Source: Williamsia phyllosphaerae (lineage in GTDB: Bacteria > Actinomycetota > Actinomycetes > Mycobacteriales > Mycobacteriaceae). From it: a DNA stretch of 64,000 bases. The stretch covers positions 1,612,001-1,676,000 of the forward strand of contig NZ_BMCS01000001.1 of assembly GCF_014635305.1 (NCBI RefSeq), read 5' to 3'. The position numbers were made by a program, and so were the translations under genes. Shown here one piece after another: positions 1 to 64,000 of the stretch. Each line of letters opens with the position of its first letter. Position 1 is the first letter of the stretch. Under the pieces are notes generated by a model that saw only the letters and a program-made list of their open reading frames with translations, did not search any database and was not told the origin of the DNA.

Positions 1-2
1 TC

Positions 3-608
3 GCCGCGGCCGAGCGGATGGGCTTCACCTGGAGTGTCCACCGGGCGCACACCATCTTCGGGTTCGCCGTCGGCAACGCGATGAACATGGCGTTGACGCT
101 GTCGGTGTACGCCACCCTCTGCAAGGAGACCGGCCGCCCGTTCGTCTTCCCCGGCTCCGAGACGCAGTGGAACGGCCTGGTCGACGTGACCGATGCGAAC
201 CTGCTGGCCGAGCAGATGGTGTGGGCGTCCACCGCCCCCGAGGGCCGCGACGAGGCGTTCAACATCGCCAACGGTGACGTGTTCCGCTGGCGTTGGCTGT
301 GGCCGCAGGTGGCCGCGCACTTCGACATCGAGCCGGTCGGGTTCGACGGCGAGCCCCAGCCGCTCGACGGGCGCATGGACACCGCCGCCGCGGAATGGCG
401 GGAGATCGCACAGAAGTACGACCTCGTCGAGCCCGATGTGGACCGGCTGGCCTCGTGGTGGCACACCGACAGCGACCTCGGCCGCGACATCGAGTGCCTC
501 ACGGACATGACCAAGAGTCGCAAGGCCGGCTTCCTCGGCTTCCGGTCGACACCGGACAGTTTCGCGTCCGCGGTCGAGCAGTACCGCGAGGCCAAGATCA
601 TCCCCTGA
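3..608 (+). CDS. PRISE-family SDR oxidoreductase, C-terminal part
   Basis: The frame is open from the left edge, so this is the 3' portion (about 200 residues) of a gene that begins outside the window; the first internal ATG at 18 is not taken as the start. The sequence resembles the C-terminal half of PRISE-type short-chain reductases (progesterone 5-beta-reductase/iridoid synthase-like), with RPFVFPG, a WNGLVDVTDA segment, the FRWRWLWP motif and LASWWHTD. The N-terminal NADP-binding motif is off the edge. The family reduces activated C=C or C=O bonds with NAD(P)H; the substrate here is unknown. It lies 177 bp before the aldarate operon and is probably not part of it. Confidence 0.85.
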   Translation, partial: AAAERMGFTWSVHRAHTIFGFAVGNAMNMALTLSVYATLCKETGRPFVFPGSETQWNGLVDVTDANLLAEQMVWASTAPEGRDEAFNIANGDVFRWRWLWPQVAAHFDIEPVGFDGEPQPLDGRMDTAAAEWREIAQKYDLVEPDVDRLASWWHTDSDLGRDIECLTDMTKSRKAGFLGFRSTPDSFASAVEQYREAKIIP

Positions 609-671
609 TCTCGCGATTCCCCGGTACGCAGTGTCGATTCAATGTGTGCATCACCGGGTGCAACATTTGAC

Positions 672-701
672 TTGGACATGAATCAGTAGCGCACCTAGCG
701 T
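672..701 (+). promoter_or_regulatory. Putative promoter of the semialdehyde dehydrogenase operon
   Basis: A -35-like TTGGAC (672-677) and a -10-like TAGCGT (696-701) are separated by 18 bp, 84 bp before the ATG at 786. The same -10 hexamer occurs in putative promoters at 9073-9101 and, on the other strand, at 8858-8888. The box fits the TANNNT type used by actinobacterial housekeeping sigma factors. Assignment is by eye. Confidence 0.5.
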
Positions 702-785
702 CGTCGGCATGACCCAGGTCACTCTTCCGAACACGGGGAGTGACCGGGGTCGTCCACCAAGCACTACGACGGCAGGACGCGACTC

Positions 786-2384
786 ATGACAGCAACGGTC
801 GACAGGATCGGCGCACTGACCGGTCAGATGATCATCGCCGGCGAATTGGTCACCGGAACCGGTGACATCGTCCGAGGAATCGACCCGGCCACCGACGAAA
901 CGCTCGAGCCCGGATACGCACACGGCGACACCGACGATGTCCGCACCGCCACGGCCGCGGCGGCGGCGGCGTTCGGCCCGTATCGCGGCACCAGCTCCGC
1001 GGCGCGTGCGGACTTCCTCGAGACCATCGCGACCAACATCGAGGGCCTCGGCGAGACCCTGATCAGCCGCGCCTGCGCAGAATCGGGGTTGCCGGTCGCC
1101 CGGATCACCGGCGAGGTCGGTCGTACCGCGGGCCAGTTGCGGCTGTTCGCGTCGGTGCTGCGGGAGGGGAGCTGGAACGGCGCGCGGATCGATCCGGCGA
1201 TGCCGTCCCGTGCCCCGTTGCCGCGCAGCGACATCCGTCAGCGCAAGGTCCCCCTGGGGCCGGTCGCGGTCTTCGGGGCCAGTAACTTCCCGCTCGCGTT
1301 CTCGGTGGCCGGCGGCGACACCGCCTCCGCTCTGGCCGCCGGATGTCCGGTCGTGGTCAAGGCGCACGACGCACATCCGGGCACCTCGGAGTTGGTCGGT
1401 CGGGCCATCACCGCCGCCGTCGAGTCGACCGGAATGCCCGCCGGCACCTTCTCGCTGCTGTTCGGCTCGGGCCGATCGCTGGGCACCGCCCTGGTCACCG
1501 ACCCGCACATCAAGGCGGTCGGCTTCACCGGATCGCGATCAGGCGGAACAGCGCTCGTCGCGGCTGCGGCCGGACGCCCCGAGCCCATCCCCGTCTACGC
1601 CGAGATGAGCTCGATCAACCCGGTCTTCCCGCTGCCCGGTGCCCTCGCGACGCGCGGTGCAGATCTGGGGACGGCGTTCGCCGCGTCCCTGACCCTGGGC
1701 TCCGGCCAGTTCTGCACCAACCCCGGTCTGGTCATCGGCGTCGAGGGCGCGGGACTCGATGAGTTCGTCTCCGCCGCGAGCGCTGCGCTCGCCGCGACCG
1801 AGCCTTCCCCCATGCTGACACCGAACATCGCCGCGAGCTACGCCGAGGGTGTCGCCGCGGCCGCCCAGAGCGCGGTGACCGTCGGTCGCGGGTCCTCCTC
1901 CGACGCACCAAACCGTTGTCGCGCAGCATTGTTCAGTACCGATGCCCAGACATTCCTCGAGTCGACGGTGCTGCAGCAGGAGGTGTTCGGCGCGTCCGCT
2001 CTGGTTGTGCGGTGCCGTGACGCCGAGCAGGTCCTGGCGGTCACCGCTGCGCTGGAAGGCCAGCTGACCGCGACCGTGCACGCCGACGACACCGATCTCG
2101 ATGTCGCAGGCCGACTTCTCGAGACCCTCGAACTGAAAGCGGGCCGAATCCTTTTCGGCGGTTGGCCGACCGGGGTCGAGGTCGGGCACGCAATGGTGCA
2201 CGGTGGGCCCTCGCCCGCGACGTCGGACTCGCGGAGCACCTCGGTCGGATCCCGGGCCATCGAACGCTTCCTGCGGCCCGTCGCCTACCAGGACGTGCCC
2301 GCGTCCCTGCTGCCGTCCGCGATCGCCGACGGCAACCCCGACAACCTCTGGCGCCGCGTCGACGGCGAACTGACCAGAGACTGA
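786..2384 (+). CDS. 2-oxoglutarate semialdehyde dehydrogenase (2,5-dioxovalerate dehydrogenase)
   Basis: A 532-residue NAD(P)-dependent aldehyde dehydrogenase, the usual length of alpha-ketoglutaric semialdehyde dehydrogenases. Visible motifs are FGASNFPLAF (oxyanion-hole Asn), VGFTGSRSGG in the cofactor-binding fold, the general-base Glu in YAEMSSINPV and the nucleophile Cys310 in GSGQFCTNPG. The enzyme oxidises 2-oxoglutarate semialdehyde to 2-oxoglutarate, the last step of non-phosphorylative aldarate breakdown in the cytoplasm. Placement directly before the dehydratase that makes its substrate (30-bp gap) supports this over a generic aldehyde dehydrogenase. The start is the ATG preceded by GGCAGGA. 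Confidence 0.9.
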   Translation: MTATVDRIGALTGQMIIAGELVTGTGDIVRGIDPATDETLEPGYAHGDTDDVRTATAAAAAAFGPYRGTSSAARADFLETIATNIEGLGETLISRACAESGLPVARITGEVGRTAGQLRLFASVLREGSWNGARIDPAMPSRAPLPRSDIRQRKVPLGPVAVFGASNFPLAFSVAGGDTASALAAGCPVVVKAHDAHPGTSELVGRAITAAVESTGMPAGTFSLLFGSGRSLGTALVTDPHIKAVGFTGSRSGGTALVAAAAGRPEPIPVYAEMSSINPVFPLPGALATRGADLGTAFAASLTLGSGQFCTNPGLVIGVEGAGLDEFVSAASAALAATEPSPMLTPNIAASYAEGVAAAAQSAVTVGRGSSSDAPNRCRAALFSTDAQTFLESTVLQQEVFGASALVVRCRDAEQVLAVTAALEGQLTATVHADDTDLDVAGRLLETLELKAGRILFGGWPTGVEVGHAMVHGGPSPATSDSRSTSVGSRAIERFLRPVAYQDVPASLLPSAIADGNPDNLWRRVDGELTRD

Positions 2385-2414
2385 CCATCCCAACGAATTT
2401 CGAGGAGATCCCCC

Positions 2415-3365
2415 ATGCTCGACGGAGTCCTGTTCTTCCCGGTGACCCCTTTCACCGCCACCGGCGAGGTCGACTACGACCGCCTCGCGCAGCACGTCGA
2501 GCGCGGCGTGGCCGCCGGCCCCGGAGGCGTGTTCATCGCCTGCGGCACCGGTGAGTTCCACGCGCTGGGCCTGGGCGAGTACGGCCGCATCGTCGCGCGC
2601 GCCGTCGAGGTCGTCGCCGGTCGCGTCCCGGTCTTCGCCGGTGCCGGCGGATCCCTCGTCCAAGCCAAGGAGTTCGCCGCCAGCGCCGCGAGCAACGGCG
2701 CCGACGGCATCCTGCTGCTGCCGCCGTACCTCGTATCGATGCCGCAGGCCGGGCTGGTCGAGTACACCCGCACGGTCGCGGCGGTCACCGATCTACCGCT
2801 CATCGTCTACAACCGCAGCAATGCGATCTTCGACGAGGCCTCGGCGGTCGAGGTGGCGCAGCTGCCCGCCGTGATCGGGTTCAAGGACGGCACCGGCGAT
2901 CTCGACAACGTGGCGCGCATCGTCGTCGCCGTGAAGAACGCTCTCGCACCGAGCGGCAAGAACTTCCTGTTCTTCAACGGTCTGCCGACCGCCGAGATCA
3001 CCCAGCAGGCCTACCGTGCGATCGGGGTCACGCTGTACTCGTCGGCGACCTTCGCGTTCGCGCCGGAGATCGCCCTGGCCTTCTACTCATCGCTCGAGCG
3101 CGAGGACACCGAGCTGACCGACGCGCTCCTGCGGGAGTTCTTCCACCCGCTGGTCCGTCTGCGCAACCTCGTCCCGGGATACGCCGTCTCGCTGGTCAAG
3201 TACGGCGTCACGATGGAAGGGCTCGACGCCGGACCGGTGCGCGCGCCACTCGTCGAACTCGCACCCGCGCACCAGCGGGAGCTCGCGGACATCACCGCCG
3301 CCGGCCGATCGGTGCTCGCCGGGTCGATGGCGGCCGACTCGCTGGCCGATCGGGCCGCCGTCTGA
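2415..3365 (+). CDS. kdgD: 5-dehydro-4-deoxyglucarate dehydratase
   Basis: A 316-residue member of the DapA/NAL lyase superfamily (TIM barrel). It shows the substrate-loop motif GTGEFHALG and the Schiff-base Lys157 in GFKDGTGD, both typical of KDG dehydratases that decarboxylate and dehydrate 5-dehydro-4-deoxy-D-glucarate to 2-oxoglutarate semialdehyde. A GAGGAG ribosome-binding site precedes the ATG. The stop codon overlaps the next gene's start by one base (TGATG), so the two are probably translationally coupled. It forms an operon with the upstream semialdehyde dehydrogenase and the downstream enolase. Confidence 0.92.
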   Translation: MLDGVLFFPVTPFTATGEVDYDRLAQHVERGVAAGPGGVFIACGTGEFHALGLGEYGRIVARAVEVVAGRVPVFAGAGGSLVQAKEFAASAASNGADGILLLPPYLVSMPQAGLVEYTRTVAAVTDLPLIVYNRSNAIFDEASAVEVAQLPAVIGFKDGTGDLDNVARIVVAVKNALAPSGKNFLFFNGLPTAEITQQAYRAIGVTLYSSATFAFAPEIALAFYSSLEREDTELTDALLREFFHPLVRLRNLVPGYAVSLVKYGVTMEGLDAGPVRAPLVELAPAHQRELADITAAGRSVLAGSMAADSLADRAAV

Positions 3366-4633
3366 TGGTGGCCACATCGATCATCACCGGGGTGGAGATC
3401 ACCCCGGTCGCGTTCGCCGATCCGCCGCTGCTCAACACCGTCGGGGTCCATCAGCCGTTCGCGCTGCGAGCGATCATCCGACTGCGCACCGACTCCGGGG
3501 TGGTGGGCCTCGGGGAGACATACGCCGACACCGCCCACCTGATCCGGCTAGAGGCCGCGGGCGAGGCAATCGTGGGCCTGGACGTGTTCGCCCTCAACGA
3601 GATCCGGGCTCGCATCGACACCGTCCTCGACACCCTCGCGGTCACCGGCGGCGACGGTGTGGCCGGGATGATCACCACGGCCAGCACCACCGACCGTGTC
3701 TTCTCGCCGTTCGAGGTCGCGAGCCTCGACGCGGCGGGCCGCATCCTCGATCGCCCGGTCTCGGATCTGCTCGGCGGCGCGGTGCGGGCGTCGGTGCCGT
3801 TCAGCGCCTACCTGTTCTACAAGTGGGCCGGACACCCCGGTGCCGAGCCCGACCACTGGGGCGAGGCACTCGATCCGGCCGGTCTGGTCCGGCAGGCCCG
3901 CACGATGATCGACACCTACGGCTTCACCGCGATCAAGCTCAAGGGTGGCGTCTTCCCGCCCGCCGAGGAGGTCGCGGCGATCAAGGCACTGCGCGACGAG
4001 TTCCCCGATCTGCCGCTGCGCCTGGACCCCAACGCTGCCTGGACCGTCGACACCTCGGTCTGGGTCGCCGCCGAGCTCGACGGCATCGTCGAGTACCTGG
4101 AGGACCCGACACCGGGACTCGACGGGATGTCCGCGGTCGCCGCGGAGGCGAAGATGCCGCTGGCCACCAACATGTGCGTCGTCGCCTTCGACCAACTCCT
4201 ACCGTCGGTCAAGAAGGACTCGGTGTCCGTCGTGCTGTCCGACCACCACTACTGGGGCGGTCTGCAGCGATCACGTCTTCTCGCCGCCATCTGCGACACG
4301 TTCGGATTGGGACTGTCGATGCACTCGAACTCCCACCTGGGCGTCAGTCTGGCGGCCATGGTCCACCTCGCCGCCGCCACACCGAACCTGACCTACGCGT
4401 GCGACACCCACTGGCCCTGGAAGGACGAGGACGTGATCCGCCCGGGCGTGCTGGGTATCCGCGACGGCTCCGTCACCGTCCCGACGACCGCCGGCCTCGG
4501 CGTCGAGATCGACGAGGACGCACTGGCCGCGATGCATCAGCAGTACCTCGACTGCGGGATCCGCGACCGCGACGACACCGGGTACATGCAGTCCATCGAA
4601 CCGGGATTCGTGAACTCCAGCCCCCGATGGTGA
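3365..4633 (+). CDS. Glucarate dehydratase-like enolase superfamily protein (divergent paralogue)
   Basis: A 422-residue mandelate-racemase/enolase superfamily acid-sugar dehydratase. The catalytic Lys pair is in IKLKGG, metal ligands in RLDPNAAW, YLEDP and LATN, and the His in SMHSNSHLG with the preceding Asp in SDHHYWGG. It would abstract the alpha proton of a six-carbon aldaric acid and dehydrate it to 5-dehydro-4-deoxyglucarate for KdgD. It differs clearly from the canonical GudD-type enzyme at 15582-16937: shorter, a different N-terminus (AFADPPLLN) and no WIWQDGQR signature. A different stereoisomer such as galactarate or idarate is possible. Confidence 0.85.
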   Translation: MVATSIITGVEITPVAFADPPLLNTVGVHQPFALRAIIRLRTDSGVVGLGETYADTAHLIRLEAAGEAIVGLDVFALNEIRARIDTVLDTLAVTGGDGVAGMITTASTTDRVFSPFEVASLDAAGRILDRPVSDLLGGAVRASVPFSAYLFYKWAGHPGAEPDHWGEALDPAGLVRQARTMIDTYGFTAIKLKGGVFPPAEEVAAIKALRDEFPDLPLRLDPNAAWTVDTSVWVAAELDGIVEYLEDPTPGLDGMSAVAAEAKMPLATNMCVVAFDQLLPSVKKDSVSVVLSDHHYWGGLQRSRLLAAICDTFGLGLSMHSNSHLGVSLAAMVHLAAATPNLTYACDTHWPWKDEDVIRPGVLGIRDGSVTVPTTAGLGVEIDEDALAAMHQQYLDCGIRDRDDTGYMQSIEPGFVNSSPRW

Positions 4634-4643
4634 GAAGCGTCCG

Positions 4644-4660
4644 AGCCCGACGGTCGGGCT
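4644..4660. terminator. Hairpin between convergent genes
   Basis: AGCCCGA (4644-4650) and TCGGGCT (4654-4660) form a 7-bp stem with a CGG loop, 10 bp after the dehydratase stop and touching the stop of the convergent acetyltransferase gene. There is no clear T tract. It could serve both strands. Confidence 0.45.
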
Positions 4661-5093
4661 ACCGCGGCGTCAGGATCATCCGGACGTGGGGGATCCCGGC
4701 GTCGAGGTAGTTCTCACCTGCCCGGACGAAGCCGAACCGGCCGTACCACGCCTCGAGATGCGCCTGCGCGGAGATCTCGACAGCACCCGGGTACGCCTGC
4801 AGCGCGGCCGTGATGAGTTGTCCGGCCCGGCCGCGACCCCGCGCGGATGCCGCCGTCGCGACTCGTCCGATGTGGACCCCATCGTCCACGAGGACGCGAA
4901 GGGTGGCGGTCACCTCGCCGTCGTCGTCGGCCATCCAGAACAGCTCCGTCGTGGGGAGCAGGTCCGCGCCGTCGAGTTCGATCTCATCGATGATCCGCTG
5001 CTCGTGGACGAACACCGCGACCCGTAGCGCCATGATGCGGTAGAGGGTGTGCTGGTCGACCTGGGCGAGCGGCGCATGGTGGACGGAGTTCAT
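4659..5093 (-). CDS. ElaA-like GNAT family N-acetyltransferase
   Basis: A 144-residue single GNAT domain. The LYRIMALRVAVFVHEQ start is characteristic of the ElaA subfamily, and the RGRGRAGQLI segment is the acetyl-CoA pyrophosphate-binding loop. GNAT proteins transfer an acetyl group to an amine; the acceptor for ElaA proteins is not established. The gene's 5' end is overlapped by 110 bp by the 3' end of the upstream membrane-protein frame on the same strand, so one of the two boundaries may be wrong. No strong ribosome-binding site precedes the ATG. Confidence 0.85.
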   Translation of the reverse strand: MNSVHHAPLAQVDQHTLYRIMALRVAVFVHEQRIIDEIELDGADLLPTTELFWMADDDGEVTATLRVLVDDGVHIGRVATAASARGRGRAGQLITAALQAYPGAVEISAQAHLEAWYGRFGFVRAGENYLDAGIPHVRMILTPR

Positions 5094-5706
5094 CGTCGAT
5101 CCGTTCTGTCGGAGTAGGAAAGTGGTCCGCTCGCGGTCGTCGTCCGCGTCGCGACACGAGGGCGCACATGGTGAGCCCGAGAAGGATCAGATAAACCGGG
5201 AACGCGACGGTGGTGGCGTCGTAGGCGGACAGGCTCAGCAGCGCGAACGAGCCGTTCGCGGCGGCGAGAAGGTAGACCAGAGGGCGTTCGGTGTCCGGTC
5301 GTCGCCATGCCTTGACAATGGTGGGGACACCGCCGATCGCGTCGGCGGCCACCGCGGTGAGGACGGCCAGGACCGGGTCGTCCAGAGCGAGCCACGCCAG
5401 CAGTGCGACGGCGGCGACCGCACCGCACGACAGGTCGAAACCACTGATCCGCCAGTAACTCGAGCGATTGGCGAACGACGCGCAAAGGATCAGGAACGGT
5501 CCGAGACCGACCGCGAGAGTGGTGACCGCGGGCAGTCCGACACCGTCACCGATCTGGGCTCCGAACGCGATGCCGGGCGCCGCCGCCCAGAGGAACCACG
5601 TGACCCGGTTGGGGCGCACGACGCCTCGCAGGGTGAGCACGGCGTACCAGGAGCTGCCCATCATCGACAGGGCCGCGCCGAGCAGCGCGAATCCGGGGTC
5701 GATCAC
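4984..5706 (-). CDS. PQ-loop/SWEET-like small integral membrane protein, unknown function
   Basis: About 240 residues, of which the first about 190 form six or seven hydrophobic segments. Two stretches resemble PQ-loop repeats: VRPNRVTWFLWA near the N-terminus and VPTIVKAWRRPDTE in the second half. I start it at the GTG at 5706, which overlaps the stop of the upstream TetR gene (GTGA) and implies co-expression. The last about 45 residues are hydrophilic, rich in Pro and Arg, and lie over the acetyltransferase gene. In an alternative frame the gene would end in an ATGA overlap with elaA at 5090-5093, so a 3' frameshift or read-through tail is possible. Substrate unknown. Confidence 0.65.
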   Translation of the reverse strand: MIDPGFALLGAALSMMGSSWYAVLTLRGVVRPNRVTWFLWAAAPGIAFGAQIGDGVGLPAVTTLAVGLGPFLILCASFANRSSYWRISGFDLSCGAVAAVALLAWLALDDPVLAVLTAVAADAIGGVPTIVKAWRRPDTERPLVYLLAAANGSFALLSLSAYDATTVAFPVYLILLGLTMCALVSRRGRRPRADHFPTPTERIDDELRPPCAARPGRPAHPLPHHGATGRGVRPRAADHR

Positions 5707-6299
5707 GGCCGTACCCCTCCGACCCGATCGACCACGTCTGCGACCGTGCGGCGCGCCAACTGTTCCTGCACCGCGGCCGGATACGTAGGGCCGTCGAGAA
5801 CCGCCAGGACCGCGATGCCCTCCATCGTGGCGACGATCTCCCGTGCCCACTCGGTGGCCTCGGCGTCGGTGACATCAGGACCCAGCTCGGCGACGAGTCC
5901 GGTGACGCGCGCCAACCACTGCCGCGTGTTGTGCACATGCAGCTCACGTAGTTCGGCGTCGGCGATCGACGCCGCCGCGAAGCCGGTGAAGATGCGGGCC
6001 TCCACCATGCGCACATCGTCGAGCGGCAGCACGGTGCGGGCGACGGCGAGGAGGCGATCGGCCGCGGGTTCATCGGCATCGACGCCGTCCGCACGTCTCG
6101 CCGTGCGATCGAACAGGGTCTGGCGCGCGTGGACCAGCATCGCCGACCTCGACCCGAAGCGGTGCATGATCAGGCCGGTGGTGCAGTCCGCGCGTGCTGC
6201 GACCGCGCGGACGGTGGTCGCCTCGATCCCCAGCTCGGCGACCGTGTCCCACACCGCCCGGGAGACGCGGTGGCGCGCGTCATCGTTGTCGGCGTTCAC
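5703..6299 (-). CDS. TetR/AcrR family transcriptional regulator
   Basis: A 198-residue protein with an N-terminal helix-turn-helix (VRAVAARADCTTGLIMHRFGSRSAML, residues about 29-54, read here as the recognition region) and a ligand-binding C-terminal domain of BetI-like appearance. The start is GTG at 6299. Two copies of TAACA-N2-TGTTA lie 30-63 bp upstream and are the likely operator. It overlaps and is co-transcribed with the downstream membrane-protein gene, which may be its target. It is divergent from the LysR gene. Confidence 0.88.
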   Translation of the reverse strand: MNADNDDARHRVSRAVWDTVAELGIEATTVRAVAARADCTTGLIMHRFGSRSAMLVHARQTLFDRTARRADGVDADEPAADRLLAVARTVLPLDDVRMVEARIFTGFAAASIADAELRELHVHNTRQWLARVTGLVAELGPDVTDAEATEWAREIVATMEGIAVLAVLDGPTYPAAVQEQLARRTVADVVDRVGGVRP

Positions 6300-6328
6300 G
6301 TTGCTCAGACCTTCCCTCCGGTCGCTCG

Positions 6329-6362
6329 TAACACTTGTTATGAAATGTCGTAACAGATGTTA
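6329..6362. promoter_or_regulatory. Twin palindromic operator, TAACA-N2-TGTTA
   Basis: TAACACTTGTTA (6329-6340) and TAACAGATGTTA (6351-6362) are two perfect 5+5 palindromes with centres 22 bp apart, about two helical turns. They lie in the divergent region between the TetR and LysR genes, 30 bp from the TetR start. This is the arrangement expected for a TetR autoregulatory operator bound by two dimers. Confidence 0.7.
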
Positions 6363-6409
6363 CCGGCACACTCGACGGACTGGAGGGGTTGGTCGCGCAC
6401 GCCGTAGTA

Positions 6410-6422
6410 GCGTGATTCACGC
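6410..6422. promoter_or_regulatory. Palindrome upstream of the LysR gene
   Basis: GCGTGA-T-TCACGC is a perfect 6+6 inverted repeat 41 bp upstream of the LysR start codon. It may be the regulator's own binding site. I did not find an obvious second copy upstream of the aldarate operons. Confidence 0.35.
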
Positions 6423-6463
6423 AACGGCCATCCGATCGGGTGAGCCATACCGGGAGTGAATCG

Positions 6464-7357
6464 ATGTTCTCGCTACCTCGCCTGACGTGCTTCATCGCCG
6501 TCGCCGAAGAACTGCACTTCGGACGCGCTGCCGAACGGCTGCACATGACCCAGCCGCCGTTGAGCAGGCAGATCCAACAGCTGGAGAACGAGCTGGGAGT
6601 GCAGCTCATCGACCGCACCAGCCGGTCGGTGACGCTGACCGCCGCGGGCGCCGCGTTCCTGCCCGACGCCCGCCACATCGTTCGGCTCTCCGAGAGCGCC
6701 GTGCTCACGGTCCGTCGTGTCCCCGCCGGCGACCTGGGCAGCGTCATCATCGGCTTCACCGGTGCGTCCGCGCACGCGATCCTGCCGCGGTTGCTCGACG
6801 CGGCCCGAACGACGCTGCCGGACGTGAAACTGCTGCTGCGCGAGATGGTCTCGTCGGCGCAGATCGAGGCGCTGTCGCGTGGGGAGCTCGACCTCGGCCT
6901 GGTGCGACCCATCATGACCCGTCCGGGTATCGCGACCCGGCCGATCCACCACGAGCGACTCGTCGCGGCACTGCCGGAGGACCACCCGCTCGCCGACGCC
7001 GAGCACCTGGCGATCGAGGACTTCGACGACCAGCCGGTGATCATGTACTCCCCGGTCGACGCCCGCTACTTCAACGAATTGCTGATCAGCACGTTCACCG
7101 CGGTCGGGGCCTCGCCGCGGTACGTCCAGTACGTCACCCAGGTGCACACGATGTTGGTGCTGGTTCGTTCGGGGATCGGGATGGCGCTGGTCCCGGAGTC
7201 GGCCATGACGATGCATCCCGACGGGGTGGTGTTCAAGCAGGTGACCGCGGTCCGCGACCGGCCGGTGCAGATGAACGCCGCGTGGCGCGCCGACAACACG
7301 AACCCGGCGCTGTTGCGGTTGATGAACGACGTCCTGCCCGCTCGGGAGTGGATCTGA
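6464..7357 (+). CDS. LysR family transcriptional regulator, probable aldarate regulator
   Basis: A 297-residue LysR protein. Its N-terminal winged HTH carries the family sequence FGRAAERLHMTQPPLSRQI, followed by a linker and a periplasmic-binding-protein-like effector domain (from about residue 88, GSVIIGFTGASA). I use the ATG at 6464, with GGGAG 7 bp upstream, rather than the in-frame GTG at 6440. It sits between the semialdehyde dehydrogenase operon and the transporter/GudD operon, so control of aldarate catabolism is a reasonable inference. LysR proteins usually activate in response to a pathway intermediate. Confidence 0.9.
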   Translation: MFSLPRLTCFIAVAEELHFGRAAERLHMTQPPLSRQIQQLENELGVQLIDRTSRSVTLTAAGAAFLPDARHIVRLSESAVLTVRRVPAGDLGSVIIGFTGASAHAILPRLLDAARTTLPDVKLLLREMVSSAQIEALSRGELDLGLVRPIMTRPGIATRPIHHERLVAALPEDHPLADAEHLAIEDFDDQPVIMYSPVDARYFNELLISTFTAVGASPRYVQYVTQVHTMLVLVRSGIGMALVPESAMTMHPDGVVFKQVTAVRDRPVQMNAAWRADNTNPALLRLMNDVLPAREWI

Positions 7358-7370
7358 TCGCGGGAATGCC

Positions 7371-7393
7371 GCCGCGTACTCAGACCGCGGCGC
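7371..7393. terminator. Hairpin between convergent LysR and Usp genes
   Basis: CGCCGCG (7371-7377) pairs with CGCGGCG (7387-7393) across a 9-nt loop. It starts 14 bp after the LysR stop and reaches into the last codons of the convergent universal stress protein gene. Confidence 0.4.
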
Positions 7394-7775
7394 GAACAGG
7401 CGGTTTGACCGCCGTCACCGGACACTGCGCGTCGAGCAGCACCCGCTGCATCCCGCTGCCGGTGAACAGTTTTCCGACCGGCGATCGGCGACGTATGCCG
7501 ATCACCAGCAGGTCGACGTCGTCGTCGAACGACGCGTCGATGAGACGGTCGGCGTGGGCCAGTGACGGGTCGTTGTCGAGCACCTCGTGGGTGACGCCGA
7601 GTGCGTCGGCGTCCTCTCGGGCCGACTGCAGATCCGCCGCGAACGTGGGAGCCGTCGCGGAGTCGCCGTCGGCGATCACCAGCAGGGTCGTCGAGCGCAT
7701 CTTGGCCTCGGCGAACCCGAACGGGAGTGCGCCACGACCCTCGGGCGTGGGGACATAACTCAGCACGACGCTCAT
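7380..7775 (-). CDS. Universal stress protein (UspA family)
   Basis: A 131-residue single Usp domain with a C-terminal ATP-loop region GIRRRSPVGKLFTGSGMQRVL split by family spacing: the usual pattern is G-x2-G-x9-G(S/T), and here Arg replaces the second Gly while the final GS is kept. ATP binding may therefore be altered. The ATG overlaps the stop of the upstream hydroxyacid dehydrogenase (ATGA), so the two form an operon. Why a stress protein is coupled to a dehydrogenase in an aldarate region is not evident from sequence. Confidence 0.85.
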   Translation of the reverse strand: MSVVLSYVPTPEGRGALPFGFAEAKMRSTTLLVIADGDSATAPTFAADLQSAREDADALGVTHEVLDNDPSLAHADRLIDASFDDDVDLLVIGIRRRSPVGKLFTGSGMQRVLLDAQCPVTAVKPPVRAAV

Positions 7776-8794
7776 CGGACGGCCCGGTGGGGCTCGACGA
7801 CGGCCGTGGTCAGCGCGCCCGACTCGAGGTAGTCGGCCAGGTTGCGCAGGGTGAGGGCCTCCATCGCCGCACGCGTCTGCACGGTCCCGCTGCCCACGTG
7901 GGGGAGCAGGACGACGTTGTCGGCCGTGAGCAGGGCCGTAGGGACCTCCGGCTCCGCGGTGAAAACGTCGAGGCCGGCGCCGGCCAGGCCGCCGCTGCCC
8001 AGCAGCTCCACCAACGCCTGCTCGTCGACGACGCTGCCGCGGGCGACGTTGATCAGGTATCCGTCGGGACCCAGGGCCTCGAGGACGTCGCGTCCGACCA
8101 GGTGGCGCGTTCCCGCACCGCCCGCCGCGGCGACGACGAGCACGTCCACCGACGCCGCGAGCTCGACGGCCGAGGGCGCGTAGCGATAGGGGGAGTCGGG
8201 GACCTGATTGCGGTTGAAGTAGGCGATCTCGCAGTGGAAGGCCTCGAGGCGGGTCGCGATGGCCGACCCGATCCGGCCCAGCCCGATGATCCCCACCCGG
8301 CTCCCGGACACCTTGCGCGACAACGGGACGTTCCCCTCGGACGCCCAGCGGCCGGCCCGGACGTACCGGTCGGCGGCGGAGAACTGGCGGAGGGTGTCGA
8401 TCAGCAGCCCGATGGCGGTGTCCGCGACGCAGTCGGTGAGGACATCCGGGGTGTTGCTGACGCCGATGCCCAGTTCGCGGGCCCGCTCGACGTCGGTGGT
8501 GTCATACCCGACGCCGAAGTGGACGATCGCGCCCAGGTGGGGCAGGGCCGCCATCAGCCCGGCGTCGACGCCCGTACGACCGGACGTCACCACCGCGGTG
8601 ACCGCCGAACCGTGTTCGGCGAGGAAGCCGGCCCGCTCGGGCCCGGTTGGCAGGGTCGCGGCGGACCACTCGGAGGCCAACGTCGCGGCGAGGGAGGGTT
8701 TGAGAGGGCCGACCTGAAGCACGGTTCCGGCGGCAACCCGCTGTGGTGCAGTCGCTTTCAGGTCGTCGCGACCGGGTGCCGTTGCGTTGGTCAT
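7772..8794 (-). CDS. D-2-hydroxyacid dehydrogenase (NAD(P)-dependent, glyoxylate/hydroxypyruvate reductase type)
   Basis: A 340-residue two-domain dehydrogenase. The Rossmann motif is GIIGLGRIGSAIA, and the catalytic triad is visible as Arg in NVARGSVVDE, Glu in FTAEPEVP and His in LLPHVGSG. I start at the ATG at 8794, preceded by GAGGAG, instead of an upstream in-frame start at 8842. It would interconvert a 2-oxo acid and a D-2-hydroxy acid. Sugar-acid loci often carry such enzymes to handle tartronate-semialdehyde-like, glyoxylate or hydroxypyruvate by-products. The exact substrate cannot be read from sequence. Confidence 0.88.
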   Translation of the reverse strand: MTNATAPGRDDLKATAPQRVAAGTVLQVGPLKPSLAATLASEWSAATLPTGPERAGFLAEHGSAVTAVVTSGRTGVDAGLMAALPHLGAIVHFGVGYDTTDVERARELGIGVSNTPDVLTDCVADTAIGLLIDTLRQFSAADRYVRAGRWASEGNVPLSRKVSGSRVGIIGLGRIGSAIATRLEAFHCEIAYFNRNQVPDSPYRYAPSAVELAASVDVLVVAAAGGAGTRHLVGRDVLEALGPDGYLINVARGSVVDEQALVELLGSGGLAGAGLDVFTAEPEVPTALLTADNVVLLPHVGSGTVQTRAAMEALTLRNLADYLESGALTTAVVEPHRAVR

Positions 8795-9169
8795 CTGCGC
8801 TCCTCTTCGTGGTGATGGCACCACCGACCCACGCGGGGTCACGCCACCGATGGGACCACGCTAGATGCGTCCAGGAATACCTGTCCAACTCTGAAATAGC
8901 ATGAACTGATACCGAAAGCGCATGGATGCCGACGGGGCGGCCATGTCTCTTGGGCGTCGACTCGGAGAAGCGGGTGGTCAGGAGGGTTTCGACGTGACGC
9001 ACGCCTCTCCAGCGCGACTGCTGTGAGTGGCGCCACAGGCCCAAAACCGCTGTTGATGGCCGTTTCGTCCGGTTGACGCCCCCTCGGGCCGCTCCTAGCG
9101 TGTGGCTACCGTCACAACGCGGTGACTTCTCGCGGAGCTTCGCGAACTTCATTTCTTTCGGAGGAACCC
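8795..9169. promoter_or_regulatory. Divergent intergenic region of 375 bp with two putative promoters
   Basis: No convincing gene is seen. On the minus strand, TTGGAC (8888-8883) and TAGCGT (8863-8858) are 19 bp apart and would drive the hydroxyacid dehydrogenase with a 63-bp leader. On the plus strand a promoter at 9073-9101 drives the transporter operon. An AT-richer patch lies at about 8880-8920 and may hold a regulator site. Confidence 0.5.
9073..9101 (+). promoter_or_regulatory. Putative promoter of the ABC transporter/gudD operon
   Basis: TTGACG (9073-9078) and TAGCGT (9096-9101) are separated by exactly 17 bp and lie 68 bp before the ATG at 9170. This is a near-ideal housekeeping promoter for an actinomycete and shares its -10 hexamer with the other two aldarate-region promoters. 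Confidence 0.6.
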
Positions 9170-10747
9170 ATGCACGCTGCAGGTTTGCTGCCCGCCGGCC
9201 GCCGCCGCGCCCTGGCGGCAGGACTCGTGGCCGCGACCCTCGCGGTGGTCTCCGCCGGATGTTCGGTCGCCAACACGACGAGCAGCGACGCGGCCAGCCC
9301 GAACACGCTGCGCATCGTCCTTCCACAGGAGCCGCCGACGCTCGAGCCCTGCGATGCCTCGCTCACCTCGACCGGTGTCGTGGTCCGCTCCAACATCACC
9401 GAGCCGCTCGTCGAGCGGAACCCCGGCACCGGAGACCTCGAACCGAAGCTCGCCGACTCGTGGCAGCAGGTGACGCCGACGACATGGCGCTTCGCCATCC
9501 ATCCGGGCGTCGTGTTCAGCAACGGCAAACCCTTCGACGCCACCGACGCGGCCTTCTCCATCAACCGCACCCTCGACGCGTCGATCGCCTGCGACGTCAA
9601 CGGATATGTGTTCGACGACAGCAAGCTGGAGGTGACCGCCGTCGACCCCGCCACCGTCGAGATCCGGACACCCGTCGCCGACCCGATTCTGCCGCTGCGG
9701 GTCTCGTTCATCGAGATGGTGCCCCGGACCACCGACTCGACCGACAAGGTTCGGATCCCGATCGGTACCGGACCGTACATGGTCGACTACTGGGACGCCG
9801 GGCAGAAGCTCGCGCTGAAGGCGAACCCCAACTTCGGCGGGACCAGACCCGAGTACACCCGGGCCATCTATCAGTGGCGCACCGAGGGCAGCGTCCGCGC
9901 GGCCATGGTCACCAACGACGAAGCCGATCTGGCCACCTCCCTGGGACCCGAGGACGGAGCCGGTGATCTCGGGGTGGCCTACACCAACAACGAGACCACC
10001 GCCCTGCGCATGCAGGCCACCGAACCCCCGCTCGACGACATCCGGATCCGCGAGGCCATCGATCACTCGATCAACCGGACCGGCATCGTCAAGGCGCTGT
10101 TCCAGGGCCTTGGCACCCCCGCCGCCGAACTGGTGGCCAAGGGCATCGTCGGCTACAACGACCAGCTGCGCCCCACGTCGTACGACCTCTCCACGGCTGC
10201 GGACCTCGTGTCACAGGCCAAGGCCGACGGGGTCCCGGTGGGCAAGCAGATCCGTCTCATCGCCCGCACCGGTCAGTTCCCGAAGATCAACGAGGTCGTC
10301 GAGGTCATCCAGAACTCCCTGGACAAGATCGGCCTGAACGTGAAGATCGAGATGATGGACACCTCCGGTCAGATGCAGTACCAGATCCGGCCGTTCCCGA
10401 AGGCCGGCCCGGTCCTGCTCATGGTCCAGCACGGCAACCAGGCCGGCGACACCCAGTTCACCGTCGACCAGTACATGCTCAGCGAGGGTTACCAGAGCAC
10501 CTACGGGACAACCGCTTACGACGACGAGATCGCCGCCGCGGAGGCGAAGACCGGGGACGCTCGTCAGGCCGCGCTGGCGCAGGTGCTCGCCGACGAGCCC
10601 GCCAAGATCCGGCAGTACGCCTACATCGCGCACATGCAGGCGGTACTCGCCCTGTCCCCGTCGGTGTCCTATGAGCCGAACTCGGCGACCGGTGACGAGA
10701 TGCGCCTGGCCGAGATGACGCACGCCACCCAGCAGAACAACGCCTAG
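9170..10747 (+). CDS. Peptide-type ABC transporter substrate-binding lipoprotein
   Basis: A 525-residue family 5 (DppA/OppA-like) extracellular solute-binding protein. It has a twin-Arg-rich N-terminus, a hydrophobic segment at about residues 14-28 and a lipobox VSAGC with the modified Cys at 31, so it is predicted to be anchored on the outer face of the membrane. EPLVERNP, GTGPYMVDYW and IREAIDHSINR are typical of the family. I use the ATG at 9170 because GGAGG precedes it. It is the first gene of an eight-gene run ending in gudD and a hydroxyacid dehydrogenase. The ligand is therefore more likely an aldarate or related sugar acid than a peptide. Confidence 0.88.
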   Translation: MHAAGLLPAGRRRALAAGLVAATLAVVSAGCSVANTTSSDAASPNTLRIVLPQEPPTLEPCDASLTSTGVVVRSNITEPLVERNPGTGDLEPKLADSWQQVTPTTWRFAIHPGVVFSNGKPFDATDAAFSINRTLDASIACDVNGYVFDDSKLEVTAVDPATVEIRTPVADPILPLRVSFIEMVPRTTDSTDKVRIPIGTGPYMVDYWDAGQKLALKANPNFGGTRPEYTRAIYQWRTEGSVRAAMVTNDEADLATSLGPEDGAGDLGVAYTNNETTALRMQATEPPLDDIRIREAIDHSINRTGIVKALFQGLGTPAAELVAKGIVGYNDQLRPTSYDLSTAADLVSQAKADGVPVGKQIRLIARTGQFPKINEVVEVIQNSLDKIGLNVKIEMMDTSGQMQYQIRPFPKAGPVLLMVQHGNQAGDTQFTVDQYMLSEGYQSTYGTTAYDDEIAAAEAKTGDARQAALAQVLADEPAKIRQYAYIAHMQAVLALSPSVSYEPNSATGDEMRLAEMTHATQQNNA

Positions 10748-10804
10748 CCCCCTGGGCGACAGCCCCTTTCGACGCAGCCAGCCCACCACCACGAGGAACC
10801 CGCC

Positions 10805-10837
10805 ATGACACGCTCAACGACCACGACGAGGTGGTGA
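10805..10837 (+). CDS. Possible 10-residue leader ORF before the permease
   Basis: An ATG preceded by GAGGA opens a 10-codon frame rich in Thr (MTRSTTTTRW) that ends 3 bp before the permease GTG. The ribosome-binding site of the permease (GAGG) lies inside it. It could be a coupling leader peptide or simply chance; nothing else supports it. Confidence 0.25.
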   Translation: MTRSTTTTRW

Positions 10838-10840
10838 CCG

Positions 10841-11767
10841 GTGTTCACCTTCCTGCGCCGGCGCATGTACACCAGCCTCATCCCACTACTCGTCGTCCTG
10901 TTCGGTGTGTTCTTGTTGGCGCGACTGACCGGGGACCCGACGAACCTCTACCTGCCGGTCTCGGCGACCCCCGACCAGCGCGCCGAGTTCGCCGCGGAGA
11001 ACGGTCTGGACAAGCCGGTCTGGCAGCAGATGCTCGACTACCTCTCCGGCGTCGTCCACCTCGACTTCGGTGAGTCGCTCAAGACCGGTCAGTCCGCGGC
11101 GTCCATGGCGCTCAACGCTTTCCCGGCCACACTGCAGCTGGCGTTCGTGACGATGCTGCTCGCGGTCCTCGGATCGGTCATCCTCGGATGCTGGGCCGCC
11201 TACCGACCCAATTCGTTGGCCGACCGCATCTCCAGCCTGCTGTCGATGACCGCGGCGAGCGTCCCGGACTTCTGGTTCGCCATCACCGGCATCTGGATCT
11301 TCTCCGTCGTCCTCGGATGGCTGCCCACCTCGGGCACCGGCAGCACGCTGGCGTGGGTCCTGCCCATCGCCACCCTGATGATCCGACCGCTCGGTGTGCT
11401 CACCCAGGTGGTGCGCGGCGCAATGGTCTCCGCGCTCTCGGCCCCGTACGTGAAACTCGCACGCAGCAAGGGTGCGGGCGATCTGCGCGTCGTCACCCAC
11501 CACGCACTGCGTAACGCCGCAGCCCCGGCGCTCACCGTCGCCGGCGACCTCACCGTCGGGCTGGTCAACGGTGCGGTGATCGTCGAGGCCATCTTCGGAT
11601 GGCCCGGCATCGGCAAGCTGATGATCGACTCCATCCTGCAACGCGATTTCGCGGTGCTGCAGGCGGCCGTCCTGCTCACCGCGGTCAGCATCTTCGTGCT
11701 CAACATCGCCATCGACGCCGGATACGCGCTGCTCGACGCGCGCGTCCGCGAGAAGGTCACGGTCTAG
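10841..11767 (+). CDS. ABC transporter permease, DppB type
   Basis: A 308-residue inner-membrane permease with about six membrane segments and the binding-protein-dependent transport (BPD) domain. The N-terminal RRRMYTSLIPLLVVLFGVF segment and the EAA-loop region (YVKLARSKGAGDLRVV) are typical of DppB/OppB proteins. The start is GTG. With the next gene it would form the translocation pore for the solute delivered by the upstream lipoprotein. It is 8 bp from the next ORF. Confidence 0.9.
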   Translation: MFTFLRRRMYTSLIPLLVVLFGVFLLARLTGDPTNLYLPVSATPDQRAEFAAENGLDKPVWQQMLDYLSGVVHLDFGESLKTGQSAASMALNAFPATLQLAFVTMLLAVLGSVILGCWAAYRPNSLADRISSLLSMTAASVPDFWFAITGIWIFSVVLGWLPTSGTGSTLAWVLPIATLMIRPLGVLTQVVRGAMVSALSAPYVKLARSKGAGDLRVVTHHALRNAAAPALTVAGDLTVGLVNGAVIVEAIFGWPGIGKLMIDSILQRDFAVLQAAVLLTAVSIFVLNIAIDAGYALLDARVREKVTV

Positions 11768-11775
11768 GAGAACTC

Positions 11776-12792
11776 ATGTCCATCGTCACCGACCCCCTCG
11801 CGGGCCAATCCCCGCTGCTTCCCACCGATCCCGCCGGCGACACCGTCGCCGACGGAGCGGTCCCGTCGAGCGACTTCCCCCTGTGGAAACTATTGCTCCG
11901 CGACAAGATGGCCACCGTCGCCGCAGCGATCCTCGGTTTCGTACTGCTCGTAGCCGCATTCGGTCCGATGATCGTGGGCAGCCGGGCCACCGAGCAGAAC
12001 CTCGACCGCTCGAACCTCGCGCCGTTCTCCCTCGACACCGGTTTCATGAACATCCTCGGTACGGATCCGTTGGGCCGCAGCATGTTGGCCCGGCTCGTCG
12101 TGGCCTGCCAGACGACGATGATGGTGTCGCTGCCGGCGGTGATCGTCTCGTGCATCGTCGGCTCGATCATCGGCATGTGGGCCGGCTACCACCGTGGTTG
12201 GCGGGAGACGACGGCCATGCGCGTCGCCGACGTCATCATGAGCTTCCCGTCGCTGCTGCTCGCGGTCGTGGTGCTCTACGTCTTCTCCCCGAGCGCGGCC
12301 AACATCGTCGCCGTCCTCGCCATCACCCGCATCCCGATCTACCTGCGCACCGCCCGTGCCGAGTCCGCCGAGCTGCAGAGCCGCGTGTTCGTGGACGCGG
12401 CAAGGACATTCGGGGCAGGAAGTGGGTCGATCATCCGCAGGCACGTGTTCCCGATCCTGTTGCCGACACTGCTCACCGTGGCCACCCTCGACTTCTGCTA
12501 CGTCATGCTCGCCGAGTCGTCGCTGAGCTTCCTGGGCATCGGTATCCAGCCGCCCGACATCAGCTGGGGCCTGATGGTGTCGCAGGGCCGCACCTACCTG
12601 CAGACCGCGTGGTGGCTCTCGTTCTTCCCCGGAGTGGCGATCGTCGTCACCACCGTCTCGGCCACCATCCTCGCGGCCTGGGCGCGCATCGCGACCGACC
12701 CGGGACAGCGGTGGCGCCTGACCACACCCCGACCGCGCCGCACCGCCACGCAGTTCGTCACCCGGCTCGTCACCCGAAAGGCCCACTCATGA
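11776..12792 (+). CDS. ABC transporter permease, DppC type
   Basis: A 338-residue partner permease. It has an N-terminal membrane segment (MATVAAAILGFVLLVAAFGP), a FMNILGTDPLGRSMLARLV motif (the DppC hallmark GTDxLGRD-like segment) and a BPD domain with RVFVDAARTFGAG as its coupling loop. I start at the ATG at 11776 behind AGGAGA, not at the longer upstream frame. Its stop overlaps the next ATG by 4 bp. Confidence 0.9.
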   Translation: MSIVTDPLAGQSPLLPTDPAGDTVADGAVPSSDFPLWKLLLRDKMATVAAAILGFVLLVAAFGPMIVGSRATEQNLDRSNLAPFSLDTGFMNILGTDPLGRSMLARLVVACQTTMMVSLPAVIVSCIVGSIIGMWAGYHRGWRETTAMRVADVIMSFPSLLLAVVVLYVFSPSAANIVAVLAITRIPIYLRTARAESAELQSRVFVDAARTFGAGSGSIIRRHVFPILLPTLLTVATLDFCYVMLAESSLSFLGIGIQPPDISWGLMVSQGRTYLQTAWWLSFFPGVAIVVTTVSATILAAWARIATDPGQRWRLTTPRPRRTATQFVTRLVTRKAHS

Positions 12793-13814
12793 GCGCCACC
12801 ACCGTCGACCTGCCGATCCACCGCGACACCGACGACGACCGCGTCGCCCTCGACGTCCGCGACCTCACCGTCGACCTGCGCACCCCGACCGGCACGCTGC
12901 GGGCCGTCGACCACGTCTCCTTTGTCGCCCGGCGCGGCGAGACGCTGGCCCTGCTCGGTGAATCCGGCTGCGGGAAGTCCATGACCGCACAGGCACTCGT
13001 CGGCCTGCTCGACCCGATCGCCGACGTCTGCGACGGTTCGGTCCGCCTCGGCGACGTCGACCTCGTCACCGCGAACAAGCGCACCCGCCGGGCCATGGCA
13101 GGCACCGAGCTCGCCATCGTCTTCCAGGACGCGCTCACCGCGCTGAACCCGGTCTACACCGTGGGATCGCAGCTGGCCGAACCGTTCCGGATCCACCGGA
13201 AGATGTCGCGGCGCACGGCGCGCGGTGAGGCGATCGAGCTGATGCGCCACGTCGGCATCCCGGAGCCCGAGTCACGGATCGACTCCTATCCGCACCAGTT
13301 CTCCGGCGGCATGCGACAACGCCTCCTGATCGCCATGGCGGTCGCCCTGAGCCCCACGGTGTTGCTGGCCGACGAACCGACGACCGCACTCGACGTCACC
13401 GTGCAGGCGCAGATCATGTCGCTGCTCGCGAAGTTGCGCGCCGAACACGACATGGCCGTCGTTCTGATCACCCACGACCTCGCGCTGGTCGCCGAGCAGG
13501 CCGACCGTGTCGTGATCATGTACGCGGGCAACGTCGTCGAATCCGGGCCGGTCGCAGAGGTGTTCGCCGATCCCCGTCATCCGTACACGAAGGGGTTGCT
13601 CGACTCGGTGCCCGTCGGCGCCGAACGCGGAGCCGACCTCAAGTCCATCGGTGGCACACCGCCGGATCTACGGTCGGTCCCAGCCGGGTGCGTCTATCAG
13701 GATCGCTGCCCGCTGGCCTCGGAGATCTGCCGGAGCCAGCGCCCACAGCTCGAATCGGTCGGCGACGGACGCCGCGCCGCGTGCCATTTCTCGCAGGAGG
13801 TCTCCCATGTCTGA
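12789..13814 (+). CDS. ABC transporter ATP-binding protein, DppD type
   Basis: A 341-residue ATPase with Walker A GESGCGKS, signature FSGGMRQR, Walker B VLLADEPTTALD and switch His in VLITHDLA. The C-terminal oligopeptide-transporter extension has the Cys-rich pattern CVYQDRCPLASEIC seen in DppD/OppD, where it can bind an iron-sulfur cluster. It overlaps the DppC gene by 4 bp and the next ATPase gene by 8 bp. Confidence 0.92.
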   Translation: MSATTVDLPIHRDTDDDRVALDVRDLTVDLRTPTGTLRAVDHVSFVARRGETLALLGESGCGKSMTAQALVGLLDPIADVCDGSVRLGDVDLVTANKRTRRAMAGTELAIVFQDALTALNPVYTVGSQLAEPFRIHRKMSRRTARGEAIELMRHVGIPEPESRIDSYPHQFSGGMRQRLLIAMAVALSPTVLLADEPTTALDVTVQAQIMSLLAKLRAEHDMAVVLITHDLALVAEQADRVVIMYAGNVVESGPVAEVFADPRHPYTKGLLDSVPVGAERGADLKSIGGTPPDLRSVPAGCVYQDRCPLASEICRSQRPQLESVGDGRRAACHFSQEVSHV

Positions 13815-14814
13815 TTCGGTGCTGCAGGTCCGCGAGGTCAGCAAGACGTTCGCGGTGCCCGGAAAAGCCGGTCACAACCGGCTGCGCGCCCTCGACGGGA
13901 TCACCCTCGACCTCGCGCGCGGGGAGACGCTGGGTCTCGTCGGCGAATCCGGCTGCGGCAAGTCCACTCTGGCCCGCACCCTGATGATGCTCGAGCGGCC
14001 GGACGCGGGCACCGTCTCGTGGGGCGAAACCGATCCGTTCGCGCTGAAGGGCAAGGACATGCTCGCGCTGCGGCGTCGGGTGCAGATGGTCTTCCAGGAT
14101 CCCTACGCGTCTCTCAACGCCAGGATGACCGCCGGCGACATCATCAGCGAGCCGTGGCGCACCCACAAGACGCTGTATGCCTCCAAGCGCGACCGCGCCG
14201 CCCGGGTCCGCGAGTTGCTGCACATGGTCGGATTGCGGCCGAGCGACGAGAGCCGTACCCCGCAGGAGTTCTCCGGTGGACAGCGCCAGCGTCTCGGCAT
14301 CGCACGTGCCCTCGCGCTCAACCCCGAGGTGATCATCTGCGACGAACCCGTTTCGGCCCTGGACCTCTCGGTACAGGCACAGGTGCTCAACCTGCTCAAC
14401 GAGCTGCAGCAGGAACTCGGCATCTCCTACATCTTCATCTCCCACGACCTGTCGGTGGTGCGTCACGTCGCCGATCGGGTCGCGGTGATGTACCTCGGCC
14501 GGATCGTGGAGACCGGCGCGACCGATGCGGTCTTCGACCGACCGGCGCACCCCTACACCGAGGCGTTGCTGTCGGCCGCCCCGACACTGGACCAGACCAC
14601 CAAGCGGACGCGGATCATCCTCGAGGGCGAGGTGCCCTCACCGCTGAACCCGCCGTCGGGCTGCCGATTCCGCACTCGGTGCATGCACGCGACCGACGTC
14701 TGTGCCACGCAGTTGCCGCCGGTGGCCATCGACGAGTCGAGCGCCGGACACGTCGCCGAGTGCTACCACCCGCGCGGCACCGTCGATCTCGCGTTGACCG
14801 CCGTCGGCGCGTGA
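13807..14814 (+). CDS. ABC transporter ATP-binding protein, DppF type
   Basis: A 335-residue second ATPase with Walker A GESGCGKS, signature FSGGQRQRLG, Walker B VIICDEPVSALD and the C-terminal CRFRTRCMHATDVC motif. With DppD it forms the heterodimeric motor of the importer. Start at the ATG 8 bp inside the preceding gene. Confidence 0.92.
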   Translation: MSDSVLQVREVSKTFAVPGKAGHNRLRALDGITLDLARGETLGLVGESGCGKSTLARTLMMLERPDAGTVSWGETDPFALKGKDMLALRRRVQMVFQDPYASLNARMTAGDIISEPWRTHKTLYASKRDRAARVRELLHMVGLRPSDESRTPQEFSGGQRQRLGIARALALNPEVIICDEPVSALDLSVQAQVLNLLNELQQELGISYIFISHDLSVVRHVADRVAVMYLGRIVETGATDAVFDRPAHPYTEALLSAAPTLDQTTKRTRIILEGEVPSPLNPPSGCRFRTRCMHATDVCATQLPPVAIDESSAGHVAECYHPRGTVDLALTAVGA

Positions 14815-14836
14815 GGGTGCGCGATGAGCACCACCG

Positions 14837-15553
14837 GTGAGCCCGCTCGCGTTCGGCGTCATCGCGATCGTGGTCTGCGCCGCCTCCTGTATGCAGGCCT
14901 CCATCGGGTTCGGGATCGGGATGCTCGCGGCGCCGGTCGTCGCCCTGTTCGACCCGTCGTTGATCCCGGGCACGCTGATCATGTCGGCGACCGTCGTGAC
15001 GTTCCTCGTGGTCGTGCGCGAGCGCGCGAGTCTGGACCTGCGCGGTACCGGCTGGGCGCTTGTGGGTCGGGTGCCGGGAACGGTGGCCGGCGCCCTGCTG
15101 CTGTTGTGGCTGCCCGACCGGGGACTGGCGTTGTTGCTCGGTGCGGTCGTCCTCGGTGGCGTGATCTCGGCGAGCGTCGGATGGGCGCCGATCCCTCGAC
15201 GTCGGAACCTCGCGGTGGCCGGTGCCGCATCGGGTCTGTTGGGGACGGCCACCTCGATCGGTGGGCCGCCGATGGCGTTGGTGCTGCAGGGCAGCGAGGG
15301 CGCCCGACTCCGTGGGAACATGAGCGCCTTCTTCCTCGTCGGCTCACTCATGTCGCTCGTCGCTCTGGGGGCGACCGGGGCGATACACCGCGAGATGGTC
15401 GACGCCTCCCTTCTGCTGATCGTGCCCACGGTGATCGGGTATGTCGCCTCGCTGTTCGTCAACCGATTCCTCGACCCACCGCGCCTGCGACGGGCGTCGA
15501 TCGCGATGTCGTCGGCCGGCGCCGTCCTCCTGATCGCCCAGCAACTCGTCTGA
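14837..15553 (+). CDS. TauE/SafE-like membrane permease
   Basis: A 238-residue membrane protein with about seven or eight hydrophobic segments, rich in small residues. The N-terminal [18 protein letters not shown] repeat and the [13 protein letters not shown] segment resemble the duplicated core of TauE/SafE proteins, which export sulfite, sulfoacetate or other organic anions. The GTG start at 14837 lacks a good ribosome-binding site, so the true start is uncertain. Within an aldarate operon it may move a small organic anion; direction and substrate are not shown. Confidence 0.75.
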
Positions 15554-15581
15554 CCTCCCACCCCCTCTCGAAAGGCTGACC

Positions 15582-16937
15582 ATGTCCACCGCCACCCACC
15601 CGCACGGCAACGACGCACCGGTGGTCACCGCGATGCGCGTGGTCCCGATCGCGGGCCGCGACAGCATGCTGCTGAATCTCTCCGGCGCCCACGCGCCGTT
15701 CTTCACCCGGAACCTGGTGATCCTGACCGATTCGCACGGACACGTCGGGGTCGGTGAGGTGCCGGGCGGCGAGCCGATCCGTGCCACGCTCGACGATGCG
15801 CGTGACCTGGTCATCGGACGCGGTGTCGGTTCGTACAACGAGATTCTCGGCCTTGTCCGTCGTACGTTCGCCGGTCGTGACGCGGGCGGTCGCGGCGCCC
15901 AGACCTTCGATCAGCGGGTGACGATCCACGCGGTCACCGCCCTGGAGTCGGCGTTGCTCGATCTGCTCGGCCAACACCTCGGGGTCCCCGTTGCGGCTCT
16001 ACTGGGTGAGGGTCAGCAGCGTGCGACGGTCCCGGTGCTCGGATACCTTTTCTTCGTCGGCGATCGCACCAGGACGTCGCTGGACTACGCGGACGGGACC
16101 GGCGAGACCGACGACTGGTCGCGGCTGCGTCACCAGGAGGCGGTCACCCCCGACGCCGTGGTCGCGCTGGCCGAGGCAGCACAGCGCAAATATGGCTTCG
16201 CCGACTTCAAACTGAAGGGCGGCGTACTCGCGCCCGACGAGGAGGCCGTCACCGTCACCGCACTCGCAGAGCGCTTTCCCGAGGCCCGGATCACGTTGGA
16301 CCCCAACGGGGGGTGGTTGCTCGACGAGGCCGTACGGATCGGCAGGCAGCTGCGCGACGTCCTCGCCTACGCCGAGGATCCCGTCGGGCCCGAGGGCGGG
16401 TTCTCCGGACGCGAGGTGATGAGCGAGTTCAAGCGCGCCACCGGACTGCCGACCGCGACCAACATGATCGCCACCGACTGGCGCGAACTGGGCCACACGA
16501 TCCGGTCGGGTGCCGTCGACATCCCGCTGGCCGATCCGCACTTCTGGACGATGGCCGGTTCGGTGCGCGTCGCGCAGCTGTGCGACGCGTGGGGCCTCAC
16601 GTGGGGGTCGCACTCCAACAACCACTTCGACGTGTCGCTGGCGATGTTCACCCAGGTGGCCGCGGCGGCGCCCGGCACCATCACCGCCATCGACACCCAC
16701 TGGATCTGGCAGGACGGCCAACGCATAACCACCGATCCATACCAGATCGTCGACGGCCGACTGAGCGTGCCGGACGCGCCAGGACTCGGAGTCACCCTGG
16801 ACATGGATCGGGTGGAGGCGGCGCACGAGCTGTACCGCGCCGAAGGTCTCGGTTCGCGGGACGACTCGGTCGGAATGCAGTTCCTCATCCCGGAGTGGAC
16901 GTTCGACAGCAAACGGCCCGCGCTGGTCCGCAGCTGA
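15582..16937 (+). CDS. gudD: Glucarate dehydratase
   Basis: A 451-residue enolase superfamily enzyme close in length and layout to characterised D-glucarate dehydratases. The catalytic Lys pair is in DFKLKGG, metal-binding Asp, Glu and Asn are in [13 protein letters not shown] and TATNM, Asp is in LADPHFW and the His base in GSHSNNHFD. The C-terminal [10 protein letters not shown] and [10 protein letters not shown] are GudD signatures. It converts D-glucarate or L-idarate to 5-dehydro-4-deoxyglucarate. It is co-transcribed with the transporter, while the two later pathway enzymes lie at 786-3365. Confidence 0.93.
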
Positions 16938-16949
16938 GCCGTGGGGGAT

Positions 16950-17933
16950 ATGAAGATAGTCGTCGGTGATCGGAATCTGTTCCCGCACCGTGAGTTGTTC
17001 GAGTCCGGGTTGCCCCACGGCGCGACGGTGTCGTGGCACCCGGTGTTCGACGAGCAGTCCGTCATCGCCGACTTGCCCGACGCGGACGTCTACGTCGGCG
17101 GGAAGTTCACCGCCGCCATGGCCGCCGCGGCCGGACGACTACGGCTGATCCAGGTCGCCGGCGCCGGATACGACAACGTCAGCCTGTCCGACGTCTCCGC
17201 TGACACCCGGGTGGCGAACACCTTTCACCACGAGAGCTCGATCGCCGAGTACATCGTGTCCACGGCCATCCTGCTCCGCCGCGGGTTCCTGACCCAAGAC
17301 CGTGCTCTGCGACGGGGGATCTGGGCGACGTCGGTGTACGACGACACCATCGACCAGCCGCGGACCCTGCGCGACGCGCGAATCGGATTCGTCGGCTTCG
17401 GGCACATCGGTGCGCAGAGCTGGACGGTGCTTCGTGCCCTCGGGGCCACCGGATGCGCGGTGACCGGCAGCGGGTCGGTGGACGCCGACGAGCACGGACT
17501 GGCCTGGGCCGGCGACACCGGAGCGTTGACCCGGCTGCTCGACGAGTCGGACGTGGTCGTGGTGTCGGCGCCGTTGAACGACCGGACCCGCGGGATGATC
17601 GGACGCGACGAGCTGGCGCGGATCGGGTCCGGTGGCGTGCTCATCAACGTCGGACGCGGTCCGCTGGTGGATCCGCATTCGCTCCACGATGCGCTGTCGG
17701 ACAGATCGATCGCTGCGGCGGCCATCGACGTCTGGTACGACTACCCGTCGTCCGACGGGACCGGCCGCCCCTCGGAACTCCCGTTCTCCGAGCTGTCGAA
17801 CCTGGTGATGACCCCGCACTCGTCGGGCGTCACCCGCGACACCTTCGTCGGCCGTGTCGGTGACATCACCGGCAACATCACGCGCCTCGCCGACGGCCGC
17901 GAATTGCTCCGGGTCGTGCACCCGCGCGCCTGA
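16950..17933 (+). CDS. D-2-hydroxyacid dehydrogenase family protein
   Basis: A 327-residue NAD-binding dehydrogenase. The cofactor motif is GFVGFGHIGAQS, Arg is in INVGRGPLVD and a C-terminal His in VMTPHSSG. The usual catalytic Glu region reads YDYPSSDG, so the Glu-His relay may be altered. The substrate domain starts at the N-terminus (MKIVVGDRNLF). I use the ATG at 16950; an in-frame GTG at 16941 would add three residues. It closes the transporter/gudD operon 12 bp after gudD and may be a specialised or degenerate relative of the enzyme at 7772-8794. Confidence 0.82.
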   Translation: MKIVVGDRNLFPHRELFESGLPHGATVSWHPVFDEQSVIADLPDADVYVGGKFTAAMAAAAGRLRLIQVAGAGYDNVSLSDVSADTRVANTFHHESSIAEYIVSTAILLRRGFLTQDRALRRGIWATSVYDDTIDQPRTLRDARIGFVGFGHIGAQSWTVLRALGATGCAVTGSGSVDADEHGLAWAGDTGALTRLLDESDVVVVSAPLNDRTRGMIGRDELARIGSGGVLINVGRGPLVDPHSLHDALSDRSIAAAAIDVWYDYPSSDGTGRPSELPFSELSNLVMTPHSSGVTRDTFVGRVGDITGNITRLADGRELLRVVHPRA

Positions 17934-17936
17934 ACC

Positions 17937-18004
17937 GATCCGCGGCAGTGGTTCCCGTCCGCGGCACCTACAGGTGCCGCATCGCCACACACCTGCCGCG
18001 GATC
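17937..18004. terminator. Nested bidirectional terminator hairpin
   Basis: GATCCGCGGCAG (17937-17948) pairs perfectly with CTGCCGCGGATC (17993-18004). Inside lies a second perfect 9-bp hairpin, GCGGCACCT/AGGTGCCGC (17961-17980). The element fills the gap between the convergent hydroxyacid dehydrogenase and TetR genes. Confidence 0.65.
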
Positions 18005-18009
18005 TGGAC

Positions 18010-18645
18010 CTACTCGCGGCCCTCGGCGGTGATCGACGCGGCGATCTCGGTCAGCAGCCTCCGCAGCATCGGCGAGTCGGTGTCGCCGAAGACGTTGTCC
18101 GGCAGCGCCGAGTGCAAGGACGCGACGCCGGTCATCAACGCGAACAGCAGCGCTCCGCGAAGCCGCGCCTCCTCGTCGTCCATGTCGTCGCTCTCGATGT
18201 CGGCCGCGAAGCGGTGCACGACCGCGGTCAGGGTGCGCCGCCGGAGATCTGCGGTGGCCTCGTCGCCGGCCGGGTCCCGGAGCAGCAACAGCAGCGGGTT
18301 CTGGTGTCCGAACTCCGGCCAGGCGTCCGGGTGCAGGCCCGCGAGGAGGTCGTCGATGACGGTCTCCGACCGTGCGGCCCCCTCGGTGGGGCGACCGTCG
18401 AACACGTGCGCCGTCTCGGCCAGCACCGCCGCGAGCAAGCCGTCCTTGGAGCCGAAGTAGCGGTTGATCAGCGAGACGTTCGCGCCGGCGTCGGCCGCGA
18501 TCTCGCGCACCGTGGTGCGTTCGAAACCGAAGACGGTGAACCGTCGCTTGGCCGCCCGCAGCAGATCGGCCCGGGTGGCGTCGGCGTTGCGCTCCCGGCC
18601 CGCCGGTTCACCGGGTGTCGGCGCGGCGGGCTCATGTAAACGCAT
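18010..18645 (-). CDS. TetR/AcrR family transcriptional regulator
   Basis: A 211-residue TetR protein. The HTH region is TTVREIAADAGANVSLINRYF (split: helix 2 TTVREIAADAG, recognition NVSLINRYF), followed by FGSKDGLL. The start at 18645 sits inside one of two AAAC-N4-GTTT-like operators, suggesting either a leaderless transcript or an upstream GTG start at 18678. It is divergent from the DHA2-type exporter at 18715, which it most probably represses. Confidence 0.88.
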   Translation of the reverse strand: MRLHEPAAPTPGEPAGRERNADATRADLLRAAKRRFTVFGFERTTVREIAADAGANVSLINRYFGSKDGLLAAVLAETAHVFDGRPTEGAARSETVIDDLLAGLHPDAWPEFGHQNPLLLLLRDPAGDEATADLRRRTLTAVVHRFAADIESDDMDDEEARLRGALLFALMTGVASLHSALPDNVFGDTDSPMLRRLLTEIAASITAEGRE

Positions 18646-18694
18646 GTTGACCAGAATGCCATAGACGCCTAACCTCACGTGTAAACATGCGTTT
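18638..18694. promoter_or_regulatory. Paired operators between TetR gene and exporter
   Basis: AAACGCATGTTG (18638-18649) and AAACATGCGTTT (18683-18694) are near-identical sites in opposite orientation, both of the form AAAC-N4-GTT(T/G). One covers the TetR start codon, the other lies 21 bp before the exporter start. Binding would block both promoters. Confidence 0.65.
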
Positions 18695-18714
18695 GCTTAG
18701 TGAGGAGTCGTGGG

Positions 18715-20169
18715 ATGACGAACACAACAGGGGTGCGGGACGACGTGGGCACCGAGTCGGGTTGGCGCGCGAACCTGGAGATCATCGCCATCGGACTGGG
18801 GGCTCTGATGGCTGCGTTGGCCCAGACGCTGGTGCTGCCGGTGCTGCCGCTGATCTCCCGCGACATCGGGGCGTCGACCACCGAGGCGCAGTGGTTGCTG
18901 ACGTCGACACTGTTGGTCGGTGCGGCGGCGGTCCCCGTCATCGGCAGGCTGGCCGACATGTACGGGCGGCGTCTGATGCTCGTCGTCGCGCTCGGTGCAC
19001 TTCTGGTCGGTTCGGTCATCGATGCCCTGACCGACGACATCCGGATCATGATCCTGGGTCGGGCGATCACTGGTCTGTCCAGCGCCGCGATCCCGCTCGG
19101 CATCTCTCTGCTGTCGGCGGTGCTGCCCGAGGCGCGTAAGGGCTCGGCCGTCGCCCTGGTCAGCGCGATGCTGGGTGTCGGTGGCGCCCTGGGGCTACCG
19201 CTCGCGGGCATCGTGGCCGAGCACTTCGACTATCACGCGCTGTACTGGATCGGTGCCGTCGGAGCGCTGGCCAGCATCGTGCTGGTGCTGACGGTCGTCG
19301 GCAACCCGCGCGGTGCGCGTCCGGGCGCGATCGACTTCCCCGGGATCGTTCTGCTCGTCGGCGGGCTCGTCTGCCTGGTCCTTCCGCTGTCGCAGGGGTC
19401 GTCGTGGGGCTGGGGCTCGTTCGCCACCATCGGTCTGCTGGTCGCCTCGGTGGCGCTGTTGGCGCTGCTGGTCGTCGTCGAGAAGCGTTCGCCCGACCCG
19501 CTCGTCGACATGCGTGCGCTGTCCAACCCGCCGGTCGCCATCACCAACGTGGCCTCGATCTTCGTCGGCTTCGCATTGTTCGCGAGTTTCGTGGGCACCG
19601 CGAACTACGTCCAGGCGCCTGAGGGGACCGGGTACGGGTTCGGGTCGTCGGTACTCGTGGCCGGTCTGTGCCTGATGCCCAGCGGTGTGCTGATGCTGGT
19701 GTTGGCGCCGGTGGCCGCGCGGTTGATGAAGGCCTGGGGGCCCGGTCGGGTCCTGTTCGTCGGCGGATTGATCATCGCCGCGGGCCTCATCGTGCGCATC
19801 ATCCTCACCGATTCGCTGTGGCAGATCATCCTGGGCAGCACCATCGTCGGCGCCGGTACCGGCATCGCCTACGCGTCGTTGCCGTCACTGATCAACGTGC
19901 ACACCCCGGCGGCCGATCTCGCGGCCGCGAACGGGATCAACACCCTCGCCCGGTCGTTGGGGAGCACGCTCGCCAGTGCGGTGGGCGGCAGTCTGTTGGC
20001 CGCGGTGACCGTCACCGTCGGTGGCGCGGCCCTGCCGTCGCTGGGTGGGTACCAGATCCTGTTCACCATCTGCGCGGTCGCCGCGACCCTCGCGGCGTTC
20101 GCGGGCCTGGCGGTGTCGTCGCCGAAACTCGCCACGCACGACCGCCAGGAGATGCTCGAACCGGTGTAG
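18715..20169 (+). CDS. MFS transporter, DHA2-type drug exporter
   Basis: A 484-residue major facilitator with about 14 membrane segments. The loop 2-3 motif GRLADMYGRRLML and the motif C-like LGVGGALGLPLAGIVAE, marking drug:H+ antiporters, are visible. I start at the ATG at 18715 behind TGAGGAG. Its divergent TetR neighbour and shared operators suggest inducible efflux of a toxic small molecule, not a nutrient uptake role. Confidence 0.88.
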   Translation: MTNTTGVRDDVGTESGWRANLEIIAIGLGALMAALAQTLVLPVLPLISRDIGASTTEAQWLLTSTLLVGAAAVPVIGRLADMYGRRLMLVVALGALLVGSVIDALTDDIRIMILGRAITGLSSAAIPLGISLLSAVLPEARKGSAVALVSAMLGVGGALGLPLAGIVAEHFDYHALYWIGAVGALASIVLVLTVVGNPRGARPGAIDFPGIVLLVGGLVCLVLPLSQGSSWGWGSFATIGLLVASVALLALLVVVEKRSPDPLVDMRALSNPPVAITNVASIFVGFALFASFVGTANYVQAPEGTGYGFGSSVLVAGLCLMPSGVLMLVLAPVAARLMKAWGPGRVLFVGGLIIAAGLIVRIILTDSLWQIILGSTIVGAGTGIAYASLPSLINVHTPAADLAAANGINTLARSLGSTLASAVGGSLLAAVTVTVGGAALPSLGGYQILFTICAVAATLAAFAGLAVSSPKLATHDRQEMLEPV

Positions 20170-20265
20170 CCGTCCGCGGGGGCTTCGATCGAGGACCGTG
20201 GTTGTCCGCGATTGTTGCGACGGTGATGCACGTACTCGACCACCACCGCAGGAAGAAGGACCCTC

Positions 20266-20679
20266 ATGCCCGATCGCTCAGGCTCCAGAATCGACCACCT
20301 GAACATTGCTGTGCCGGATCTCGCTGCGGCGGTGGAGTTCTACGAACCCGTGCTGGCTTCGATCGGTATCAGCAAGATGCTGGTGATCCCCAGCGGGTAC
20401 GAGGAGGGCAAGCCCGGCATGACCGGGTTCGGCCTCGCCGATGTCAAGCCCTACTTCTGGCTCGTGGACGAGGGGGAGGTGGGTTCCAACATGCATCTCG
20501 CGTTCACCGTCGACACCCGTGCACAGGTCGAGACCTTCTATCGGGCGGCTCTCGATGCGGGGGCCACGTCGTTGATCGCGCCGTCGGTACACACCGAGTA
20601 CCACGATGACTACTACGGTGCGTTCGTCCTCGACCCACATGGCATCAACGTGGAAGCGGTGTGTCACCACGCGATCTGA
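20266..20679 (+). CDS. VOC superfamily protein (glyoxalase/bleomycin resistance-like)
   Basis: A 137-residue protein with a single VOC fold made of two beta-alpha-beta3 modules: IDHLNIAVPDLAAAVEFYE at the N-terminus with the first metal-ligand-type His (HLNI), and DYYGAFVLDPHGINVEAV at the C-terminus with a terminal Glu. Many such proteins are metal-dependent isomerases, lyases or dioxygenases; the substrate is unknown. A GAAGGA ribosome-binding site precedes the ATG. It stands alone after the exporter and converges with the OCD-like gene. Confidence 0.85.
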   Translation: MPDRSGSRIDHLNIAVPDLAAAVEFYEPVLASIGISKMLVIPSGYEEGKPGMTGFGLADVKPYFWLVDEGEVGSNMHLAFTVDTRAQVETFYRAALDAGATSLIAPSVHTEYHDDYYGAFVLDPHGINVEAVCHHAI

Positions 20680-20709
20680 ACCGCAACCACGTCCTTGGGC
20701 CGCGTTTCG

Positions 20710-21693
20710 TCAGGCGGACATGTCGATGTCGGTGCCGACGCCGGCGGCACGCGCCCACCCGATCACCAGCGCCGCGGTGGCGAGGTCCTGCAGGCCGATC
20801 CCGGTGGAGTCGAACAGCGTGATCTCGTCGTCTGCGTGACGGCCGACAGTCTTTCCGGAGATGACGTCGCCGAGCTCGATGGCGATGTCGGCCTCGGTGA
20901 TGGCGCCCTCGGCGATGGCCATCAGCGCGTCGCCCGATTTCGCCAGTGCTGTCGCCCGGCTGTCCACGACGACCCGGGATCGGGCCATCGCGTGGCCGTC
21001 CACCTCGCGTTCGTCCGGTCGCGGCGCGGCGCCGACCGCGTTGACGTGCATCCCCGGACGAAGTGACTCCCCGAGCAGGATCGGTGTCACCGACGGCGTG
21101 AGCGTGCAGAGGATGTCCGCCTGAGCGGCAACGTGATCGACCGACTCGGCGTGCACGACGGGGATCGCCATGTCGGCGACCTTCTCGCGGAACGCATCGA
21201 CCGTCGACGCCGAGCGCGACCAGACCACGATGCGGTCGATGGGACGGACGAGCGCGACGGATCGTGCGTGTTCGACGGCGAGATTGCCGGCTCCGACGAA
21301 TCCGAGTGTCGATGCATCTGCGCGCGCGAGGTGTTTGGTCGCGACGGCACTGGTCGCGGCGGTCCGCATGGCGGTGATCGCCCGTCCGTCGATCAGAGCC
21401 ACACATTCGCCGGTGACCGATGACGTCACGACGATCGTGGACCGCTGCCGCGGTCGACGGTGGGCCGGGTTGCCGGGGAGATCGGAAAGGATCTTCACCG
21501 CAACGAGTTCTGCGGTTCGCAGTTCGGCCGCCATCCCGATCACCGCGCCGTCCTCGGGTGCGTGCATGGAGATCGGGCGGGGATTCTGCGCGGCACCGGT
21601 ACTCAGGTCGGCATGGGCCTGCTCGACCGCGTCGCGGACTGCGACACGGTCGAGCAGGGCGGCCACGTGGGAGTGCCGCAACACCAGGGTCAT
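20710..21693 (-). CDS. Ornithine cyclodeaminase/mu-crystallin family protein
   Basis: A 327-residue protein with the family's substrate-domain motifs (IGMAAEL, VAVKILSDLPGN, Lys in AVKI) and the Rossmann motif GFVGAGNLAVEHA. Members include ornithine cyclodeaminase, ketimine reductases and alanine dehydrogenase-like enzymes that reduce cyclic imines with NAD(P)H. VNAVGAAPRPDEREVD is the usual active-site segment. The start is the ATG at 21693, 5 bp after the stop of the NMT1-like gene, so it is the last gene of a GntR-controlled transcript. A cyclic imine or 2-oxo/amino acid is the likely substrate class. Confidence 0.85.
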   Translation of the reverse strand: MTLVLRHSHVAALLDRVAVRDAVEQAHADLSTGAAQNPRPISMHAPEDGAVIGMAAELRTAELVAVKILSDLPGNPAHRRPRQRSTIVVTSSVTGECVALIDGRAITAMRTAATSAVATKHLARADASTLGFVGAGNLAVEHARSVALVRPIDRIVVWSRSASTVDAFREKVADMAIPVVHAESVDHVAAQADILCTLTPSVTPILLGESLRPGMHVNAVGAAPRPDEREVDGHAMARSRVVVDSRATALAKSGDALMAIAEGAITEADIAIELGDVISGKTVGRHADDEITLFDSTGIGLQDLATAALVIGWARAAGVGTDIDMSA

Positions 21694-21698
21694 CTGTG

Positions 21699-22616
21699 TC
21701 AGCCGACCGCTACCAGCTCGGCCGCGTCGACGATCCGGGTGTCCACCAGGTCGGCGAAGGCCGGTGCGGACCGCACCATGGCTTCCTCGGCCAGGATGCG
21801 CATCCACCGATCGGTGGCGGGGCCGTCGATACGGACGGTGTCCCAGGTGCGCGAGCGCTGAATCCGCGCGCACGACGCCGACAGCGTCGCGAGCGGCATG
21901 GCCGGCCAGTGCTCGGCCAGCAGCGGTTCGAGCTCGGAGACCGGCGCCTGTCGGACCGCGGCCATACCGTCACTCAGCGCCGACGTGAAGGCGACCAGAC
22001 GTTCACTGAGTTCGTCGAATCGATCTGTGCGGCAGTAGTACACGCTGTTCGGCCCGAGCCCGCCGACCTCGGCGTACTCGACGGCGATATGGCCGGTCCC
22101 GCGGTCGTGCATCGACTGCGCCGTGGTGATGTCGAGGATGATCGCGTCACCCAGACCGTCCTCGAACAGCTCCACGAACATGGGGGTCGACAGGTCACGC
22201 AGGAACGTGGTTCCCGCCGAGTCCACACCGGCCTCGCGCATCATCCCGGCCGTGATCGCGTACGGCGCGCTGCCGCCGATCCCGGGCGCCAGCACCGTTT
22301 TCCCGGTCAGCGACGCCCATTCGAAGTCGCCGACCTGTTCGGTGCGGGTGACCAGTGCCTTGGGGAACTGATGGTTCAACTGGGCGAAGACGGTCAGCTC
22401 TCGGGACGTACCGTGATACATCCCGGGAACCCAGATGCCACCGAGAGCGACGTCGGCGGTTCCGTCGGCCAGGTCGTCGAGCACGCCGGTCCACGGGTCG
22501 CAGGCCTTCGCGTGCACCGTCAGGTCACGGTCGGCGAAGAGGCCGGCGTGGTCCGCGTAGTACTCGGGCAGGTAGTTGAGCCCGTGCGCGGTGGCGGAGA
22601 TGGACAGATGAGACAT
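21699..22616 (-). CDS. NMT1/THI5-like protein without signal peptide
   Basis: A 305-residue protein with the periplasmic-binding fold of the NMT1/THI5/SsuA group: GLNYLPEYYADHAGLF at the N-terminus, DVALGGIWVPGMY, GKTVLAPGIGGSAPYAI. Unlike exported binding proteins it begins MSHLSISATAHG with no hydrophobic or lipoprotein leader, and no ABC permease or ATPase gene is nearby. It is probably cytoplasmic. It may act as an enzyme or sensor rather than as part of an importer. It lies between the MFS importer and the OCD-like gene. Confidence 0.75.
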   Translation of the reverse strand: MSHLSISATAHGLNYLPEYYADHAGLFADRDLTVHAKACDPWTGVLDDLADGTADVALGGIWVPGMYHGTSRELTVFAQLNHQFPKALVTRTEQVGDFEWASLTGKTVLAPGIGGSAPYAITAGMMREAGVDSAGTTFLRDLSTPMFVELFEDGLGDAIILDITTAQSMHDRGTGHIAVEYAEVGGLGPNSVYYCRTDRFDELSERLVAFTSALSDGMAAVRQAPVSELEPLLAEHWPAMPLATLSASCARIQRSRTWDTVRIDGPATDRWMRILAEEAMVRSAPAFADLVDTRIVDAAELVAVG

Positions 22617-22667
22617 GGTGATGCAACTTTCTGTGGTGGGTCGAACTGAATTGCGATGGAGAGGGAT

Positions 22668-24119
22668 TCAGGCGGCGGCGGGGATGGTTGCCGGGGTCTC
22701 GCTGGTGGCCTCCAGCGACTTGCCGAAGGTCTCGGGCCCGAAGTGGGCGGCGACCACGAGCAGTCCGTACATCGCGGCGATCATGAAGAACACCCCGGCG
22801 ACCCCGGCGATGTCGAAGAAGAACAGCGCGGCGAACGGCATGACGGCGCCGGCGACGTTGCCGATCCCGTTGACGACCGAGGCGCCCATGGCGCGGATCG
22901 ACGTGGGGAACAGCTCGGGTGTCCACACCGACAGCATGGTGTTGAGCAGCATCGTGAAGAACTGGAAGATGGCGCCCAGCACCAGGATCAGGACCACGTT
23001 CTGGGCGAAGACCGCGAAGGCGATGGCGGCGATGCAGCCCAGGACCGCGGCCGACATCACGGTGATCCGACGAGGCACACGGCTCGCGAGGTAGCAGGCC
23101 GTGCAGGCGCCGAACAGGCTGCCGATGTTCATGATCATGGTGAACAGCAGGGAGTCCGACAGCGAGTAGCCGCGTGACACGAGCAGGATCGGCATGAGGA
23201 ACAGCAGGGTGACCTGCGCTCCGAACGACATCCAGGACGCGGAACCGATCGCGGCGGTCCGGCGCAGGTTGCGCCCCTTGAACACCTCGACGTACGAGGT
23301 CTTCACGTGCGGGAGTGCGTCGTCGGCGGTCACGAAGGACTTGGTCGGACCGGGGTCGCGAAGACCGGAGATCGAGCCGGACGCGAGGCGCGTCAGTGAG
23401 CGGTTGGCTTCGTCGACGCGTCCTTTCGAGAGCAGGAAGCGCGGTGACTCCGGCAGGTAGCGGCGGAAGAAGACCACCAGAACCGCAGGGAGAGCGAGGA
23501 TCACGTACGTCCAGCGCCACGAGTGGTCGTCGCCGCCGAGAACTCCACCCAACGGGCCGAGCACGAGCAGGAAGAAGCCGAACGACGCGATGTTGCCGAT
23601 GCCGCCCGAGGAGATGTTGAGCGTCGCGAGCAGTGAACCGCGATGGCGGGTGGCCACCACCTCGGCCAGGATCGCCAGGCCCACGGTGAACTCGCCGCCC
23701 AGGCCGATGCCGACGATGAACCGGCTGGCCAGCAACATCTCGTAGTTGACGGCGACCGCGCTGATCAGGCCACCGAGGGTGTAGACCAGCAGGTTGAGGC
23801 TCAGCGCGATCCGTCGGCCCCAGCGGTCGGCGATGTATCCGCCGATGAGTCGTCCGACCAGTCCGCCGATGACCGTCGCGGTGTTGATCAGCGTCAGCTG
23901 GGCGTTGCCGATCCCCAGCGATTCCTTGATGAGCGGCCCCATCGCTCCGGTCGAGTTCTGCTCGAGGCTGTCGAAGAAGAGCCCCGCCATCAGCAGCGCG
24001 ATGACCGCCGCCTGCACACGGGTGAAGCCGATCTTGTCGAGCGTCGCGGTCAGACCCTGGGCGGGTGGGGTGGGGGGTGTGAGGGTGGTGGGTTCGTTGA
24101 TCGGGGCGCTGATGGCCAT
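22668..24119 (-). CDS. MFS transporter, sugar/organic acid:H+ symporter type
   Basis: A 483-residue MFS protein with about 12 membrane segments. The loop 2-3 motif is GGYIADRWGRRIAL, and the mid-loop PESPRFLLSKGRVDEA is of the sugar porter type, also seen in aromatic-acid symporters. TPELFPTSIRAMG is another family signature. GGAG lies upstream of the ATG. It is the first gene of the transcript leading to the NMT1-like and OCD-like genes, and two GTATAC palindromes lie in its upstream region, so GntR-regulated uptake of the cluster's substrate is inferred. Confidence 0.88.
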   Translation of the reverse strand: MAISAPINEPTTLTPPTPPAQGLTATLDKIGFTRVQAAVIALLMAGLFFDSLEQNSTGAMGPLIKESLGIGNAQLTLINTATVIGGLVGRLIGGYIADRWGRRIALSLNLLVYTLGGLISAVAVNYEMLLASRFIVGIGLGGEFTVGLAILAEVVATRHRGSLLATLNISSGGIGNIASFGFFLLVLGPLGGVLGGDDHSWRWTYVILALPAVLVVFFRRYLPESPRFLLSKGRVDEANRSLTRLASGSISGLRDPGPTKSFVTADDALPHVKTSYVEVFKGRNLRRTAAIGSASWMSFGAQVTLLFLMPILLVSRGYSLSDSLLFTMIMNIGSLFGACTACYLASRVPRRITVMSAAVLGCIAAIAFAVFAQNVVLILVLGAIFQFFTMLLNTMLSVWTPELFPTSIRAMGASVVNGIGNVAGAVMPFAALFFFDIAGVAGVFFMIAAMYGLLVVAAHFGPETFGKSLEATSETPATIPAAA

Positions 24120-24206
24120 GGCAGTTCTCCGGATGACGAAGTGGCACCGGGAGATCTGATGTCAACCGGTGGATCGCCAGTCGGGAGGTGCTGGGCGACT
24201 GAGTAA

Positions 24207-24218
24207 TTTGTATACAAA
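24207..24218. promoter_or_regulatory. GTATAC palindrome 1, likely GntR operator
   Basis: TTTGTATACAAA is a perfect 12-bp palindrome 88 bp upstream of the MFS start. TNGTATACNA-type sites are typical of FCD-subfamily GntR regulators such as the one encoded next door. Confidence 0.65.
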
Positions 24219-24242
24219 CAGTGTATCAACGGCGTTACTGAG

Positions 24243-24255
24243 CGCAACAGTTGCG
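24243..24255. promoter_or_regulatory. Additional palindrome in the GntR-MFS gap
   Basis: CGCAAC-A-GTTGCG is a perfect 6+6 inverted repeat lying between the two GTATAC sites. It might bind a second regulator or a global factor; nothing else identifies it. Confidence 0.35.
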
Positions 24256-24280
24256 TTAACGACGGGATATATCGATCAGG

Positions 24281-24290
24281 TCGTATACGA
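24281..24290. promoter_or_regulatory. GTATAC palindrome 2, likely GntR operator
   Basis: TCGTATACGA is a perfect 10-bp palindrome sharing the GTATAC core with the site at 24207-24218. It ends 2 bp past the GntR stop codon, centre spacing about 73 bp (about seven helical turns), which would allow looping. Confidence 0.6.
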
Positions 24291-24292
24291 AA

Positions 24293-24913
24293 TTAGGTGT
24301 CGACAGTGTCCTCAGTGTGCTCATCACGGCGCAGGTGTTCCTCCATCAGAAACCCTGCCTGCACGGAGGCGCCGCGCAGGATTGCCGCCGCCAGCACCGC
24401 ATGGTCCTGTTGCGACGCGGTCGGATCGTCACCGAGACCCCACGCGACCCTGCGGCTCACGGTCGTGAGGAGTTCGCGGAGCTGGTCGTTGCCGGCGGCG
24501 ACGGCGACGAGATCATGGAACGAATGTCCGATCGACCGGTCGTCGACGGGATCGGAGGTCGCCCGGGCGACGTCGGCTAGTTCGGCGGCGGCCGCGCCAC
24601 CGCGGTTCTGGGCCGCGAGTTGCGCCGCGAGGACCTCGAGGCCACGCCGCACCTCGAGCAGTTCCCGGTTGTCCTTGCGCAACGTGGTCGACACCGTCGC
24701 CCCGCGATACCGGACGATGGTGACGAAACCTTCGCCCTCGAGCTGGCCGAGGGCCTCGCGCACCGGCACACGCGACACGCCGAACTGCTTGGCGATGGCC
24801 TCCTCGACCAGCCGCTCACCTGCGGCCAACCGGCCGGCCAGGATGTCGTCACGAATCACCCGCGCGATGACGTCGCCCGGGGATTCGTCCTCGCCGATGG
24901 TGTGCTGATCCAC
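24293..24913 (-). CDS. GntR family regulator, FCD subfamily
   Basis: A 206-residue protein. The N-terminal winged HTH has LVEEAIAKQFGVSRVPVREAL (split: LVEEAIAKQFGVS and RVPVREAL) and the C-terminal FCD domain has His residues (SFHDLV, near residue 150) consistent with a metal- or acid-binding pocket. The GTG start at 24913 follows GCGGGA. It precedes the MFS-NMT1-OCD transcript on the same strand and is divergent from the zinc alcohol dehydrogenase. FCD regulators usually respond to an organic acid or sugar acid. Confidence 0.88.
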   Translation of the reverse strand: MDQHTIGEDESPGDVIARVIRDDILAGRLAAGERLVEEAIAKQFGVSRVPVREALGQLEGEGFVTIVRYRGATVSTTLRKDNRELLEVRRGLEVLAAQLAAQNRGGAAAAELADVARATSDPVDDRSIGHSFHDLVAVAAGNDQLRELLTTVSRRVAWGLGDDPTASQQDHAVLAAAILRGASVQAGFLMEEHLRRDEHTEDTVDT

Positions 24914-25003
24914 GTCCCGCAGTTTAGTTGGGTGGGCCGGGTGGTGGGGCGCATGATGATCTCGGTTCGCGCCGCCGGTCGGCGCCAGGCGACGAGGTGG
25001 TCC

Positions 25004-26158
25004 ATGAGAGCGGTCAGTAGTTTGCGTGGGACGTTGACGGTGTCGGAGATCGCCGACCCGCGACCGGAGGCCGGGCAGTTGTTGCTGTCGGTCACGCGAT
25101 GCGGGATCTGCGGATCCGATCTGCACGCCAAAGATCACTCCGACGAGCTCGAGGACGTCATGCGTGAGGGCGGGTACACCGACTTCATGCGGCACGACAC
25201 CTCGGTTGTCTTCGGGCACGAGTTCTGCGGTGAGGTGCTCGAGACGGGCAAGGGTGTCGGAAAGCGTTTCGCCACCGGCGATCTGGTGGTGTCGTTCCCG
25301 CTGTTGCGCACCGCGGGCGCCGTGCACATGACCGGGCTGTCGCCGTTGGCGCCGGGCGGCTACGCCGAGCGCACCGTGGCCGAGGCGTCGATGAGCTTCG
25401 CCGTGCCCAACGGGCTGTCGCCGGACATCGCCGCGCTGACCGAGCCGATGACCGTCGCGTTGCACGCGGTCCGGCGCAGTGAGATCTCGAAGAAGGACGT
25501 GGCCATCGTCGTCGGTTGCGGCCCGGTCGGTCTGGCCGTGATCTGTCTGCTCAAGGCCAAGGGGGTGAACACCATTGTTGCGAGCGATTTCTCGGCCGGA
25601 CGGCGCGAGCTCGCGACCCGATGCGGCGCCGACGTCGTCGTCGATCCCGCGGTGGACTCCCCCTACTCGGCCGCGGTCACCAAGGGCATGATCACCGAAC
25701 TGCCCACGCTCTACGAGCTCGGTGTGGGATCGATGGAGAAGTTGCGAAAGATCCCCGGATGGGCGCACCTCTATCGAGCCGTGGACAAGCTGGGCGCCGC
25801 GGACCCGAAGCGGCCGGTGATCTTCGAGTGCGTCGGCGTGCCGGGGATGATCGACGGCGTCATCAGCGCGGCACCGATCGCGTCGCGGGTCGTGGTGGTG
25901 GGGGTCTGCATGGGCACCGACCAGATCCGCCCGGCGATGGCCATCGGCAAGGAGATCGACCTGCGATTCGTGTTCGGCTACACCCCGATCGAGTTCCACG
26001 ACACCCTGCACCTGCTCGCCGACGGCAAGGTGGACGCGTCGCCGTTGCACACCGGAACCGTCGGACTCGACGGCGTCCCCGCGGCGTTCGACGTCCTCGC
26101 CGGCGCCGAGAAGCACGCCAAGGTCCTGATCGATCCGAGCAGTGCGGCCGTCCTGTGA
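25004..26158 (+). CDS. Zinc-dependent alcohol dehydrogenase (MDR family)
   Basis: A 384-residue medium-chain dehydrogenase. The catalytic zinc site shows Cys in GICGSDLHAK and His-Glu in FGHEFCGE, and the cofactor motif is GCGPVGLAVI. The usual four-Cys structural zinc loop is not evident; an RHDTSVV/LLRTAGAVHM region replaces it. It oxidises an alcohol to an aldehyde or ketone with NAD(P)+. I start at the ATG at 25004 behind GACGAGG. Its stop overlaps the start of the next gene (GTGA), and it is divergent from the GntR gene, so it likely belongs to the same catabolic regulon. Confidence 0.87.
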   Translation: MRAVSSLRGTLTVSEIADPRPEAGQLLLSVTRCGICGSDLHAKDHSDELEDVMREGGYTDFMRHDTSVVFGHEFCGEVLETGKGVGKRFATGDLVVSFPLLRTAGAVHMTGLSPLAPGGYAERTVAEASMSFAVPNGLSPDIAALTEPMTVALHAVRRSEISKKDVAIVVGCGPVGLAVICLLKAKGVNTIVASDFSAGRRELATRCGADVVVDPAVDSPYSAAVTKGMITELPTLYELGVGSMEKLRKIPGWAHLYRAVDKLGAADPKRPVIFECVGVPGMIDGVISAAPIASRVVVVGVCMGTDQIRPAMAIGKEIDLRFVFGYTPIEFHDTLHLLADGKVDASPLHTGTVGLDGVPAAFDVLAGAEKHAKVLIDPSSAAVL

Positions 26159-27003
26159 GCGCCCCGACGCACCGCATCGAGTCCTTCACCCGGGACGGGC
26201 TGCGTTTCGACGTCTCCGACCGCGGACCGATCGACGGCGACGTGATCGTGCTCCTGCACGGATTTCCCGAACGTGCGAGCTGCTGGGACTCGGTGGTGCC
26301 GACACTGAACGCGCAGGGATACCGGACGCTCGCCCCCGACCAGCGCGGTTACTCACCCGGTGCGCGGCCGCCCCGCCGCCGCGACTACGCCTCGGGCGAG
26401 TTGGTGGACGACATCGCGGAGCTGATCACGGTTGCGGGCGGTCGGGCGCACGTGGTCGGTCACGACTGGGGAGCGAACATCGCATGGTCGATCGCCGCGG
26501 ACCGACCGGACCTGGTGAGGACACTGACCGCGCTGTCGGTGCCCCATCCGACCGCCTTCATCCGTGCCGCGACACGTACGCGGCAGGGCCTCAAGTCCTG
26601 GTACATGGTCTTCTTCCAGACGCCACGGGTGCCGGAGGCCTCCGCCGCGCGACCCGGCGGCCGCATGGACCGGTCGCTGCGCGCAGCCGGGATGACCGCA
26701 TCGGACGTCGAGCGGTTCCGGGCCGAGATCGTCGACTACGGCGCCCTGACCGGGGGCCTGAACTGGTACCGGGCGCTGCCCTTCACCGATCGCAAGCGGT
26801 TCGGCCGACGCGTGACGGTGCCGACGACGATGGTCTGGAGTGACGGCGACTCGTTCATCGACCGCGCCGGGGTCGAGGGGTGTGCTGACCTGGTCCGCGC
26901 GCCGTACGAACTCGTGGTGCTCGAGGGCGTCAACCACTGGATCCCCACCCAGGCCGCCGACGCGGCGGCCGACGCGATCCTCGCGCGAGCCCTGTCGGCC
27001 TGA
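26155..27003 (+). CDS. Alpha/beta hydrolase, epoxide hydrolase-like
   Basis: A 282-residue alpha/beta hydrolase. HGFPERASCW is the oxyanion-hole HGxP motif, the nucleophile Asp lies in VGHDWGANIAW and the catalytic His in VNHWIP. An Asp nucleophile in GHDWGA marks the epoxide hydrolase/haloalkane and haloacid dehalogenase branch rather than Ser esterases. The product, a diol or alcohol, could feed the overlapping zinc alcohol dehydrogenase (GTGA coupling). Epoxide hydrolase or dehalogenase cannot be separated from sequence alone. Confidence 0.85.
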   Translation: MSAPTHRIESFTRDGLRFDVSDRGPIDGDVIVLLHGFPERASCWDSVVPTLNAQGYRTLAPDQRGYSPGARPPRRRDYASGELVDDIAELITVAGGRAHVVGHDWGANIAWSIAADRPDLVRTLTALSVPHPTAFIRAATRTRQGLKSWYMVFFQTPRVPEASAARPGGRMDRSLRAAGMTASDVERFRAEIVDYGALTGGLNWYRALPFTDRKRFGRRVTVPTTMVWSDGDSFIDRAGVEGCADLVRAPYELVVLEGVNHWIPTQAADAAADAILARALSA

Positions 27004-27047
27004 CCGATGTCGGCGCAGCGCGCCGACGCCTCTGTGCGTTTGCAGGC

Positions 27048-29678
27048 ATGATCGAGAGAGTCGATCCGTCCGGATCGTGCGGCGCGGCGAGGGAGATCGA
27101 CATCGGCATCAGTCTCAGGCCACGCGGTGGTCGGCGGTTCTGGGTGCTCGTCGCCGCGGCCGTCGTCGTCGTGCTGGCCGCGGTGATCGCCGTGGTCGCC
27201 ACGACCGGCGGTGACGAGGACCCGGTCACCGAACGATCGATGACCGTCCCGGGCGTACCCGAGGCCGGACAGCCGGTCGGCCTCGACGCATCGGTGTTTC
27301 TGCCTCGCACCCGACCCGCACCGGCCGTCATGCTCGCGCACGGTTTCGGCGGGTCCAAGGCCGACCTGACCGCGCAGGCGCGGACACTCGCCGGGCGCGG
27401 CTACGTCGTGATCACCTACTCGGCGCGCGGATTCGGGGCCAGCGGCGGACTCATCCACCTCGACAACCCCGACTACGAGGTCGCCGACGCCCGCCGCCTG
27501 ATCGATCTGCTGGCCACGATGCCGGAGGTCGAGCGCGACGGACCGGGCGACCCCCGCGTCGGCGTCGCGGGCGCGTCCTACGGCGGTGCACTGGCGCTGC
27601 TGGCCGCCGGATACGACCGTCGTGTCGACGCCGTGGCCGCCGACATCACCTGGAACGACCTGTCGCAGGCGCTGTTCCCCGTCGGTGTCGACTCCCAGGG
27701 TGCCGCCGGGGTGTTCAAACAGCAGTGGGCGGGTCAACTGTTCTCGCAGGCCACGCGCATGGCGACGTCGGACGGGTGCGGGAAGTTCGCGCCCGACGTC
27801 TGCGCCGCCTACCAGGCATCCGCCGCCGCAGGAGCGCCCGACGCGAGCCTGCAGACCCTGATGCGTGCGTCGAGCCCGGCGTCGATCCTGAGTCGTATCA
27901 CCGCTCCGACGCTGCTCATCCAGGGACAGCAGGACTCGCTGTTCCCGATCGATCAGGCCGTTCGGAACGCCGAGGGCATCCGCTCGGCCGGAACCCCGGT
28001 CCGGATGCAGTGGCGCACCGGCGGCCACGATCAGCCGGGCGGGAACATCACCCCGTCCGTCGAGTCGTGGTTCTCCACGGTGTTGCAGGACAAGAGGACT
28101 CCCGATTCCGGGTTCGCCGCCGACGTCCCCGACGGTGCGCTGTCGACCGACACGGGCCGCTCGTCGGCGCGGCAGCTGACGGCGCCGTCGCTGGCCGAGG
28201 CGCAACGCCCGCGCGACGTCGCCGTGGCGGGCCCCGAGCAGACCGTGAACGCACCAGCCGGTGGCACCCCGTCAGCCATCACCGCCGTTCCCGGCATCGG
28301 AAGTCTGCTCAGTGCGGCCGCCGCGGCCACCGGCGCCGGCGCGCTGTCGGCGATCCCGGGTCAGGTCGCGGGCTTCGTGTCGGGACCGCTCGACGCCGAC
28401 ACCCTGATCGGCGGATCTTCCACAGTTCGCCTCCGGATCACCCCGCGAACCACCACGGACGCAACGCTGTTCGTATCCCTGGTCGACGTGGCACCCGACG
28501 GGCAGCGGACCCAGCCGTCCGGTCTGGTCACCCCCGTTCGACTCACCGGTCTGACGCCCGGACAACCCACCTCGGTGACCGTCGCACTGCCCACCGTGGT
28601 CCGGTCGGTGGTGTCCGGACACCGCCTGGCCGTTGCGGTCTCGACCACCGACCTCGGCTACCGGCTCCCGACCGACGCGCGCACGTACTCGGTGGCGTTG
28701 GAGTCGCCGACGCTGGCGCTGACCACCCTCACCGGGCGCGCCGAGTCGACGCCGTTCCCGTGGGGCTGGCCTGTCGTCGGTGTCATCGCGCTGCTGGCCT
28801 TGATCGCGGGCGTCAGCGTCGCGACGTGGCGCCGTCGGGCCCCGGGCGAGGCGGCGTCGGACGGAGAGGGTGTCTCGCCGATCGTGGTCGAGTCCCTGAG
28901 CAAGGAGTACGGCGACTCCTACCGTGCAGTCGACGACGTGTCGTTCCGCGTCGAGGCCGGGCAGGTCGTCGGCCTGTTGGGTCCCAACGGCGCGGGCAAG
29001 ACCACGGTTTTGCGGATGATGGTCGGCCTCATCTCGCCGACGTCCGGGCACATCCGGCTGTTCGGCGAGGAGGTCCGCGCGGGGTCGTCGGTGTTGGCGC
29101 GCGTCGGTGCGTTTATCGAGGGACCGGGCCTGCTGCCGCATCTGTCGGGTCGTCAGAACCTTGATCTGTACTGGGCGGCCACCGGCCGACCGGCCGACGA
29201 AGCCGACTTCGAGACCGCGCTGGAGATCGCCGGGCTCGGGGCGTCGGTGGATCGCAAGGTCCGCAAGTACAGCCAGGGCATGCGGCAGCGGCTGGCCATC
29301 GCCCAGGCGATGCTCGGGCTGCCGGAGTTGCTGATCCTCGACGAACCCACCAACGGTCTCGACCCGCCGCAGATCGCTGAGATGCGTGAGGTGATGCGGC
29401 GCTACGCGGCCACCGGTCGCACGGTCGTCGTCTCCAGCCACCTGCTGTCGGAGGTGGAGCAGACGTGCAGTCACGTCGTGGTGATGCACAAGGGCCGGCT
29501 GATCACGGCCGGATCGGTGGACGAACTCGCCGGCGCGGCCACGTCGACGCTCGCCGTCGACGACGTCGCCGCCGCGCAGCGGGTGCTCGAGGCCGCGGGT
29601 GTGCGTGCGGAGGTCGTCGAGTCCCGACGGCACCTCGAAGAAGCGTTCCTCGACCTGATCGGAGATGAGTCCCGATGA
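27048..29678 (+). CDS. Fusion protein: membrane-anchored alpha/beta hydrolase plus ABC exporter ATPase
   Basis: An 876-residue two-part protein. Residues about 31-53 form a membrane segment. Residues about 70-555 hold an X-Pro dipeptidyl-peptidase/CocE-like hydrolase, with AHGFGGSKAD, nucleophile Ser177 in GASYGGAL, Asp in QGQQDSLFP, His in TGGHDQPGG, then a beta-rich C-terminal domain. A second membrane segment lies at about 573-592. A complete ABC ATPase follows, with Walker A GPNGAGKT (645-652), signature YSQGMRQR and Walker B LLILDEPTNGLD. The predicted topology puts the hydrolase outside and the ATPase inside. The gene overlaps its permease partner by 4 bp (ATGA). No stop or frameshift separates the parts. 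Confidence 0.88.
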   Translation: MIERVDPSGSCGAAREIDIGISLRPRGGRRFWVLVAAAVVVVLAAVIAVVATTGGDEDPVTERSMTVPGVPEAGQPVGLDASVFLPRTRPAPAVMLAHGFGGSKADLTAQARTLAGRGYVVITYSARGFGASGGLIHLDNPDYEVADARRLIDLLATMPEVERDGPGDPRVGVAGASYGGALALLAAGYDRRVDAVAADITWNDLSQALFPVGVDSQGAAGVFKQQWAGQLFSQATRMATSDGCGKFAPDVCAAYQASAAAGAPDASLQTLMRASSPASILSRITAPTLLIQGQQDSLFPIDQAVRNAEGIRSAGTPVRMQWRTGGHDQPGGNITPSVESWFSTVLQDKRTPDSGFAADVPDGALSTDTGRSSARQLTAPSLAEAQRPRDVAVAGPEQTVNAPAGGTPSAITAVPGIGSLLSAAAAATGAGALSAIPGQVAGFVSGPLDADTLIGGSSTVRLRITPRTTTDATLFVSLVDVAPDGQRTQPSGLVTPVRLTGLTPGQPTSVTVALPTVVRSVVSGHRLAVAVSTTDLGYRLPTDARTYSVALESPTLALTTLTGRAESTPFPWGWPVVGVIALLALIAGVSVATWRRRAPGEAASDGEGVSPIVVESLSKEYGDSYRAVDDVSFRVEAGQVVGLLGPNGAGKTTVLRMMVGLISPTSGHIRLFGEEVRAGSSVLARVGAFIEGPGLLPHLSGRQNLDLYWAATGRPADEADFETALEIAGLGASVDRKVRKYSQGMRQRLAIAQAMLGLPELLILDEPTNGLDPPQIAEMREVMRRYAATGRTVVVSSHLLSEVEQTCSHVVVMHKGRLITAGSVDELAGAATSTLAVDDVAAAQRVLEAAGVRAEVVESRRHLEEAFLDLIGDESR

Positions 29679-30634
29679 CCGAGAACACCGGTGGTACGGG
29701 CGAGGTCGAAACCGGCGGGCGTGCGGCGGCCACCCGGAAGGGCGTACACGACCGGCTCGACGGCATCGGTCCGGTCCAGCCGTCGACCTTCCGCCCGGGA
29801 CGGACCCTGAGCCTGCGGGTCGAGGCGGTGCGACAGCTGCGCCGCCGACGCACGCAGGTCGCGGCGCTCCTCTTGCTGGTGCTGCCGCCCGTCATCGCCA
29901 TCGCGTTCTCGTTGAGCTCGGACGATCCATCGACCGCGGGTTCGGACGGAGGCGGTCGGCAGAATTCGGCGCTGTACGGACTGGCGACGGCGGGCGGCGC
30001 GAACTTCGCGCTCTTCACCGAGTTCGCGGCGGGGTCGTTCCTGCTCACCGTCCTCATCGCGTTGTTCTGCGGCGACACCGTCGCGAGCGACGCGGGCTGG
30101 GCGTCGTTGCGCTACCTGCTGGTGATCCCGGTGCGACGCTCACATCTGTTGCGGCAGAAGCTGTTCATCGGGTTGGCGTCGAGCGCGATCGCGCTGATCC
30201 TGTTGCCGGTGTGGGCCTATGTGGTGGGTGGGCTGTTCTTCGGGTGGGGGCCGGCGCAGTCGCCGCTGGGTGGCGAGTTCACCAACGGTGAGACGTTGCA
30301 GCGTCTGGCGATCGTCGTCGGGTACACCTTGATCCAGTCTCTGGTGATCGCTGGTTTCGCGTTCCTGCTGAGTGTGGTGACCGACGCCCCGCTCGGCGCG
30401 GTCGGTGGCGCGACGATGCTGGTCATCCTGTCGAACATCCTGGATGCGATCTCGGCGCTCGACCCGTACCGCCAGTATCTGCCGACGCACTATCAGTTCG
30501 CGTGGCTGGATGCGTTGGGGCCGAACGTGGTCTGGGAGGACATGGCGCGCGGAGCCGGTATCTCGCTGATCTACTCGTCGGTGTTGTTCGGCTTCGCGTG
30601 GTGGTGGTTCGGCCGCAAGGATGTCGTGAGCTGA
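29675..30634 (+). CDS. ABC-2 type exporter permease
   Basis: A 319-residue membrane protein with a cytoplasmic N-terminal tail and about six hydrophobic segments. It has the ABC-2 pattern LRVEAVRQLRRRRTQ before the first segment and GWASLRYLLVIPVRR in the loop after the second. It would dimerise as the translocation pore for the ATPase domain of the upstream fusion. Its stop is followed after 1 bp by a 22-bp tandem repeat array. Confidence 0.87.
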   Translation: MTENTGGTGEVETGGRAAATRKGVHDRLDGIGPVQPSTFRPGRTLSLRVEAVRQLRRRRTQVAALLLLVLPPVIAIAFSLSSDDPSTAGSDGGGRQNSALYGLATAGGANFALFTEFAAGSFLLTVLIALFCGDTVASDAGWASLRYLLVIPVRRSHLLRQKLFIGLASSAIALILLPVWAYVVGGLFFGWGPAQSPLGGEFTNGETLQRLAIVVGYTLIQSLVIAGFAFLLSVVTDAPLGAVGGATMLVILSNILDAISALDPYRQYLPTHYQFAWLDALGPNVVWEDMARGAGISLIYSSVLFGFAWWWFGRKDVVS

Positions 30635-30635
30635 T

Positions 30636-30745
30636 CCGCCGACCGTGCCGTAACCACCCGCCGACCGGGCCCTAACCACCCGCCGACCGGGCCCTAACCA
30701 CCCGTCGAGCGGGCCTTAACCACCCGCCGAGCGTGCGCTTGCGAG
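30636..30745 (+). repeat. 22-bp tandem repeat array A (four full units plus one degenerate)
   Basis: Units start at 30636, 30658, 30680, 30702 and 30724. Units 2 and 3 are identical: CCGCCGACCGGGCC followed by CTAACCAC. Units 1 and 4 differ at a few positions; unit 5 loses the TAACCAC end. Each full unit carries one TAA, and because 22 is not a multiple of 3 the TAAs fall in all three frames. There are no spacers. It begins right after the permease stop. Confidence 0.9.
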
Positions 30746-30796
30746 AAATCAGCGGAAACAATGAACCGTCGGCGCTGATCGCGCGTCGAACGCAGC

Positions 30797-31678
30797 ATGA
30801 CCATCGACGATCAGCCCTTCCGACTGAGCGACATCGGACTACCCGCATCGATGACACCGCGCGAGGTGCCGCATCATTTTCGCCGTGTGCACCGCGCGGT
30901 CTACGTCAGTCCCGGGTTGACACTCGGGCCGGTCGAGACCATCCGGGCGGCGTGGTTGAGGGCGGGTCCGGAAGCGGTGGTGGGTGGAGTCAGCGCAGCG
31001 GTCCTGCACGGGGCGACGTTCTTCGACCACGGCGACGAGGTCGAACTGGTCCGCGCCCCGACCGGCCAAGGTCGACGACGCAGTCGCGTCCGCATCGTAC
31101 GAACCGACCTCGATCCGCGAGACATCGTCGCCGTAGACGGCATGCCGGTGACCTCGGTGATCCGAACCGCATACGACCTGGGTCGCCGTGGACCCGCCTG
31201 GCTGGGTCTCGCGCACCTGGACGATCTGACTCGTTCCACCAACCTCGAGCTCGGCGTGCTGTGGCGATACGTCGTCGACCACCCGGCCGTACGAGGGATA
31301 CGCCAGATCCGTGGGCTGATCCCGTGGGTCGACCCGAACGCGGAGTCATCAGGCGAGAGTTACATGCGGCATCTCGTTCTCGCACAGGGTCTACCGCGAC
31401 CCGAAACCCAGGTGAAGGTCTTCGACGAGGCGGGGCGGACCGTCGCGAAGTTCGATCACGCGTACCGGGAGGAGAAGCTTGCTTTCGAGTTCGACGGGTT
31501 CGATTACCACTACAGCGACGAGCAACGGGCGTCTGACGCCCGACGGGATCGTGAAACGGCCCGACTCGGCTGGCACACCGAACGCCGGAACAGTGTCGAA
31601 CTCTCCAACGACCCGTTCGAGTTTCTCGGCCGGCTCGAACTTCTCCTGGAGCAACGGGCTCGCCGAAGGCGTCGTTGA
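30797..31678 (+). CDS. AbiEi-like/DUF559 protein with nuclease-like C-terminus
   Basis: A 293-residue protein. The first about 120 residues resemble the AbiEi-type (type IV antitoxin) domain common in actinobacteria: PFRLSDIGL, VHRAVYVSPG, VSAAVLHGA, VTSVIRTAYDLGRR. The C-terminal about 110 residues resemble DUF559/Vsr-like restriction-endonuclease folds, with Glu187 in GESYMRHL, Asp220 in AKFDHAY and Glu231-x-Asp233 in AFEFDGFDYH, a plausible PD-(D/E)xK-like metal site. No AbiEii toxin gene is adjacent. Arrays of 22-bp repeats bracket it on both sides in inverted orientation. Function is unknown; a nuclease role is inference. Confidence 0.78.
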   Translation: MTIDDQPFRLSDIGLPASMTPREVPHHFRRVHRAVYVSPGLTLGPVETIRAAWLRAGPEAVVGGVSAAVLHGATFFDHGDEVELVRAPTGQGRRRSRVRIVRTDLDPRDIVAVDGMPVTSVIRTAYDLGRRGPAWLGLAHLDDLTRSTNLELGVLWRYVVDHPAVRGIRQIRGLIPWVDPNAESSGESYMRHLVLAQGLPRPETQVKVFDEAGRTVAKFDHAYREEKLAFEFDGFDYHYSDEQRASDARRDRETARLGWHTERRNSVELSNDPFEFLGRLELLLEQRARRRRR

Positions 31679-31692
31679 AGCACAGTCGGCAG

Positions 31693-31802
31693 GTAGTCAG
31701 GGCCCGCTCGGCGGGTGATTACGGCCCGCTCGGCGGGTGATTACGGCACGTTCGGCGGGTGGTTTGGGCACGTTCGGCGGGTGTTTACGGCCCGCTCGGC
31801 GG
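31693..31802 (-). repeat. 22-bp tandem repeat array B (five units), inverted relative to array A
   Basis: Units start at 31693, 31715, 31737, 31759 and 31781. On the plus strand the best unit reads GTGATTACGGCC then CGCTCGGCGG; its complement matches the array A unit at most positions. The fifth unit overlaps the 3' end of the DinB gene: its last 15 bp encode PPSGP and it supplies the TAA stop. Units follow each other with no spacer. Confidence 0.9.
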
Positions 31803-32327
31803 GAAACGTTGCCCGGTCACGTCGAACAGGTGGTGCACCGGATCGTGGATGAAGTATTGGCCCAGCGTCTCGATGGTGAACACGCTGCCGTCGCCACGCC
31901 GTCCGCTCCGCCCGAGCGCATCGTCGGGTACCGACCGGAAGAGTTCGGCCAGCACCGTTGCGTCGGAATGCATCTCGTGCAGGACGGTGGCCGCGTCCTG
32001 CTCGTTGTAGCGATCGGTGACCGCGGTGGCGTCCTGATCCCAGTTCTCGAACACCGGATTGTCCTCGGTCACCATCAGATCGACGCGTGCGGCGAACCGG
32101 CGGAAGACGTCGCGGACGTGCGCGGCGTACTCCAGGGGCGACCAGGTCGAATCGTCCGGCCGCAGGTGCGGATCGCCGAAGTCGAGTGCATCGGCCCATT
32201 GGTCGGCGTTGGCGAGAACGAGGTCGGGTATGTCGCGGAAGTCGACGCGGGATGCATCCAACCCGCATGCCTCACAGGGCCTCTCCAGCACCCAGGTCCA
32301 ACTCTTCGTCTCCGGTTCGATGGGCAT
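31785..32327 (-). CDS. DinB/mycothiol-dependent enzyme-like protein
   Basis: About 180 residues of the DinB four-helix fold. His residues of the metal site are seen in EYAAHVRDVF, near the middle (VLHEMHSD) and at the C-terminus (HDPVHHLF). It starts MPIEPETKSWTWVLERPC, the usual opening of this actinobacterial subgroup, so I use the ATG at 32327 rather than GTG at 32336. Relatives include mycothiol-dependent maleylpyruvate isomerase and bacillithiol or mycothiol transferases; the substrate is unknown. Its last residues and stop codon lie inside repeat array B. Confidence 0.83.
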   Translation of the reverse strand: MPIEPETKSWTWVLERPCEACGLDASRVDFRDIPDLVLANADQWADALDFGDPHLRPDDSTWSPLEYAAHVRDVFRRFAARVDLMVTEDNPVFENWDQDATAVTDRYNEQDAATVLHEMHSDATVLAELFRSVPDDALGRSGRRGDGSVFTIETLGQYFIHDPVHHLFDVTGQRFPPSGP

Positions 32328-32429
32328 GGACGTCACAGTAGCCAGCCCAGAATCATGTCGACGGATCAGAATTGAACACCGCGCACAGTTGGCGGTGAAC
32401 TTACGAGAATTGGCCGGATCGGCGCGTTG

Positions 32430-33860
32430 TCAGCGGGTCCCGACGTAGATGAACAGCGTGTACATGGCGACCGCCGGGAGCAACACGCACCACCCGGTGA
32501 TGAGGATGTTGCGGACGTTGGCCGAGCGGCACAGCCCCATGACGCCCAGCATGTTCACGTTGGGCAGCGGACCGTACGTGTCGGCCTTGGATGCGAACAG
32601 CAACACCACCACCCAGACGCCGGCGCCGATCCCCGCAATGGATGCGAGCTCACCGAAGATCTTGTCCAGCAGGACCACCTGCGCGGCCGACGCCCCCGGC
32701 ACGCCGACCCAGCCGATGAGCGCGACGGTCATCGCGAACAGGAAGGGGGTCAGGCCCCGGATCTCGGTGCCGTACGACCCGAGGACGACGGTGAACGGGT
32801 TCAGGCGTGCGATCGCGTTGAAGAGCAGCGCCAGCAGATAGAACAGGACGAACAGCCACGCCAGCTTGGCCGCTCCTCGGTAGGCGTTGACGGCGAACGC
32901 TTTCGGCGACATCCCTGCGCCCGCGGCGGTCACGATGGAAAGCAGCGGTAGCGCGAGCAGCGGTAGCGCGATGCCCGCGGTGGTGATGGTCGCGACGACG
33001 AGAACGGCCACCAGGGTCATGGCGAACGCCACCGCGGCGCGGCCGGACCGTCGGTCATCGACAGCGGGGGAGTCGGTCTCGATCGCGCCCAGCTCCTCCG
33101 GTGAGTAGTGGTCGTCGCCGCCGGCGGTACGCCTCTGCATCCACGGGACGACGATCATGCCGACCACGATCGACAGCACGGCGAGGGGGCCGCCACCGTG
33201 GAGCAGGTACCCGAGGTAGCCGGTGTCGGCGGCCTGCATGATCGCGATGTTCCCGCCGGCGAACGGGGCGATCGCGAATCCGGCACAGCCGCCGATGAAG
33301 ATCGCCGACGCGGTGGCCGACCTGGTTAGTCCGGCGCGCGCCGCCACCGGGAGCAGCACCGGCACGGCGACCGCCAGAGCGCCGGCCAGTGTTCCCAACG
33401 CGGCGACAAGCAGGAAGCACGTCAGCATGATCCCGGCGGCGACCGACGTCGTGTTCGAGGTGCCGACCACCCGGATGGCCGCCGACACGATCCGGGTCGC
33501 CGCCCCACTGGCACGGAGGATCTCGGCGAGGGCGCCTCCGAGCAGGATCACCACGCCGATGATCGTGACCTGGTCGACAGCCGACTCCCGCGCGATCTCG
33601 ACCACCGTCTGCGGTCCAGGGAGCAGGAGCAACGCGGCCGAGAGGACCGACACCGACGTGGCCACCAGGATTCGCATGCCGAGAGCGGCGAGGATTCCGT
33701 AGAGGGCGATGGGCAGGAACCCCCACAGGGTCGACGGCTCGACCCGCAGTCCGACCACCAGCGAGACGACGATGCTCACCGCGGCGACGAGATTGACCGG
33801 GCGGGTGAGTCGTCGGATGTCGCCGGGGCGCTGCCCAGTGAGCAACGGTGTGGTCTGCAA
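32430..33860 (-). CDS. Multi-spanning ion-transporter-like membrane protein (NhaC/GntP/DctM-like)
   Basis: A 476-residue protein with about 12 hydrophobic segments. The repeated helix-reentrant pattern (VVILLGGALAEILR, GGCAGFAIAPFAGGNIAIM, ASAAQVVLLDKIFGELASIAG) suggests the ion transporter superfamily of Na+/H+ antiporters and organic-acid symporters. It probably starts at the TTG at 33860, which has GGAGG 6-7 bp upstream. The substrate cannot be assigned. It stands apart from the exporter at 34035 by a 174-bp gap on the same strand in which I see no gene. Confidence 0.75.
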   Translation of the reverse strand: MQTTPLLTGQRPGDIRRLTRPVNLVAAVSIVVSLVVGLRVEPSTLWGFLPIALYGILAALGMRILVATSVSVLSAALLLLPGPQTVVEIARESAVDQVTIIGVVILLGGALAEILRASGAATRIVSAAIRVVGTSNTTSVAAGIMLTCFLLVAALGTLAGALAVAVPVLLPVAARAGLTRSATASAIFIGGCAGFAIAPFAGGNIAIMQAADTGYLGYLLHGGGPLAVLSIVVGMIVVPWMQRRTAGGDDHYSPEELGAIETDSPAVDDRRSGRAAVAFAMTLVAVLVVATITTAGIALPLLALPLLSIVTAAGAGMSPKAFAVNAYRGAAKLAWLFVLFYLLALLFNAIARLNPFTVVLGSYGTEIRGLTPFLFAMTVALIGWVGVPGASAAQVVLLDKIFGELASIAGIGAGVWVVVLLFASKADTYGPLPNVNMLGVMGLCRSANVRNILITGWCVLLPAVAMYTLFIYVGTR

Positions 33861-34034
33861 CTCGGGCCTCCGGCGTGGTCGTGAGAACGCCGACTGCCGG
33901 GGACCTCGGTGTCGCCCGGCGCCTGTCGGACGAGTTGCGACATTACAGGGAAACCGGGCCCACCCTGCAGCTCCGCCGCTTTGTGGGACGTGCGCCAGGA
34001 AACCTTGTTCGGGTTCGTGGAGGGGTCACGGGTC

Positions 34035-35636
34035 CTACGTCGGGGTACCTACCGGGTCTGTCGTCGGGGCGCCTTCGGAGTGCTCGGACTTCTCGGAGTC
34101 CGTTCCCGGGTGCGCCGGCAGGTAGATCAGCGTCAGCACGGCTGCCACAGCGGTGACCGCGCCCGCCACGATGCATCCGGTGGCGAAGCCGTCGACGAAG
34201 CCGGACCGCGCGATCTCGGCGAGCTGCGCCCCCGCCCGGGCGCCGACCTCCCCGAACTGGGACGCGGCGACGCGGGACGCCTCGAGTGCGGCGCCGACGG
34301 AATCGCGAGCGGGATCGACCAGTCGCTCGGGCAGACCCGCCGTGGCGTCGAGGTGGTCGCGGTAGACCGACAACGCCACCGATCCGATGACCGCGACGCC
34401 GAGGGTGCCGCCGAGTTCTCGGGTCGCGTCGTTGACCGCCGATCCCATCCCGGCCTTGTCCGGCGGGACGACGCCCATGATGGCCTCGGTGGCGGGTGCA
34501 CTGGTCAGGCCGATGCCGACGCCGAGGAAGATCATCTGCCCGGCGATGACGAGGTAGCTGGTCTCCGAACCCACCGTCGCGGCCCAGCCGAACGCCAGGC
34601 TCAACGACACGAGGCCGAGCGCCACGATCAGTTTCGATCCGACGCGCACGGCGAGGCGCGGCCCGACCAACGAGGCGACCGCGATGGAACCCGCCACCGG
34701 CAGCATCCGGATGCCAGTCTCGAGCGCGCCGTAGTCGCGGACCGACTGGAAGTACTGGGTGACCAGGAAGATGAAACCGAACAGGGCGAAGAAGGCCGCG
34801 GTGACCGCGCCGCTGGCCGCCGTGAAGCGCAGGTTGGCGAACAGCCGCACGTCGAGCATGGGATGCGTCGCGCGGATCTCCTGCAGGACGAACAGGGTGA
34901 GAAGAGCTGCGGCGGCGATGAACCCGATGATGGTCGCCGTCGACGACCACCCTCGATCCGGTGCCTCGATGATCGTGTAGACCAGCAACCCGAGGGCGAG
35001 CGTGGACAGTCCGAGCCCGATCAGGTCCAGCGGCGGGGTCGACGGGTCGCGAGAGTCGGGGATGAACCGGAAGGCCACGACCAGCGTGACTGCCGCGGCT
35101 GCGCCGACGAACAGGAGAATCGAACCCCACCAGAAGGATTCGAGCAGTGCGCCGCCGACAACCGGCCCGACGGCGACCGAGATACCCGTCGCCGCACCCC
35201 AGATGCCGATTGCCTTGACGCGCTCGGAACGCTCGGTGAAGACGTTGGTGAGGATGGACAACGTCACCGGATAGACCACCGCCGCCGCGACGCCGGCCAG
35301 CGCTCGCCATGCGATCAGCACGTCGGGATTCGAGCTCCAGGCCCCGGCGATCGACGCGATCAGCGACACCGCCAGCCCCATCAGCAGGAACCGACGTCGA
35401 CCGAACCGGTCGCTCAGCGATCCGGCCGCGAGCACCAGCGCCGCGAAAGCCAGATTGAACGCATCCACGATCCACAGCAGGTCTCGCGTGGAGGCGCCCA
35501 ACTCGGTGACCAACGACGGCAGCGCGATGTTGACGATGGTGGTGGAGATGTTGACGACGAACACGGCTGCGCACAGCGATACGAGCACTGCGACCTTGTT
35601 CGTCCCGCGTTCCGTCGACCACCCGAGGCTTTGCAT
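34035..35636 (-). CDS. MFS transporter, DHA2 family (EmrB/QacA-like)
   Basis: A 533-residue, 14-segment exporter. GSLSDRFGRRRFLLMG is the loop 2-3 motif, GISVAVGPVVGGALLE is the antiporter motif C, and LDLIGLGLSTLALG begins the extra central segments. The N-terminus MQSLGWSTERG has no visible ribosome-binding site, so a leaderless transcript is possible. A divergent TetR gene 101 bp away is the likely regulator. Substrate probably a toxic organic compound. Confidence 0.9.
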   Translation of the reverse strand: MQSLGWSTERGTNKVAVLVSLCAAVFVVNISTTIVNIALPSLVTELGASTRDLLWIVDAFNLAFAALVLAAGSLSDRFGRRRFLLMGLAVSLIASIAGAWSSNPDVLIAWRALAGVAAAVVYPVTLSILTNVFTERSERVKAIGIWGAATGISVAVGPVVGGALLESFWWGSILLFVGAAAAVTLVVAFRFIPDSRDPSTPPLDLIGLGLSTLALGLLVYTIIEAPDRGWSSTATIIGFIAAAALLTLFVLQEIRATHPMLDVRLFANLRFTAASGAVTAAFFALFGFIFLVTQYFQSVRDYGALETGIRMLPVAGSIAVASLVGPRLAVRVGSKLIVALGLVSLSLAFGWAATVGSETSYLVIAGQMIFLGVGIGLTSAPATEAIMGVVPPDKAGMGSAVNDATRELGGTLGVAVIGSVALSVYRDHLDATAGLPERLVDPARDSVGAALEASRVAASQFGEVGARAGAQLAEIARSGFVDGFATGCIVAGAVTAVAAVLTLIYLPAHPGTDSEKSEHSEGAPTTDPVGTPT

Positions 35637-35662
35637 AACGAAGTTCTACCACGGCGCCAATC

Positions 35663-35676
35663 GATCTCACAAGATC
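35663..35676. promoter_or_regulatory. Weak inverted repeat between DHA2 exporter and TetR gene
   Basis: GATCT-CACA-AGATC is a 5+5 inverted repeat in the divergent 100-bp gap. It is short, but is the only symmetric element seen there and could be the TetR operator. Confidence 0.3.
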
Positions 35677-35736
35677 AGACGGGGACGCGGCTCAGGTGGT
35701 CAGGCGCCGCGGGGTCGTCGTGAGAGCATGAAACCC

Positions 35737-36465
35737 ATGGCAGAACGGCATGACGACACCGACGCGGAGACGCAGCCGGAGCCGGTCCGCGACCGATTGG
35801 TGACCGTCACGATCGCCCTGCTGGCCGACGTGGGCCCCTCGGAGATCAAGGTCCGACGGATCGCGGAGGAGGCCGGCGTCTCCACCATCGCCGTGTACCA
35901 CCATTTCGGCGGTGTCCGTGAGCTGCTCCAGGTGGTGGTCGGCCGTGGCTACCGCACCCTGCGGACCGCCTTCGAGAGGGCGGCCGCGGCGGGCCCCGAC
36001 CCGGGCGCCCAGTTGTTCGCGATAGCCCTGTCGTGTCGGCAGGTGGCACAGGACAACGCCCACCTCTACGACATGATGTTCGGACTCTCGACACGCGGGA
36101 CGTACCGATACGTCGCCGAGGCACCGGACGGAGGCCCGACCCAGCAGTTCCTCGAGTCGTACGCCGTCTTCGCCGCCGCCTGCCACCGACTGGTCGAGTC
36201 GGGACGCATCACGATCACCGACGGACATCAGGTCGCCGCCGAACTGTGGAGTGCCGTACACGGATTCGTCACGCTCGAGATGGCCGGGCATTTCGCGCGC
36301 TTCGACAACCCGGTCGGTCAGGTGCTGGCGCCGATGTGCGTCAATCACTTCGTCGGATTGGGTGATGAGCGGTCGCGCGCCGAGAGGTCTGGGCTCGACG
36401 CAGTCGCATGGTGGAACTCCGAGGGCCCCGGCAGCGAGAACGCGGCGGCGAAGATCTCGATCTGA
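35737..36465 (+). CDS. TetR/AcrR family transcriptional regulator
   Basis: A 242-residue TetR protein. Its HTH reads VRRIAEEAGVSTIAVYHHFGG, here split as VRRIAEEAGVS (helix 2-turn) and TIAVYHHFGG (recognition helix), with a long C-terminal domain (TetR_C_33-like, with AHLYDMMFG). Of two in-frame ATGs I use the second, at 35737, which has GAGAG 10 bp upstream. It is divergent from the DHA2 exporter at 34035-35636. A 21-bp tandem array begins 8 bp after its stop. Confidence 0.87.
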   Translation: MAERHDDTDAETQPEPVRDRLVTVTIALLADVGPSEIKVRRIAEEAGVSTIAVYHHFGGVRELLQVVVGRGYRTLRTAFERAAAAGPDPGAQLFAIALSCRQVAQDNAHLYDMMFGLSTRGTYRYVAEAPDGGPTQQFLESYAVFAAACHRLVESGRITITDGHQVAAELWSAVHGFVTLEMAGHFARFDNPVGQVLAPMCVNHFVGLGDERSRAERSGLDAVAWWNSEGPGSENAAAKISI

Positions 36466-36473
36466 CCGCCGAC

Positions 36474-36557
36474 TGCCCAGTGAACGTCCGCAAATGCCCA
36501 CTCAACGTCCGTAGCTGCCCACTCGACGTCCGTATCCGCCCAGTCGACGCGGGTCCA
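36474..36557 (+). repeat. 21-bp tandem repeat array C (four units)
   Basis: Units start at 36474, 36495, 36516 and 36537. The core is TGCCCACTCGACGTCCGTA plus two variable bases; unit 4 is the most diverged. There are no spacers. Like array A, it lies immediately downstream of a stop codon, but its unit differs and its 21-bp period keeps reading frame, with no stop codon in the read-through frame. Confidence 0.8.
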
Positions 36558-36569
36558 ATTCCGACGGAG

Positions 36570-36806
36570 TCAGGTGCCGGTCGACCCACCGTTGATGTGA
36601 TCCCGCACATCCGACGCGGTGGCGCCTCCCGCGACGACGTACACACGATCGTCGTCGCGGGAGGCGTTGTTCCACGAATCGTCGTCCAGGTTCTGCCAGT
36701 CCACGAGTTGACCGTCGGCGTCGAAGGCCAACTGCGCCCGGTTCGGGTGGCGGATGGCGACGCGGGCGATGCGGTGGGCGAGCGCATCGATGTCCGCGGT
36801 CTCCAT
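36570..36806 (-). CDS. Small hypothetical protein (78 aa)
   Basis: A short acidic, soluble protein: LAHRIARVAIRHPNRAQLAFDADGQLVDW, here split in two helices/strands, then NLDDDSWNNASRDDDRVYVVAG and DHINGGSTGT at the end (each shown in part). I recognise no family. The ATG at 36806 is chosen because GAGGAG lies 6 bp upstream; an ATG at 36812 has no spacing to that site. The ribosome-binding site and codon pattern support a real gene. It converges on repeat array C and is divergent from the small gene at 36924. Confidence 0.6.
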   Translation of the reverse strand: METADIDALAHRIARVAIRHPNRAQLAFDADGQLVDWQNLDDDSWNNASRDDDRVYVVAGGATASDVRDHINGGSTGT

Positions 36807-36923
36807 GGTCATCTCCTCACATCGGCGTGGAACCCAGTATCGAGGACGACCGAGGGGATCGGCGTCACGACACCCGTGCCCAGCCTCCTTGTGCTTGCGC
36901 AGTGTTTGGGGTCTGCTGAAGCG

Positions 36924-37088
36924 ATGGCTGACGACGACGACAATTCACCGCACCGGGTGTTCGATCCCTCGAGCGGGAAGGACCCCGACACCGAGGGCGT
37001 CGCGGACGGCGACGACGTTCCCGCGCCCCGCCGTCGTGGTTCGTCGGACGACGACGAGGCCTCGACGTCGGACGACGCCGAGGCCTGA
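36924..37088 (+). CDS. Small acidic disordered protein (54 aa), hypothetical
   Basis: A 54-residue frame, MADDDDNSPHRVF at the start and SSDDDEASTSDDAEA at the end, strongly acidic with a short RRR patch in the middle and no hydrophobic core, so probably disordered if expressed. There is no clear ribosome-binding site. The frame is open well upstream, so the start is uncertain. It may be a real small gene or a compositional accident. Confidence 0.4.
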   Translation: MADDDDNSPHRVFDPSSGKDPDTEGVADGDDVPAPRRRGSSDDDEASTSDDAEA

Positions 37089-37096
37089 CCGTCGGA

Positions 37097-37465
37097 TCAC
37101 GCCCGATCGTGGAGGGTGACCTGGTAGCCGTCGGGATCGGCGAAGGTGAACGTGCGGCCGAACGGTCCGTCGATCGGATCCGACACGATCCGGTGACCAT
37201 CGGCGGTCAATGCGTCGTGAATGGCCTGGACGTCGGTGGCGTGCAGCCAGATGGCCGCGCCGATCCCGGGTTGTGCGACCGAATCGAGGTCGGTGCCGGG
37301 GACGATGTCGCGCAACGCGAATGCGATGGGCGCCGTCTCGAAGACCACGGCGTGGGGCGGGCCCGCCTGGGAGCGGACGAGGCCGAGGTACTGCTCGTAG
37401 AACGCCTGCGATGCTGCGAGATCGCGAGCCTGCAGGGAGATGAAGTCGGGACCGGTGACCGGCAT
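37097..37465 (-). CDS. VOC superfamily protein
   Basis: A 122-residue single VOC module pair. The N-terminal FISLQARDLAASQAFYEQYLG is split as FISLQARDLAA and SQAFYEQYLG; the C-terminal half has FGRTFTFADPDGYQVTLHD. The first-strand His common in metal-dependent members is replaced (FISL), so it may bind rather than transform its ligand. AAGGAG precedes the ATG. It is divergent from a MarR gene and its promoter contains the MarR-type operators. Confidence 0.85.
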   Translation of the reverse strand: MPVTGPDFISLQARDLAASQAFYEQYLGLVRSQAGPPHAVVFETAPIAFALRDIVPGTDLDSVAQPGIGAAIWLHATDVQAIHDALTADGHRIVSDPIDGPFGRTFTFADPDGYQVTLHDRA

Positions 37466-37481
37466 GTGATGCTCCTTGGTT

Positions 37482-37503
37482 GTGTGTCAGTTTTCTGACA
37501 CAC
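37482..37503. promoter_or_regulatory. MarR-type operator 1
   Basis: GTGTGTCAG-N4-CTGACACAC is a perfect inverted repeat with 9-bp arms and a TTTT spacer, 17 bp upstream of the VOC start. Shares the TGTCAG-N4-CTGACA core with operator 2. Confidence 0.75.
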
Positions 37504-37510
37504 GCAATGT

Positions 37511-37528
37511 ATGTCAGAATACTGACAT
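37511..37528. promoter_or_regulatory. MarR-type operator 2, covering the marR-family start codon
   Basis: ATGTCAG-N4-CTGACAT is a perfect inverted repeat with 7-bp arms and an AATA spacer. Its right arm includes the first bases of the MarR-family ATG at 37527. The centre is 27 bp from operator 1. Repressor bound here would block both divergent promoters. Confidence 0.75.
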
Positions 37529-37985
37529 GAGTCAAGACGGCGGCGGCATCGATCTCGAGACGTCGGTGGGTTACCTGCTCAAAGAGGCAGCGAGCGCCCT
37601 GCGGGTGGCCATGGAATCGGTACTGCGCCCACTCGGGTTGACCGTCACGCAGTACTCATGCCTCGAGTTGCTCAGCCAACGCCCGGGCCTGTCCAACTCC
37701 GAACTCGCACGGGGGACCTTCATCACCCGGCAGTCGATGAACGTACTGGTGCAGGCGTTGGAGCGCGATGGCTACGTCACCCGGCCGACGCAGGCGCCCG
37801 TCGGCAAGGTCCTGCCGACGGCGCTGACCCCCCGAGGCCGGCGAAGTCTCGACAGGGCCAGTGCAGCAGTACGTTCCGTCGAGGTACAGATGCTGAGCGG
37901 CCTCACCCAGGACGATCGGTCGCAGGCGCTGACGAGTCTGCGCAGCATGGTGCAGGCGCTGCATGACGTCGACGGCAACAGTTGA
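37527..37985 (+). CDS. MarR family transcriptional regulator
   Basis: A 152-residue winged-helix protein: LTVTQYSCLELLSQRPGLSN (helix 1-2 region), ELARGTFITRQSMNVLVQAL (recognition helix), then the wing ERDGYVTRPTQAPVGK. The ATG at 37527 overlaps one of the two TGTCAG-N4-CTGACA operators, so autoregulation and possibly a leaderless transcript are inferred. The divergent VOC gene is the obvious target. MarR proteins usually release DNA on binding phenolic or oxidising ligands, which may be relevant to the neighbouring hydroxyquinol pathway genes. Confidence 0.9.
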   Translation: MSQDGGGIDLETSVGYLLKEAASALRVAMESVLRPLGLTVTQYSCLELLSQRPGLSNSELARGTFITRQSMNVLVQALERDGYVTRPTQAPVGKVLPTALTPRGRRSLDRASAAVRSVEVQMLSGLTQDDRSQALTSLRSMVQALHDVDGNS

Positions 37986-38013
37986 GCGGCGGTTTCCGAG
38001 CGAGGGCTCTCCG

Positions 38014-38913
38014 CTATTCCGCGTCTGCCAAGACGATGTCGAACTCGACCCGCGCCCAGACGGCTCCGGCCAGATCGCGGCCGTCCGGTGTGGCGGTACC
38101 GGCCGCCTGCTCGACGAAGTCCATGACCAGCGAATCCTTCACGCCGAACACCGAATCGGAGTCCAGCAGGTCATCTCCGCGGACGAAGATGTGGGTGACC
38201 AGCCGACGCATCCCCGGTGCGGTCACCATGAAGTGCAGATGCGACGCCCGCATGGGTGACCGACCCACCGCGGCGAGCAGCGACCCCACCGGCCCGTCGT
38301 GCGGGATCGGGTACGGCGTGGGGGTGAGCGCCCAGAACGCGTACCGACCGTCGTCGTCGCTGAACAGGTGTGCGCGGGCGCTGACCCGTTCCTCGTCGTA
38401 CTGAACGTCGTACAACCCGTTGTCGTCGGCCTCCCACACCTCGATTCGCGCCCCCGCCAGCGGCTTTCCGTCGGCGGTGCGCACCGTGCCCTCGACCCAA
38501 CAGGGTTGACCGCTCGCGCCACCGGCGATGTCCCCGCCGATGGCCACCTCGGGGGAGTCCTCGATGAAGAACGGTCCGAACACCGTGGCCTCGGTGGCTT
38601 CCCCGCGGGCCTCGTTGTTCACCGTGACGGTCTGCATGGACGCGCCGAGGACATCGGACAGCAGGATGAACTCCTGACGTCGGTCATCGGTGATGTGTCC
38701 GGTGGCGGTCAGGAATTCGATACCCGTGTTCCATTCGTCCTCGGTGAGGCGGACGTCCCGCACGAAGGCGTGCAGGTGCCGGGTGAGTGACTGCAGCACA
38801 TCTCGGAGTCGGGGATCGTCGGCGCCGTCGAACGACGCCACCACCCTGTCGACGAGCTCGTCCTCGCGGGCCGCCTGCGTCGGTGAGACGGTCGGCGTGT
38901 TCTCGGGTGTCAT
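38014..38913 (-). CDS. Intradiol ring-cleavage dioxygenase, hydroxyquinol 1,2-dioxygenase type
   Basis: A 299-residue non-haem Fe(III) dioxygenase of the catechol/hydroxyquinol branch. The N-terminal helical dimerisation domain (about 1-105) precedes the beta-sandwich. Fe ligands are Tyr in DNGLYDVQY, Tyr in [10 protein letters not shown], and the two His of ASHLHFMV. It would cleave hydroxyquinol (1,2,4-trihydroxybenzene) to maleylacetate. The ATG overlaps the stop of the maleylacetate reductase gene (ATGA), which favours hydroxyquinol over catechol as substrate. Confidence 0.9.
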
Positions 38914-39977
38914 GTCCGGCCCTCCAAGGGGTGTGCGGTCGGTACGTCGCCCGTGCTGGCGGCGGTGAGGATGGTGGTCAGGTCGCTCGCGGTGACCGGA
39001 CGTGGGTTGGACTCGGGAACCACGGGCAGGATCCGCGCGACCGCGTCCGGGATCATGGTCGCGTCGAAACCGTACGGCAGCAGCGATGTCGGGGCGCCCA
39101 CCCGTTCTCGGAGTCGTGCCAGTCCGTGGTCAGCGGACTCGGTCCCGAACGCGGCGGCGATCATCCGGGCCGCGTCGGGTGCGGTAGGTGCGTTGAACGC
39201 GAGCACGTGCGGCAGGATCACGGCGTGGGTCTGGGCGTGCGGGAGGTCGTAGGCGCCGCCGAGCACATGGCAGATCTTGTGGTGCAGGCCCGAACCGGCG
39301 GAGGCGAAGGCGACGGCCGACAGATACGCCCCGAGCAGCATCTCGTCACGCCCGATCCGGTCGTCGGCGTCGGCGACGACGGCGGGCAGCCCGGCGTCGA
39401 GAGCGCGGATCCCGGTGACGGCCGTCGACGCGTTGATCGGATCCGCGCGCGGACCCCACAACGAGTCCACGCAGTGCGCCAGGGCGTTCAACCCGGATGC
39501 GACGGTGAGCTCCAGGGGCAGTTCGACACTCAGCGCCGAATCGTAGATGACACTCGTCGGCAGCACCCGGCGGTCGACACCGGTGGTCTTGCGTCCCGCC
39601 TCGGTGAGCCCCCACACATCGGTTGCCTCCGACCCCGCGTAGGTCGTCGGGACGGCGACGATCGGGATGCCGCTCGTCAGCGCAACCGCTTTCGCCAGCC
39701 CGGTCGCCGACCCGCCACCGATGCAGACGAGGAGGTCGACGGAGTTCTCGCTCGCGATCGTCCGGGCGTGGTCGGCGACATCGACAGGGACGTGCGGGGC
39801 CACATCGGTGTGGTGCACGACAACCGGGATCGACCCGATGACCTCGGGATGAGCACGGGTGGCGATCACCATGACCCGCGCCGCGCCGAGCCGGACTACC
39901 TCGTCGGCGAGATGCGTGCCGGCGCGGCCGTGACCGAACAGCACCCGTTGGGCCGGGGTGTCGTGGACGAAGATCAC
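38910..39977 (-). CDS. Maleylacetate reductase
   Basis: A 355-residue iron-containing alcohol dehydrogenase family protein, with [11 protein letters not shown] for NAD(P)H binding, [12 protein letters not shown] and the metal-ligand-type His in [12 protein letters not shown] and [13 protein letters not shown]. It reduces maleylacetate to 3-oxoadipate with NAD(P)H. I start at the GTG at 39977, giving a GTGA overlap with the monooxygenase stop and an N-terminus ([14 protein letters not shown]) like other members; a GTG at 40001 would overlap further. Middle gene of the three-gene pathway operon. Confidence 0.9.
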
Positions 39978-41779
39978 GCGGTCACCGACACCGGCTGACA
40001 CAGGACGGTGGCCAGGGCCTGCCGCAGTGCGACCTCCGGGTCCGACGGCAGAACCATTGCCCGCCAGGCGATGTGCTTGTCAGGACGCACCAGGATCGCA
40101 CCCGATTCGTCGATCTCGCGGATCGCGGCCCAGTCGAAGTAGAGGTCGGTGATCTCGCGCCCGGGGCCGATGACGACGGTCCGGACCGTCACCCCGAGCT
40201 GCTGCGACACCGACTCGGCGGCCGCGCCCCAGTCCTCGCCCGCGATGCCGGTGAACAGCGTGAACTGGGTGGACGGAGCGAGGTCGTGGGTGGAGTACCG
40301 GTGTGTGGTGTCGCCGACCCACACGTGTGGCAGTCGTGAGCCGGGGACCGTGGAGGCCTGGTAGTACAACTCGGCGTCCCGCAGCGGCTCCGAAGCCGGG
40401 CCGTCGGAGACCACGGCGTCGGACACATAGAACTGTCCGAGTTCCACCCCGTGGGCGTTGAACTCGTAGTTCTTGATGTCCATCGCCGCGGCGATCGCCG
40501 CGCGCTTGCGTGCACCGGCGGGGGTGTTCGCCTTGCGTTCCTCCATCTGTTCGATCATCTCCGCCTCGGTGGTCGCGCCGCTGACGCCGAGGGCGTCGAA
40601 GAGTTGGACGAACTCCCGACCGGACTTGTTGGCCCGCTTGACGATCTGCTCGGCGACCGGGGCGCGTTCGGCAGTGTAGGTGTCGAGCAACGCCGCTCCG
40701 GCGTCGCCACGCAGCACCGCGGCGATCTTCCAGGCGAGGTTGTAGGAGTCCTGGATGGACGTGTTCGAACCCAGCCCGTTGCTGGGTGGATGTCGGTGGA
40801 CGGCGTCGCCGACACAGAAGACGCGACCGGACTGCAGGCGTGTCGCGTACTGTTCGTTGTTGCCCCACAACGAGGTACCGGTGATCTGCACCTCGAGGTC
40901 CGGATCGCCGACGAGGTTGCGCACGATCCGGATGGCCTCGGCCTCGTCGACCGACGGCGGTTCGCCCGCGATGTCGTATCCCCAGACGATCAACCACTCG
41001 TTCCACGGGCGCACCATGCGCACGAGGCCCGCCCCGATGCCGCCGACGTTCGACCCTGGCTGGATGACCCAGTACAGAACCGAGGGCCGGTGACCGACGA
41101 ACGCGGCCATGTCCGCGGTGAAGGTGATGTTCATCGACCCGGCGATGTCCATCCGCCCCTCCATCGGCAGGTCGATGTCGTCGGCGACGCGCGACCGCGC
41201 ACCGTCGGCACCGACCAGGTACTTCGCGCGGATCGTCGACTCCATCCCGCTGAACCGGTCGAGCACGCGGACGGTGACCCCGTCGTCGTCCTGGGTGTGC
41301 GAGAGGTACTCGGTGGAGAACCGGGTCTGCGTCCCGCGCATCGTCGCGTTCTTCACGAGGATGGGTTCGAGGTAGGTCTGCGGGATGTCGCAGTTCAGCG
41401 ACGGTGACGCGAGCACGTAGTCGCCGTGCCGAGCCGGGTGTGTCCCCCAGGTGAGGACGCGTCCGAGTTCCTCACCCGCGATGGACGTGCAGAACACCGT
41501 GTCCCCCATCAGTTCGTGCGGGGTCGCCTCGGCGAGCACCTGGTCCTCGACGCCGACGTCGCGCAATATCTCCATGGTCCGCTGGTTGGTGATGTGCGCG
41601 CGGGGTGTGTTCGCCGTCCACCGGTATTTGGTGATCATGATGTTCGCGACGCCCAGAGTGGACAGGAACAGCGCGGCCGATGCCCCCGCCGGACCGGACC
41701 CCACGATCAACACGTCCGTGTCGATCTGATGGTCGCCGGGCAGTGCGGTGTCGGCCATTCCGTCGTCGAACGCAACCAT
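39974..41779 (-). CDS. FAD-dependent phenolic monooxygenase, resorcinol/chlorophenol hydroxylase type
   Basis: A 601-residue group A flavin monooxygenase. The FAD-binding motif is VGSGPAGASAALF, the DG motif VGADGARSRV and the GD motif VCVGDAVHRHPPSNGLGSN (in part), with a C-terminal thioredoxin-like domain usual for phenol hydroxylases. The sequence is most like TfdB/resorcinol hydroxylases. In this operon it would make hydroxyquinol from resorcinol or a related phenol. I use the ATG at 41779, with GAGAGG upstream. The 145-bp gap to the AraC gene contains two GTCACA direct repeats at 7-bp spacing (41835-41847). Confidence 0.9.
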   Translation of the reverse strand: MVAFDDGMADTALPGDHQIDTDVLIVGSGPAGASAALFLSTLGVANIMITKYRWTANTPRAHITNQRTMEILRDVGVEDQVLAEATPHELMGDTVFCTSIAGEELGRVLTWGTHPARHGDYVLASPSLNCDIPQTYLEPILVKNATMRGTQTRFSTEYLSHTQDDDGVTVRVLDRFSGMESTIRAKYLVGADGARSRVADDIDLPMEGRMDIAGSMNITFTADMAAFVGHRPSVLYWVIQPGSNVGGIGAGLVRMVRPWNEWLIVWGYDIAGEPPSVDEAEAIRIVRNLVGDPDLEVQITGTSLWGNNEQYATRLQSGRVFCVGDAVHRHPPSNGLGSNTSIQDSYNLAWKIAAVLRGDAGAALLDTYTAERAPVAEQIVKRANKSGREFVQLFDALGVSGATTEAEMIEQMEERKANTPAGARKRAAIAAAMDIKNYEFNAHGVELGQFYVSDAVVSDGPASEPLRDAELYYQASTVPGSRLPHVWVGDTTHRYSTHDLAPSTQFTLFTGIAGEDWGAAAESVSQQLGVTVRTVVIGPGREITDLYFDWAAIREIDESGAILVRPDKHIAWRAMVLPSDPEVALRQALATVLCQPVSVTA

Positions 41780-41834
41780 GGTGTGCCTCTCGAAGAGGAT
41801 CCGCGCACCGTTGCGTCGGATCGTCATCGGCAGT

Positions 41835-41847
41835 GTCACACGTCACA
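41835..41847 (-). promoter_or_regulatory. Direct repeat upstream of the monooxygenase operon
   Basis: Two GTCACA hexamers (41835-41840 and 41842-41847), read as TGTGAC on the coding strand, occur 7 bp apart, 56 bp upstream of the monooxygenase start. They may be part of an activator site; they are short. Confidence 0.3.
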
Positions 41848-41924
41848 GCGGGCTGGTTCCGGCCTCTCGCGCCGTAGGCGGAATCGGACCAGGATCCGGC
41901 GGGAAACGACAAGCGGGCCGACGG

Positions 41925-42851
41925 TCAGCGACCGGCGTCGCGTACCTCGGTGGGGGTGACTCCGAAGGCCGTGCGGAACGTGCGCGAGAAGTATGCGGGC
42001 GAGGAGAATCCGCACTCGGCAGCAACATCGGTGATGGCAGGACGCCGGCCGTCGACCTGTGACAGCAGGCGGTGGGCCCGGTCGAGTCGACGACGCAGGA
42101 CGTATGCCGAGACCGATGTGTCGTGCGCGGCGAACAGTCTCGACACCTGGCGGGTGCTGACGCCGACGGCCGCGGCGATGTCGGAGGCGGAGAGCAGCGG
42201 GTCGTGTGCGGAGCGGGCCACGACGACCTCGATCTCCGCCCACACGGCGGTGTCGGCGCGGCGGTTCCCGTCGAGCACCGACCGGACGAGGTCGAGGATC
42301 TCGGATTCCGAGGGCGCACCGTCGTCGACCAACGATCGGGTCACCGCTCGCGCCAGTGCCCCACCGCGGAGATCCGCCGACGGCCCGGTGCCGAACTCGA
42401 GCACCGTCGGTCCGCCGACGTCGTCACGCCCGGTGAGGTCACGGGCGACCGTGCGCGGGACCTTCACGACCAGTTCGGTCAGACCACTCGAGAAGCCACG
42501 CATGAAGGGCTTGTCGGCGTCGGCGACGACCAGGTGTCCGGGGTCGACCAGGAACGCGCCGCCCGTGTGGTGGAAGAACCCGCTGCCCGCGAGCACGAGG
42601 TAGATGACCACGGCGTCGGCCGGGTTCGCCGACACTGCCGACGATGTGCGCTCGACGACGTGCGCCGACCCCTCCACGCGGCCGAGCTGTACCGATGGCA
42701 TCGTCCGGGTGATCTCGGTGGCGTCGAGCCGGGCGCCGTCGAGCGTCGTGCACCGCAGCCCGATCAGCTGTGCCGCGTTGTGCCGCTCCCACTCCGCCAC
42801 GCGATCACCGACCGGGAGGTCGGCGGTGGAGAACGCGGTCAGCGACGTCAT
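41925..42851 (-). CDS. AraC family transcriptional regulator
   Basis: A 308-residue regulator. The N-terminal ligand domain (about 1-200) resembles the AraC_binding_2 type seen with aromatic catabolic genes (DLPVGDRVAEWERHN). The C-terminal double HTH has SASDIAAAVGVSTRQVSRLF (first helices) and ITDVAAECGFSSPAYFSRTF (second). I start at the ATG at 42851; a GTG at 42890 is an alternative. It lies directly upstream of the monooxygenase-MAR-dioxygenase operon on the same strand and is its probable activator. Confidence 0.87.
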   Translation of the reverse strand: MTSLTAFSTADLPVGDRVAEWERHNAAQLIGLRCTTLDGARLDATEITRTMPSVQLGRVEGSAHVVERTSSAVSANPADAVVIYLVLAGSGFFHHTGGAFLVDPGHLVVADADKPFMRGFSSGLTELVVKVPRTVARDLTGRDDVGGPTVLEFGTGPSADLRGGALARAVTRSLVDDGAPSESEILDLVRSVLDGNRRADTAVWAEIEVVVARSAHDPLLSASDIAAAVGVSTRQVSRLFAAHDTSVSAYVLRRRLDRAHRLLSQVDGRRPAITDVAAECGFSSPAYFSRTFRTAFGVTPTEVRDAGR

Positions 42852-42912
42852 GGGTTCACAGTCGCCCCGGTTCTCCACCGCGTCAAGCACATGAGGGTGC
42901 CCGGGCGATGAG

Positions 42913-43737
42913 CTACGACCGGAAGAACTCGAGCAGGTCGTTGTTGATCGTCTCGGCCTCGGTGGTCGGCATCCCGTGCGGGAAACCGGGGTAGATCTTC
43001 AGAGTCGAGTTGGGCAGCAGCTCCGCCGAGCGCACGCCGGCGTTCTCATACGGAACCACCTGGTCGTCGTCTCCGTGCATGACCAGGGTGGGGATGGTGA
43101 TCCCGGCGAGGTCGTCGCTGAAGTCGGTCTGCGAGAACGCGACCACGCCGTCGTAGTGCGCCTTGGCCCCGCCGATCATCCCCTGGCGCCACCAGTTGGC
43201 GATGACACCCTCCGACGGGGTCGCGCCGGGGCGGTTGTAGCCGTAGAAGGGGCCCTCGGCGAACGTGCGGAAGAAGTCGGCGCGGCGGGTCGCGACCTGG
43301 ACCTGGATGTCGTCGAAGACCTCCTTGGGCACGCCGCCCGGGTTGGCCTCGGTCTTGACCATGAGCGGCGGCACCGAACTGATCAGCACAGCTTTGGCAG
43401 CGCGATCCATGCCGTGACGGGCGAGGTAGCGGGCGACCTCACCGCCGCCGGTGGAGTGGCCGACGTGGATCGCGTCGGTGAGGTCGAGATGGTTGACGAC
43501 GGCCGCGAGATCGTCGGCGTAGTGGTCCATGTCGTGTCCGGAGTCGACCTGCTCGGACCGGCCGTGGCCCCGTCGGTCGTGCGCCACCACCCGGTACCCC
43601 TTGTCGAGGAAGAACATCAGCTGCCCGTCCCAGTCGTCCGACGACAGGGGCCAACCGTGGCTGAAGACGATGGGCTGCCCTGTGCCCCAGTCCTTGTAGA
43701 AGATCTCGACTCCGTCGGTGGTGACGACACTGGGCAT
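42913..43737 (-). CDS. Alpha/beta hydrolase, non-haem chloroperoxidase-like
   Basis: A 274-residue Ser hydrolase. FSHGWPLSSDDWDGQ begins the oxyanion region, the nucleophile Ser lies in VGHSTGGGEVARY, Asp in MHGDDDQVVP and His in YPGFPHGMP. These match the cofactor-free haloperoxidase/esterase branch. An excellent AGGAGG ribosome-binding site fixes the ATG at 43737. Physiologically such proteins are usually esterases or lactonases; perhydrolase activity is a side reaction. A direct repeat at 43869-43899 lies in its upstream region. Confidence 0.88.
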   Translation of the reverse strand: MPSVVTTDGVEIFYKDWGTGQPIVFSHGWPLSSDDWDGQLMFFLDKGYRVVAHDRRGHGRSEQVDSGHDMDHYADDLAAVVNHLDLTDAIHVGHSTGGGEVARYLARHGMDRAAKAVLISSVPPLMVKTEANPGGVPKEVFDDIQVQVATRRADFFRTFAEGPFYGYNRPGATPSEGVIANWWRQGMIGGAKAHYDGVVAFSQTDFSDDLAGITIPTLVMHGDDDQVVPYENAGVRSAELLPNSTLKIYPGFPHGMPTTEAETINNDLLEFFRS

Positions 43738-44388
<651 letters not shown>

Positions 44389-44564
44389 GCATCGGTGATG
44401 TGTTCGCGCCAGTCCCTTGCCGGACGTGCGGGGCCGGGCTATGACGCCGCCCTGCGGGCCGATTCCATCGAGATGGAGCCGTCTCGTGCGAGTCGTCCGC
44501 TCGTGGTTCACCGGTTCGGCAACGCGGTCGCCGGGTGCGTCGTCGTGAGCCGCTCCTGACGTGT

Positions 44565-45392
44565 TCAGCCGTCCGAAGAGCGCAGCGTCGACCGGAGCAG
44601 GGCCAGGACCTCATGTCGGACCGGGTCGGTGATCCGCTCGCTTGTCGCTGCATAGAGATCGATGTCGGGTATGCGGGGCAGTCCGCGGACGGTGCGCAGA
44701 CCGTCGGGCGTCGGACCGATTCGGGGGAGTGGTGTCATTCCCACCCCGTCCCTCGCCGCGCCGATGACCGACGTGTGGTTGACGCACTCCGTCGCGACGC
44801 GGTGTGGCCGTCCGCCCAGTGAGGCAACGGCCTGGTGGCGGATCGCACACGGCGCCGCGAACAACACGAGGTCCTCACGGGGAACGTCGTCGACGGCGAA
44901 CCACCGCAACGGGATCGGGGCCACTCGAACACTTCCCCGGGCGGGCCGGGTCAACATCATTGCGACGTCGGCCCGGTCGTCGTGGACGAGGTCGCGAACG
45001 TGAGCGCTGCGGGTCAGACGCAATCGCACGGCACGGTCGGGGAGTCGTTCGTGCAGGAGGGACACCACGGTCGGGACGAGGAACTCGGCGGCGTGTTCGG
45101 TTGCCGCCACCAGGATCTCGTTGTCGGCGAGTGGTGTGAGGGTGTGCACGGCGTCATCGTGCTGTTGGACTATGTCGCGAGCTCGGATCGAGAGCTCCTC
45201 ACCGTCGCTGGTCAGCGAGATCCCGCGCCCCTGAGGAATCACGAGGCGACAGCCCAGTTCCCGCTCGAGCCTGCGGATGTGTCCGGTCACCGCGGACGGT
45301 GACAGGTGCAGGGTGTCGGCGGCGCGCCGAACGCCCGAGAAGGCGACGACAGCGGCAAAACTGCGCAGCGGGGTGATGTCGAGGGTGGGCAC
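44565..45392 (-). CDS. LysR family transcriptional regulator
   Basis: A 275-residue LysR protein with winged HTH (GVRRAADTLHLSPSAVTGHI) and effector domain. It starts at GTG with no clear ribosome-binding site. It is slightly short for the family because the C-terminal effector lobe is trimmed. It is divergent from the EamA transporter/amidase operon, and a T-N11-A palindrome lies between them. Confidence 0.88.
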   Translation of the reverse strand: MPTLDITPLRSFAAVVAFSGVRRAADTLHLSPSAVTGHIRRLERELGCRLVIPQGRGISLTSDGEELSIRARDIVQQHDDAVHTLTPLADNEILVAATEHAAEFLVPTVVSLLHERLPDRAVRLRLTRSAHVRDLVHDDRADVAMMLTRPARGSVRVAPIPLRWFAVDDVPREDLVLFAAPCAIRHQAVASLGGRPHRVATECVNHTSVIGAARDGVGMTPLPRIGPTPDGLRTVRGLPRIPDIDLYAATSERITDPVRHEVLALLRSTLRSSDG

Positions 45393-45411
45393 GCCCCGAT
45401 TGTGCCCGACC

Positions 45412-45428
45412 GTTCACGATCGGTGAAC
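45412..45428. promoter_or_regulatory. LysR-type T-N11-A palindrome
   Basis: GTTCAC-GATCG-GTGAAC is a perfect 6+6 inverted repeat whose inner bases form the classical T-N11-A LysR box. It lies 20 bp from the LysR GTG and 41 bp from the EamA ATG. Confidence 0.6.
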
Positions 45429-45468
45429 AGTGTTGGAGTGATGGCATCGGTGGGCGCACGGTCGAGTC

Positions 45469-46401
45469 ATGCCCCAACGATCCCTGTCCCCGCGCCTGGC
45501 CGCGCCGACGGTGCTGCTCTACGCGGCCGGCTATCCGATCGGCGCAGCCGCGGTCGCGGTGATGTCACCCTTTCTCGTCATCGCGCTCCGGTTCGCGGCG
45601 TCGGCCGCGTTGCTGTGGGCGATCGTCTCGATCCGTCGACCGACGTGGCCCTCACGTCGCACGGTCGGTCATGCCGCCGTCGCGGGTCTCATGACACAGG
45701 GCGTGCAGTTCCTGGGGTTGTACTGGGCGCTCGCGCACGGGGTGCCCTCCGGTCTCGGCGCACTCGTCATCGCGCTCAACCCGGTAGTCACGGCCGGGGT
45801 GATGGCAGTGTCGCTCGGTCACCGTGAATCCCGGCAGGGGATGCTCGCGCTCGTCCTGGCCGCGGTCGCAGTGGTGCTGGCGTGCGCCCCGAAGATCGCC
45901 GCCGATCACGATGTGGGCGTGGGCATCGCAGCGGTGCTGCTGGCGATGGTCGGCCTGTCCGTCGGCGGCGTGTACCAGGGCCGCTTCTGTGCGGACATGG
46001 ACGTGTGGTTGGTGACCGCAGTCGGTCTCACGGCCTCGACCCCGGTCGCCGCGGTGTTCGCGATGGCATCACCGGACCACGTCACCGACCTTCCCCGGGC
46101 GCTGGTGCTCCTCGTCCTGATGGTCGTGTTCAGTTCGGTCGGTGCCACGACCCTGTACTCCGCGTGCATCAAGACTGCCGGGGCACGCGCCGCATCGATC
46201 CTGTTCGCCGTCATTCCTGCAGCCGCGTCGGTGATGGCGTGGTTCGCGCTCGGAGAGGCGCTATCGCCGCTCTCGGTGGCCGGGCTGGCCGTCGGCGCCG
46301 GCGCATGTCTGGTGCAGTCCCGGTCGTCGCCTCCGGCGCCCACATCCCGCTCGACGACCCACAACTCATCGACAACCAGTGAGGACCACATCCATGAATG
46401 A
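45469..46401 (+). CDS. EamA/DMT family transporter
   Basis: A 310-residue, 10-segment drug/metabolite transporter with two EamA repeats; PFLVIALRFAASAALLWAIV and the GLGALVIALNPVVTAGVMAV segment mark the first, VGATTLYSACIKTAGARAAS the second (each shown in part). Members export amino acids and other metabolites. It overlaps the amidase gene by 8 bp and is divergent from the LysR regulator that probably controls it. Confidence 0.88.
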   Translation: MPQRSLSPRLAAPTVLLYAAGYPIGAAAVAVMSPFLVIALRFAASAALLWAIVSIRRPTWPSRRTVGHAAVAGLMTQGVQFLGLYWALAHGVPSGLGALVIALNPVVTAGVMAVSLGHRESRQGMLALVLAAVAVVLACAPKIAADHDVGVGIAAVLLAMVGLSVGGVYQGRFCADMDVWLVTAVGLTASTPVAAVFAMASPDHVTDLPRALVLLVLMVVFSSVGATTLYSACIKTAGARAASILFAVIPAAASVMAWFALGEALSPLSVAGLAVGAGACLVQSRSSPPAPTSRSTTHNSSTTSEDHIHE

Positions 46402-47794
46402 CGCCCTGATCTTCCGCGACGCCACCGATCTCGCCGAGCTCATCCGAACGCGGCGTGTCTCCGTGGTGGAGGTCGTGCAGGCGCATCTCGATCGAATCGA
46501 CGCGGTCGACCCGGCGATCAACGCCGTGGTGACCGTGAACGAGAACGCCCTTTCGGCAGCGCGCGCTGCCGATGCTGATCTCGCGGCCGGACACGACGTC
46601 GGGCCGCTGCACGGTGTGCCGTTCACCGTCAAGGACTCCATCGACACCGCCGGTGTGATGACGCAACGCGGATCTCCGATCTTCGCCGGCCGGACACCGG
46701 ACACCGACGCGACGAGCGTCGCGAGGATGAGGGCGGCCGGGGGAATCCTGTTGGCAAAGACCAACCTCCCGGAGTTCTCGTATTCCACCGAGAGCGACAA
46801 CCTGCTGACGGGGCGGACGAACAACCCGTGGAACCTCGACCGCACACCCGGCGGATCGAGTGGCGGGGAGTCCGCGGCGATCGCGGCGGGCATGAGTCCG
46901 CTCGGCCTGGGCACCGACCTCGCGATCTCGGTGCGGGGCCCCGCCGCGCAAACGGGGATCACCGCACTCAAACCGACGCACGGTCGGATCCCGATGACCG
47001 GGGTCTGGCCGCGGGTGCCCCGACGGGACTGGCACGTCGGCCCCATGGCGCACACCGTTCGCGACCTGGCCCTGGCGTACTCGGTGATGAGTGGACCCGA
47101 TGGCCACGACGCGTTCGCTGACACCCCGGCACGGTTCGACACCGGCATCGGTACCGGCGACGGACGTCAGCTGAGAGTCGGATGGTTCACCGACTCGGGG
47201 CTGGGACCGGTCGACCCTGAGGTCGCGGCGACCGTGCGCAGCGCGGCGTTGGCGCTGCGCGAGAGCGGCGCTCATGTCGAGCCGGTCACCATCGAAGCCC
47301 TCCAACGGGACAACCCGCTGTACTGGTTCGACAAGCAGCACGTCATGGAGCTCAAACCGGCCATGGCCGAGGTCGTCTCGGGGCACGAGCACGAGATGTT
47401 CACCATGTCGCGCGGGATGCTGGCGACACCCGACACGGCGATCGAGGACTACGTCGCCGCGGAGCAGGCCTTCGAGCGTATTCGCGACGGGTACAGCGAG
47501 TACTTCACGCGATTCGACGCCGTGCTGCTGCCGGTCCTGCCCGTTCCCGCGCATCGACACGGTGCCTCGTATCTCGTCGTCGACGGCCAGACCGTCGACG
47601 CCACCCATGTCCAGAGCTACACGGTGCAGTTCAACATCACGGGGATGCCTGCGCTGTCGATGCGGTTCGGGACCAGCTCGGACGGCCTGCCCATCGGCGT
47701 GCAGATCGCTGCCGCTCGGCACGCCGAGAGCACCGTGCTGACCGTGGCCGCGCTACTCGAGAGCCTCAGTCCGGTCCGGGGGCTGCACCCGTAG
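46394..47794 (+). CDS. Amidase signature family protein
   Basis: A 466-residue amidase. Lys of the Ser-cisSer-Lys triad lies in PFTVKDSIDTAG and the cis-Ser in the TPGGSSGGESA motif. The nucleophile Ser region reads GTDLAISVRGPAAQTG, where most members have D-x-GGSIRxPA; Ser and Arg are kept but the two Gly residues are Ala and Ile. It hydrolyses an amide or ester. GAGGA precedes the ATG. Coupling to an exporter suggests processing and removal of one compound. Confidence 0.87.
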   Translation: MNDALIFRDATDLAELIRTRRVSVVEVVQAHLDRIDAVDPAINAVVTVNENALSAARAADADLAAGHDVGPLHGVPFTVKDSIDTAGVMTQRGSPIFAGRTPDTDATSVARMRAAGGILLAKTNLPEFSYSTESDNLLTGRTNNPWNLDRTPGGSSGGESAAIAAGMSPLGLGTDLAISVRGPAAQTGITALKPTHGRIPMTGVWPRVPRRDWHVGPMAHTVRDLALAYSVMSGPDGHDAFADTPARFDTGIGTGDGRQLRVGWFTDSGLGPVDPEVAATVRSAALALRESGAHVEPVTIEALQRDNPLYWFDKQHVMELKPAMAEVVSGHEHEMFTMSRGMLATPDTAIEDYVAAEQAFERIRDGYSEYFTRFDAVLLPVLPVPAHRHGASYLVVDGQTVDATHVQSYTVQFNITGMPALSMRFGTSSDGLPIGVQIAAARHAESTVLTVAALLESLSPVRGLHP

Positions 47795-47795
47795 A

Positions 47796-48830
47796 TCAGT
47801 TGCCCGGCAGCACTTTGTTGACCACGTTCGAGATCTTTGTGCGGATGGGGGTGTCGCTCCCGCCGCCGGCCCAGTCGGGATCGTGCGGCATGGGGCCGAT
47901 CGGATCGGCCTCAGCGGGATCGGCTGCCGGTTCGGCCAGGGCTCGGGTGATCGCGTCCTCGGTCGTGGTCAGGGTGTAATCGGCAGGGAGGAGCGTCCCT
48001 AGGAAAGACGTTGAGTGGCAGACCATGTCGTGGTGCAGGCTCTCGACGAGAGCGGTGACCGTCGACGACGGGACGTCGGTGAGGGCGGCGACCATCTCGC
48101 CGACGAGCGCCGTGGGCAGCAACGGAACGCTCACCTGCGGACGGGTGATCCCGGCGATCGTGGTGTACGTGTCGAGAAGGTCCGAGTACGCCATGGTCTG
48201 CGCGCCGCCGATGTCGTAATGCCCACCGGGGACCTTCGTGTCGAGGGCTCCCGCGAGAGCGTCCAGCACGTCGGTGACGGCGATGGGCTGGACCTGGGAG
48301 TCCATCCAGCTGGGAACGGTCTGGACGGGTAGGCGCTCACTGACCTGGCGGATGAGTTCGAACGACGTCGACCCGCTGCCGAGGATGATCGCGGCACGGA
48401 GTGCGACGGCCGTCGCGGAGGACCCTTCGAGGATCTTCTCGACCTCCAGGCGCGACGAGATGTGCTCGGAGAGGTCGTCGGACTCGACGTCGGGGACGAT
48501 GCCGGTCAGATAGACGACCTTGGGGATGCCGTGCTGATCGATCGCGGCGGTCATGTTCTCTGCGGCCGTGCGATCCGTCTCGGCGAAGTCGTCACCGTCC
48601 CCCATGCCGTGGATCAGATAGAACACGGCGTCGATGCCCTCGGTGGCCTCTCGCACCTGGTCGGCGTCGAGAACATCCATCGTCACGGAGTTCACCCGAT
48701 CTGCCCACCACGCGGTGATGGTGGATTCGGGGCTGCTCGTGGTGACGCGGATGTCGTGTCCGTCGGCGAGCAGGCGCGGGACCAGACGACCGCCGACGTA
48801 ACCGGATGCACCGGTGACCAACACCTTCAT
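47796..48830 (-). CDS. NAD(P)-binding atypical SDR (NmrA/HSCARG-like) protein
   Basis: A 344-residue extended/atypical short-chain dehydrogenase-like protein with TGASGYVGGRLVPRLL at the N-terminus. It lacks the classical YxxxK pair in the usual place, as is common in NmrA-like proteins and mycobacterial relatives that act in sensing, isomerisation or quinone metabolism. The tail of about 40 residues is Pro- and Ala-rich. GAGGAG precedes the ATG. It converges with the amidase gene, 1 bp between the stops. Confidence 0.82.
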   Translation of the reverse strand: MKVLVTGASGYVGGRLVPRLLADGHDIRVTTSSPESTITAWWADRVNSVTMDVLDADQVREATEGIDAVFYLIHGMGDGDDFAETDRTAAENMTAAIDQHGIPKVVYLTGIVPDVESDDLSEHISSRLEVEKILEGSSATAVALRAAIILGSGSTSFELIRQVSERLPVQTVPSWMDSQVQPIAVTDVLDALAGALDTKVPGGHYDIGGAQTMAYSDLLDTYTTIAGITRPQVSVPLLPTALVGEMVAALTDVPSSTVTALVESLHHDMVCHSTSFLGTLLPADYTLTTTEDAITRALAEPAADPAEADPIGPMPHDPDWAGGGSDTPIRTKISNVVNKVLPGN

Positions 48831-48923
48831 GGGACTCCTCGCGTTCGATCGCGCCGTGGCGGCCCGACCTTTCGAGTCTGCCCTGTTTGCGCCGCGGCGG
48901 TGGTGAGCGATCGGTCTCGTTGT

Positions 48924-49793
48924 CTATGGACCGTCCGTCGGAGTCGGCGAGACGCGTATCGTCTGCGAGCCGATGACCGAGAGCAGTTGCAGTTTCTCGT
49001 GGGACTCGGTGCCGGGGGTGGCCGTGTACACCAGCAGGTGGTGCGACTGCGCCGGGTCGAGCAGGGTCTGACAGGTGAGCTCCAGCGTGCCGAGTTCCGG
49101 ATGCACGAACCGTTTCGTCTCGGTGGGGCGGACGCCCACCTCGTGGGTGTTCCACGTCCGACGGAACTCGTCGCTCTCCTCGAGCAGCAGCTCCGCGAGG
49201 TGGGCGGCTCGTGAACCGGACCCGCGCATCGTCACCATCTCGCGGAGACCGGACACCCACATCCGGGTGAGGAAGGCGTGATCGTCGGGGTGGTAGATCA
49301 AGCGGCTGTCGGGGTCGGTGAACCACCGGTAGCCGATGCTGCGGGCGTTTCCGCTGTACCGCGTGAGGTCGCCGACGAGCGCCACACCGAGGTCGGTCTG
49401 GCGCAGGGTCTCGCCCAGCTCGGAGACGATCTCGGCGGGAGTGTCCTGCAGGCGGTCGAGGATGCGCATGAGCCCGGGGCTGACGTGGTCGCCGACCGTT
49501 CCCTGCGTGGGCGGCTGGTGTCCGGCGAGACGGAACAGGTGGTCGCGCTCCACGCGAGACAGGTGCAGCCCCTGCGCGATCGAGGCGATCATCTGGCCGG
49601 ACGGTTGCGGGCCGCGCGCGCGCTCGAGGCGGGAGTAGTAGTCGGTCGACATGTGACACAACGCCGCGACCTCCTCCCGGCGCAGCCCACTCGTCCGGCG
49701 GCGTTGCCCGCGCGGGATGCCCACGTCCTCGGGTTGCAGGGCCTCGCGGCGGAGTCGGAGGAACTCGGCGAGCCCATCTCGGTCGATCGTCAT
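48924..49793 (-). CDS. XRE-type HTH regulator with MmyB-like ligand domain
   Basis: A 289-residue regulator. Its N-terminal HTH (about residues 20-80) has GLRREEVAALCHMSTDYYSR and the C-terminal about 180 residues resemble the MmyB/PAS-like ligand-binding domain of actinobacterial XRE regulators. I start at the ATG at 49793, preceded by GAGGAGG. It is divergent from the SDR at 49980, which members of this class commonly repress. Confidence 0.88.
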   Translation of the reverse strand: MTIDRDGLAEFLRLRREALQPEDVGIPRGQRRRTSGLRREEVAALCHMSTDYYSRLERARGPQPSGQMIASIAQGLHLSRVERDHLFRLAGHQPPTQGTVGDHVSPGLMRILDRLQDTPAEIVSELGETLRQTDLGVALVGDLTRYSGNARSIGYRWFTDPDSRLIYHPDDHAFLTRMWVSGLREMVTMRGSGSRAAHLAELLLEESDEFRRTWNTHEVGVRPTETKRFVHPELGTLELTCQTLLDPAQSHHLLVYTATPGTESHEKLQLLSVIGSQTIRVSPTPTDGP

Positions 49794-49979
49794 CGGTGCC
49801 TCCTCGAGGGTCACCTCACTTCCTACCGTCCGCGCCCAGCCAGAGCCACGGCCTGCTGATCCCCCTCATGGCGGCATGTACCCCTGCCTGGTCTCCGCCA
49901 ACAGTGGATCGTCAGGCCCTGCCTGTCGCCGTGTGCACGGGTCACTGTGGAGAGCACCCGACGAACCCCAGGAGTGACC

Positions 49980-50924
49980 ATGGCACGCACACAGATCGAC
50001 ATCGACGTCCCCGACCTGTCCGGACAACGCGCCGTCGTCACCGGCGCGAGCGACGGGATCGGGCTGGTGGTCGCGACCCGACTGGCCGCAGCGGGCGCCG
50101 AGGTCATCGTGCCCGTCCGCAACAGGGCGAAAGGAGACGCGGCGGTGGCCGCCATCGCAGAAGCAGTGCCCGATGCCCGTGTGTCGCTCCGCGATCTCGA
50201 TCTGTCGTCGCTGGACTCGGTCGCTGCGCTGGCCGCGACGCTCGTCGAGGAGGGCACGCCCATCGACATCCTGATCAACAACGCCGGTGTCATGACCCCA
50301 CCCGACCGGCAGGTCACCTCCGACGGATTCGAGTTGCAGTTCGGCACGAACCACCTGGGGCACTTCGCGCTGGTGGCGCATCTGCTGCCGCTGTTGCGCG
50401 CCGGGCGGGCACGCGTGGTCTCGCAGATCAGTGTCGCGGCGAACAGCGGTGCCATAAACGACGACGACCTCAACTGGGAACGCTCCTACGACGGGATGCG
50501 CGCCTACAGTCAGTCGAAGATCGCGATGGGGATGTTCGGACTCGAGCTCGACCGCCGCAGCACCGCCGGCGGGTGGGGCCTCACCAGCATCCTGTCGCAC
50601 CCCGGGGTCGCACCCACCAATCTCCTCGCCGCCCGCCCCGAGCTCGACCGTGACCGGGACACCCTGAGCCGCAGAGTGATCCGGCAGCTCTCGGCGCGCC
50701 GAATCCTCGTCGGCACCGTCGAGTCCGCGGCACTACCCGCGCTGTTGGCCGCCACCTCACCAGATGCCCAGGGCGGCGTGTTCTACGGTCCCGGCGGCCT
50801 GGGTCATCTGGGTGGTCGGCCCGGACGGCAGAAGCTGTACCCGCGTCTCACCGATGCCGACCAGGCCGCCCGGACCTGGCGGAGGTCCGAGGAGCTGACG
50901 CGGGTCGGCTTCCCTCAGGTCTGA
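49980..50924 (+). CDS. SDR family oxidoreductase
   Basis: A 314-residue classical short-chain dehydrogenase of the retinol/light-dependent-protochlorophyllide-like branch. Cofactor motif [17 protein letters not shown], catalytic Ser in QISVAANS and Tyr-Lys in YSQSKIAMG. It reduces or oxidises a carbonyl or alcohol with NADP(H); the substrate is unknown. The ATG at 49980 follows AGGAGTG. It is divergent from the XRE regulator. Confidence 0.9.
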
Positions 50925-50994
50925 CTTCGGGCGTCGTGTCCGATATGTTTCGTGCCTGAGGGGCCGACCACCACGACACGGAGATCTATCGCCG

Positions 50995-52065
50995 ATGGCT
51001 GCACTGAACGATGCGACCGACTCGGTCGACCACGTCGCGTCGACGGTGTTGATCGTCAGCGACCCGGGGATCGTGTCCCGCCGCGTCGCCGCGATCCTTC
51101 CCACACTCGAGCCGGAGCTGACCCGGCTGTTGGGTCGGCCGGTGTCGGTGATCCAGAGCGTGCACCTGGTTCGTCTGCGGCCCGACGACACCATCGACTA
51201 CGTGCGGGCCCGCACCGCGGCGCCCGGTCCCGACCCGCACGCGATCGTGGTGGTCACCGAGATCCCGCGCTACACACCCAGACAACCCCTCATCTCCGAG
51301 GTGTTCGTCGACGCGCGGCTCGCGGTCATCTCGAACCCGACCCTGGGTGCGTGGGCAACCAGGCGACGTCTGCGTATCGCGCTGACCCAGTCCGCTCGCA
51401 TGCTGTGTGAGGCCACCTCCGGCGACGAACGCAGGCCGGTCCCGTTCCGGGGCAGCCGGTGGAAGACTCCGGGTTCCGGTCCGACGCAGCTCTACGCTCT
51501 GACGGTGTTCTCCTGGCTGCGAACGGTTCTGGGCATGATCTCGACGAACGAGCCGTTGAAGACGGCCCCCCGGTTGTCGAGTGCACTGGCCGCGGCAGCG
51601 GCAGCAGGAGCGTTCGGCATCTTCTACAACTCGATCTGGCAGATGGCGTCGTACCTGCCGTCGTGGCGGCTGTTGCTGTTCACGTTCCTGGCCATCGTCA
51701 TCCTGATGGGGTGGTTGGTGTTGAGCAACGGTCTGTGGGACCGGACCGCCCAAACCCGGTACGCCCAGGTCACTTTCCTGTACAACATGTCGACCCTGGC
51801 CACCCTGTTCGTCTGTGTGCTCACGCTGTACGTGACCCTGTTCGTGGCCATCCTCCTCGGCGGCACAGCGCTGATCGACCCGCAGTTCATGGAGCTGATA
51901 CTCGGTCGGCCGGTCGGCTTCTCCGACTACGTCAACCTGGCGTGGCTCAGCTCGACCATGGGGGTGGTCGCCGGTGGAGTCGGCTCCAGCTTCGACTCCG
52001 AGACCGACCTACGCCGTCTGACCCACGGCCGTCGTGAGCGTGAACGGTTCGATCTCGAGGGATGA
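50995..52065 (+). CDS. Hypothetical membrane protein, two-domain
   Basis: A 356-residue protein. The first about 170 residues are soluble (TVLIVSDPGIVSRRVAAIL, then a VVVTEIPRY segment), with alternating strands and helices; the C-terminal half has four hydrophobic segments (about 200-320) and a short Arg-rich tail. I do not recognise a named family; similar proteins are seen in Mycobacteriales. GGAGAT precedes the ATG. It converges with the serine protease operon. Confidence 0.75.
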   Translation: MAALNDATDSVDHVASTVLIVSDPGIVSRRVAAILPTLEPELTRLLGRPVSVIQSVHLVRLRPDDTIDYVRARTAAPGPDPHAIVVVTEIPRYTPRQPLISEVFVDARLAVISNPTLGAWATRRRLRIALTQSARMLCEATSGDERRPVPFRGSRWKTPGSGPTQLYALTVFSWLRTVLGMISTNEPLKTAPRLSSALAAAAAAGAFGIFYNSIWQMASYLPSWRLLLFTFLAIVILMGWLVLSNGLWDRTAQTRYAQVTFLYNMSTLATLFVCVLTLYVTLFVAILLGGTALIDPQFMELILGRPVGFSDYVNLAWLSSTMGVVAGGVGSSFDSETDLRRLTHGRRERERFDLEG

Positions 52066-52072
52066 GGTCGGC

Positions 52073-52990
52073 TCAGTTCTCGGCGATGATCCGGGTTGCC
52101 ACCTGCATGGCCCGGTCGATGGGAACCGAGAAGCCGATCCCGATGTTGCCCGAACGCTGACCACCGTAGGTGGCGATGGCGGTGTTGACGCCGACGACCT
52201 GACCGTCCAGATTGACCAACGGCCCACCGGAATTGCCGGGGTTGATCGAGGCGTCGGTCTGGATCATGCCGCCCGCCCCGACCGTGGTCTGGCGACGATC
52301 GACCGCGCTCACGATGCCCGCGGTGACCGTGCCGCTCAGCCCCAGCGGGGACCCGACGGCCAGTACCGATTCACCGGTCCGCAGCGGAACCCCCGTGCCG
52401 AGTTGCGCTGCCGCGGGAGCCGAACCGCGGATCTCGAGGACAGCGATGTCGGCGGCGGGATCACTCCCGACCACCCGTGCCGGCACCTGACGCCCCGTCG
52501 ACAGACGCAGCGTCACCGACTCCTGCCCTTCGATCACGTGATGGTTGGTGATCACGTGACCCGCGGAGTCGATCGCGAACCCGGATCCGGCCGAACGGCC
52601 TGCGGTCACCTGCACCACGCTCGGCACGATCCGGCCGGCGGCGTACTCGGTGGCCCGCGGACCGGCGCCGGCGCCGGCGACAGCGGCTCGCGTCGAGTCG
52701 CCTGTGGGGCCGATGTCCGTCTGATCGAGAACGTAGGCCGTGCCGGTCCCCGCGAGCACGCTGAGCACCACGCACGTTGCGACCAGCGCGGTGCCGCGAC
52801 GACGGCCGGCCCGGTGTGGTCTCGCGTCCTCGGTGGGCGCCTCGATCGCCGGTGGTGGCGACAGCGGGGCCGGTGGTCGGAATGCCGTCATGGGCACGGC
52901 GGGTCGGTGCCCCGTGGGCACCGGGGTCGGTGCGGTGGGATCGGGTGGGAGGAAGTCGGGTCGGTACCCGGGGGGACGTTTCTGGATCAC
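52073..52990 (-). CDS. Membrane-anchored trypsin-like serine protease (S1C, HtrA-like, no PDZ)
   Basis: A 305-residue protease. A Pro-rich cytoplasmic N-terminus (about 1-65) precedes a single membrane segment (ALVATCVVLSVLAGTGTAYV), then the protease domain outside the membrane. The catalytic triad is His in ITNHHVIEG, Asp in AADIAVLEI and Ser in GNSGGPLV. The PDZ domain of typical HtrA/DegP proteins is missing because the chain ends soon after the protease domain. It is the last gene of the MoxR-DUF58-VWA transcript (32-bp gap), suggesting a cell-envelope quality-control role. Confidence 0.88.
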   Translation of the reverse strand: MIQKRPPGYRPDFLPPDPTAPTPVPTGHRPAVPMTAFRPPAPLSPPPAIEAPTEDARPHRAGRRRGTALVATCVVLSVLAGTGTAYVLDQTDIGPTGDSTRAAVAGAGAGPRATEYAAGRIVPSVVQVTAGRSAGSGFAIDSAGHVITNHHVIEGQESVTLRLSTGRQVPARVVGSDPAADIAVLEIRGSAPAAAQLGTGVPLRTGESVLAVGSPLGLSGTVTAGIVSAVDRRQTTVGAGGMIQTDASINPGNSGGPLVNLDGQVVGVNTAIATYGGQRSGNIGIGFSVPIDRAMQVATRIIAEN

Positions 52991-53022
52991 TGCGGTCCTC
53001 GATCTGTGGGTGGGGTGGGCGG

Positions 53023-54003
53023 TCAGATCAACCGGGAGAACCAGCGCAGCGACATCGCCGCCGCGGCGAGCCCCAGGAGGAGTCCCGAGACCGCGAACCA
53101 GGTCGTGACCTCACGGATCTCGGTGCGATAGCCGATCGACGACCCGATGTCGCGGTAGACGTCCTCGAGTTCGCCGCTGCTCTGCGCCGTGTACGCCTGC
53201 CCGCCGGTGTCGTCGGCCAGTCGCTCGAGGGTCGTGGTGTCGACGGGTACCGGCACGTCGAACCCGCCGGTGTCGAGAACCCCGTCGGGGGTGCCGTAGG
53301 CGATCGTCGACACCTCCACCTCGGCGGCCACGCTCGCCAGCGCCGACTCTGCGGGACTACGGCCGACCGTGTTCGACCCGTCCGAGAGCAGGACTATCCG
53401 TCCCGGTACGACCTCGTCGGGCGTCGACTCGTCGTCGTCGTCGTCGTCGGTGTCGAGGCGCTGGTCGATGGAGGCGATGGCGTCGAGCGAGGAGAAGACC
53501 GCTTCGCCGACGGCCGTGGCGCTCGACACGCCCAGTGACCGCAGGCTCGCCTTGGCCGCCGTGCGGTCGGTGCTCGGCGGTGAGACGAGATCCGCGGTAC
53601 CGGCGAACGCCACGACCCCCACGTTGAAGGTGGTCGGCAGGTCGTCGATGAAGTCCGATGCGGCGTCGATCGCCGCGGCCATCCGTGAGGGGGCGACGTC
53701 GGTGGCCTGCATGGACGCCGACGTGTCGATCGCCACCATCACGGTGGCGCGTTCACGGGGGATCGTGAAGGCGATCTCGGGTCGGGCGATCGCCATCGAC
53801 AACGCGGCGAAGGCCAGAACGATTGCCGCGGTGGGGAGGTGGCGGCGCCACGCGGGTCGCCGCGGAACCACTTTGTCCAGCATCGGCAACGCGGCGAAAC
53901 GCACCGCGTATCGGCGGCGCCGCCGGAGCATCACCACGTAGGCGACCGCAATGGCGACGACCGGGATGAGAAGGAGAAGCCCCAGGGGGCTGATGAAGGT
54001 CAC
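53023..54003 (-). CDS. VWA domain membrane protein (BatA-like)
   Basis: A 326-residue protein with two N-terminal membrane segments (LGLLLLIPVVAIAVAYVV, then LPTAAIVLAFAALSMAI), a VWA domain with the MIDAS motif AIDTSASM and a C-terminal membrane segment. The middle has an unusual run of acidic residues (DTDDDDDDESTPDE). It overlaps the DUF58 gene (GTGA at 54003). Such MoxR-DUF58-VWA sets assemble or chaperone protein complexes at the membrane. Confidence 0.9.
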   Translation of the reverse strand: MTFISPLGLLLLIPVVAIAVAYVVMLRRRRRYAVRFAALPMLDKVVPRRPAWRRHLPTAAIVLAFAALSMAIARPEIAFTIPRERATVMVAIDTSASMQATDVAPSRMAAAIDAASDFIDDLPTTFNVGVVAFAGTADLVSPPSTDRTAAKASLRSLGVSSATAVGEAVFSSLDAIASIDQRLDTDDDDDDESTPDEVVPGRIVLLSDGSNTVGRSPAESALASVAAEVEVSTIAYGTPDGVLDTGGFDVPVPVDTTTLERLADDTGGQAYTAQSSGELEDVYRDIGSSIGYRTEIREVTTWFAVSGLLLGLAAAAMSLRWFSRLI

Positions 54004-54887
54004 GAGCGGTTCCACCTCTGGACGAATCGGGCGAGTTCGAGCAACCAGTCCTGGTCGGTTCGCAACACGACGTGTTGGCACCCGGTCGACCGCACCGCGG
54101 CCGTGGTGTCGGAGCGGAATCGTCGTGCGGCAGAGTCGAAGGCGTGCCGCGTGCGACGATCCGACGTCGATATCTCCCGTTGACGACCGGACTCGGGGTC
54201 GACGAGCACGAGATGACCGACATCGGGGAGCGACAGGTCGCGGGGGTCGATGATCTCCACGACCACCACCTGGTTCCGTACGGCCATGCGCCGCAGCGCC
54301 CGCTCCCACGCGAAGGGGCGGTCGATCGCCCCGTCGGCACCGAGCAGATCCGAGACGATGACGCGGAGCCCGGGACGCCGTGCGCGGCGGGACAGTTCAT
54401 CGATCGCGGTGGTGAGGTCCACCTCGGCGACACCGTCCCGGGCCGGTTGGTCGGATGTCACGACGGCGCGTCGAGCGGCTTTCCGGGACGCCAGCGGACG
54501 GAGGTAGGCCATCCCGTCGACCGTCAGGCGCGCGACCCCCATCCGGTTCCCGGGCCCGTCGGTGAGGAGTCCGATCGCGCCGGCGACCTGCGCGGCGAGA
54601 TCGCCCTTCTCGGTGATGTCGGTGCCGAACGCCATGCTCGGCGTCTCGTCGAGGAGCACCCAGGTCTCGAGTTCGTGGTCGGCGCGCGGTCGCCAGACAT
54701 GCGGTTCCATCGACCGGGCGGTGACGTTCCAGTCGATCCGCCGGACGTCGTCGCCCGGCTGGTACCGGACGATCTCCTCGGCGACGCTGCCCGGGCCCAG
54801 CCGCACACCCTCGTTGTCGCCGTAGATCAACCCGGACACCCGCCGGCGCACCCGCAGCTCGAGATCTCCGAACGCGGTCAGCGTCAC
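54000..54887 (-). CDS. DUF58 domain protein
   Basis: A 295-residue protein with the DUF58 signature VRYQPGDDVRRIDWNVTAR and a VWA-like fold (LLDETPSMAFG). It usually acts with MoxR ATPases and VWA proteins in complex assembly. GTG start at 54887 behind GAGGAG, overlapping the MoxR stop (GTGA). Confidence 0.92.
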   Translation of the reverse strand: MTLTAFGDLELRVRRRVSGLIYGDNEGVRLGPGSVAEEIVRYQPGDDVRRIDWNVTARSMEPHVWRPRADHELETWVLLDETPSMAFGTDITEKGDLAAQVAGAIGLLTDGPGNRMGVARLTVDGMAYLRPLASRKAARRAVVTSDQPARDGVAEVDLTTAIDELSRRARRPGLRVIVSDLLGADGAIDRPFAWERALRRMAVRNQVVVVEIIDPRDLSLPDVGHLVLVDPESGRQREISTSDRRTRHAFDSAARRFRSDTTAAVRSTGCQHVVLRTDQDWLLELARFVQRWNRS

Positions 54888-55927
54888 GCCAGTCGCTCCT
54901 CGGCGTCGTCCTCGTGTGGCGCGATCCGCGGTGCGGGCACGGCGCGGACCACCACGTCGATCAGGTCCCGTGCGTCGATGTCGTCGGCCGACGCGTCGAA
55001 CGTCAGCACCAACCGGTGCGCCAGGACGTCGCCCGCGAGGTCCGCCACGTCGCCCGGCAACACGTAGTCACGGCCGCGGATCAACGCCAGGGCGCGCGAT
55101 GCCGCCAGCAGCCCGAGCGACCCTCGAGGGCTGACGCCGTACTCGAGGGCACCGACGAGACCGGGGAGTCCGTAGTCGGCGGGCGTTCGGGTGGCCATCA
55201 CCAGTCGGACGATGTAGTTCTCGATCGCGTGGTGGACGAACACCGCCGCGGCCGCCGCCTGTAGCTCGACCACGTCCTCGAGCTGCAGGATCGTCGAGGC
55301 CTGCGGCGCCGTGATGCCCATGCGCGAGATGATCGCCATCTCCTCCAACTCGCTCGGATGGCCGACGTCGACCTTGAGCAGGAAACGGTCGCGCTGCGCC
55401 TCGGGCAGGCGGTACACCCCGTCGGTCTCGATGGGGTTCTGCGTGGCGAGGACCAGGAACGGGTCGGGGAGGGCGAAAGTCCGTCCACCGATGCTGACCT
55501 GTTTCTCCGCCATCGCCTCCAGCAGCGCCGACTGCACCTTGGCCGGCGCCCGGTTGATCTCGTCGGCGAGGACGAGGTTGCCGAAGATGGGACCGAGCTC
55601 GATGTCGAAACTCTCCGTCGACGGCCGCCACACCCGGGTGCCGACGATGTCGCCGGGCATCAGGTCGGGGGTGAACTGCAGTCGTCGGAACTCCCCGCCG
55701 ACGACCTCGGCGAGGGTGCGGACGGCCAGGGTCTTCGCGACCCCGGGAACTCCTTCGAGCAGGACGTGTCCGCGGGCCAACAGACCCACGAGCATGCGTT
55801 CGACCATGGCGTCCTGGCCGACCACGACGCGCTTGACCTCGAAGAGGGCGCGCTCGACCCGGGCTCCCGCGGCCACCGGTGGGTCGACCGGGGTCGGTCG
55901 GGTCGTGCTGGTGAGGTGGTCGTTCAT
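54884..55927 (-). CDS. MoxR family AAA+ ATPase
   Basis: A 347-residue AAA+ protein with Walker A EGVPGVAKT, Walker B LVLADEINRAP, sensor I in LATQNPIE and Arg-finger region YRLPEAQRDRFLLK. It supplies ATP-driven remodelling to the DUF58/VWA partners encoded next. GAGGAG precedes the ATG at 55927; a longer upstream frame is not used. First gene of the four-gene operon, divergent from the two-component system. Confidence 0.93.
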   Translation of the reverse strand: MNDHLTSTTRPTPVDPPVAAGARVERALFEVKRVVVGQDAMVERMLVGLLARGHVLLEGVPGVAKTLAVRTLAEVVGGEFRRLQFTPDLMPGDIVGTRVWRPSTESFDIELGPIFGNLVLADEINRAPAKVQSALLEAMAEKQVSIGGRTFALPDPFLVLATQNPIETDGVYRLPEAQRDRFLLKVDVGHPSELEEMAIISRMGITAPQASTILQLEDVVELQAAAAAVFVHHAIENYIVRLVMATRTPADYGLPGLVGALEYGVSPRGSLGLLAASRALALIRGRDYVLPGDVADLAGDVLAHRLVLTFDASADDIDARDLIDVVVRAVPAPRIAPHEDDAEERLA

Positions 55928-56073
55928 CTGGAGGCTCCTCGAGGATTGCCGATCGGCGGGTGACGCAGTGAGCCCAGTGGACCCGTGACATGCGAAAACC
56001 AGTGGAAAAGCCACCGAAAGGCGAGCGAAAGAGCAGTCGTCGCTCCTGGTGAGCCCCGCTATCGTGGGGTGCC

Positions 56074-56766
56074 ATGAGGTTGTTGATCGTGGAGGACGAA
56101 GAGGGGTTGGTCAGTGCGCTGAGCATCGGGCTGCGGCGTGAGGGGTACGCCGTCGACATCTCACTGACGTGTGCCGACGCCTACGCCAAGCTCGCCGTGC
56201 ACGCCTACGATCTCGTCCTGCTCGACGTCAACCTGCCCGACGGCGACGGCTTCACACTCGCACAGCGTGTCCGAGAAGGGTTGGTGCCCAGCGAATCCGG
56301 TCCTGATGTCCGCGTCCTCATGCTCACCGCCCGCGGCGGACTGCCGGACCGGGTCCGCGGGCTGGACGTGGGCGCCGACGACTACGTCGTCAAACCCTTT
56401 GCCCTCGCCGAACTCTCGGCCCGGATCCGCGCGCTGCTGCGCCGCGAGGTGGTCCGGTCCTCGACGGTGGCCAAGGTCGGAGACATCACCCTCGACCCCG
56501 CGCGTCAGCTCGTGCACCGGGGTGGCCGGGAGGTGGGTCTGACGCTCAAGGAGTTCGCGGTGCTGCGCTACCTGATGAGCAAGCCCGACCACCTGATCTC
56601 CGCCGAGGAGCTGCTCCGACACGTCTGGGACGAGAACGCCGACCCGTTCACACAGACGGTCCGGGTCACGGTGGGCACGCTGCGGCGCAAGCTCAGCGTC
56701 GGTTCCGAGACGCCGGCGATCGAGACCATGATCGGGCGCGGTTACCGGTTGCGGAAGACCGCGTGA
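56074..56766 (+). CDS. OmpR/PhoP-type response regulator
   Basis: A 230-residue response regulator. The receiver has acidic residues at 7-9 (VEDEE), phospho-acceptor Asp51 in LLDVNLPDG and Lys in VVKPF. The C-terminal winged helix ends in RVTVGTLRRKLSVG and IGRGYRLRKTA. It overlaps the kinase gene by 4 bp. It is divergent, 146 bp, from the MoxR-protease operon and may control it. Confidence 0.93.
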   Translation: MRLLIVEDEEGLVSALSIGLRREGYAVDISLTCADAYAKLAVHAYDLVLLDVNLPDGDGFTLAQRVREGLVPSESGPDVRVLMLTARGGLPDRVRGLDVGADDYVVKPFALAELSARIRALLRREVVRSSTVAKVGDITLDPARQLVHRGGREVGLTLKEFAVLRYLMSKPDHLISAEELLRHVWDENADPFTQTVRVTVGTLRRKLSVGSETPAIETMIGRGYRLRKTA

Positions 56767-58025
56767 CCGCCCGCCCCGGGTGGGTTCGAACCATCCGGGT
56801 ACGACTCGCGCTGTTCACCTCGGCCCTGCTGTTCATCGTCACCGCCGCGATCCTCGCCGCGGTCTACCTGACGCTGTCGCACACCATCGAGGCCGGCCCT
56901 CTCGACGAGGTCACGGTGAAGAAGTTCACCAAGACCGCCGGTGGGACAATCCAATACAAGGCAGGCGAGCAGTTCCAGGCCGCCGATCTGCAGAGCGTGC
57001 AGAAGGCGGTCAACCAGAACACCCTCGACACCCTCCGCAACGCATCGGTGGTGGCGTTGGTGGTCATCTTCGGGCTCAGCCTGCTGATCGGTTGGTTCGT
57101 CGCCGGGCGTCTCCTGCGTCCGCTCGGACGTATCACCGACACCGCCCGGGAGATCACCGCGACCGACCTGAGCCGTCGCATAGCTGCGTCGGGACCGACC
57201 GACGAACTCAAGACCCTCGCCGACACCATCGACCACATGCTCGATCGGCTGGAGACGGCTTTTCGGACCGAGCGGAATCTGGTCGAGGACGTGAGTCACG
57301 AGTTGCGAAATCCCGTGGCGGTCATCCAGGCGAATGTCGAGGCGGTGCTGGCCGACGACCAGTCGAGTGCCGCCGAACGCGCCGATGCGATGGCGATCAT
57401 CACTCGGGCCACGGCTCGGATGACGCGCCTGCTCGAGGATCTCCTGGCCACGGCGCGACGACGGTCAGGAGCGTTCACCGACCACGAACTCGATCTCGCG
57501 AGCCTCGTCACCGACACCGCCGAGGAGTACCGCTTCCCCGCGGAGGAACGTTCACTCGATCTGGTGGTGCGGGCCCCGACCGGACCAATCGTCTACGCCG
57601 AGCCGGAGTCCCTGGGCCGCGCCATTGGCAACCTGATGTCGAACGCGATCCGGTTGGCCCCCAGCGGATCGACGATCACGGTCGCGGTCGGCAGCCAGGC
57701 CGGTTGGTCGTGGACCGCGGTCCGCGATGCCGGTCCGGGGATCGCGGAGTCGGAGCAGCAGTTGGTGTTCGAGCGCTTCCGGCGCGCGAGCACCGGTGAA
57801 CAATCCGAGAGCCGTCGGCGGGGGAGCGGTTTGGGCCTGACCATCGCCCGACAGATCGTCGAGAGCCATGAGGGCCGAATGACGCTGTTCAGCGCAGTGG
57901 GCGTGGGGAGCACCTTCGTCATCTGGTTGCCCGATCGCGCGATCGCGGGCGGCGTGGAACGCGAACCCACCCCACCGACGGTCAATCCGCTTCCGGCCGT
58001 GACCGATCAGACGTCACGTCCATGA
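56763..58025 (+). CDS. Sensor histidine kinase
   Basis: A 420-residue membrane kinase. Membrane segments at about 14-38 and 96-118 flank a short extracellular loop of about 55 residues, followed by HAMP, HisKA with phospho-His179 in DVSHELRNP, and an ATPase domain with N-box GRAIGNLMSNAIRL, G1 DAGPGIAE and G2 GSGLGLTIA. It starts at a GTG overlapping the regulator stop. The stimulus is unknown; the small sensor loop suggests membrane or protein-partner sensing. Its 3' end overlaps the convergent cupin gene by 19 bp. Confidence 0.92.
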   Translation: MTARPGWVRTIRVRLALFTSALLFIVTAAILAAVYLTLSHTIEAGPLDEVTVKKFTKTAGGTIQYKAGEQFQAADLQSVQKAVNQNTLDTLRNASVVALVVIFGLSLLIGWFVAGRLLRPLGRITDTAREITATDLSRRIAASGPTDELKTLADTIDHMLDRLETAFRTERNLVEDVSHELRNPVAVIQANVEAVLADDQSSAAERADAMAIITRATARMTRLLEDLLATARRRSGAFTDHELDLASLVTDTAEEYRFPAEERSLDLVVRAPTGPIVYAEPESLGRAIGNLMSNAIRLAPSGSTITVAVGSQAGWSWTAVRDAGPGIAESEQQLVFERFRRASTGEQSESRRRGSGLGLTIARQIVESHEGRMTLFSAVGVGSTFVIWLPDRAIAGGVEREPTPPTVNPLPAVTDQTSRP

Positions 58026-58414
58026 CGGAGGTATTCATCGTCGGTGACGTGCTCCAGCCAGGTGACGACCTCGCCTCGGTCGTCTGCCTCCTGGATGGCG
58101 ACATGGGCCATGAACCGCTCTGACGTCGCTCCGTGCCAGTGGATCTCGCCCGGTTCGATGTAGACGACGTCACCGGGCCGGATTTCCTGGACACCGTCCG
58201 TGGTCGCGACCAGTCCGATGCCGTCGGTGACGTACAGGGTCTGGCCCTTCGGGTGGTGGTGCCAGGCGGTGCGTGCACCGGGTGCGAAACGCACGTGCGC
58301 GCACGCCACCGCGGATTGCTCGTCGTTGTTCCGGATGCCGTCGATCTGCACGGTGCCGGTGAACCAGTCCTCGGGGCCGGCCCCCGTCTGTCCGCTGCTC
58401 TGAGTGAACTTCAT
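58007..58414 (-). CDS. Cupin domain protein
   Basis: A 135-residue single cupin. Metal ligands are in AWHHHPKGQTLYV (motif 1, H-x-H and Glu/Gln position occupied by Gln) and IEPGEIHWHGA (motif 2 His). Small cupins of this type often accompany carboxymuconolactone decarboxylase-like reactions or act in quinone/carbonyl detoxification. AAGGAG precedes the ATG. It is divergent from the TetR gene at 58512 with two matching operators between them. Confidence 0.87.
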   Translation of the reverse strand: MKFTQSSGQTGAGPEDWFTGTVQIDGIRNNDEQSAVACAHVRFAPGARTAWHHHPKGQTLYVTDGIGLVATTDGVQEIRPGDVVYIEPGEIHWHGATSERFMAHVAIQEADDRGEVVTWLEHVTDDEYLRHGRDV

Positions 58415-58431
58415 TCCGATTCTCCTTCGTT

Positions 58432-58450
58432 GCGGATACTTCGTATCCGC
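58432..58450. promoter_or_regulatory. TetR operator 1, GCGGATAC-N3-GTATCCGC
   Basis: A perfect 8+8 inverted repeat with TTC spacer, 18 bp upstream of the cupin start. It is the strongest palindrome in the divergent cupin/TetR region. Confidence 0.75.
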
Positions 58451-58472
58451 TTATGACGACGGTAGCACGCAA

Positions 58473-58491
58473 ACGGATGCCCGGTATCCGC
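58473..58491. promoter_or_regulatory. TetR operator 2, imperfect copy
   Basis: ACGGATGC-CCG-GTATCCGC has the same right arm and spacing as operator 1 with two mismatches in the left arm. It lies 21 bp before the TetR start. Confidence 0.65.
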
Positions 58492-58511
58492 TTGGGGGGT
58501 ACTCTTCGTCC

Positions 58512-59183
58512 ATGACCGCCCGAGGCGATGGCACCCTGCGGCGAGATGCCGCGCAGAACCGTGATCGGCTGTTGGCCGCGGCGGGTGAACTCTTCGCCGA
58601 ACGTGGCCTGACGGTCACCCTGAACGACATCGCACATCGCGCGGGTGTCGGTGTCGGGACCGCCTACCGGCGGTTCGCGAACAAAGAGGCGGTCATCGAC
58701 GCCCTCTTCGAGGAGCAGCTCCGCGACATCGCGGCGCTGGCCGAGGAGGCGCTGGCGGAGCCCGACGCGTGGGTCGCGTTGGTCCGGTTCATCGAGCAGT
58801 CGCTCGACAAGCAGTTCGGTGACCGGGGGCTCAACGAGTTGATGAACGCCCCGGCGTTGGGGCTCGACCGCATCGACGCCGCACGCGATGAGATCGCCCC
58901 ACTCCTGACGAAGCTGGTCGAGAGAGCCGTGGCGGAGGGGGTGGTGCGACCGGACTTCGATCAGAGCGACATCATCGTCCTCCAGCTCGCGCTCTCGTCG
59001 ATCATGCACAGCTCACGTGCCGTCGCCCCGGAACTCTACCGACGCCACCTCACCATCTTTCTCGACGGCATCAAGGTCGACCGTGCGGGATTCACCCGGC
59101 TGCCCGTCGAGGCCATGAGCTCGGAGCAGACCCACGTCGCGATGACAGGTCGACGCGACGCAACGCCGGTCACCGGGTCGTGA
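58512..59183 (+). CDS. TetR/AcrR family transcriptional regulator
   Basis: A 223-residue TetR protein. HTH LNDIAHRAGVGVGTAYRRFAN, split here as LNDIAHRAGVG and VGTAYRRFANKE, then a SACE_7040-type C-terminal domain. It starts at the ATG at 58512. The GCGGATAC palindromes upstream of it and of the divergent cupin gene are its likely operators. Its 3' end overlaps the convergent SDR gene by 14 bp. Confidence 0.88.
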   Translation: MTARGDGTLRRDAAQNRDRLLAAAGELFAERGLTVTLNDIAHRAGVGVGTAYRRFANKEAVIDALFEEQLRDIAALAEEALAEPDAWVALVRFIEQSLDKQFGDRGLNELMNAPALGLDRIDAARDEIAPLLTKLVERAVAEGVVRPDFDQSDIIVLQLALSSIMHSSRAVAPELYRRHLTIFLDGIKVDRAGFTRLPVEAMSSEQTHVAMTGRRDATPVTGS

Positions 59184-59976
59184 ACATCGCCTTCAGGAGG
59201 CGGTCGACAACGGGGCCCGGGAGGTAATGCAGGAGTGACCGTCGCAGGTCCGCGCGCACGGAGTAGTGCGCGCGTGGGCGCGTGCTGGTCGCCGCCGTCC
59301 ACACGACCTCGGCCAGCACCGCCAGGTCGTGTGCGCGCGACTGCTCCTTGACCGCGAGGGCGCCCACCCGCCCGATGAGGTCGGGGAACAGCGTGGAACG
59401 GCTCCTGGCGTGGTCGAAAGCGGCATCGATTCCGTTGACCATGTCGGTCCGGAAGGGGCCGGGTCGGATGGTGCTGACCGGGATGTCGAGGAACATCAGC
59501 TCTCGCCGGAGCGCGTCGGAGTACGCCTCGACGGCGTGCTTGGTGATGGCATAGGGCCCGTTGAGCATGAGTGCCTTCTGCCAACCGGTTTCGGAACTGA
59601 TGGTGATCACCCGTCCACGTCCACGCCGGATCAGCGGGAATGCGGCTTTCACCACCCGATACGTGCCGAGCAGGTTGACGTCGATCAGCTGGCGCAGTTC
59701 GCTCTCATCGATCTCTACGACAGATCCCACGCGCATGATGCCTGCAAAGGTGACGACGGCATCGAGTCCGTTCGGCGCGTGGCGTTCTGCGTCGGCCATC
59801 GCAACGTCGACCGATTCGGTGTCGGTCACGTCCATCTCGAAAGGGATCACCCCGGGCGTGGCTGCCGGTTTCGTGAGGTCTGCTGCGAGAACCGTCCATC
59901 CGCGATCGGCGAACACGGTGGCGGTCGCGCCGCCGAGTCCTCCGCCGGCGCCGGTGATCAGGACGGTCCCGGTCAT
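59170..59976 (-). CDS. SDR family oxidoreductase
   Basis: A 268-residue classical SDR. Cofactor motif GAGGGLGGATA, DVTD, AGIMRVG, catalytic Ser in TISSETG and Tyr-Lys in YAITKHAVE. The ATG overlaps the stop of the flavin oxidoreductase (ATGA). Being third in a TetR-OYE-SDR transcript, it probably acts on the same enone- or steroid-like substrate. Confidence 0.9.
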   Translation of the reverse strand: MTGTVLITGAGGGLGGATATVFADRGWTVLAADLTKPAATPGVIPFEMDVTDTESVDVAMADAERHAPNGLDAVVTFAGIMRVGSVVEIDESELRQLIDVNLLGTYRVVKAAFPLIRRGRGRVITISSETGWQKALMLNGPYAITKHAVEAYSDALRRELMFLDIPVSTIRPGPFRTDMVNGIDAAFDHARSRSTLFPDLIGRVGALAVKEQSRAHDLAVLAEVVWTAATSTRPRAHYSVRADLRRSLLHYLPGPVVDRLLKAMFTTR

Positions 59977-61148
59977 CGGGCCTGCGCGGTGTCGGCGGCG
60001 AGAATGCAGTGCGTTCGCGAGTAGATGGTGGGCATGCACTCGTTGCAGTGCGTGCACAGGGAACGGGTGGTGCGCTCGGCCTGCAATCGATTGATCAGAT
60101 CTGGTTGTCGGAGCAGGGCCCGGGCCATGGCCACGTACTCGAACCCCTCGTCCATCGCGAGATCCATTGTCTCCGTCGTCGTGATCCCGCCGAGCAGGAT
60201 CAACGGCATCGTCAACTCGTGCCGGAACTGGCGAGCCATGTCGAGGAGAAACGCCTCGCGGTAGGGGTATTCGCGAAGGAACGGCCCGGCCAGTCGCATG
60301 GCCCAGCCCATCGGCGGCGGAAAGGCTTTCGCGAACGACTTCCTCGGGGCGTCACCGCGGAAGAGGTACATGGGGTTGAGCAGCGAACTCCCGGCGGTGA
60401 GTTCGAGCGCGTCGGCGGCGCCGTCGTCCTGGATCCACCGTGCGACCTGCAGGCTCTCGTCGATCTGCAGTCCGAGGGAGATCCCGTCCTCCATGCCGAG
60501 TTTGACGGTGACGGCCAGTCGGTCGCCAACCCGGTCGCGCACCGCTCTGGTGATCTCGCGAGCGAGCCGGGCCCGGTTGACCAGCGACCCGCCGTACTCG
60601 TCGCGACGGTGGTTGAGCAGTGGACTGAGGAAGGAACTGGCCAGGTAGTTGTGCCCGCAGTGGATCTCGACTGCGTCGAAGCCCGCGCTCTCGGCGAAGC
60701 CGGCGGCATCAGCATGGGCGCGGACGATGTCCCTCAGGTCGGCGGCATCGGGCCTGTGGGTCATGCGCATGCTGAGCGGACTCAACAGGCGTGTCGGCGA
60801 CAACGCCGGAGCCCGGTTCGAGGCCGCGTTGGCGACGGGGCCCGCGTGCCCGATCTGCGCGCTGACCGCAGCGCCCTCGGCGTGGACGGCATCGGTCAGG
60901 CGTTGAAGTCCCGGGACGGCGTCGGGGCGCATCCAGATCTGGTGGCGGTCGGTGCGTCCACCGGGTGTGACGGCGCAGTACGCGACGGTGGTCATCGCGA
61001 CCCCGCCCGCGGCCGGAGCCCGGTGATAGTCGATCAGGTCGTCGGTGACGAGCGCATCGGGGGTGCGCCCTTCGAAGGTCGCTGCCTTGATGATCTTGTT
61101 GCGCAACCGGACCGGGCCGAGAGTGGTCGGTTCGAAGACGCTGCTCAT
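59973..61148 (-). CDS. NADH:flavin oxidoreductase, Old Yellow Enzyme family
   Basis: A 391-residue FMN TIM-barrel enzyme. It begins LGPVRLRNKIIKAATFEGRT (split), has SAQIGHAG, the substrate-binding His-Asn pair in IHCGHNYLASSFLSP and FMN-phosphate region ILLGGITT. A C-terminal Cys motif CTHCNECMPTIY resembles the iron-sulfur motif of multidomain 2,4-dienoyl-CoA reductase-like OYEs, but the chain ends there without the second flavin domain. It would reduce an activated C=C bond. ATGA overlaps on both sides. Confidence 0.9.
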   Translation of the reverse strand: MSSVFEPTTLGPVRLRNKIIKAATFEGRTPDALVTDDLIDYHRAPAAGGVAMTTVAYCAVTPGGRTDRHQIWMRPDAVPGLQRLTDAVHAEGAAVSAQIGHAGPVANAASNRAPALSPTRLLSPLSMRMTHRPDAADLRDIVRAHADAAGFAESAGFDAVEIHCGHNYLASSFLSPLLNHRRDEYGGSLVNRARLAREITRAVRDRVGDRLAVTVKLGMEDGISLGLQIDESLQVARWIQDDGAADALELTAGSSLLNPMYLFRGDAPRKSFAKAFPPPMGWAMRLAGPFLREYPYREAFLLDMARQFRHELTMPLILLGGITTTETMDLAMDEGFEYVAMARALLRQPDLINRLQAERTTRSLCTHCNECMPTIYSRTHCILAADTAQAR

Positions 61149-61729
61149 GCCTCGGTCTCCTCGTCGGAGAGTCCCGCCGTGACGTAGCGGCACAACGTCT
61201 CGACGTGGGCCGGTGACAACGTCCGGTCCCCGGCGAGCGGGTCGCCGAACTGCCCGAGGATCAACTCGAAGCTGATGGCCCATCGTTGTCGCGCCGCGGT
61301 CGTCGACAATCCGGACACGTTGCGCTGCAGCAGGTCCACGAACGGGTCGAGGCTGAACCATCGATCGCTCCAGGCGACCTCGTACCGGCCCAGCACCAGC
61401 CGTGCGAGCAGGTGCAGGTAGAGGCGTCCGGTGGGGTCGGCGGACATGGTGACCAGGGGTCCGACCACCGCGTCGACGATGTCGCGGACCCCGAGGGACT
61501 CGGCGTCGAGGCGCGCGACGGGCTCGAACCACGCGGGACCGATGCGAGACTCCAGCAGCGCCGCGATCAGATGTTCCTTGGAACCGAAGTGATAGTGCAC
61601 CGCGGCCGGGTTCATCTCGGCGGCCGCGCACACGGCCCGGATCGACACGCTGTCGTATCCGGATTCGAGTAGCAGCGACTCGGCGGCCGCCAGCAGTCGA
61701 GCTCGTGGATCGGACCTGGTGCGTTCCAT
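61145..61729 (-). CDS. TetR/AcrR family transcriptional regulator
   Basis: A 194-residue TetR protein. HTH IRAVCAAAEMNPAAVHYHFGSKEHL, shown in part as AVHYHFGSKEHL for the recognition helix. Its stop overlaps the OYE start. It is the first gene of the three-gene operon, so autoregulation is likely; CAATCA-C-TGATTG at 61763-61775 is a candidate operator. Confidence 0.88.
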   Translation of the reverse strand: MERTRSDPRARLLAAAESLLLESGYDSVSIRAVCAAAEMNPAAVHYHFGSKEHLIAALLESRIGPAWFEPVARLDAESLGVRDIVDAVVGPLVTMSADPTGRLYLHLLARLVLGRYEVAWSDRWFSLDPFVDLLQRNVSGLSTTAARQRWAISFELILGQFGDPLAGDRTLSPAHVETLCRYVTAGLSDEETEA

Positions 61730-61762
61730 GGACACCAGTAGAACACGTGTCAATCGACGTTT

Positions 61763-61775
61763 CAATCACTGATTG
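61763..61775. promoter_or_regulatory. Candidate operator upstream of TetR-OYE-SDR operon
   Basis: CAATCA-C-TGATTG is a perfect 6+6 inverted repeat 34 bp upstream of the TetR start, with a further CAATC copy at 61751-61755. Confidence 0.5.
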
Positions 61776-61834
61776 GATTCGCTGCCGGCGAAGGTCTACC
61801 CCGGTCCACCGCCGACGCCGCTACCGTGAGATCC

Positions 61835-62536
61835 ATGCAGGTCGTCTTCGTGCACGGTGCGTTGGTCCGCGATGGTCAGTGGTGGTGGGAGCCGACCGCG
61901 TGGCTGCTCCGTCAGCGCACCGGTGTCGAGAGCCGGTCGGTGGCGCTGCCCTCGTGTGGCGAGGCCACCCGGGACGAGACGCACAGCGGGCTCGCTGCCG
62001 ACGCCACCGCGCTGCGCAACGTTCTCGACGACGTCGACTCCGCGATCGTCGTCGGTCATTCCTACGGCGGCACCGTCATCGCCGAGGCGGGCTCTCACAC
62101 TGCCGTGACCCACCTGCTGTACGTGTCGTCGTACCTGCCCGACGTGGGTTCGTCTCAGGGCTCGATCATGAGCACCGAGACCGATCCGGTGGCGGTCGCG
62201 GACAACGGCGACGGAACGATCAGCGTATCCGGTTACGATGCAGCGTCATTCGGTGACCGCTTCCTCCACGATGCCGACGAGACGATCCGGCGCCGGGCCT
62301 GGGAGCGGGTGATCCCGCAGGCGATCGGCGCATTCACCACCCCCACCACCGCCGCCGGATGGCGGGGCGTCGACTCCACCTACATCGTCTGTGCGGATGA
62401 CCGCAGTACTTCGCCGGCGCTACAGCGCTTGCACGCTCAGCGGGCGACCCGCTCGGTCGAGCTGCCCACCGGGCATCATCCGTTCATCTCCCGACCGGAC
62501 CTCGTGGTCGAGCAGATCGAGGCGTTTCTCCGCTAG
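61835..62536 (+). CDS. Alpha/beta hydrolase (esterase-like, MES/HNL type)
   Basis: A 233-residue hydrolase. FVHGALVRDGQWWW is the oxyanion region, the nucleophile Ser lies in VVGHSYGGTVIAEA and His in LPTGHHPFISRPD. The short length and GHSYGG motif match methylesterase/hydroxynitrile-lyase-like enzymes. I use the ATG at 61835 (MQVVFVHG); a GTG 9 bp upstream is possible. Monocistronic, divergent from the TetR-OYE-SDR operon. Confidence 0.87.
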   Translation: MQVVFVHGALVRDGQWWWEPTAWLLRQRTGVESRSVALPSCGEATRDETHSGLAADATALRNVLDDVDSAIVVGHSYGGTVIAEAGSHTAVTHLLYVSSYLPDVGSSQGSIMSTETDPVAVADNGDGTISVSGYDAASFGDRFLHDADETIRRRAWERVIPQAIGAFTTPTTAAGWRGVDSTYIVCADDRSTSPALQRLHAQRATRSVELPTGHHPFISRPDLVVEQIEAFLR

Positions 62537-62587
62537 AGCCCGATGCGCGGGGGAGTGCAATAGCGGCAGGGCGCGGCGCCGGTCGAC

Positions 62588-64000
62588 TCAGCATTCGATG
62601 TCGGTCTTCGGCATCGTACCCCGGACCAGGTAGTCGGTGATGACATCCTGAGCACACGTGTTGCTCCCGAGTGCGTAGACGCCATGTCCGCTGCCCTCGA
62701 CGGTGAGCAGGCGTGAGCGGTCCCCGAACTTCTCGTTGATCCGTTCGCCGTTGCTCAGCGGCGTGACGGGGTCGCGACGGTGTTGGGCCACGAGGACGTT
62801 GGTCGGACCGTCGGTCTGAATGGCAACCGGCGGTTCGCTGTGCGCGATCTGCCAGTAGGCGCACGGCATGATGTTCGCGGCAGCCGCGCCGAACAGGGGG
62901 AACTTCTCACGATCCTCGGCGATGGCCTCTTTGTAGACTTGCGGGTCACGGGACCACTCGACGTCATTGCACGTGACCGCGAGGAACACCGACCAGGTGT
63001 TGTCGAACGCCGAGACCGATTTCTCGGCAGGTAGATTCGCGAAGGGCGAGTCGTTCAGCGACCTCCACGATCGCGCCGCGGCCTCGTAGGACGCGGGGTT
63101 GTACAACGTGACGAACGTTCCGGCTCGGAACGCGCGCCCGTCGAGTCCGTTCACCGGCGTGCGATCGAGCTTGTCGGCAAGGGTGAAATACGTCTGGCGC
63201 ACCTCATCGGGGGTGCGGCCCAGGTGGTACTCGTCATCGCGCGCGGCGGCCCACCTCGCGAAGTCGGGGAAGGTCTGCTCCATGCCTTCGGCGTAGCGAC
63301 GAAGCCCGCCTCGATCGAGATGGGTGTCACCGATGTTGCTGTCCAATACGATTCGATCTGTTGAGTCGGGGAACATGGACGCGTAGGCGGCACCGAGTGC
63401 GGATCCGTAGGAGTATCCCAGAAAATTGCCCTTCTTCTCTCCGAGTGCCTGCCGGACGCTGTCGAGGTCGCGGGCCATGTTGGCTGTCGTGATGATCGCA
63501 TTCGGCCGTCGTCGTTCGCGGCGCATCTCTTCGCCACTGTCTCGGCAACCTTCTTCTGTTCGTCGAATGCGGCGTCATCGTAGGCGTACGGCGGTACGGC
63601 CCCGCGGTAGCCGATGTCGTCGGTGATCTGACACCCGATCGGTGCGGAGTGGCCGACGCCGCGAGTGTCCATACCGATCAGGTCGTAGCTGTCCAGGGTC
63701 TGTTGCGGGATACCGCGTTCGACGAGAAACGCCGGCTGGTCCAGTCCGGTTCCGCCCGGACCGCCGGGATTGAGCAACAGGACGCCGCGACGTTTGGCAG
63801 GGTTCTCGGACGCCAGTCTGGAGATGGTGAGGTCGATCGTGGGACCGTCGGGTTCGTTGTAGTCGAGAGGTACCGGGATTGTGGCGCACTGCAGTTCGGT
63901 TGCTTTGACGTCGTCTGGACATGCCGTCCAGGAGGCCAGGGGTGGCGCCGGGATGGTCTCGCTCTTCGGCGTTGCCGGCGACGAGCATCCGGCGAGCGCC
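62588..64000 (-). pseudogene. TAP-family (tripeptidyl aminopeptidase-like) lipoprotein hydrolase, apparently frameshifted, partial at the right edge
   Basis: Two overlapping frames give one TAP-like hydrolase. The upstream frame enters at the right edge with lipobox LAGC, then CATIPVPLDYNEPDGPT, LLLNPGGPGGTG (oxyanion loop), and DTRGVGHS, up to RCAANDDG at about 63505. The downstream frame resumes there with IITTANMARDLD, the nucleophile Ser in LGYSYGSALGA, Asp in AQHRRDPVTPL, and His in GSGHGVYALGSNTC, ending at 62588. Restoring one base near 63504-63508 (GGCC tract) would join them exactly, so this is a single-base deletion or a sequencing error. The family includes secreted peptidases and mycobacterial Hip1-like lipoproteins. 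The start lies beyond 64000. Confidence 0.85.

Follow-up and report, generated by a model that had tools for sequence, protein, structure and literature searches.

A putative nuclease and its facing tandem arrays: a candidate cognate repeat system in Williamsia and related soil bacteria

Within a chromosomal stretch of 64,000 nucleotides (the window) from the 4.81-Mb genome of a Williamsia, a gene for a nuclease-like protein stands between two tandem arrays that face each other, and comparison of homologous loci and genomes establishes, at the level of sequence, both the association of this gene with its arrays and their cognate pairing. We consider it probable that the gene and the two facing arrays (a module) form the autonomous element of a nuclease-cognate repeat system that operates in the manner of REPIN/RAYT. 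We are evenly divided on whether they represent a new class of selfish repeats, in which an EDxHD/Vsr-type nuclease with an AbiEi-like reader spreads its own arrays, with lineage-specific recognition and separate enzyme-array pairs in each genome. In both readings the protein would act on the arrays, and their cutting and spreading would be its work. The system looks undescribed in Williamsia and related soil bacteria: searches of the open-access literature for the repeat, for MTES_1575 or DUF559 proteins with repeats, and for Gordonia or Williamsia repeats returned no earlier description (this literature included few subscription papers and no bioRxiv preprints). In what follows, G000 is the genome of the window, other G numbers denote compared genomes and L numbers denote retrieved loci, for which gene calls came from a simple codon model written for this analysis. 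The features of the locus, in positions of the window, are as follows.

29675..30634, plus strand: ABC-2 permease gene, upstream context outside the module (ORF list; Pfam ABC2_membrane_2)
30633..30742, plus strand: array A, five 22-bp units in sense orientation (TRF, pattern scan, unit listing)
30797..31678, plus strand: AbiEi-like/EDxHD-Vsr-like nuclease gene, 293 aa, a member of the array-flanked clade (ORF, Pfam/PADLOC, AF2, Foldseek, tree)
30875..31192, plus strand: AbiEi-like region, residues 27-132, which presumably binds DNA (PADLOC, Foldseek)
31343..31678, plus strand: predicted nuclease domain at the C-terminus, residues 183-293, containing E187, D220, E231, D233 and H238 (residue table of 106 homologues, Foldseek)
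31675..31806, minus strand: array B, five 22-bp units at 31697-31806 and a degenerate unit at 31675-31696, facing array A (TRF, pattern scan, unit listing)
31785..32336, minus strand: DinB-superfamily gene, convergent (ORF list; Pfam DinB_2 3.7e-9)

The first-pass annotation of this DNA had described 22-bp arrays facing each other around a single gene, an arrangement that our analysis confirms. TRF recovered array A at 30636-30730 (4.3 copies, 91% matches) and array B at 31701-31803 (4.7 copies, 87% matches), the consensus of array B is 86% identical to that of array A as reverse complement compared to 55% in direct orientation, and the single plus-strand ORF of 293 aa lies between them. A scan of the window with the unit pattern gave 10 matches—five on the plus strand (30633-30741, at 22-bp spacing) and five on the minus strand (31697-31805)—where dinucleotide shuffles of the window led us to expect 0.53 and never gave more than 4. 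Array B gains a degenerate sixth unit; array A, noted at first as four units plus a degenerate one, matches five times. Array A sets in at the stop codon that ends the ABC permease gene (30634), the degenerate unit of array B overlaps the nuclease stop codon, and the reading frame of the DinB-superfamily protein runs to its C-terminal end (PPSGP-stop) within the outermost array-B unit. The closest named relative found, Williamsia maris DSM 44693, carries a protein of 91% identity in the same neighbourhood. Elsewhere in the window, an 876-aa ORF at 27048-29678, with its permease gene directly after it, carries both an S15/PepX-like hydrolase and the ATPase domain of an ABC transporter (Pfam Peptidase_S15, PepX_C and ABC_tran). 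A third array, of 21-bp units of the CGAGTGGGC type in minus orientation, sits at 36472-36549; the ORF to its left, on the plus strand, ends at 36465, and the one to its right, on the minus strand, starts at 36570. Units of this type also follow rpoC in G000 (L217) and are carried by none of the three modules found in that genome; the array in the window is possibly the relic of a lost module.

The evidence that ties arrays to gene comes from the homologues of the nuclease-like protein, whose flanks were scanned on both sides with TRF and 106 of which were placed in a maximum-likelihood tree. One clade of 50 proteins (SH-aLRT 100, stem 0.57) has 21-22 bp arrays at all 50 members. TRF detects them on both flanks in 42 of the 50, the two sides reach an inverted identity of 0.7 or more in 38 of these 42, and the median inverted identity between upstream and downstream array in the clade is 0.86. 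The core points inward in every resolved clade array (44/44 upstream, 44/44 downstream). Outside the clade, 48 of 56 homologues have no arrays, and the remaining eight have one-sided or non-matching repeats, never a matching facing pair. The objection that homologues of the gene might generally lack flanking arrays therefore fails: sister clades are without them, whereas the clade keeps them at several unrelated loci and with different units. Neighbouring genes differ among homologues; in G001, G005 and G006, for instance, the homologues (66-69% identity) occupy another locus, downstream of rpoC, between facing arrays of a different unit. At one conserved site, next to a gene some 702 codons long, the orthologues in G003, G004, G005 and G023 carry different units, and within each of these loci the left and right arrays agree; the two arrays of one locus change in concert. 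Each genome holds one to three modules, diverged from one another and never present as many near-identical copies, among the best six candidates scored per genome.

The protein itself combines two recognizable halves. The AbiEi-like N-terminus proposed at first pass is borne out by PADLOC (AbiEi, 3e-16), with Pfam AbiEi_1 reaching 20.1 bits, under its cutoff of 22.2. For the C-terminal half the nuclease-like assignment survives and the DUF559 label proves weak, since Pfam MTES_1575 (25.9 bits, under cutoff) fits better than DUF559 (13.3 bits). The MTES_1575 domain has been described as a novel Vsr-family REase (PMC3710099). An AlphaFold2 model of the window protein, built from 13 homologues, reached moderate confidence (pLDDT 78). 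Compared by Foldseek, the whole model best matches Rv2827c (1zel, E 5.9e-4), and the predicted fold of its C-terminal part matches the catalytic domain of the homing endonuclease I-Bth0305I (3r3p, TMt 0.70) and then Vsr (1cw0, TMt 0.44); a PDB search with the protein sequence gave no match. Of the site residues originally named, E187, D220 and D233 never vary within the clade (50/50), and nor does H238, which is unconserved outside the clade in the residue table of 106 homologues; position 231 varies, with E in 39 members and D in 11. The protein is held under purifying selection, as comparison with the G007 orthologue gives a dN/dS of 0.085 and two further pairs give 0.07-0.11. Pfam and PADLOC returned AbiEi- and Vsr-type matches only, with no HuH/Y1 (TnpA_REP) transposase, and neither Pfam nor Foldseek found a transposase-type catalytic domain. 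We rejected a phage or plasmid origin of the module, because searches of plasmids, phages and IMG/VR viral contigs found no close relative; a query of plasmids with the arrays likewise found nothing.

The arrays are not confined to the module. In G000, the 22-bp unit recurs at 17 further retrieved loci, for a total of 30 arrays and 106 units including the window. G000 also has two further modules of the same clade, with GTTGGGC-type arrays (L056, G000:C2:84146-84946, and L057, G000:C1:86776-87636). Opposite arrays that form a pair in G000 always face each other (11 plus then minus, 0 minus then plus), a rule that G353 and G243, from another genus, also obey. The gene-less arrays occur as facing doublets or solo, mostly in intergenic positions, and the dispersal of gene-less facing doublets means that the system exceeds one gene and two arrays. 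Per-position information across the G000 units defines a conserved core of about 15 bp at positions 3-17, CCCGCCGANCGKGCC, followed by a more variable linker. The units show no conserved palindrome (the pairing positions 11 and 14 vary) and neither a T run nor a conserved hairpin; we rejected the unit as a hairpin terminator, given that a 5-bp CCCGC-GCGGG stem is present in some units only and that the rpoC arrays follow an existing terminator. A CRISPR or other guide-RNA array is ruled out by the contiguous units (21-22 bp, with linkers similar within an array and no unique spacers) and by an Rfam search with the units that gave no match. At L038 (C1:206587), an AbiEi-like gene of another branch (30% identity; 5504-6433) lies about 200 bp from an array and has no paired arrays, probably by coincidence. 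Single ordinary genes are bracketed by facing arrays at L043, L049, L202, L209, L211, L213 and L264-L269, and these include bestrophin-like, glyoxalase, TetR, SDR, LamB/YcsF, PNPOx, luciferase-like and flavin reductase genes. A cassette system with special cargo was rejected on the grounds that these genes are ordinary and mixed.

Dispersed arrays also follow the gene from genome to genome. We scanned 48 genomes, 25 of them gene-bearing and 23 controls, for three consecutive cores spaced by 21 bp; the resulting counts refer to overlapping triplets and do not equal numbers of loci, and a few of them come from the module. CGANNGKGC arrays gave 4-128 matches in 25/25 gene-bearing genomes and 0-3 in the 23 controls, the latter close to the counts of a reversed control pattern. 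GTTGGGC arrays gave 18-96 matches in the eight Williamsia and 0-1 in the other 40 genomes, and GCCGACAG arrays gave 11-76 matches in exactly the 8 genomes whose module has the GCCGACAG unit and 0 in the remaining 40; eight of these 40 have a module with a different unit. Among the matches listed, the dispersed arrays of G243 (GCCGACAGAACCC) are like its own module, and array and module likewise match in G371 (GCCGACAGCACC) and in G353 and G130 (GCCGACAGCGCYC). G002 is an exception, with GTTGGGC arrays present, yet with other units in its two modules. Within genus g9, 34 genomes without a detected gene gave 0-4 matches in 29 cases and 9-40 in five; as only six candidates were scored per genome in the gene search, these five array-rich genomes may represent missed genes or relics. 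Two other counts in this genus, those of G280 and G781, lie far above the rest, at about 300-355 overlapping CGA-type matches each, possibly through recent array expansions. Taken with the clade, the dispersal in gene-bearing genomes and the agreement of array type with module type uphold, from sequence comparison, the proposed tie between arrays and gene.

The main rival is a polar roadblock at gene ends. Here the arrays would be rows of binding sites that stop RNA polymerase or a replication fork, the AbiEi-like protein would be their binder, and facing doublets would protect convergent gene pairs. Array placement speaks for such a role: of the 30 G000 arrays, 20 begin no more than 30 bp from a stop codon on their own strand, for the most part at a distance of up to 3 bp or so placed that the stop codon falls in unit one. 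Arrays in G353 and G243 are placed in the same way. We nevertheless judge a roadblock unlikely. The L055 doublet of G000 stands between divergent genes, which argues that facing polarity is a property of the doublet; a roadblock requires no invariant nuclease site; and array sites are patchy among sister species. The L190 doublet of G007 is missing at the orthologous G000 site, the L047 doublet of G000 is missing in G004 and G007, and beside one and the same stop codon the L040 array has several units in G000, about two in G007 and none in G004. At L049, the glyoxalase-family gene found between facing arrays in G000 is missing in G007. The site 3′ of rpoC holds a full module in G001, G005 and G006, a gene-less GTTGGGC doublet in G003, short mixed arrays in G000, G004 and G007, and none in G002, and its arrays lie beyond a strong intrinsic terminator.

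The same polymorphic sites bear on a second alternative, that of a simple transposon whose gene and arrays move together, whether cut-and-paste or copy-and-paste; its ends would have multiple sites, like those of Tn7/Mu, and gene-less doublets would be MITE-like derivatives. The inward orientation of the terminal arrays with their 21-22 bp sites, the occurrence of related modules at different loci (G000/G007 compared to G001/G005/G006) and gene-less doublets of equal polarity would all suit this explanation, which we nonetheless hold to be distinctly improbable. Array length, unit sequence and spacing differ between orthologous sites, the one to three modules per genome (among the best six candidates scored) are diverged and never numerous near-identical copies, and a transposase-type catalytic domain is absent by Pfam and Foldseek. 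The first-pass annotation had suggested comparing related strains for precise gain or loss; doublets and arrays do come and go between sister species, but their boundaries are blurred, and neither fixed ends nor a target-site duplication was recognized at the few polymorphic sites read. Many array sites are common to G000 and G007, so any movement would be slow, and the presence or absence of arrays at orthologous sites is compatible with homing-type copying into an empty allele. Coincidence, the gathering of GC-rich tandem repeats between convergent genes where a nuclease gene happens to lie, was considered first because the unit is indeed widespread at gene ends, and ordinary genes (bestrophin, glyoxalase, TetR, flavin reductase, luciferase-like) also lie between facing arrays, but it is scarcely credible, as the unit is linked to the family when gene-bearing genomes are set against controls, as 50/50 versus 8/56 on the protein tree, genome presence/absence and array-type matching exceed chance placement, and as the clade test and array-type matching contradict it.

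We therefore return to the nuclease-cognate repeat system, which would build on two features that the compared genomes display: the AbiEi-EDxHD/Vsr clade is always found with inward tandem arrays, each protein lineage having its own 21-22 bp unit, and matching gene-less doublets and solo arrays are dispersed in the same genomes, mostly intergenic and often abutting stop codons. The AbiEi-like part would bind the core, with one protomer per roughly two helical turns, and the nuclease domain would nick or cut within or beside the arrays. Repair of the break, templated by another array, could then copy units, such that left and right arrays co-evolve and arrays expand and shrink; occasionally, such repair could seed a new doublet or copy the gene between two arrays. 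As each genome keeps tens of uncut arrays, any cutting would have to be weak, regulated or structure-dependent. Besides the clade, cognate pairing and dispersal, the reading draws on the 11:0 facing of doublets in G000, the gain or loss of doublets and arrays between sister species, the invariant catalytic residues, the low dN/dS and the resemblance of the predicted fold to a homing endonuclease. Against it count the mismatch in G002, the five array-rich g9 genomes without a detected gene, the conservation of many sites between G000 and G007, the lack of a recognizable target-site duplication at the few sites read and the lack of a close relative in plasmids, phages or viral contigs.

Several known systems share traits with the module. 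The ends of Tn7 and Mu consist of several transposase sites of about 22 bp, set in inverted groups at both ends; the module resembles them in its inverted sets of repeated sites and differs in having no DDE transposase or fixed termini and in arrays that are mostly gene-less and dispersed. With the EDxHD homing endonuclease I-Bth0305I and with Vsr, it shares the predicted catalytic fold and the conserved E, D and His, whereas here the domain lies outside any intron or intein, has an AbiEi-like region fused in front and comes with cognate tandem arrays. The AbiEi-like N-terminal half recalls the AbiE type IV toxin-antitoxin systems (AbiEi antitoxin; Rv2827c), yet no AbiEii nucleotidyltransferase toxin gene is adjacent—the neighbours encode an ABC permease and a DinB-superfamily protein—and a predicted nuclease domain and paired arrays are added. 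Among repeats, CGTC-type REPs are likewise short, extragenic and dispersed, mostly as inverted dimers, but they are palindromic with 8-9 bp stems, have been reported from five phyla, Actinobacteria not among them, and have no associated enzyme gene (PMC3733652).

The closest parallel is REPIN/RAYT, in which a single-copy nuclease or transposase-like gene is flanked by its own repeats, these are dispersed extragenically, mostly as inverted doublets, and several enzyme-repeat pairs per genome co-evolve and are vertically inherited (PMC3116915, PMC8266576). The module shares these traits: an enzyme gene flanked by its own repeat and the dispersal of that repeat as inverted doublets are both found here. 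The enzyme, however, is of the AbiEi plus EDxHD/Vsr type instead of a HuH Y1 transposase, the repeats are tandem 21-22 bp arrays with no conserved palindrome or GTAG tag, and the hosts are Williamsia and other genera of its family. Lacking a HuH transposase as well as a palindromic repeat with a tag, the module falls outside the REPIN/RAYT family; by analogy, the mechanism that we propose would be the one proposed for REPIN/RAYT, carried out with another enzyme and another repeat. RAYT/REPIN is the known bacterial case in which a dedicated enzyme co-evolves with a family of dispersed repeats, the two forming cognate pairs. If our reading is correct, such a lifestyle arose more than once, the second time with an enzyme unrelated to the first and a repeat of different construction, and a function would be gained for one branch of the AbiEi/DUF559-like genes, which are very abundant in Actinobacteria and unexplained. 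With their different units, the dozens of enzyme-array pairs that exist in nature offer a ready set for deriving rules of DNA recognition and for tests of repeat spread in bacterial chromosomes.
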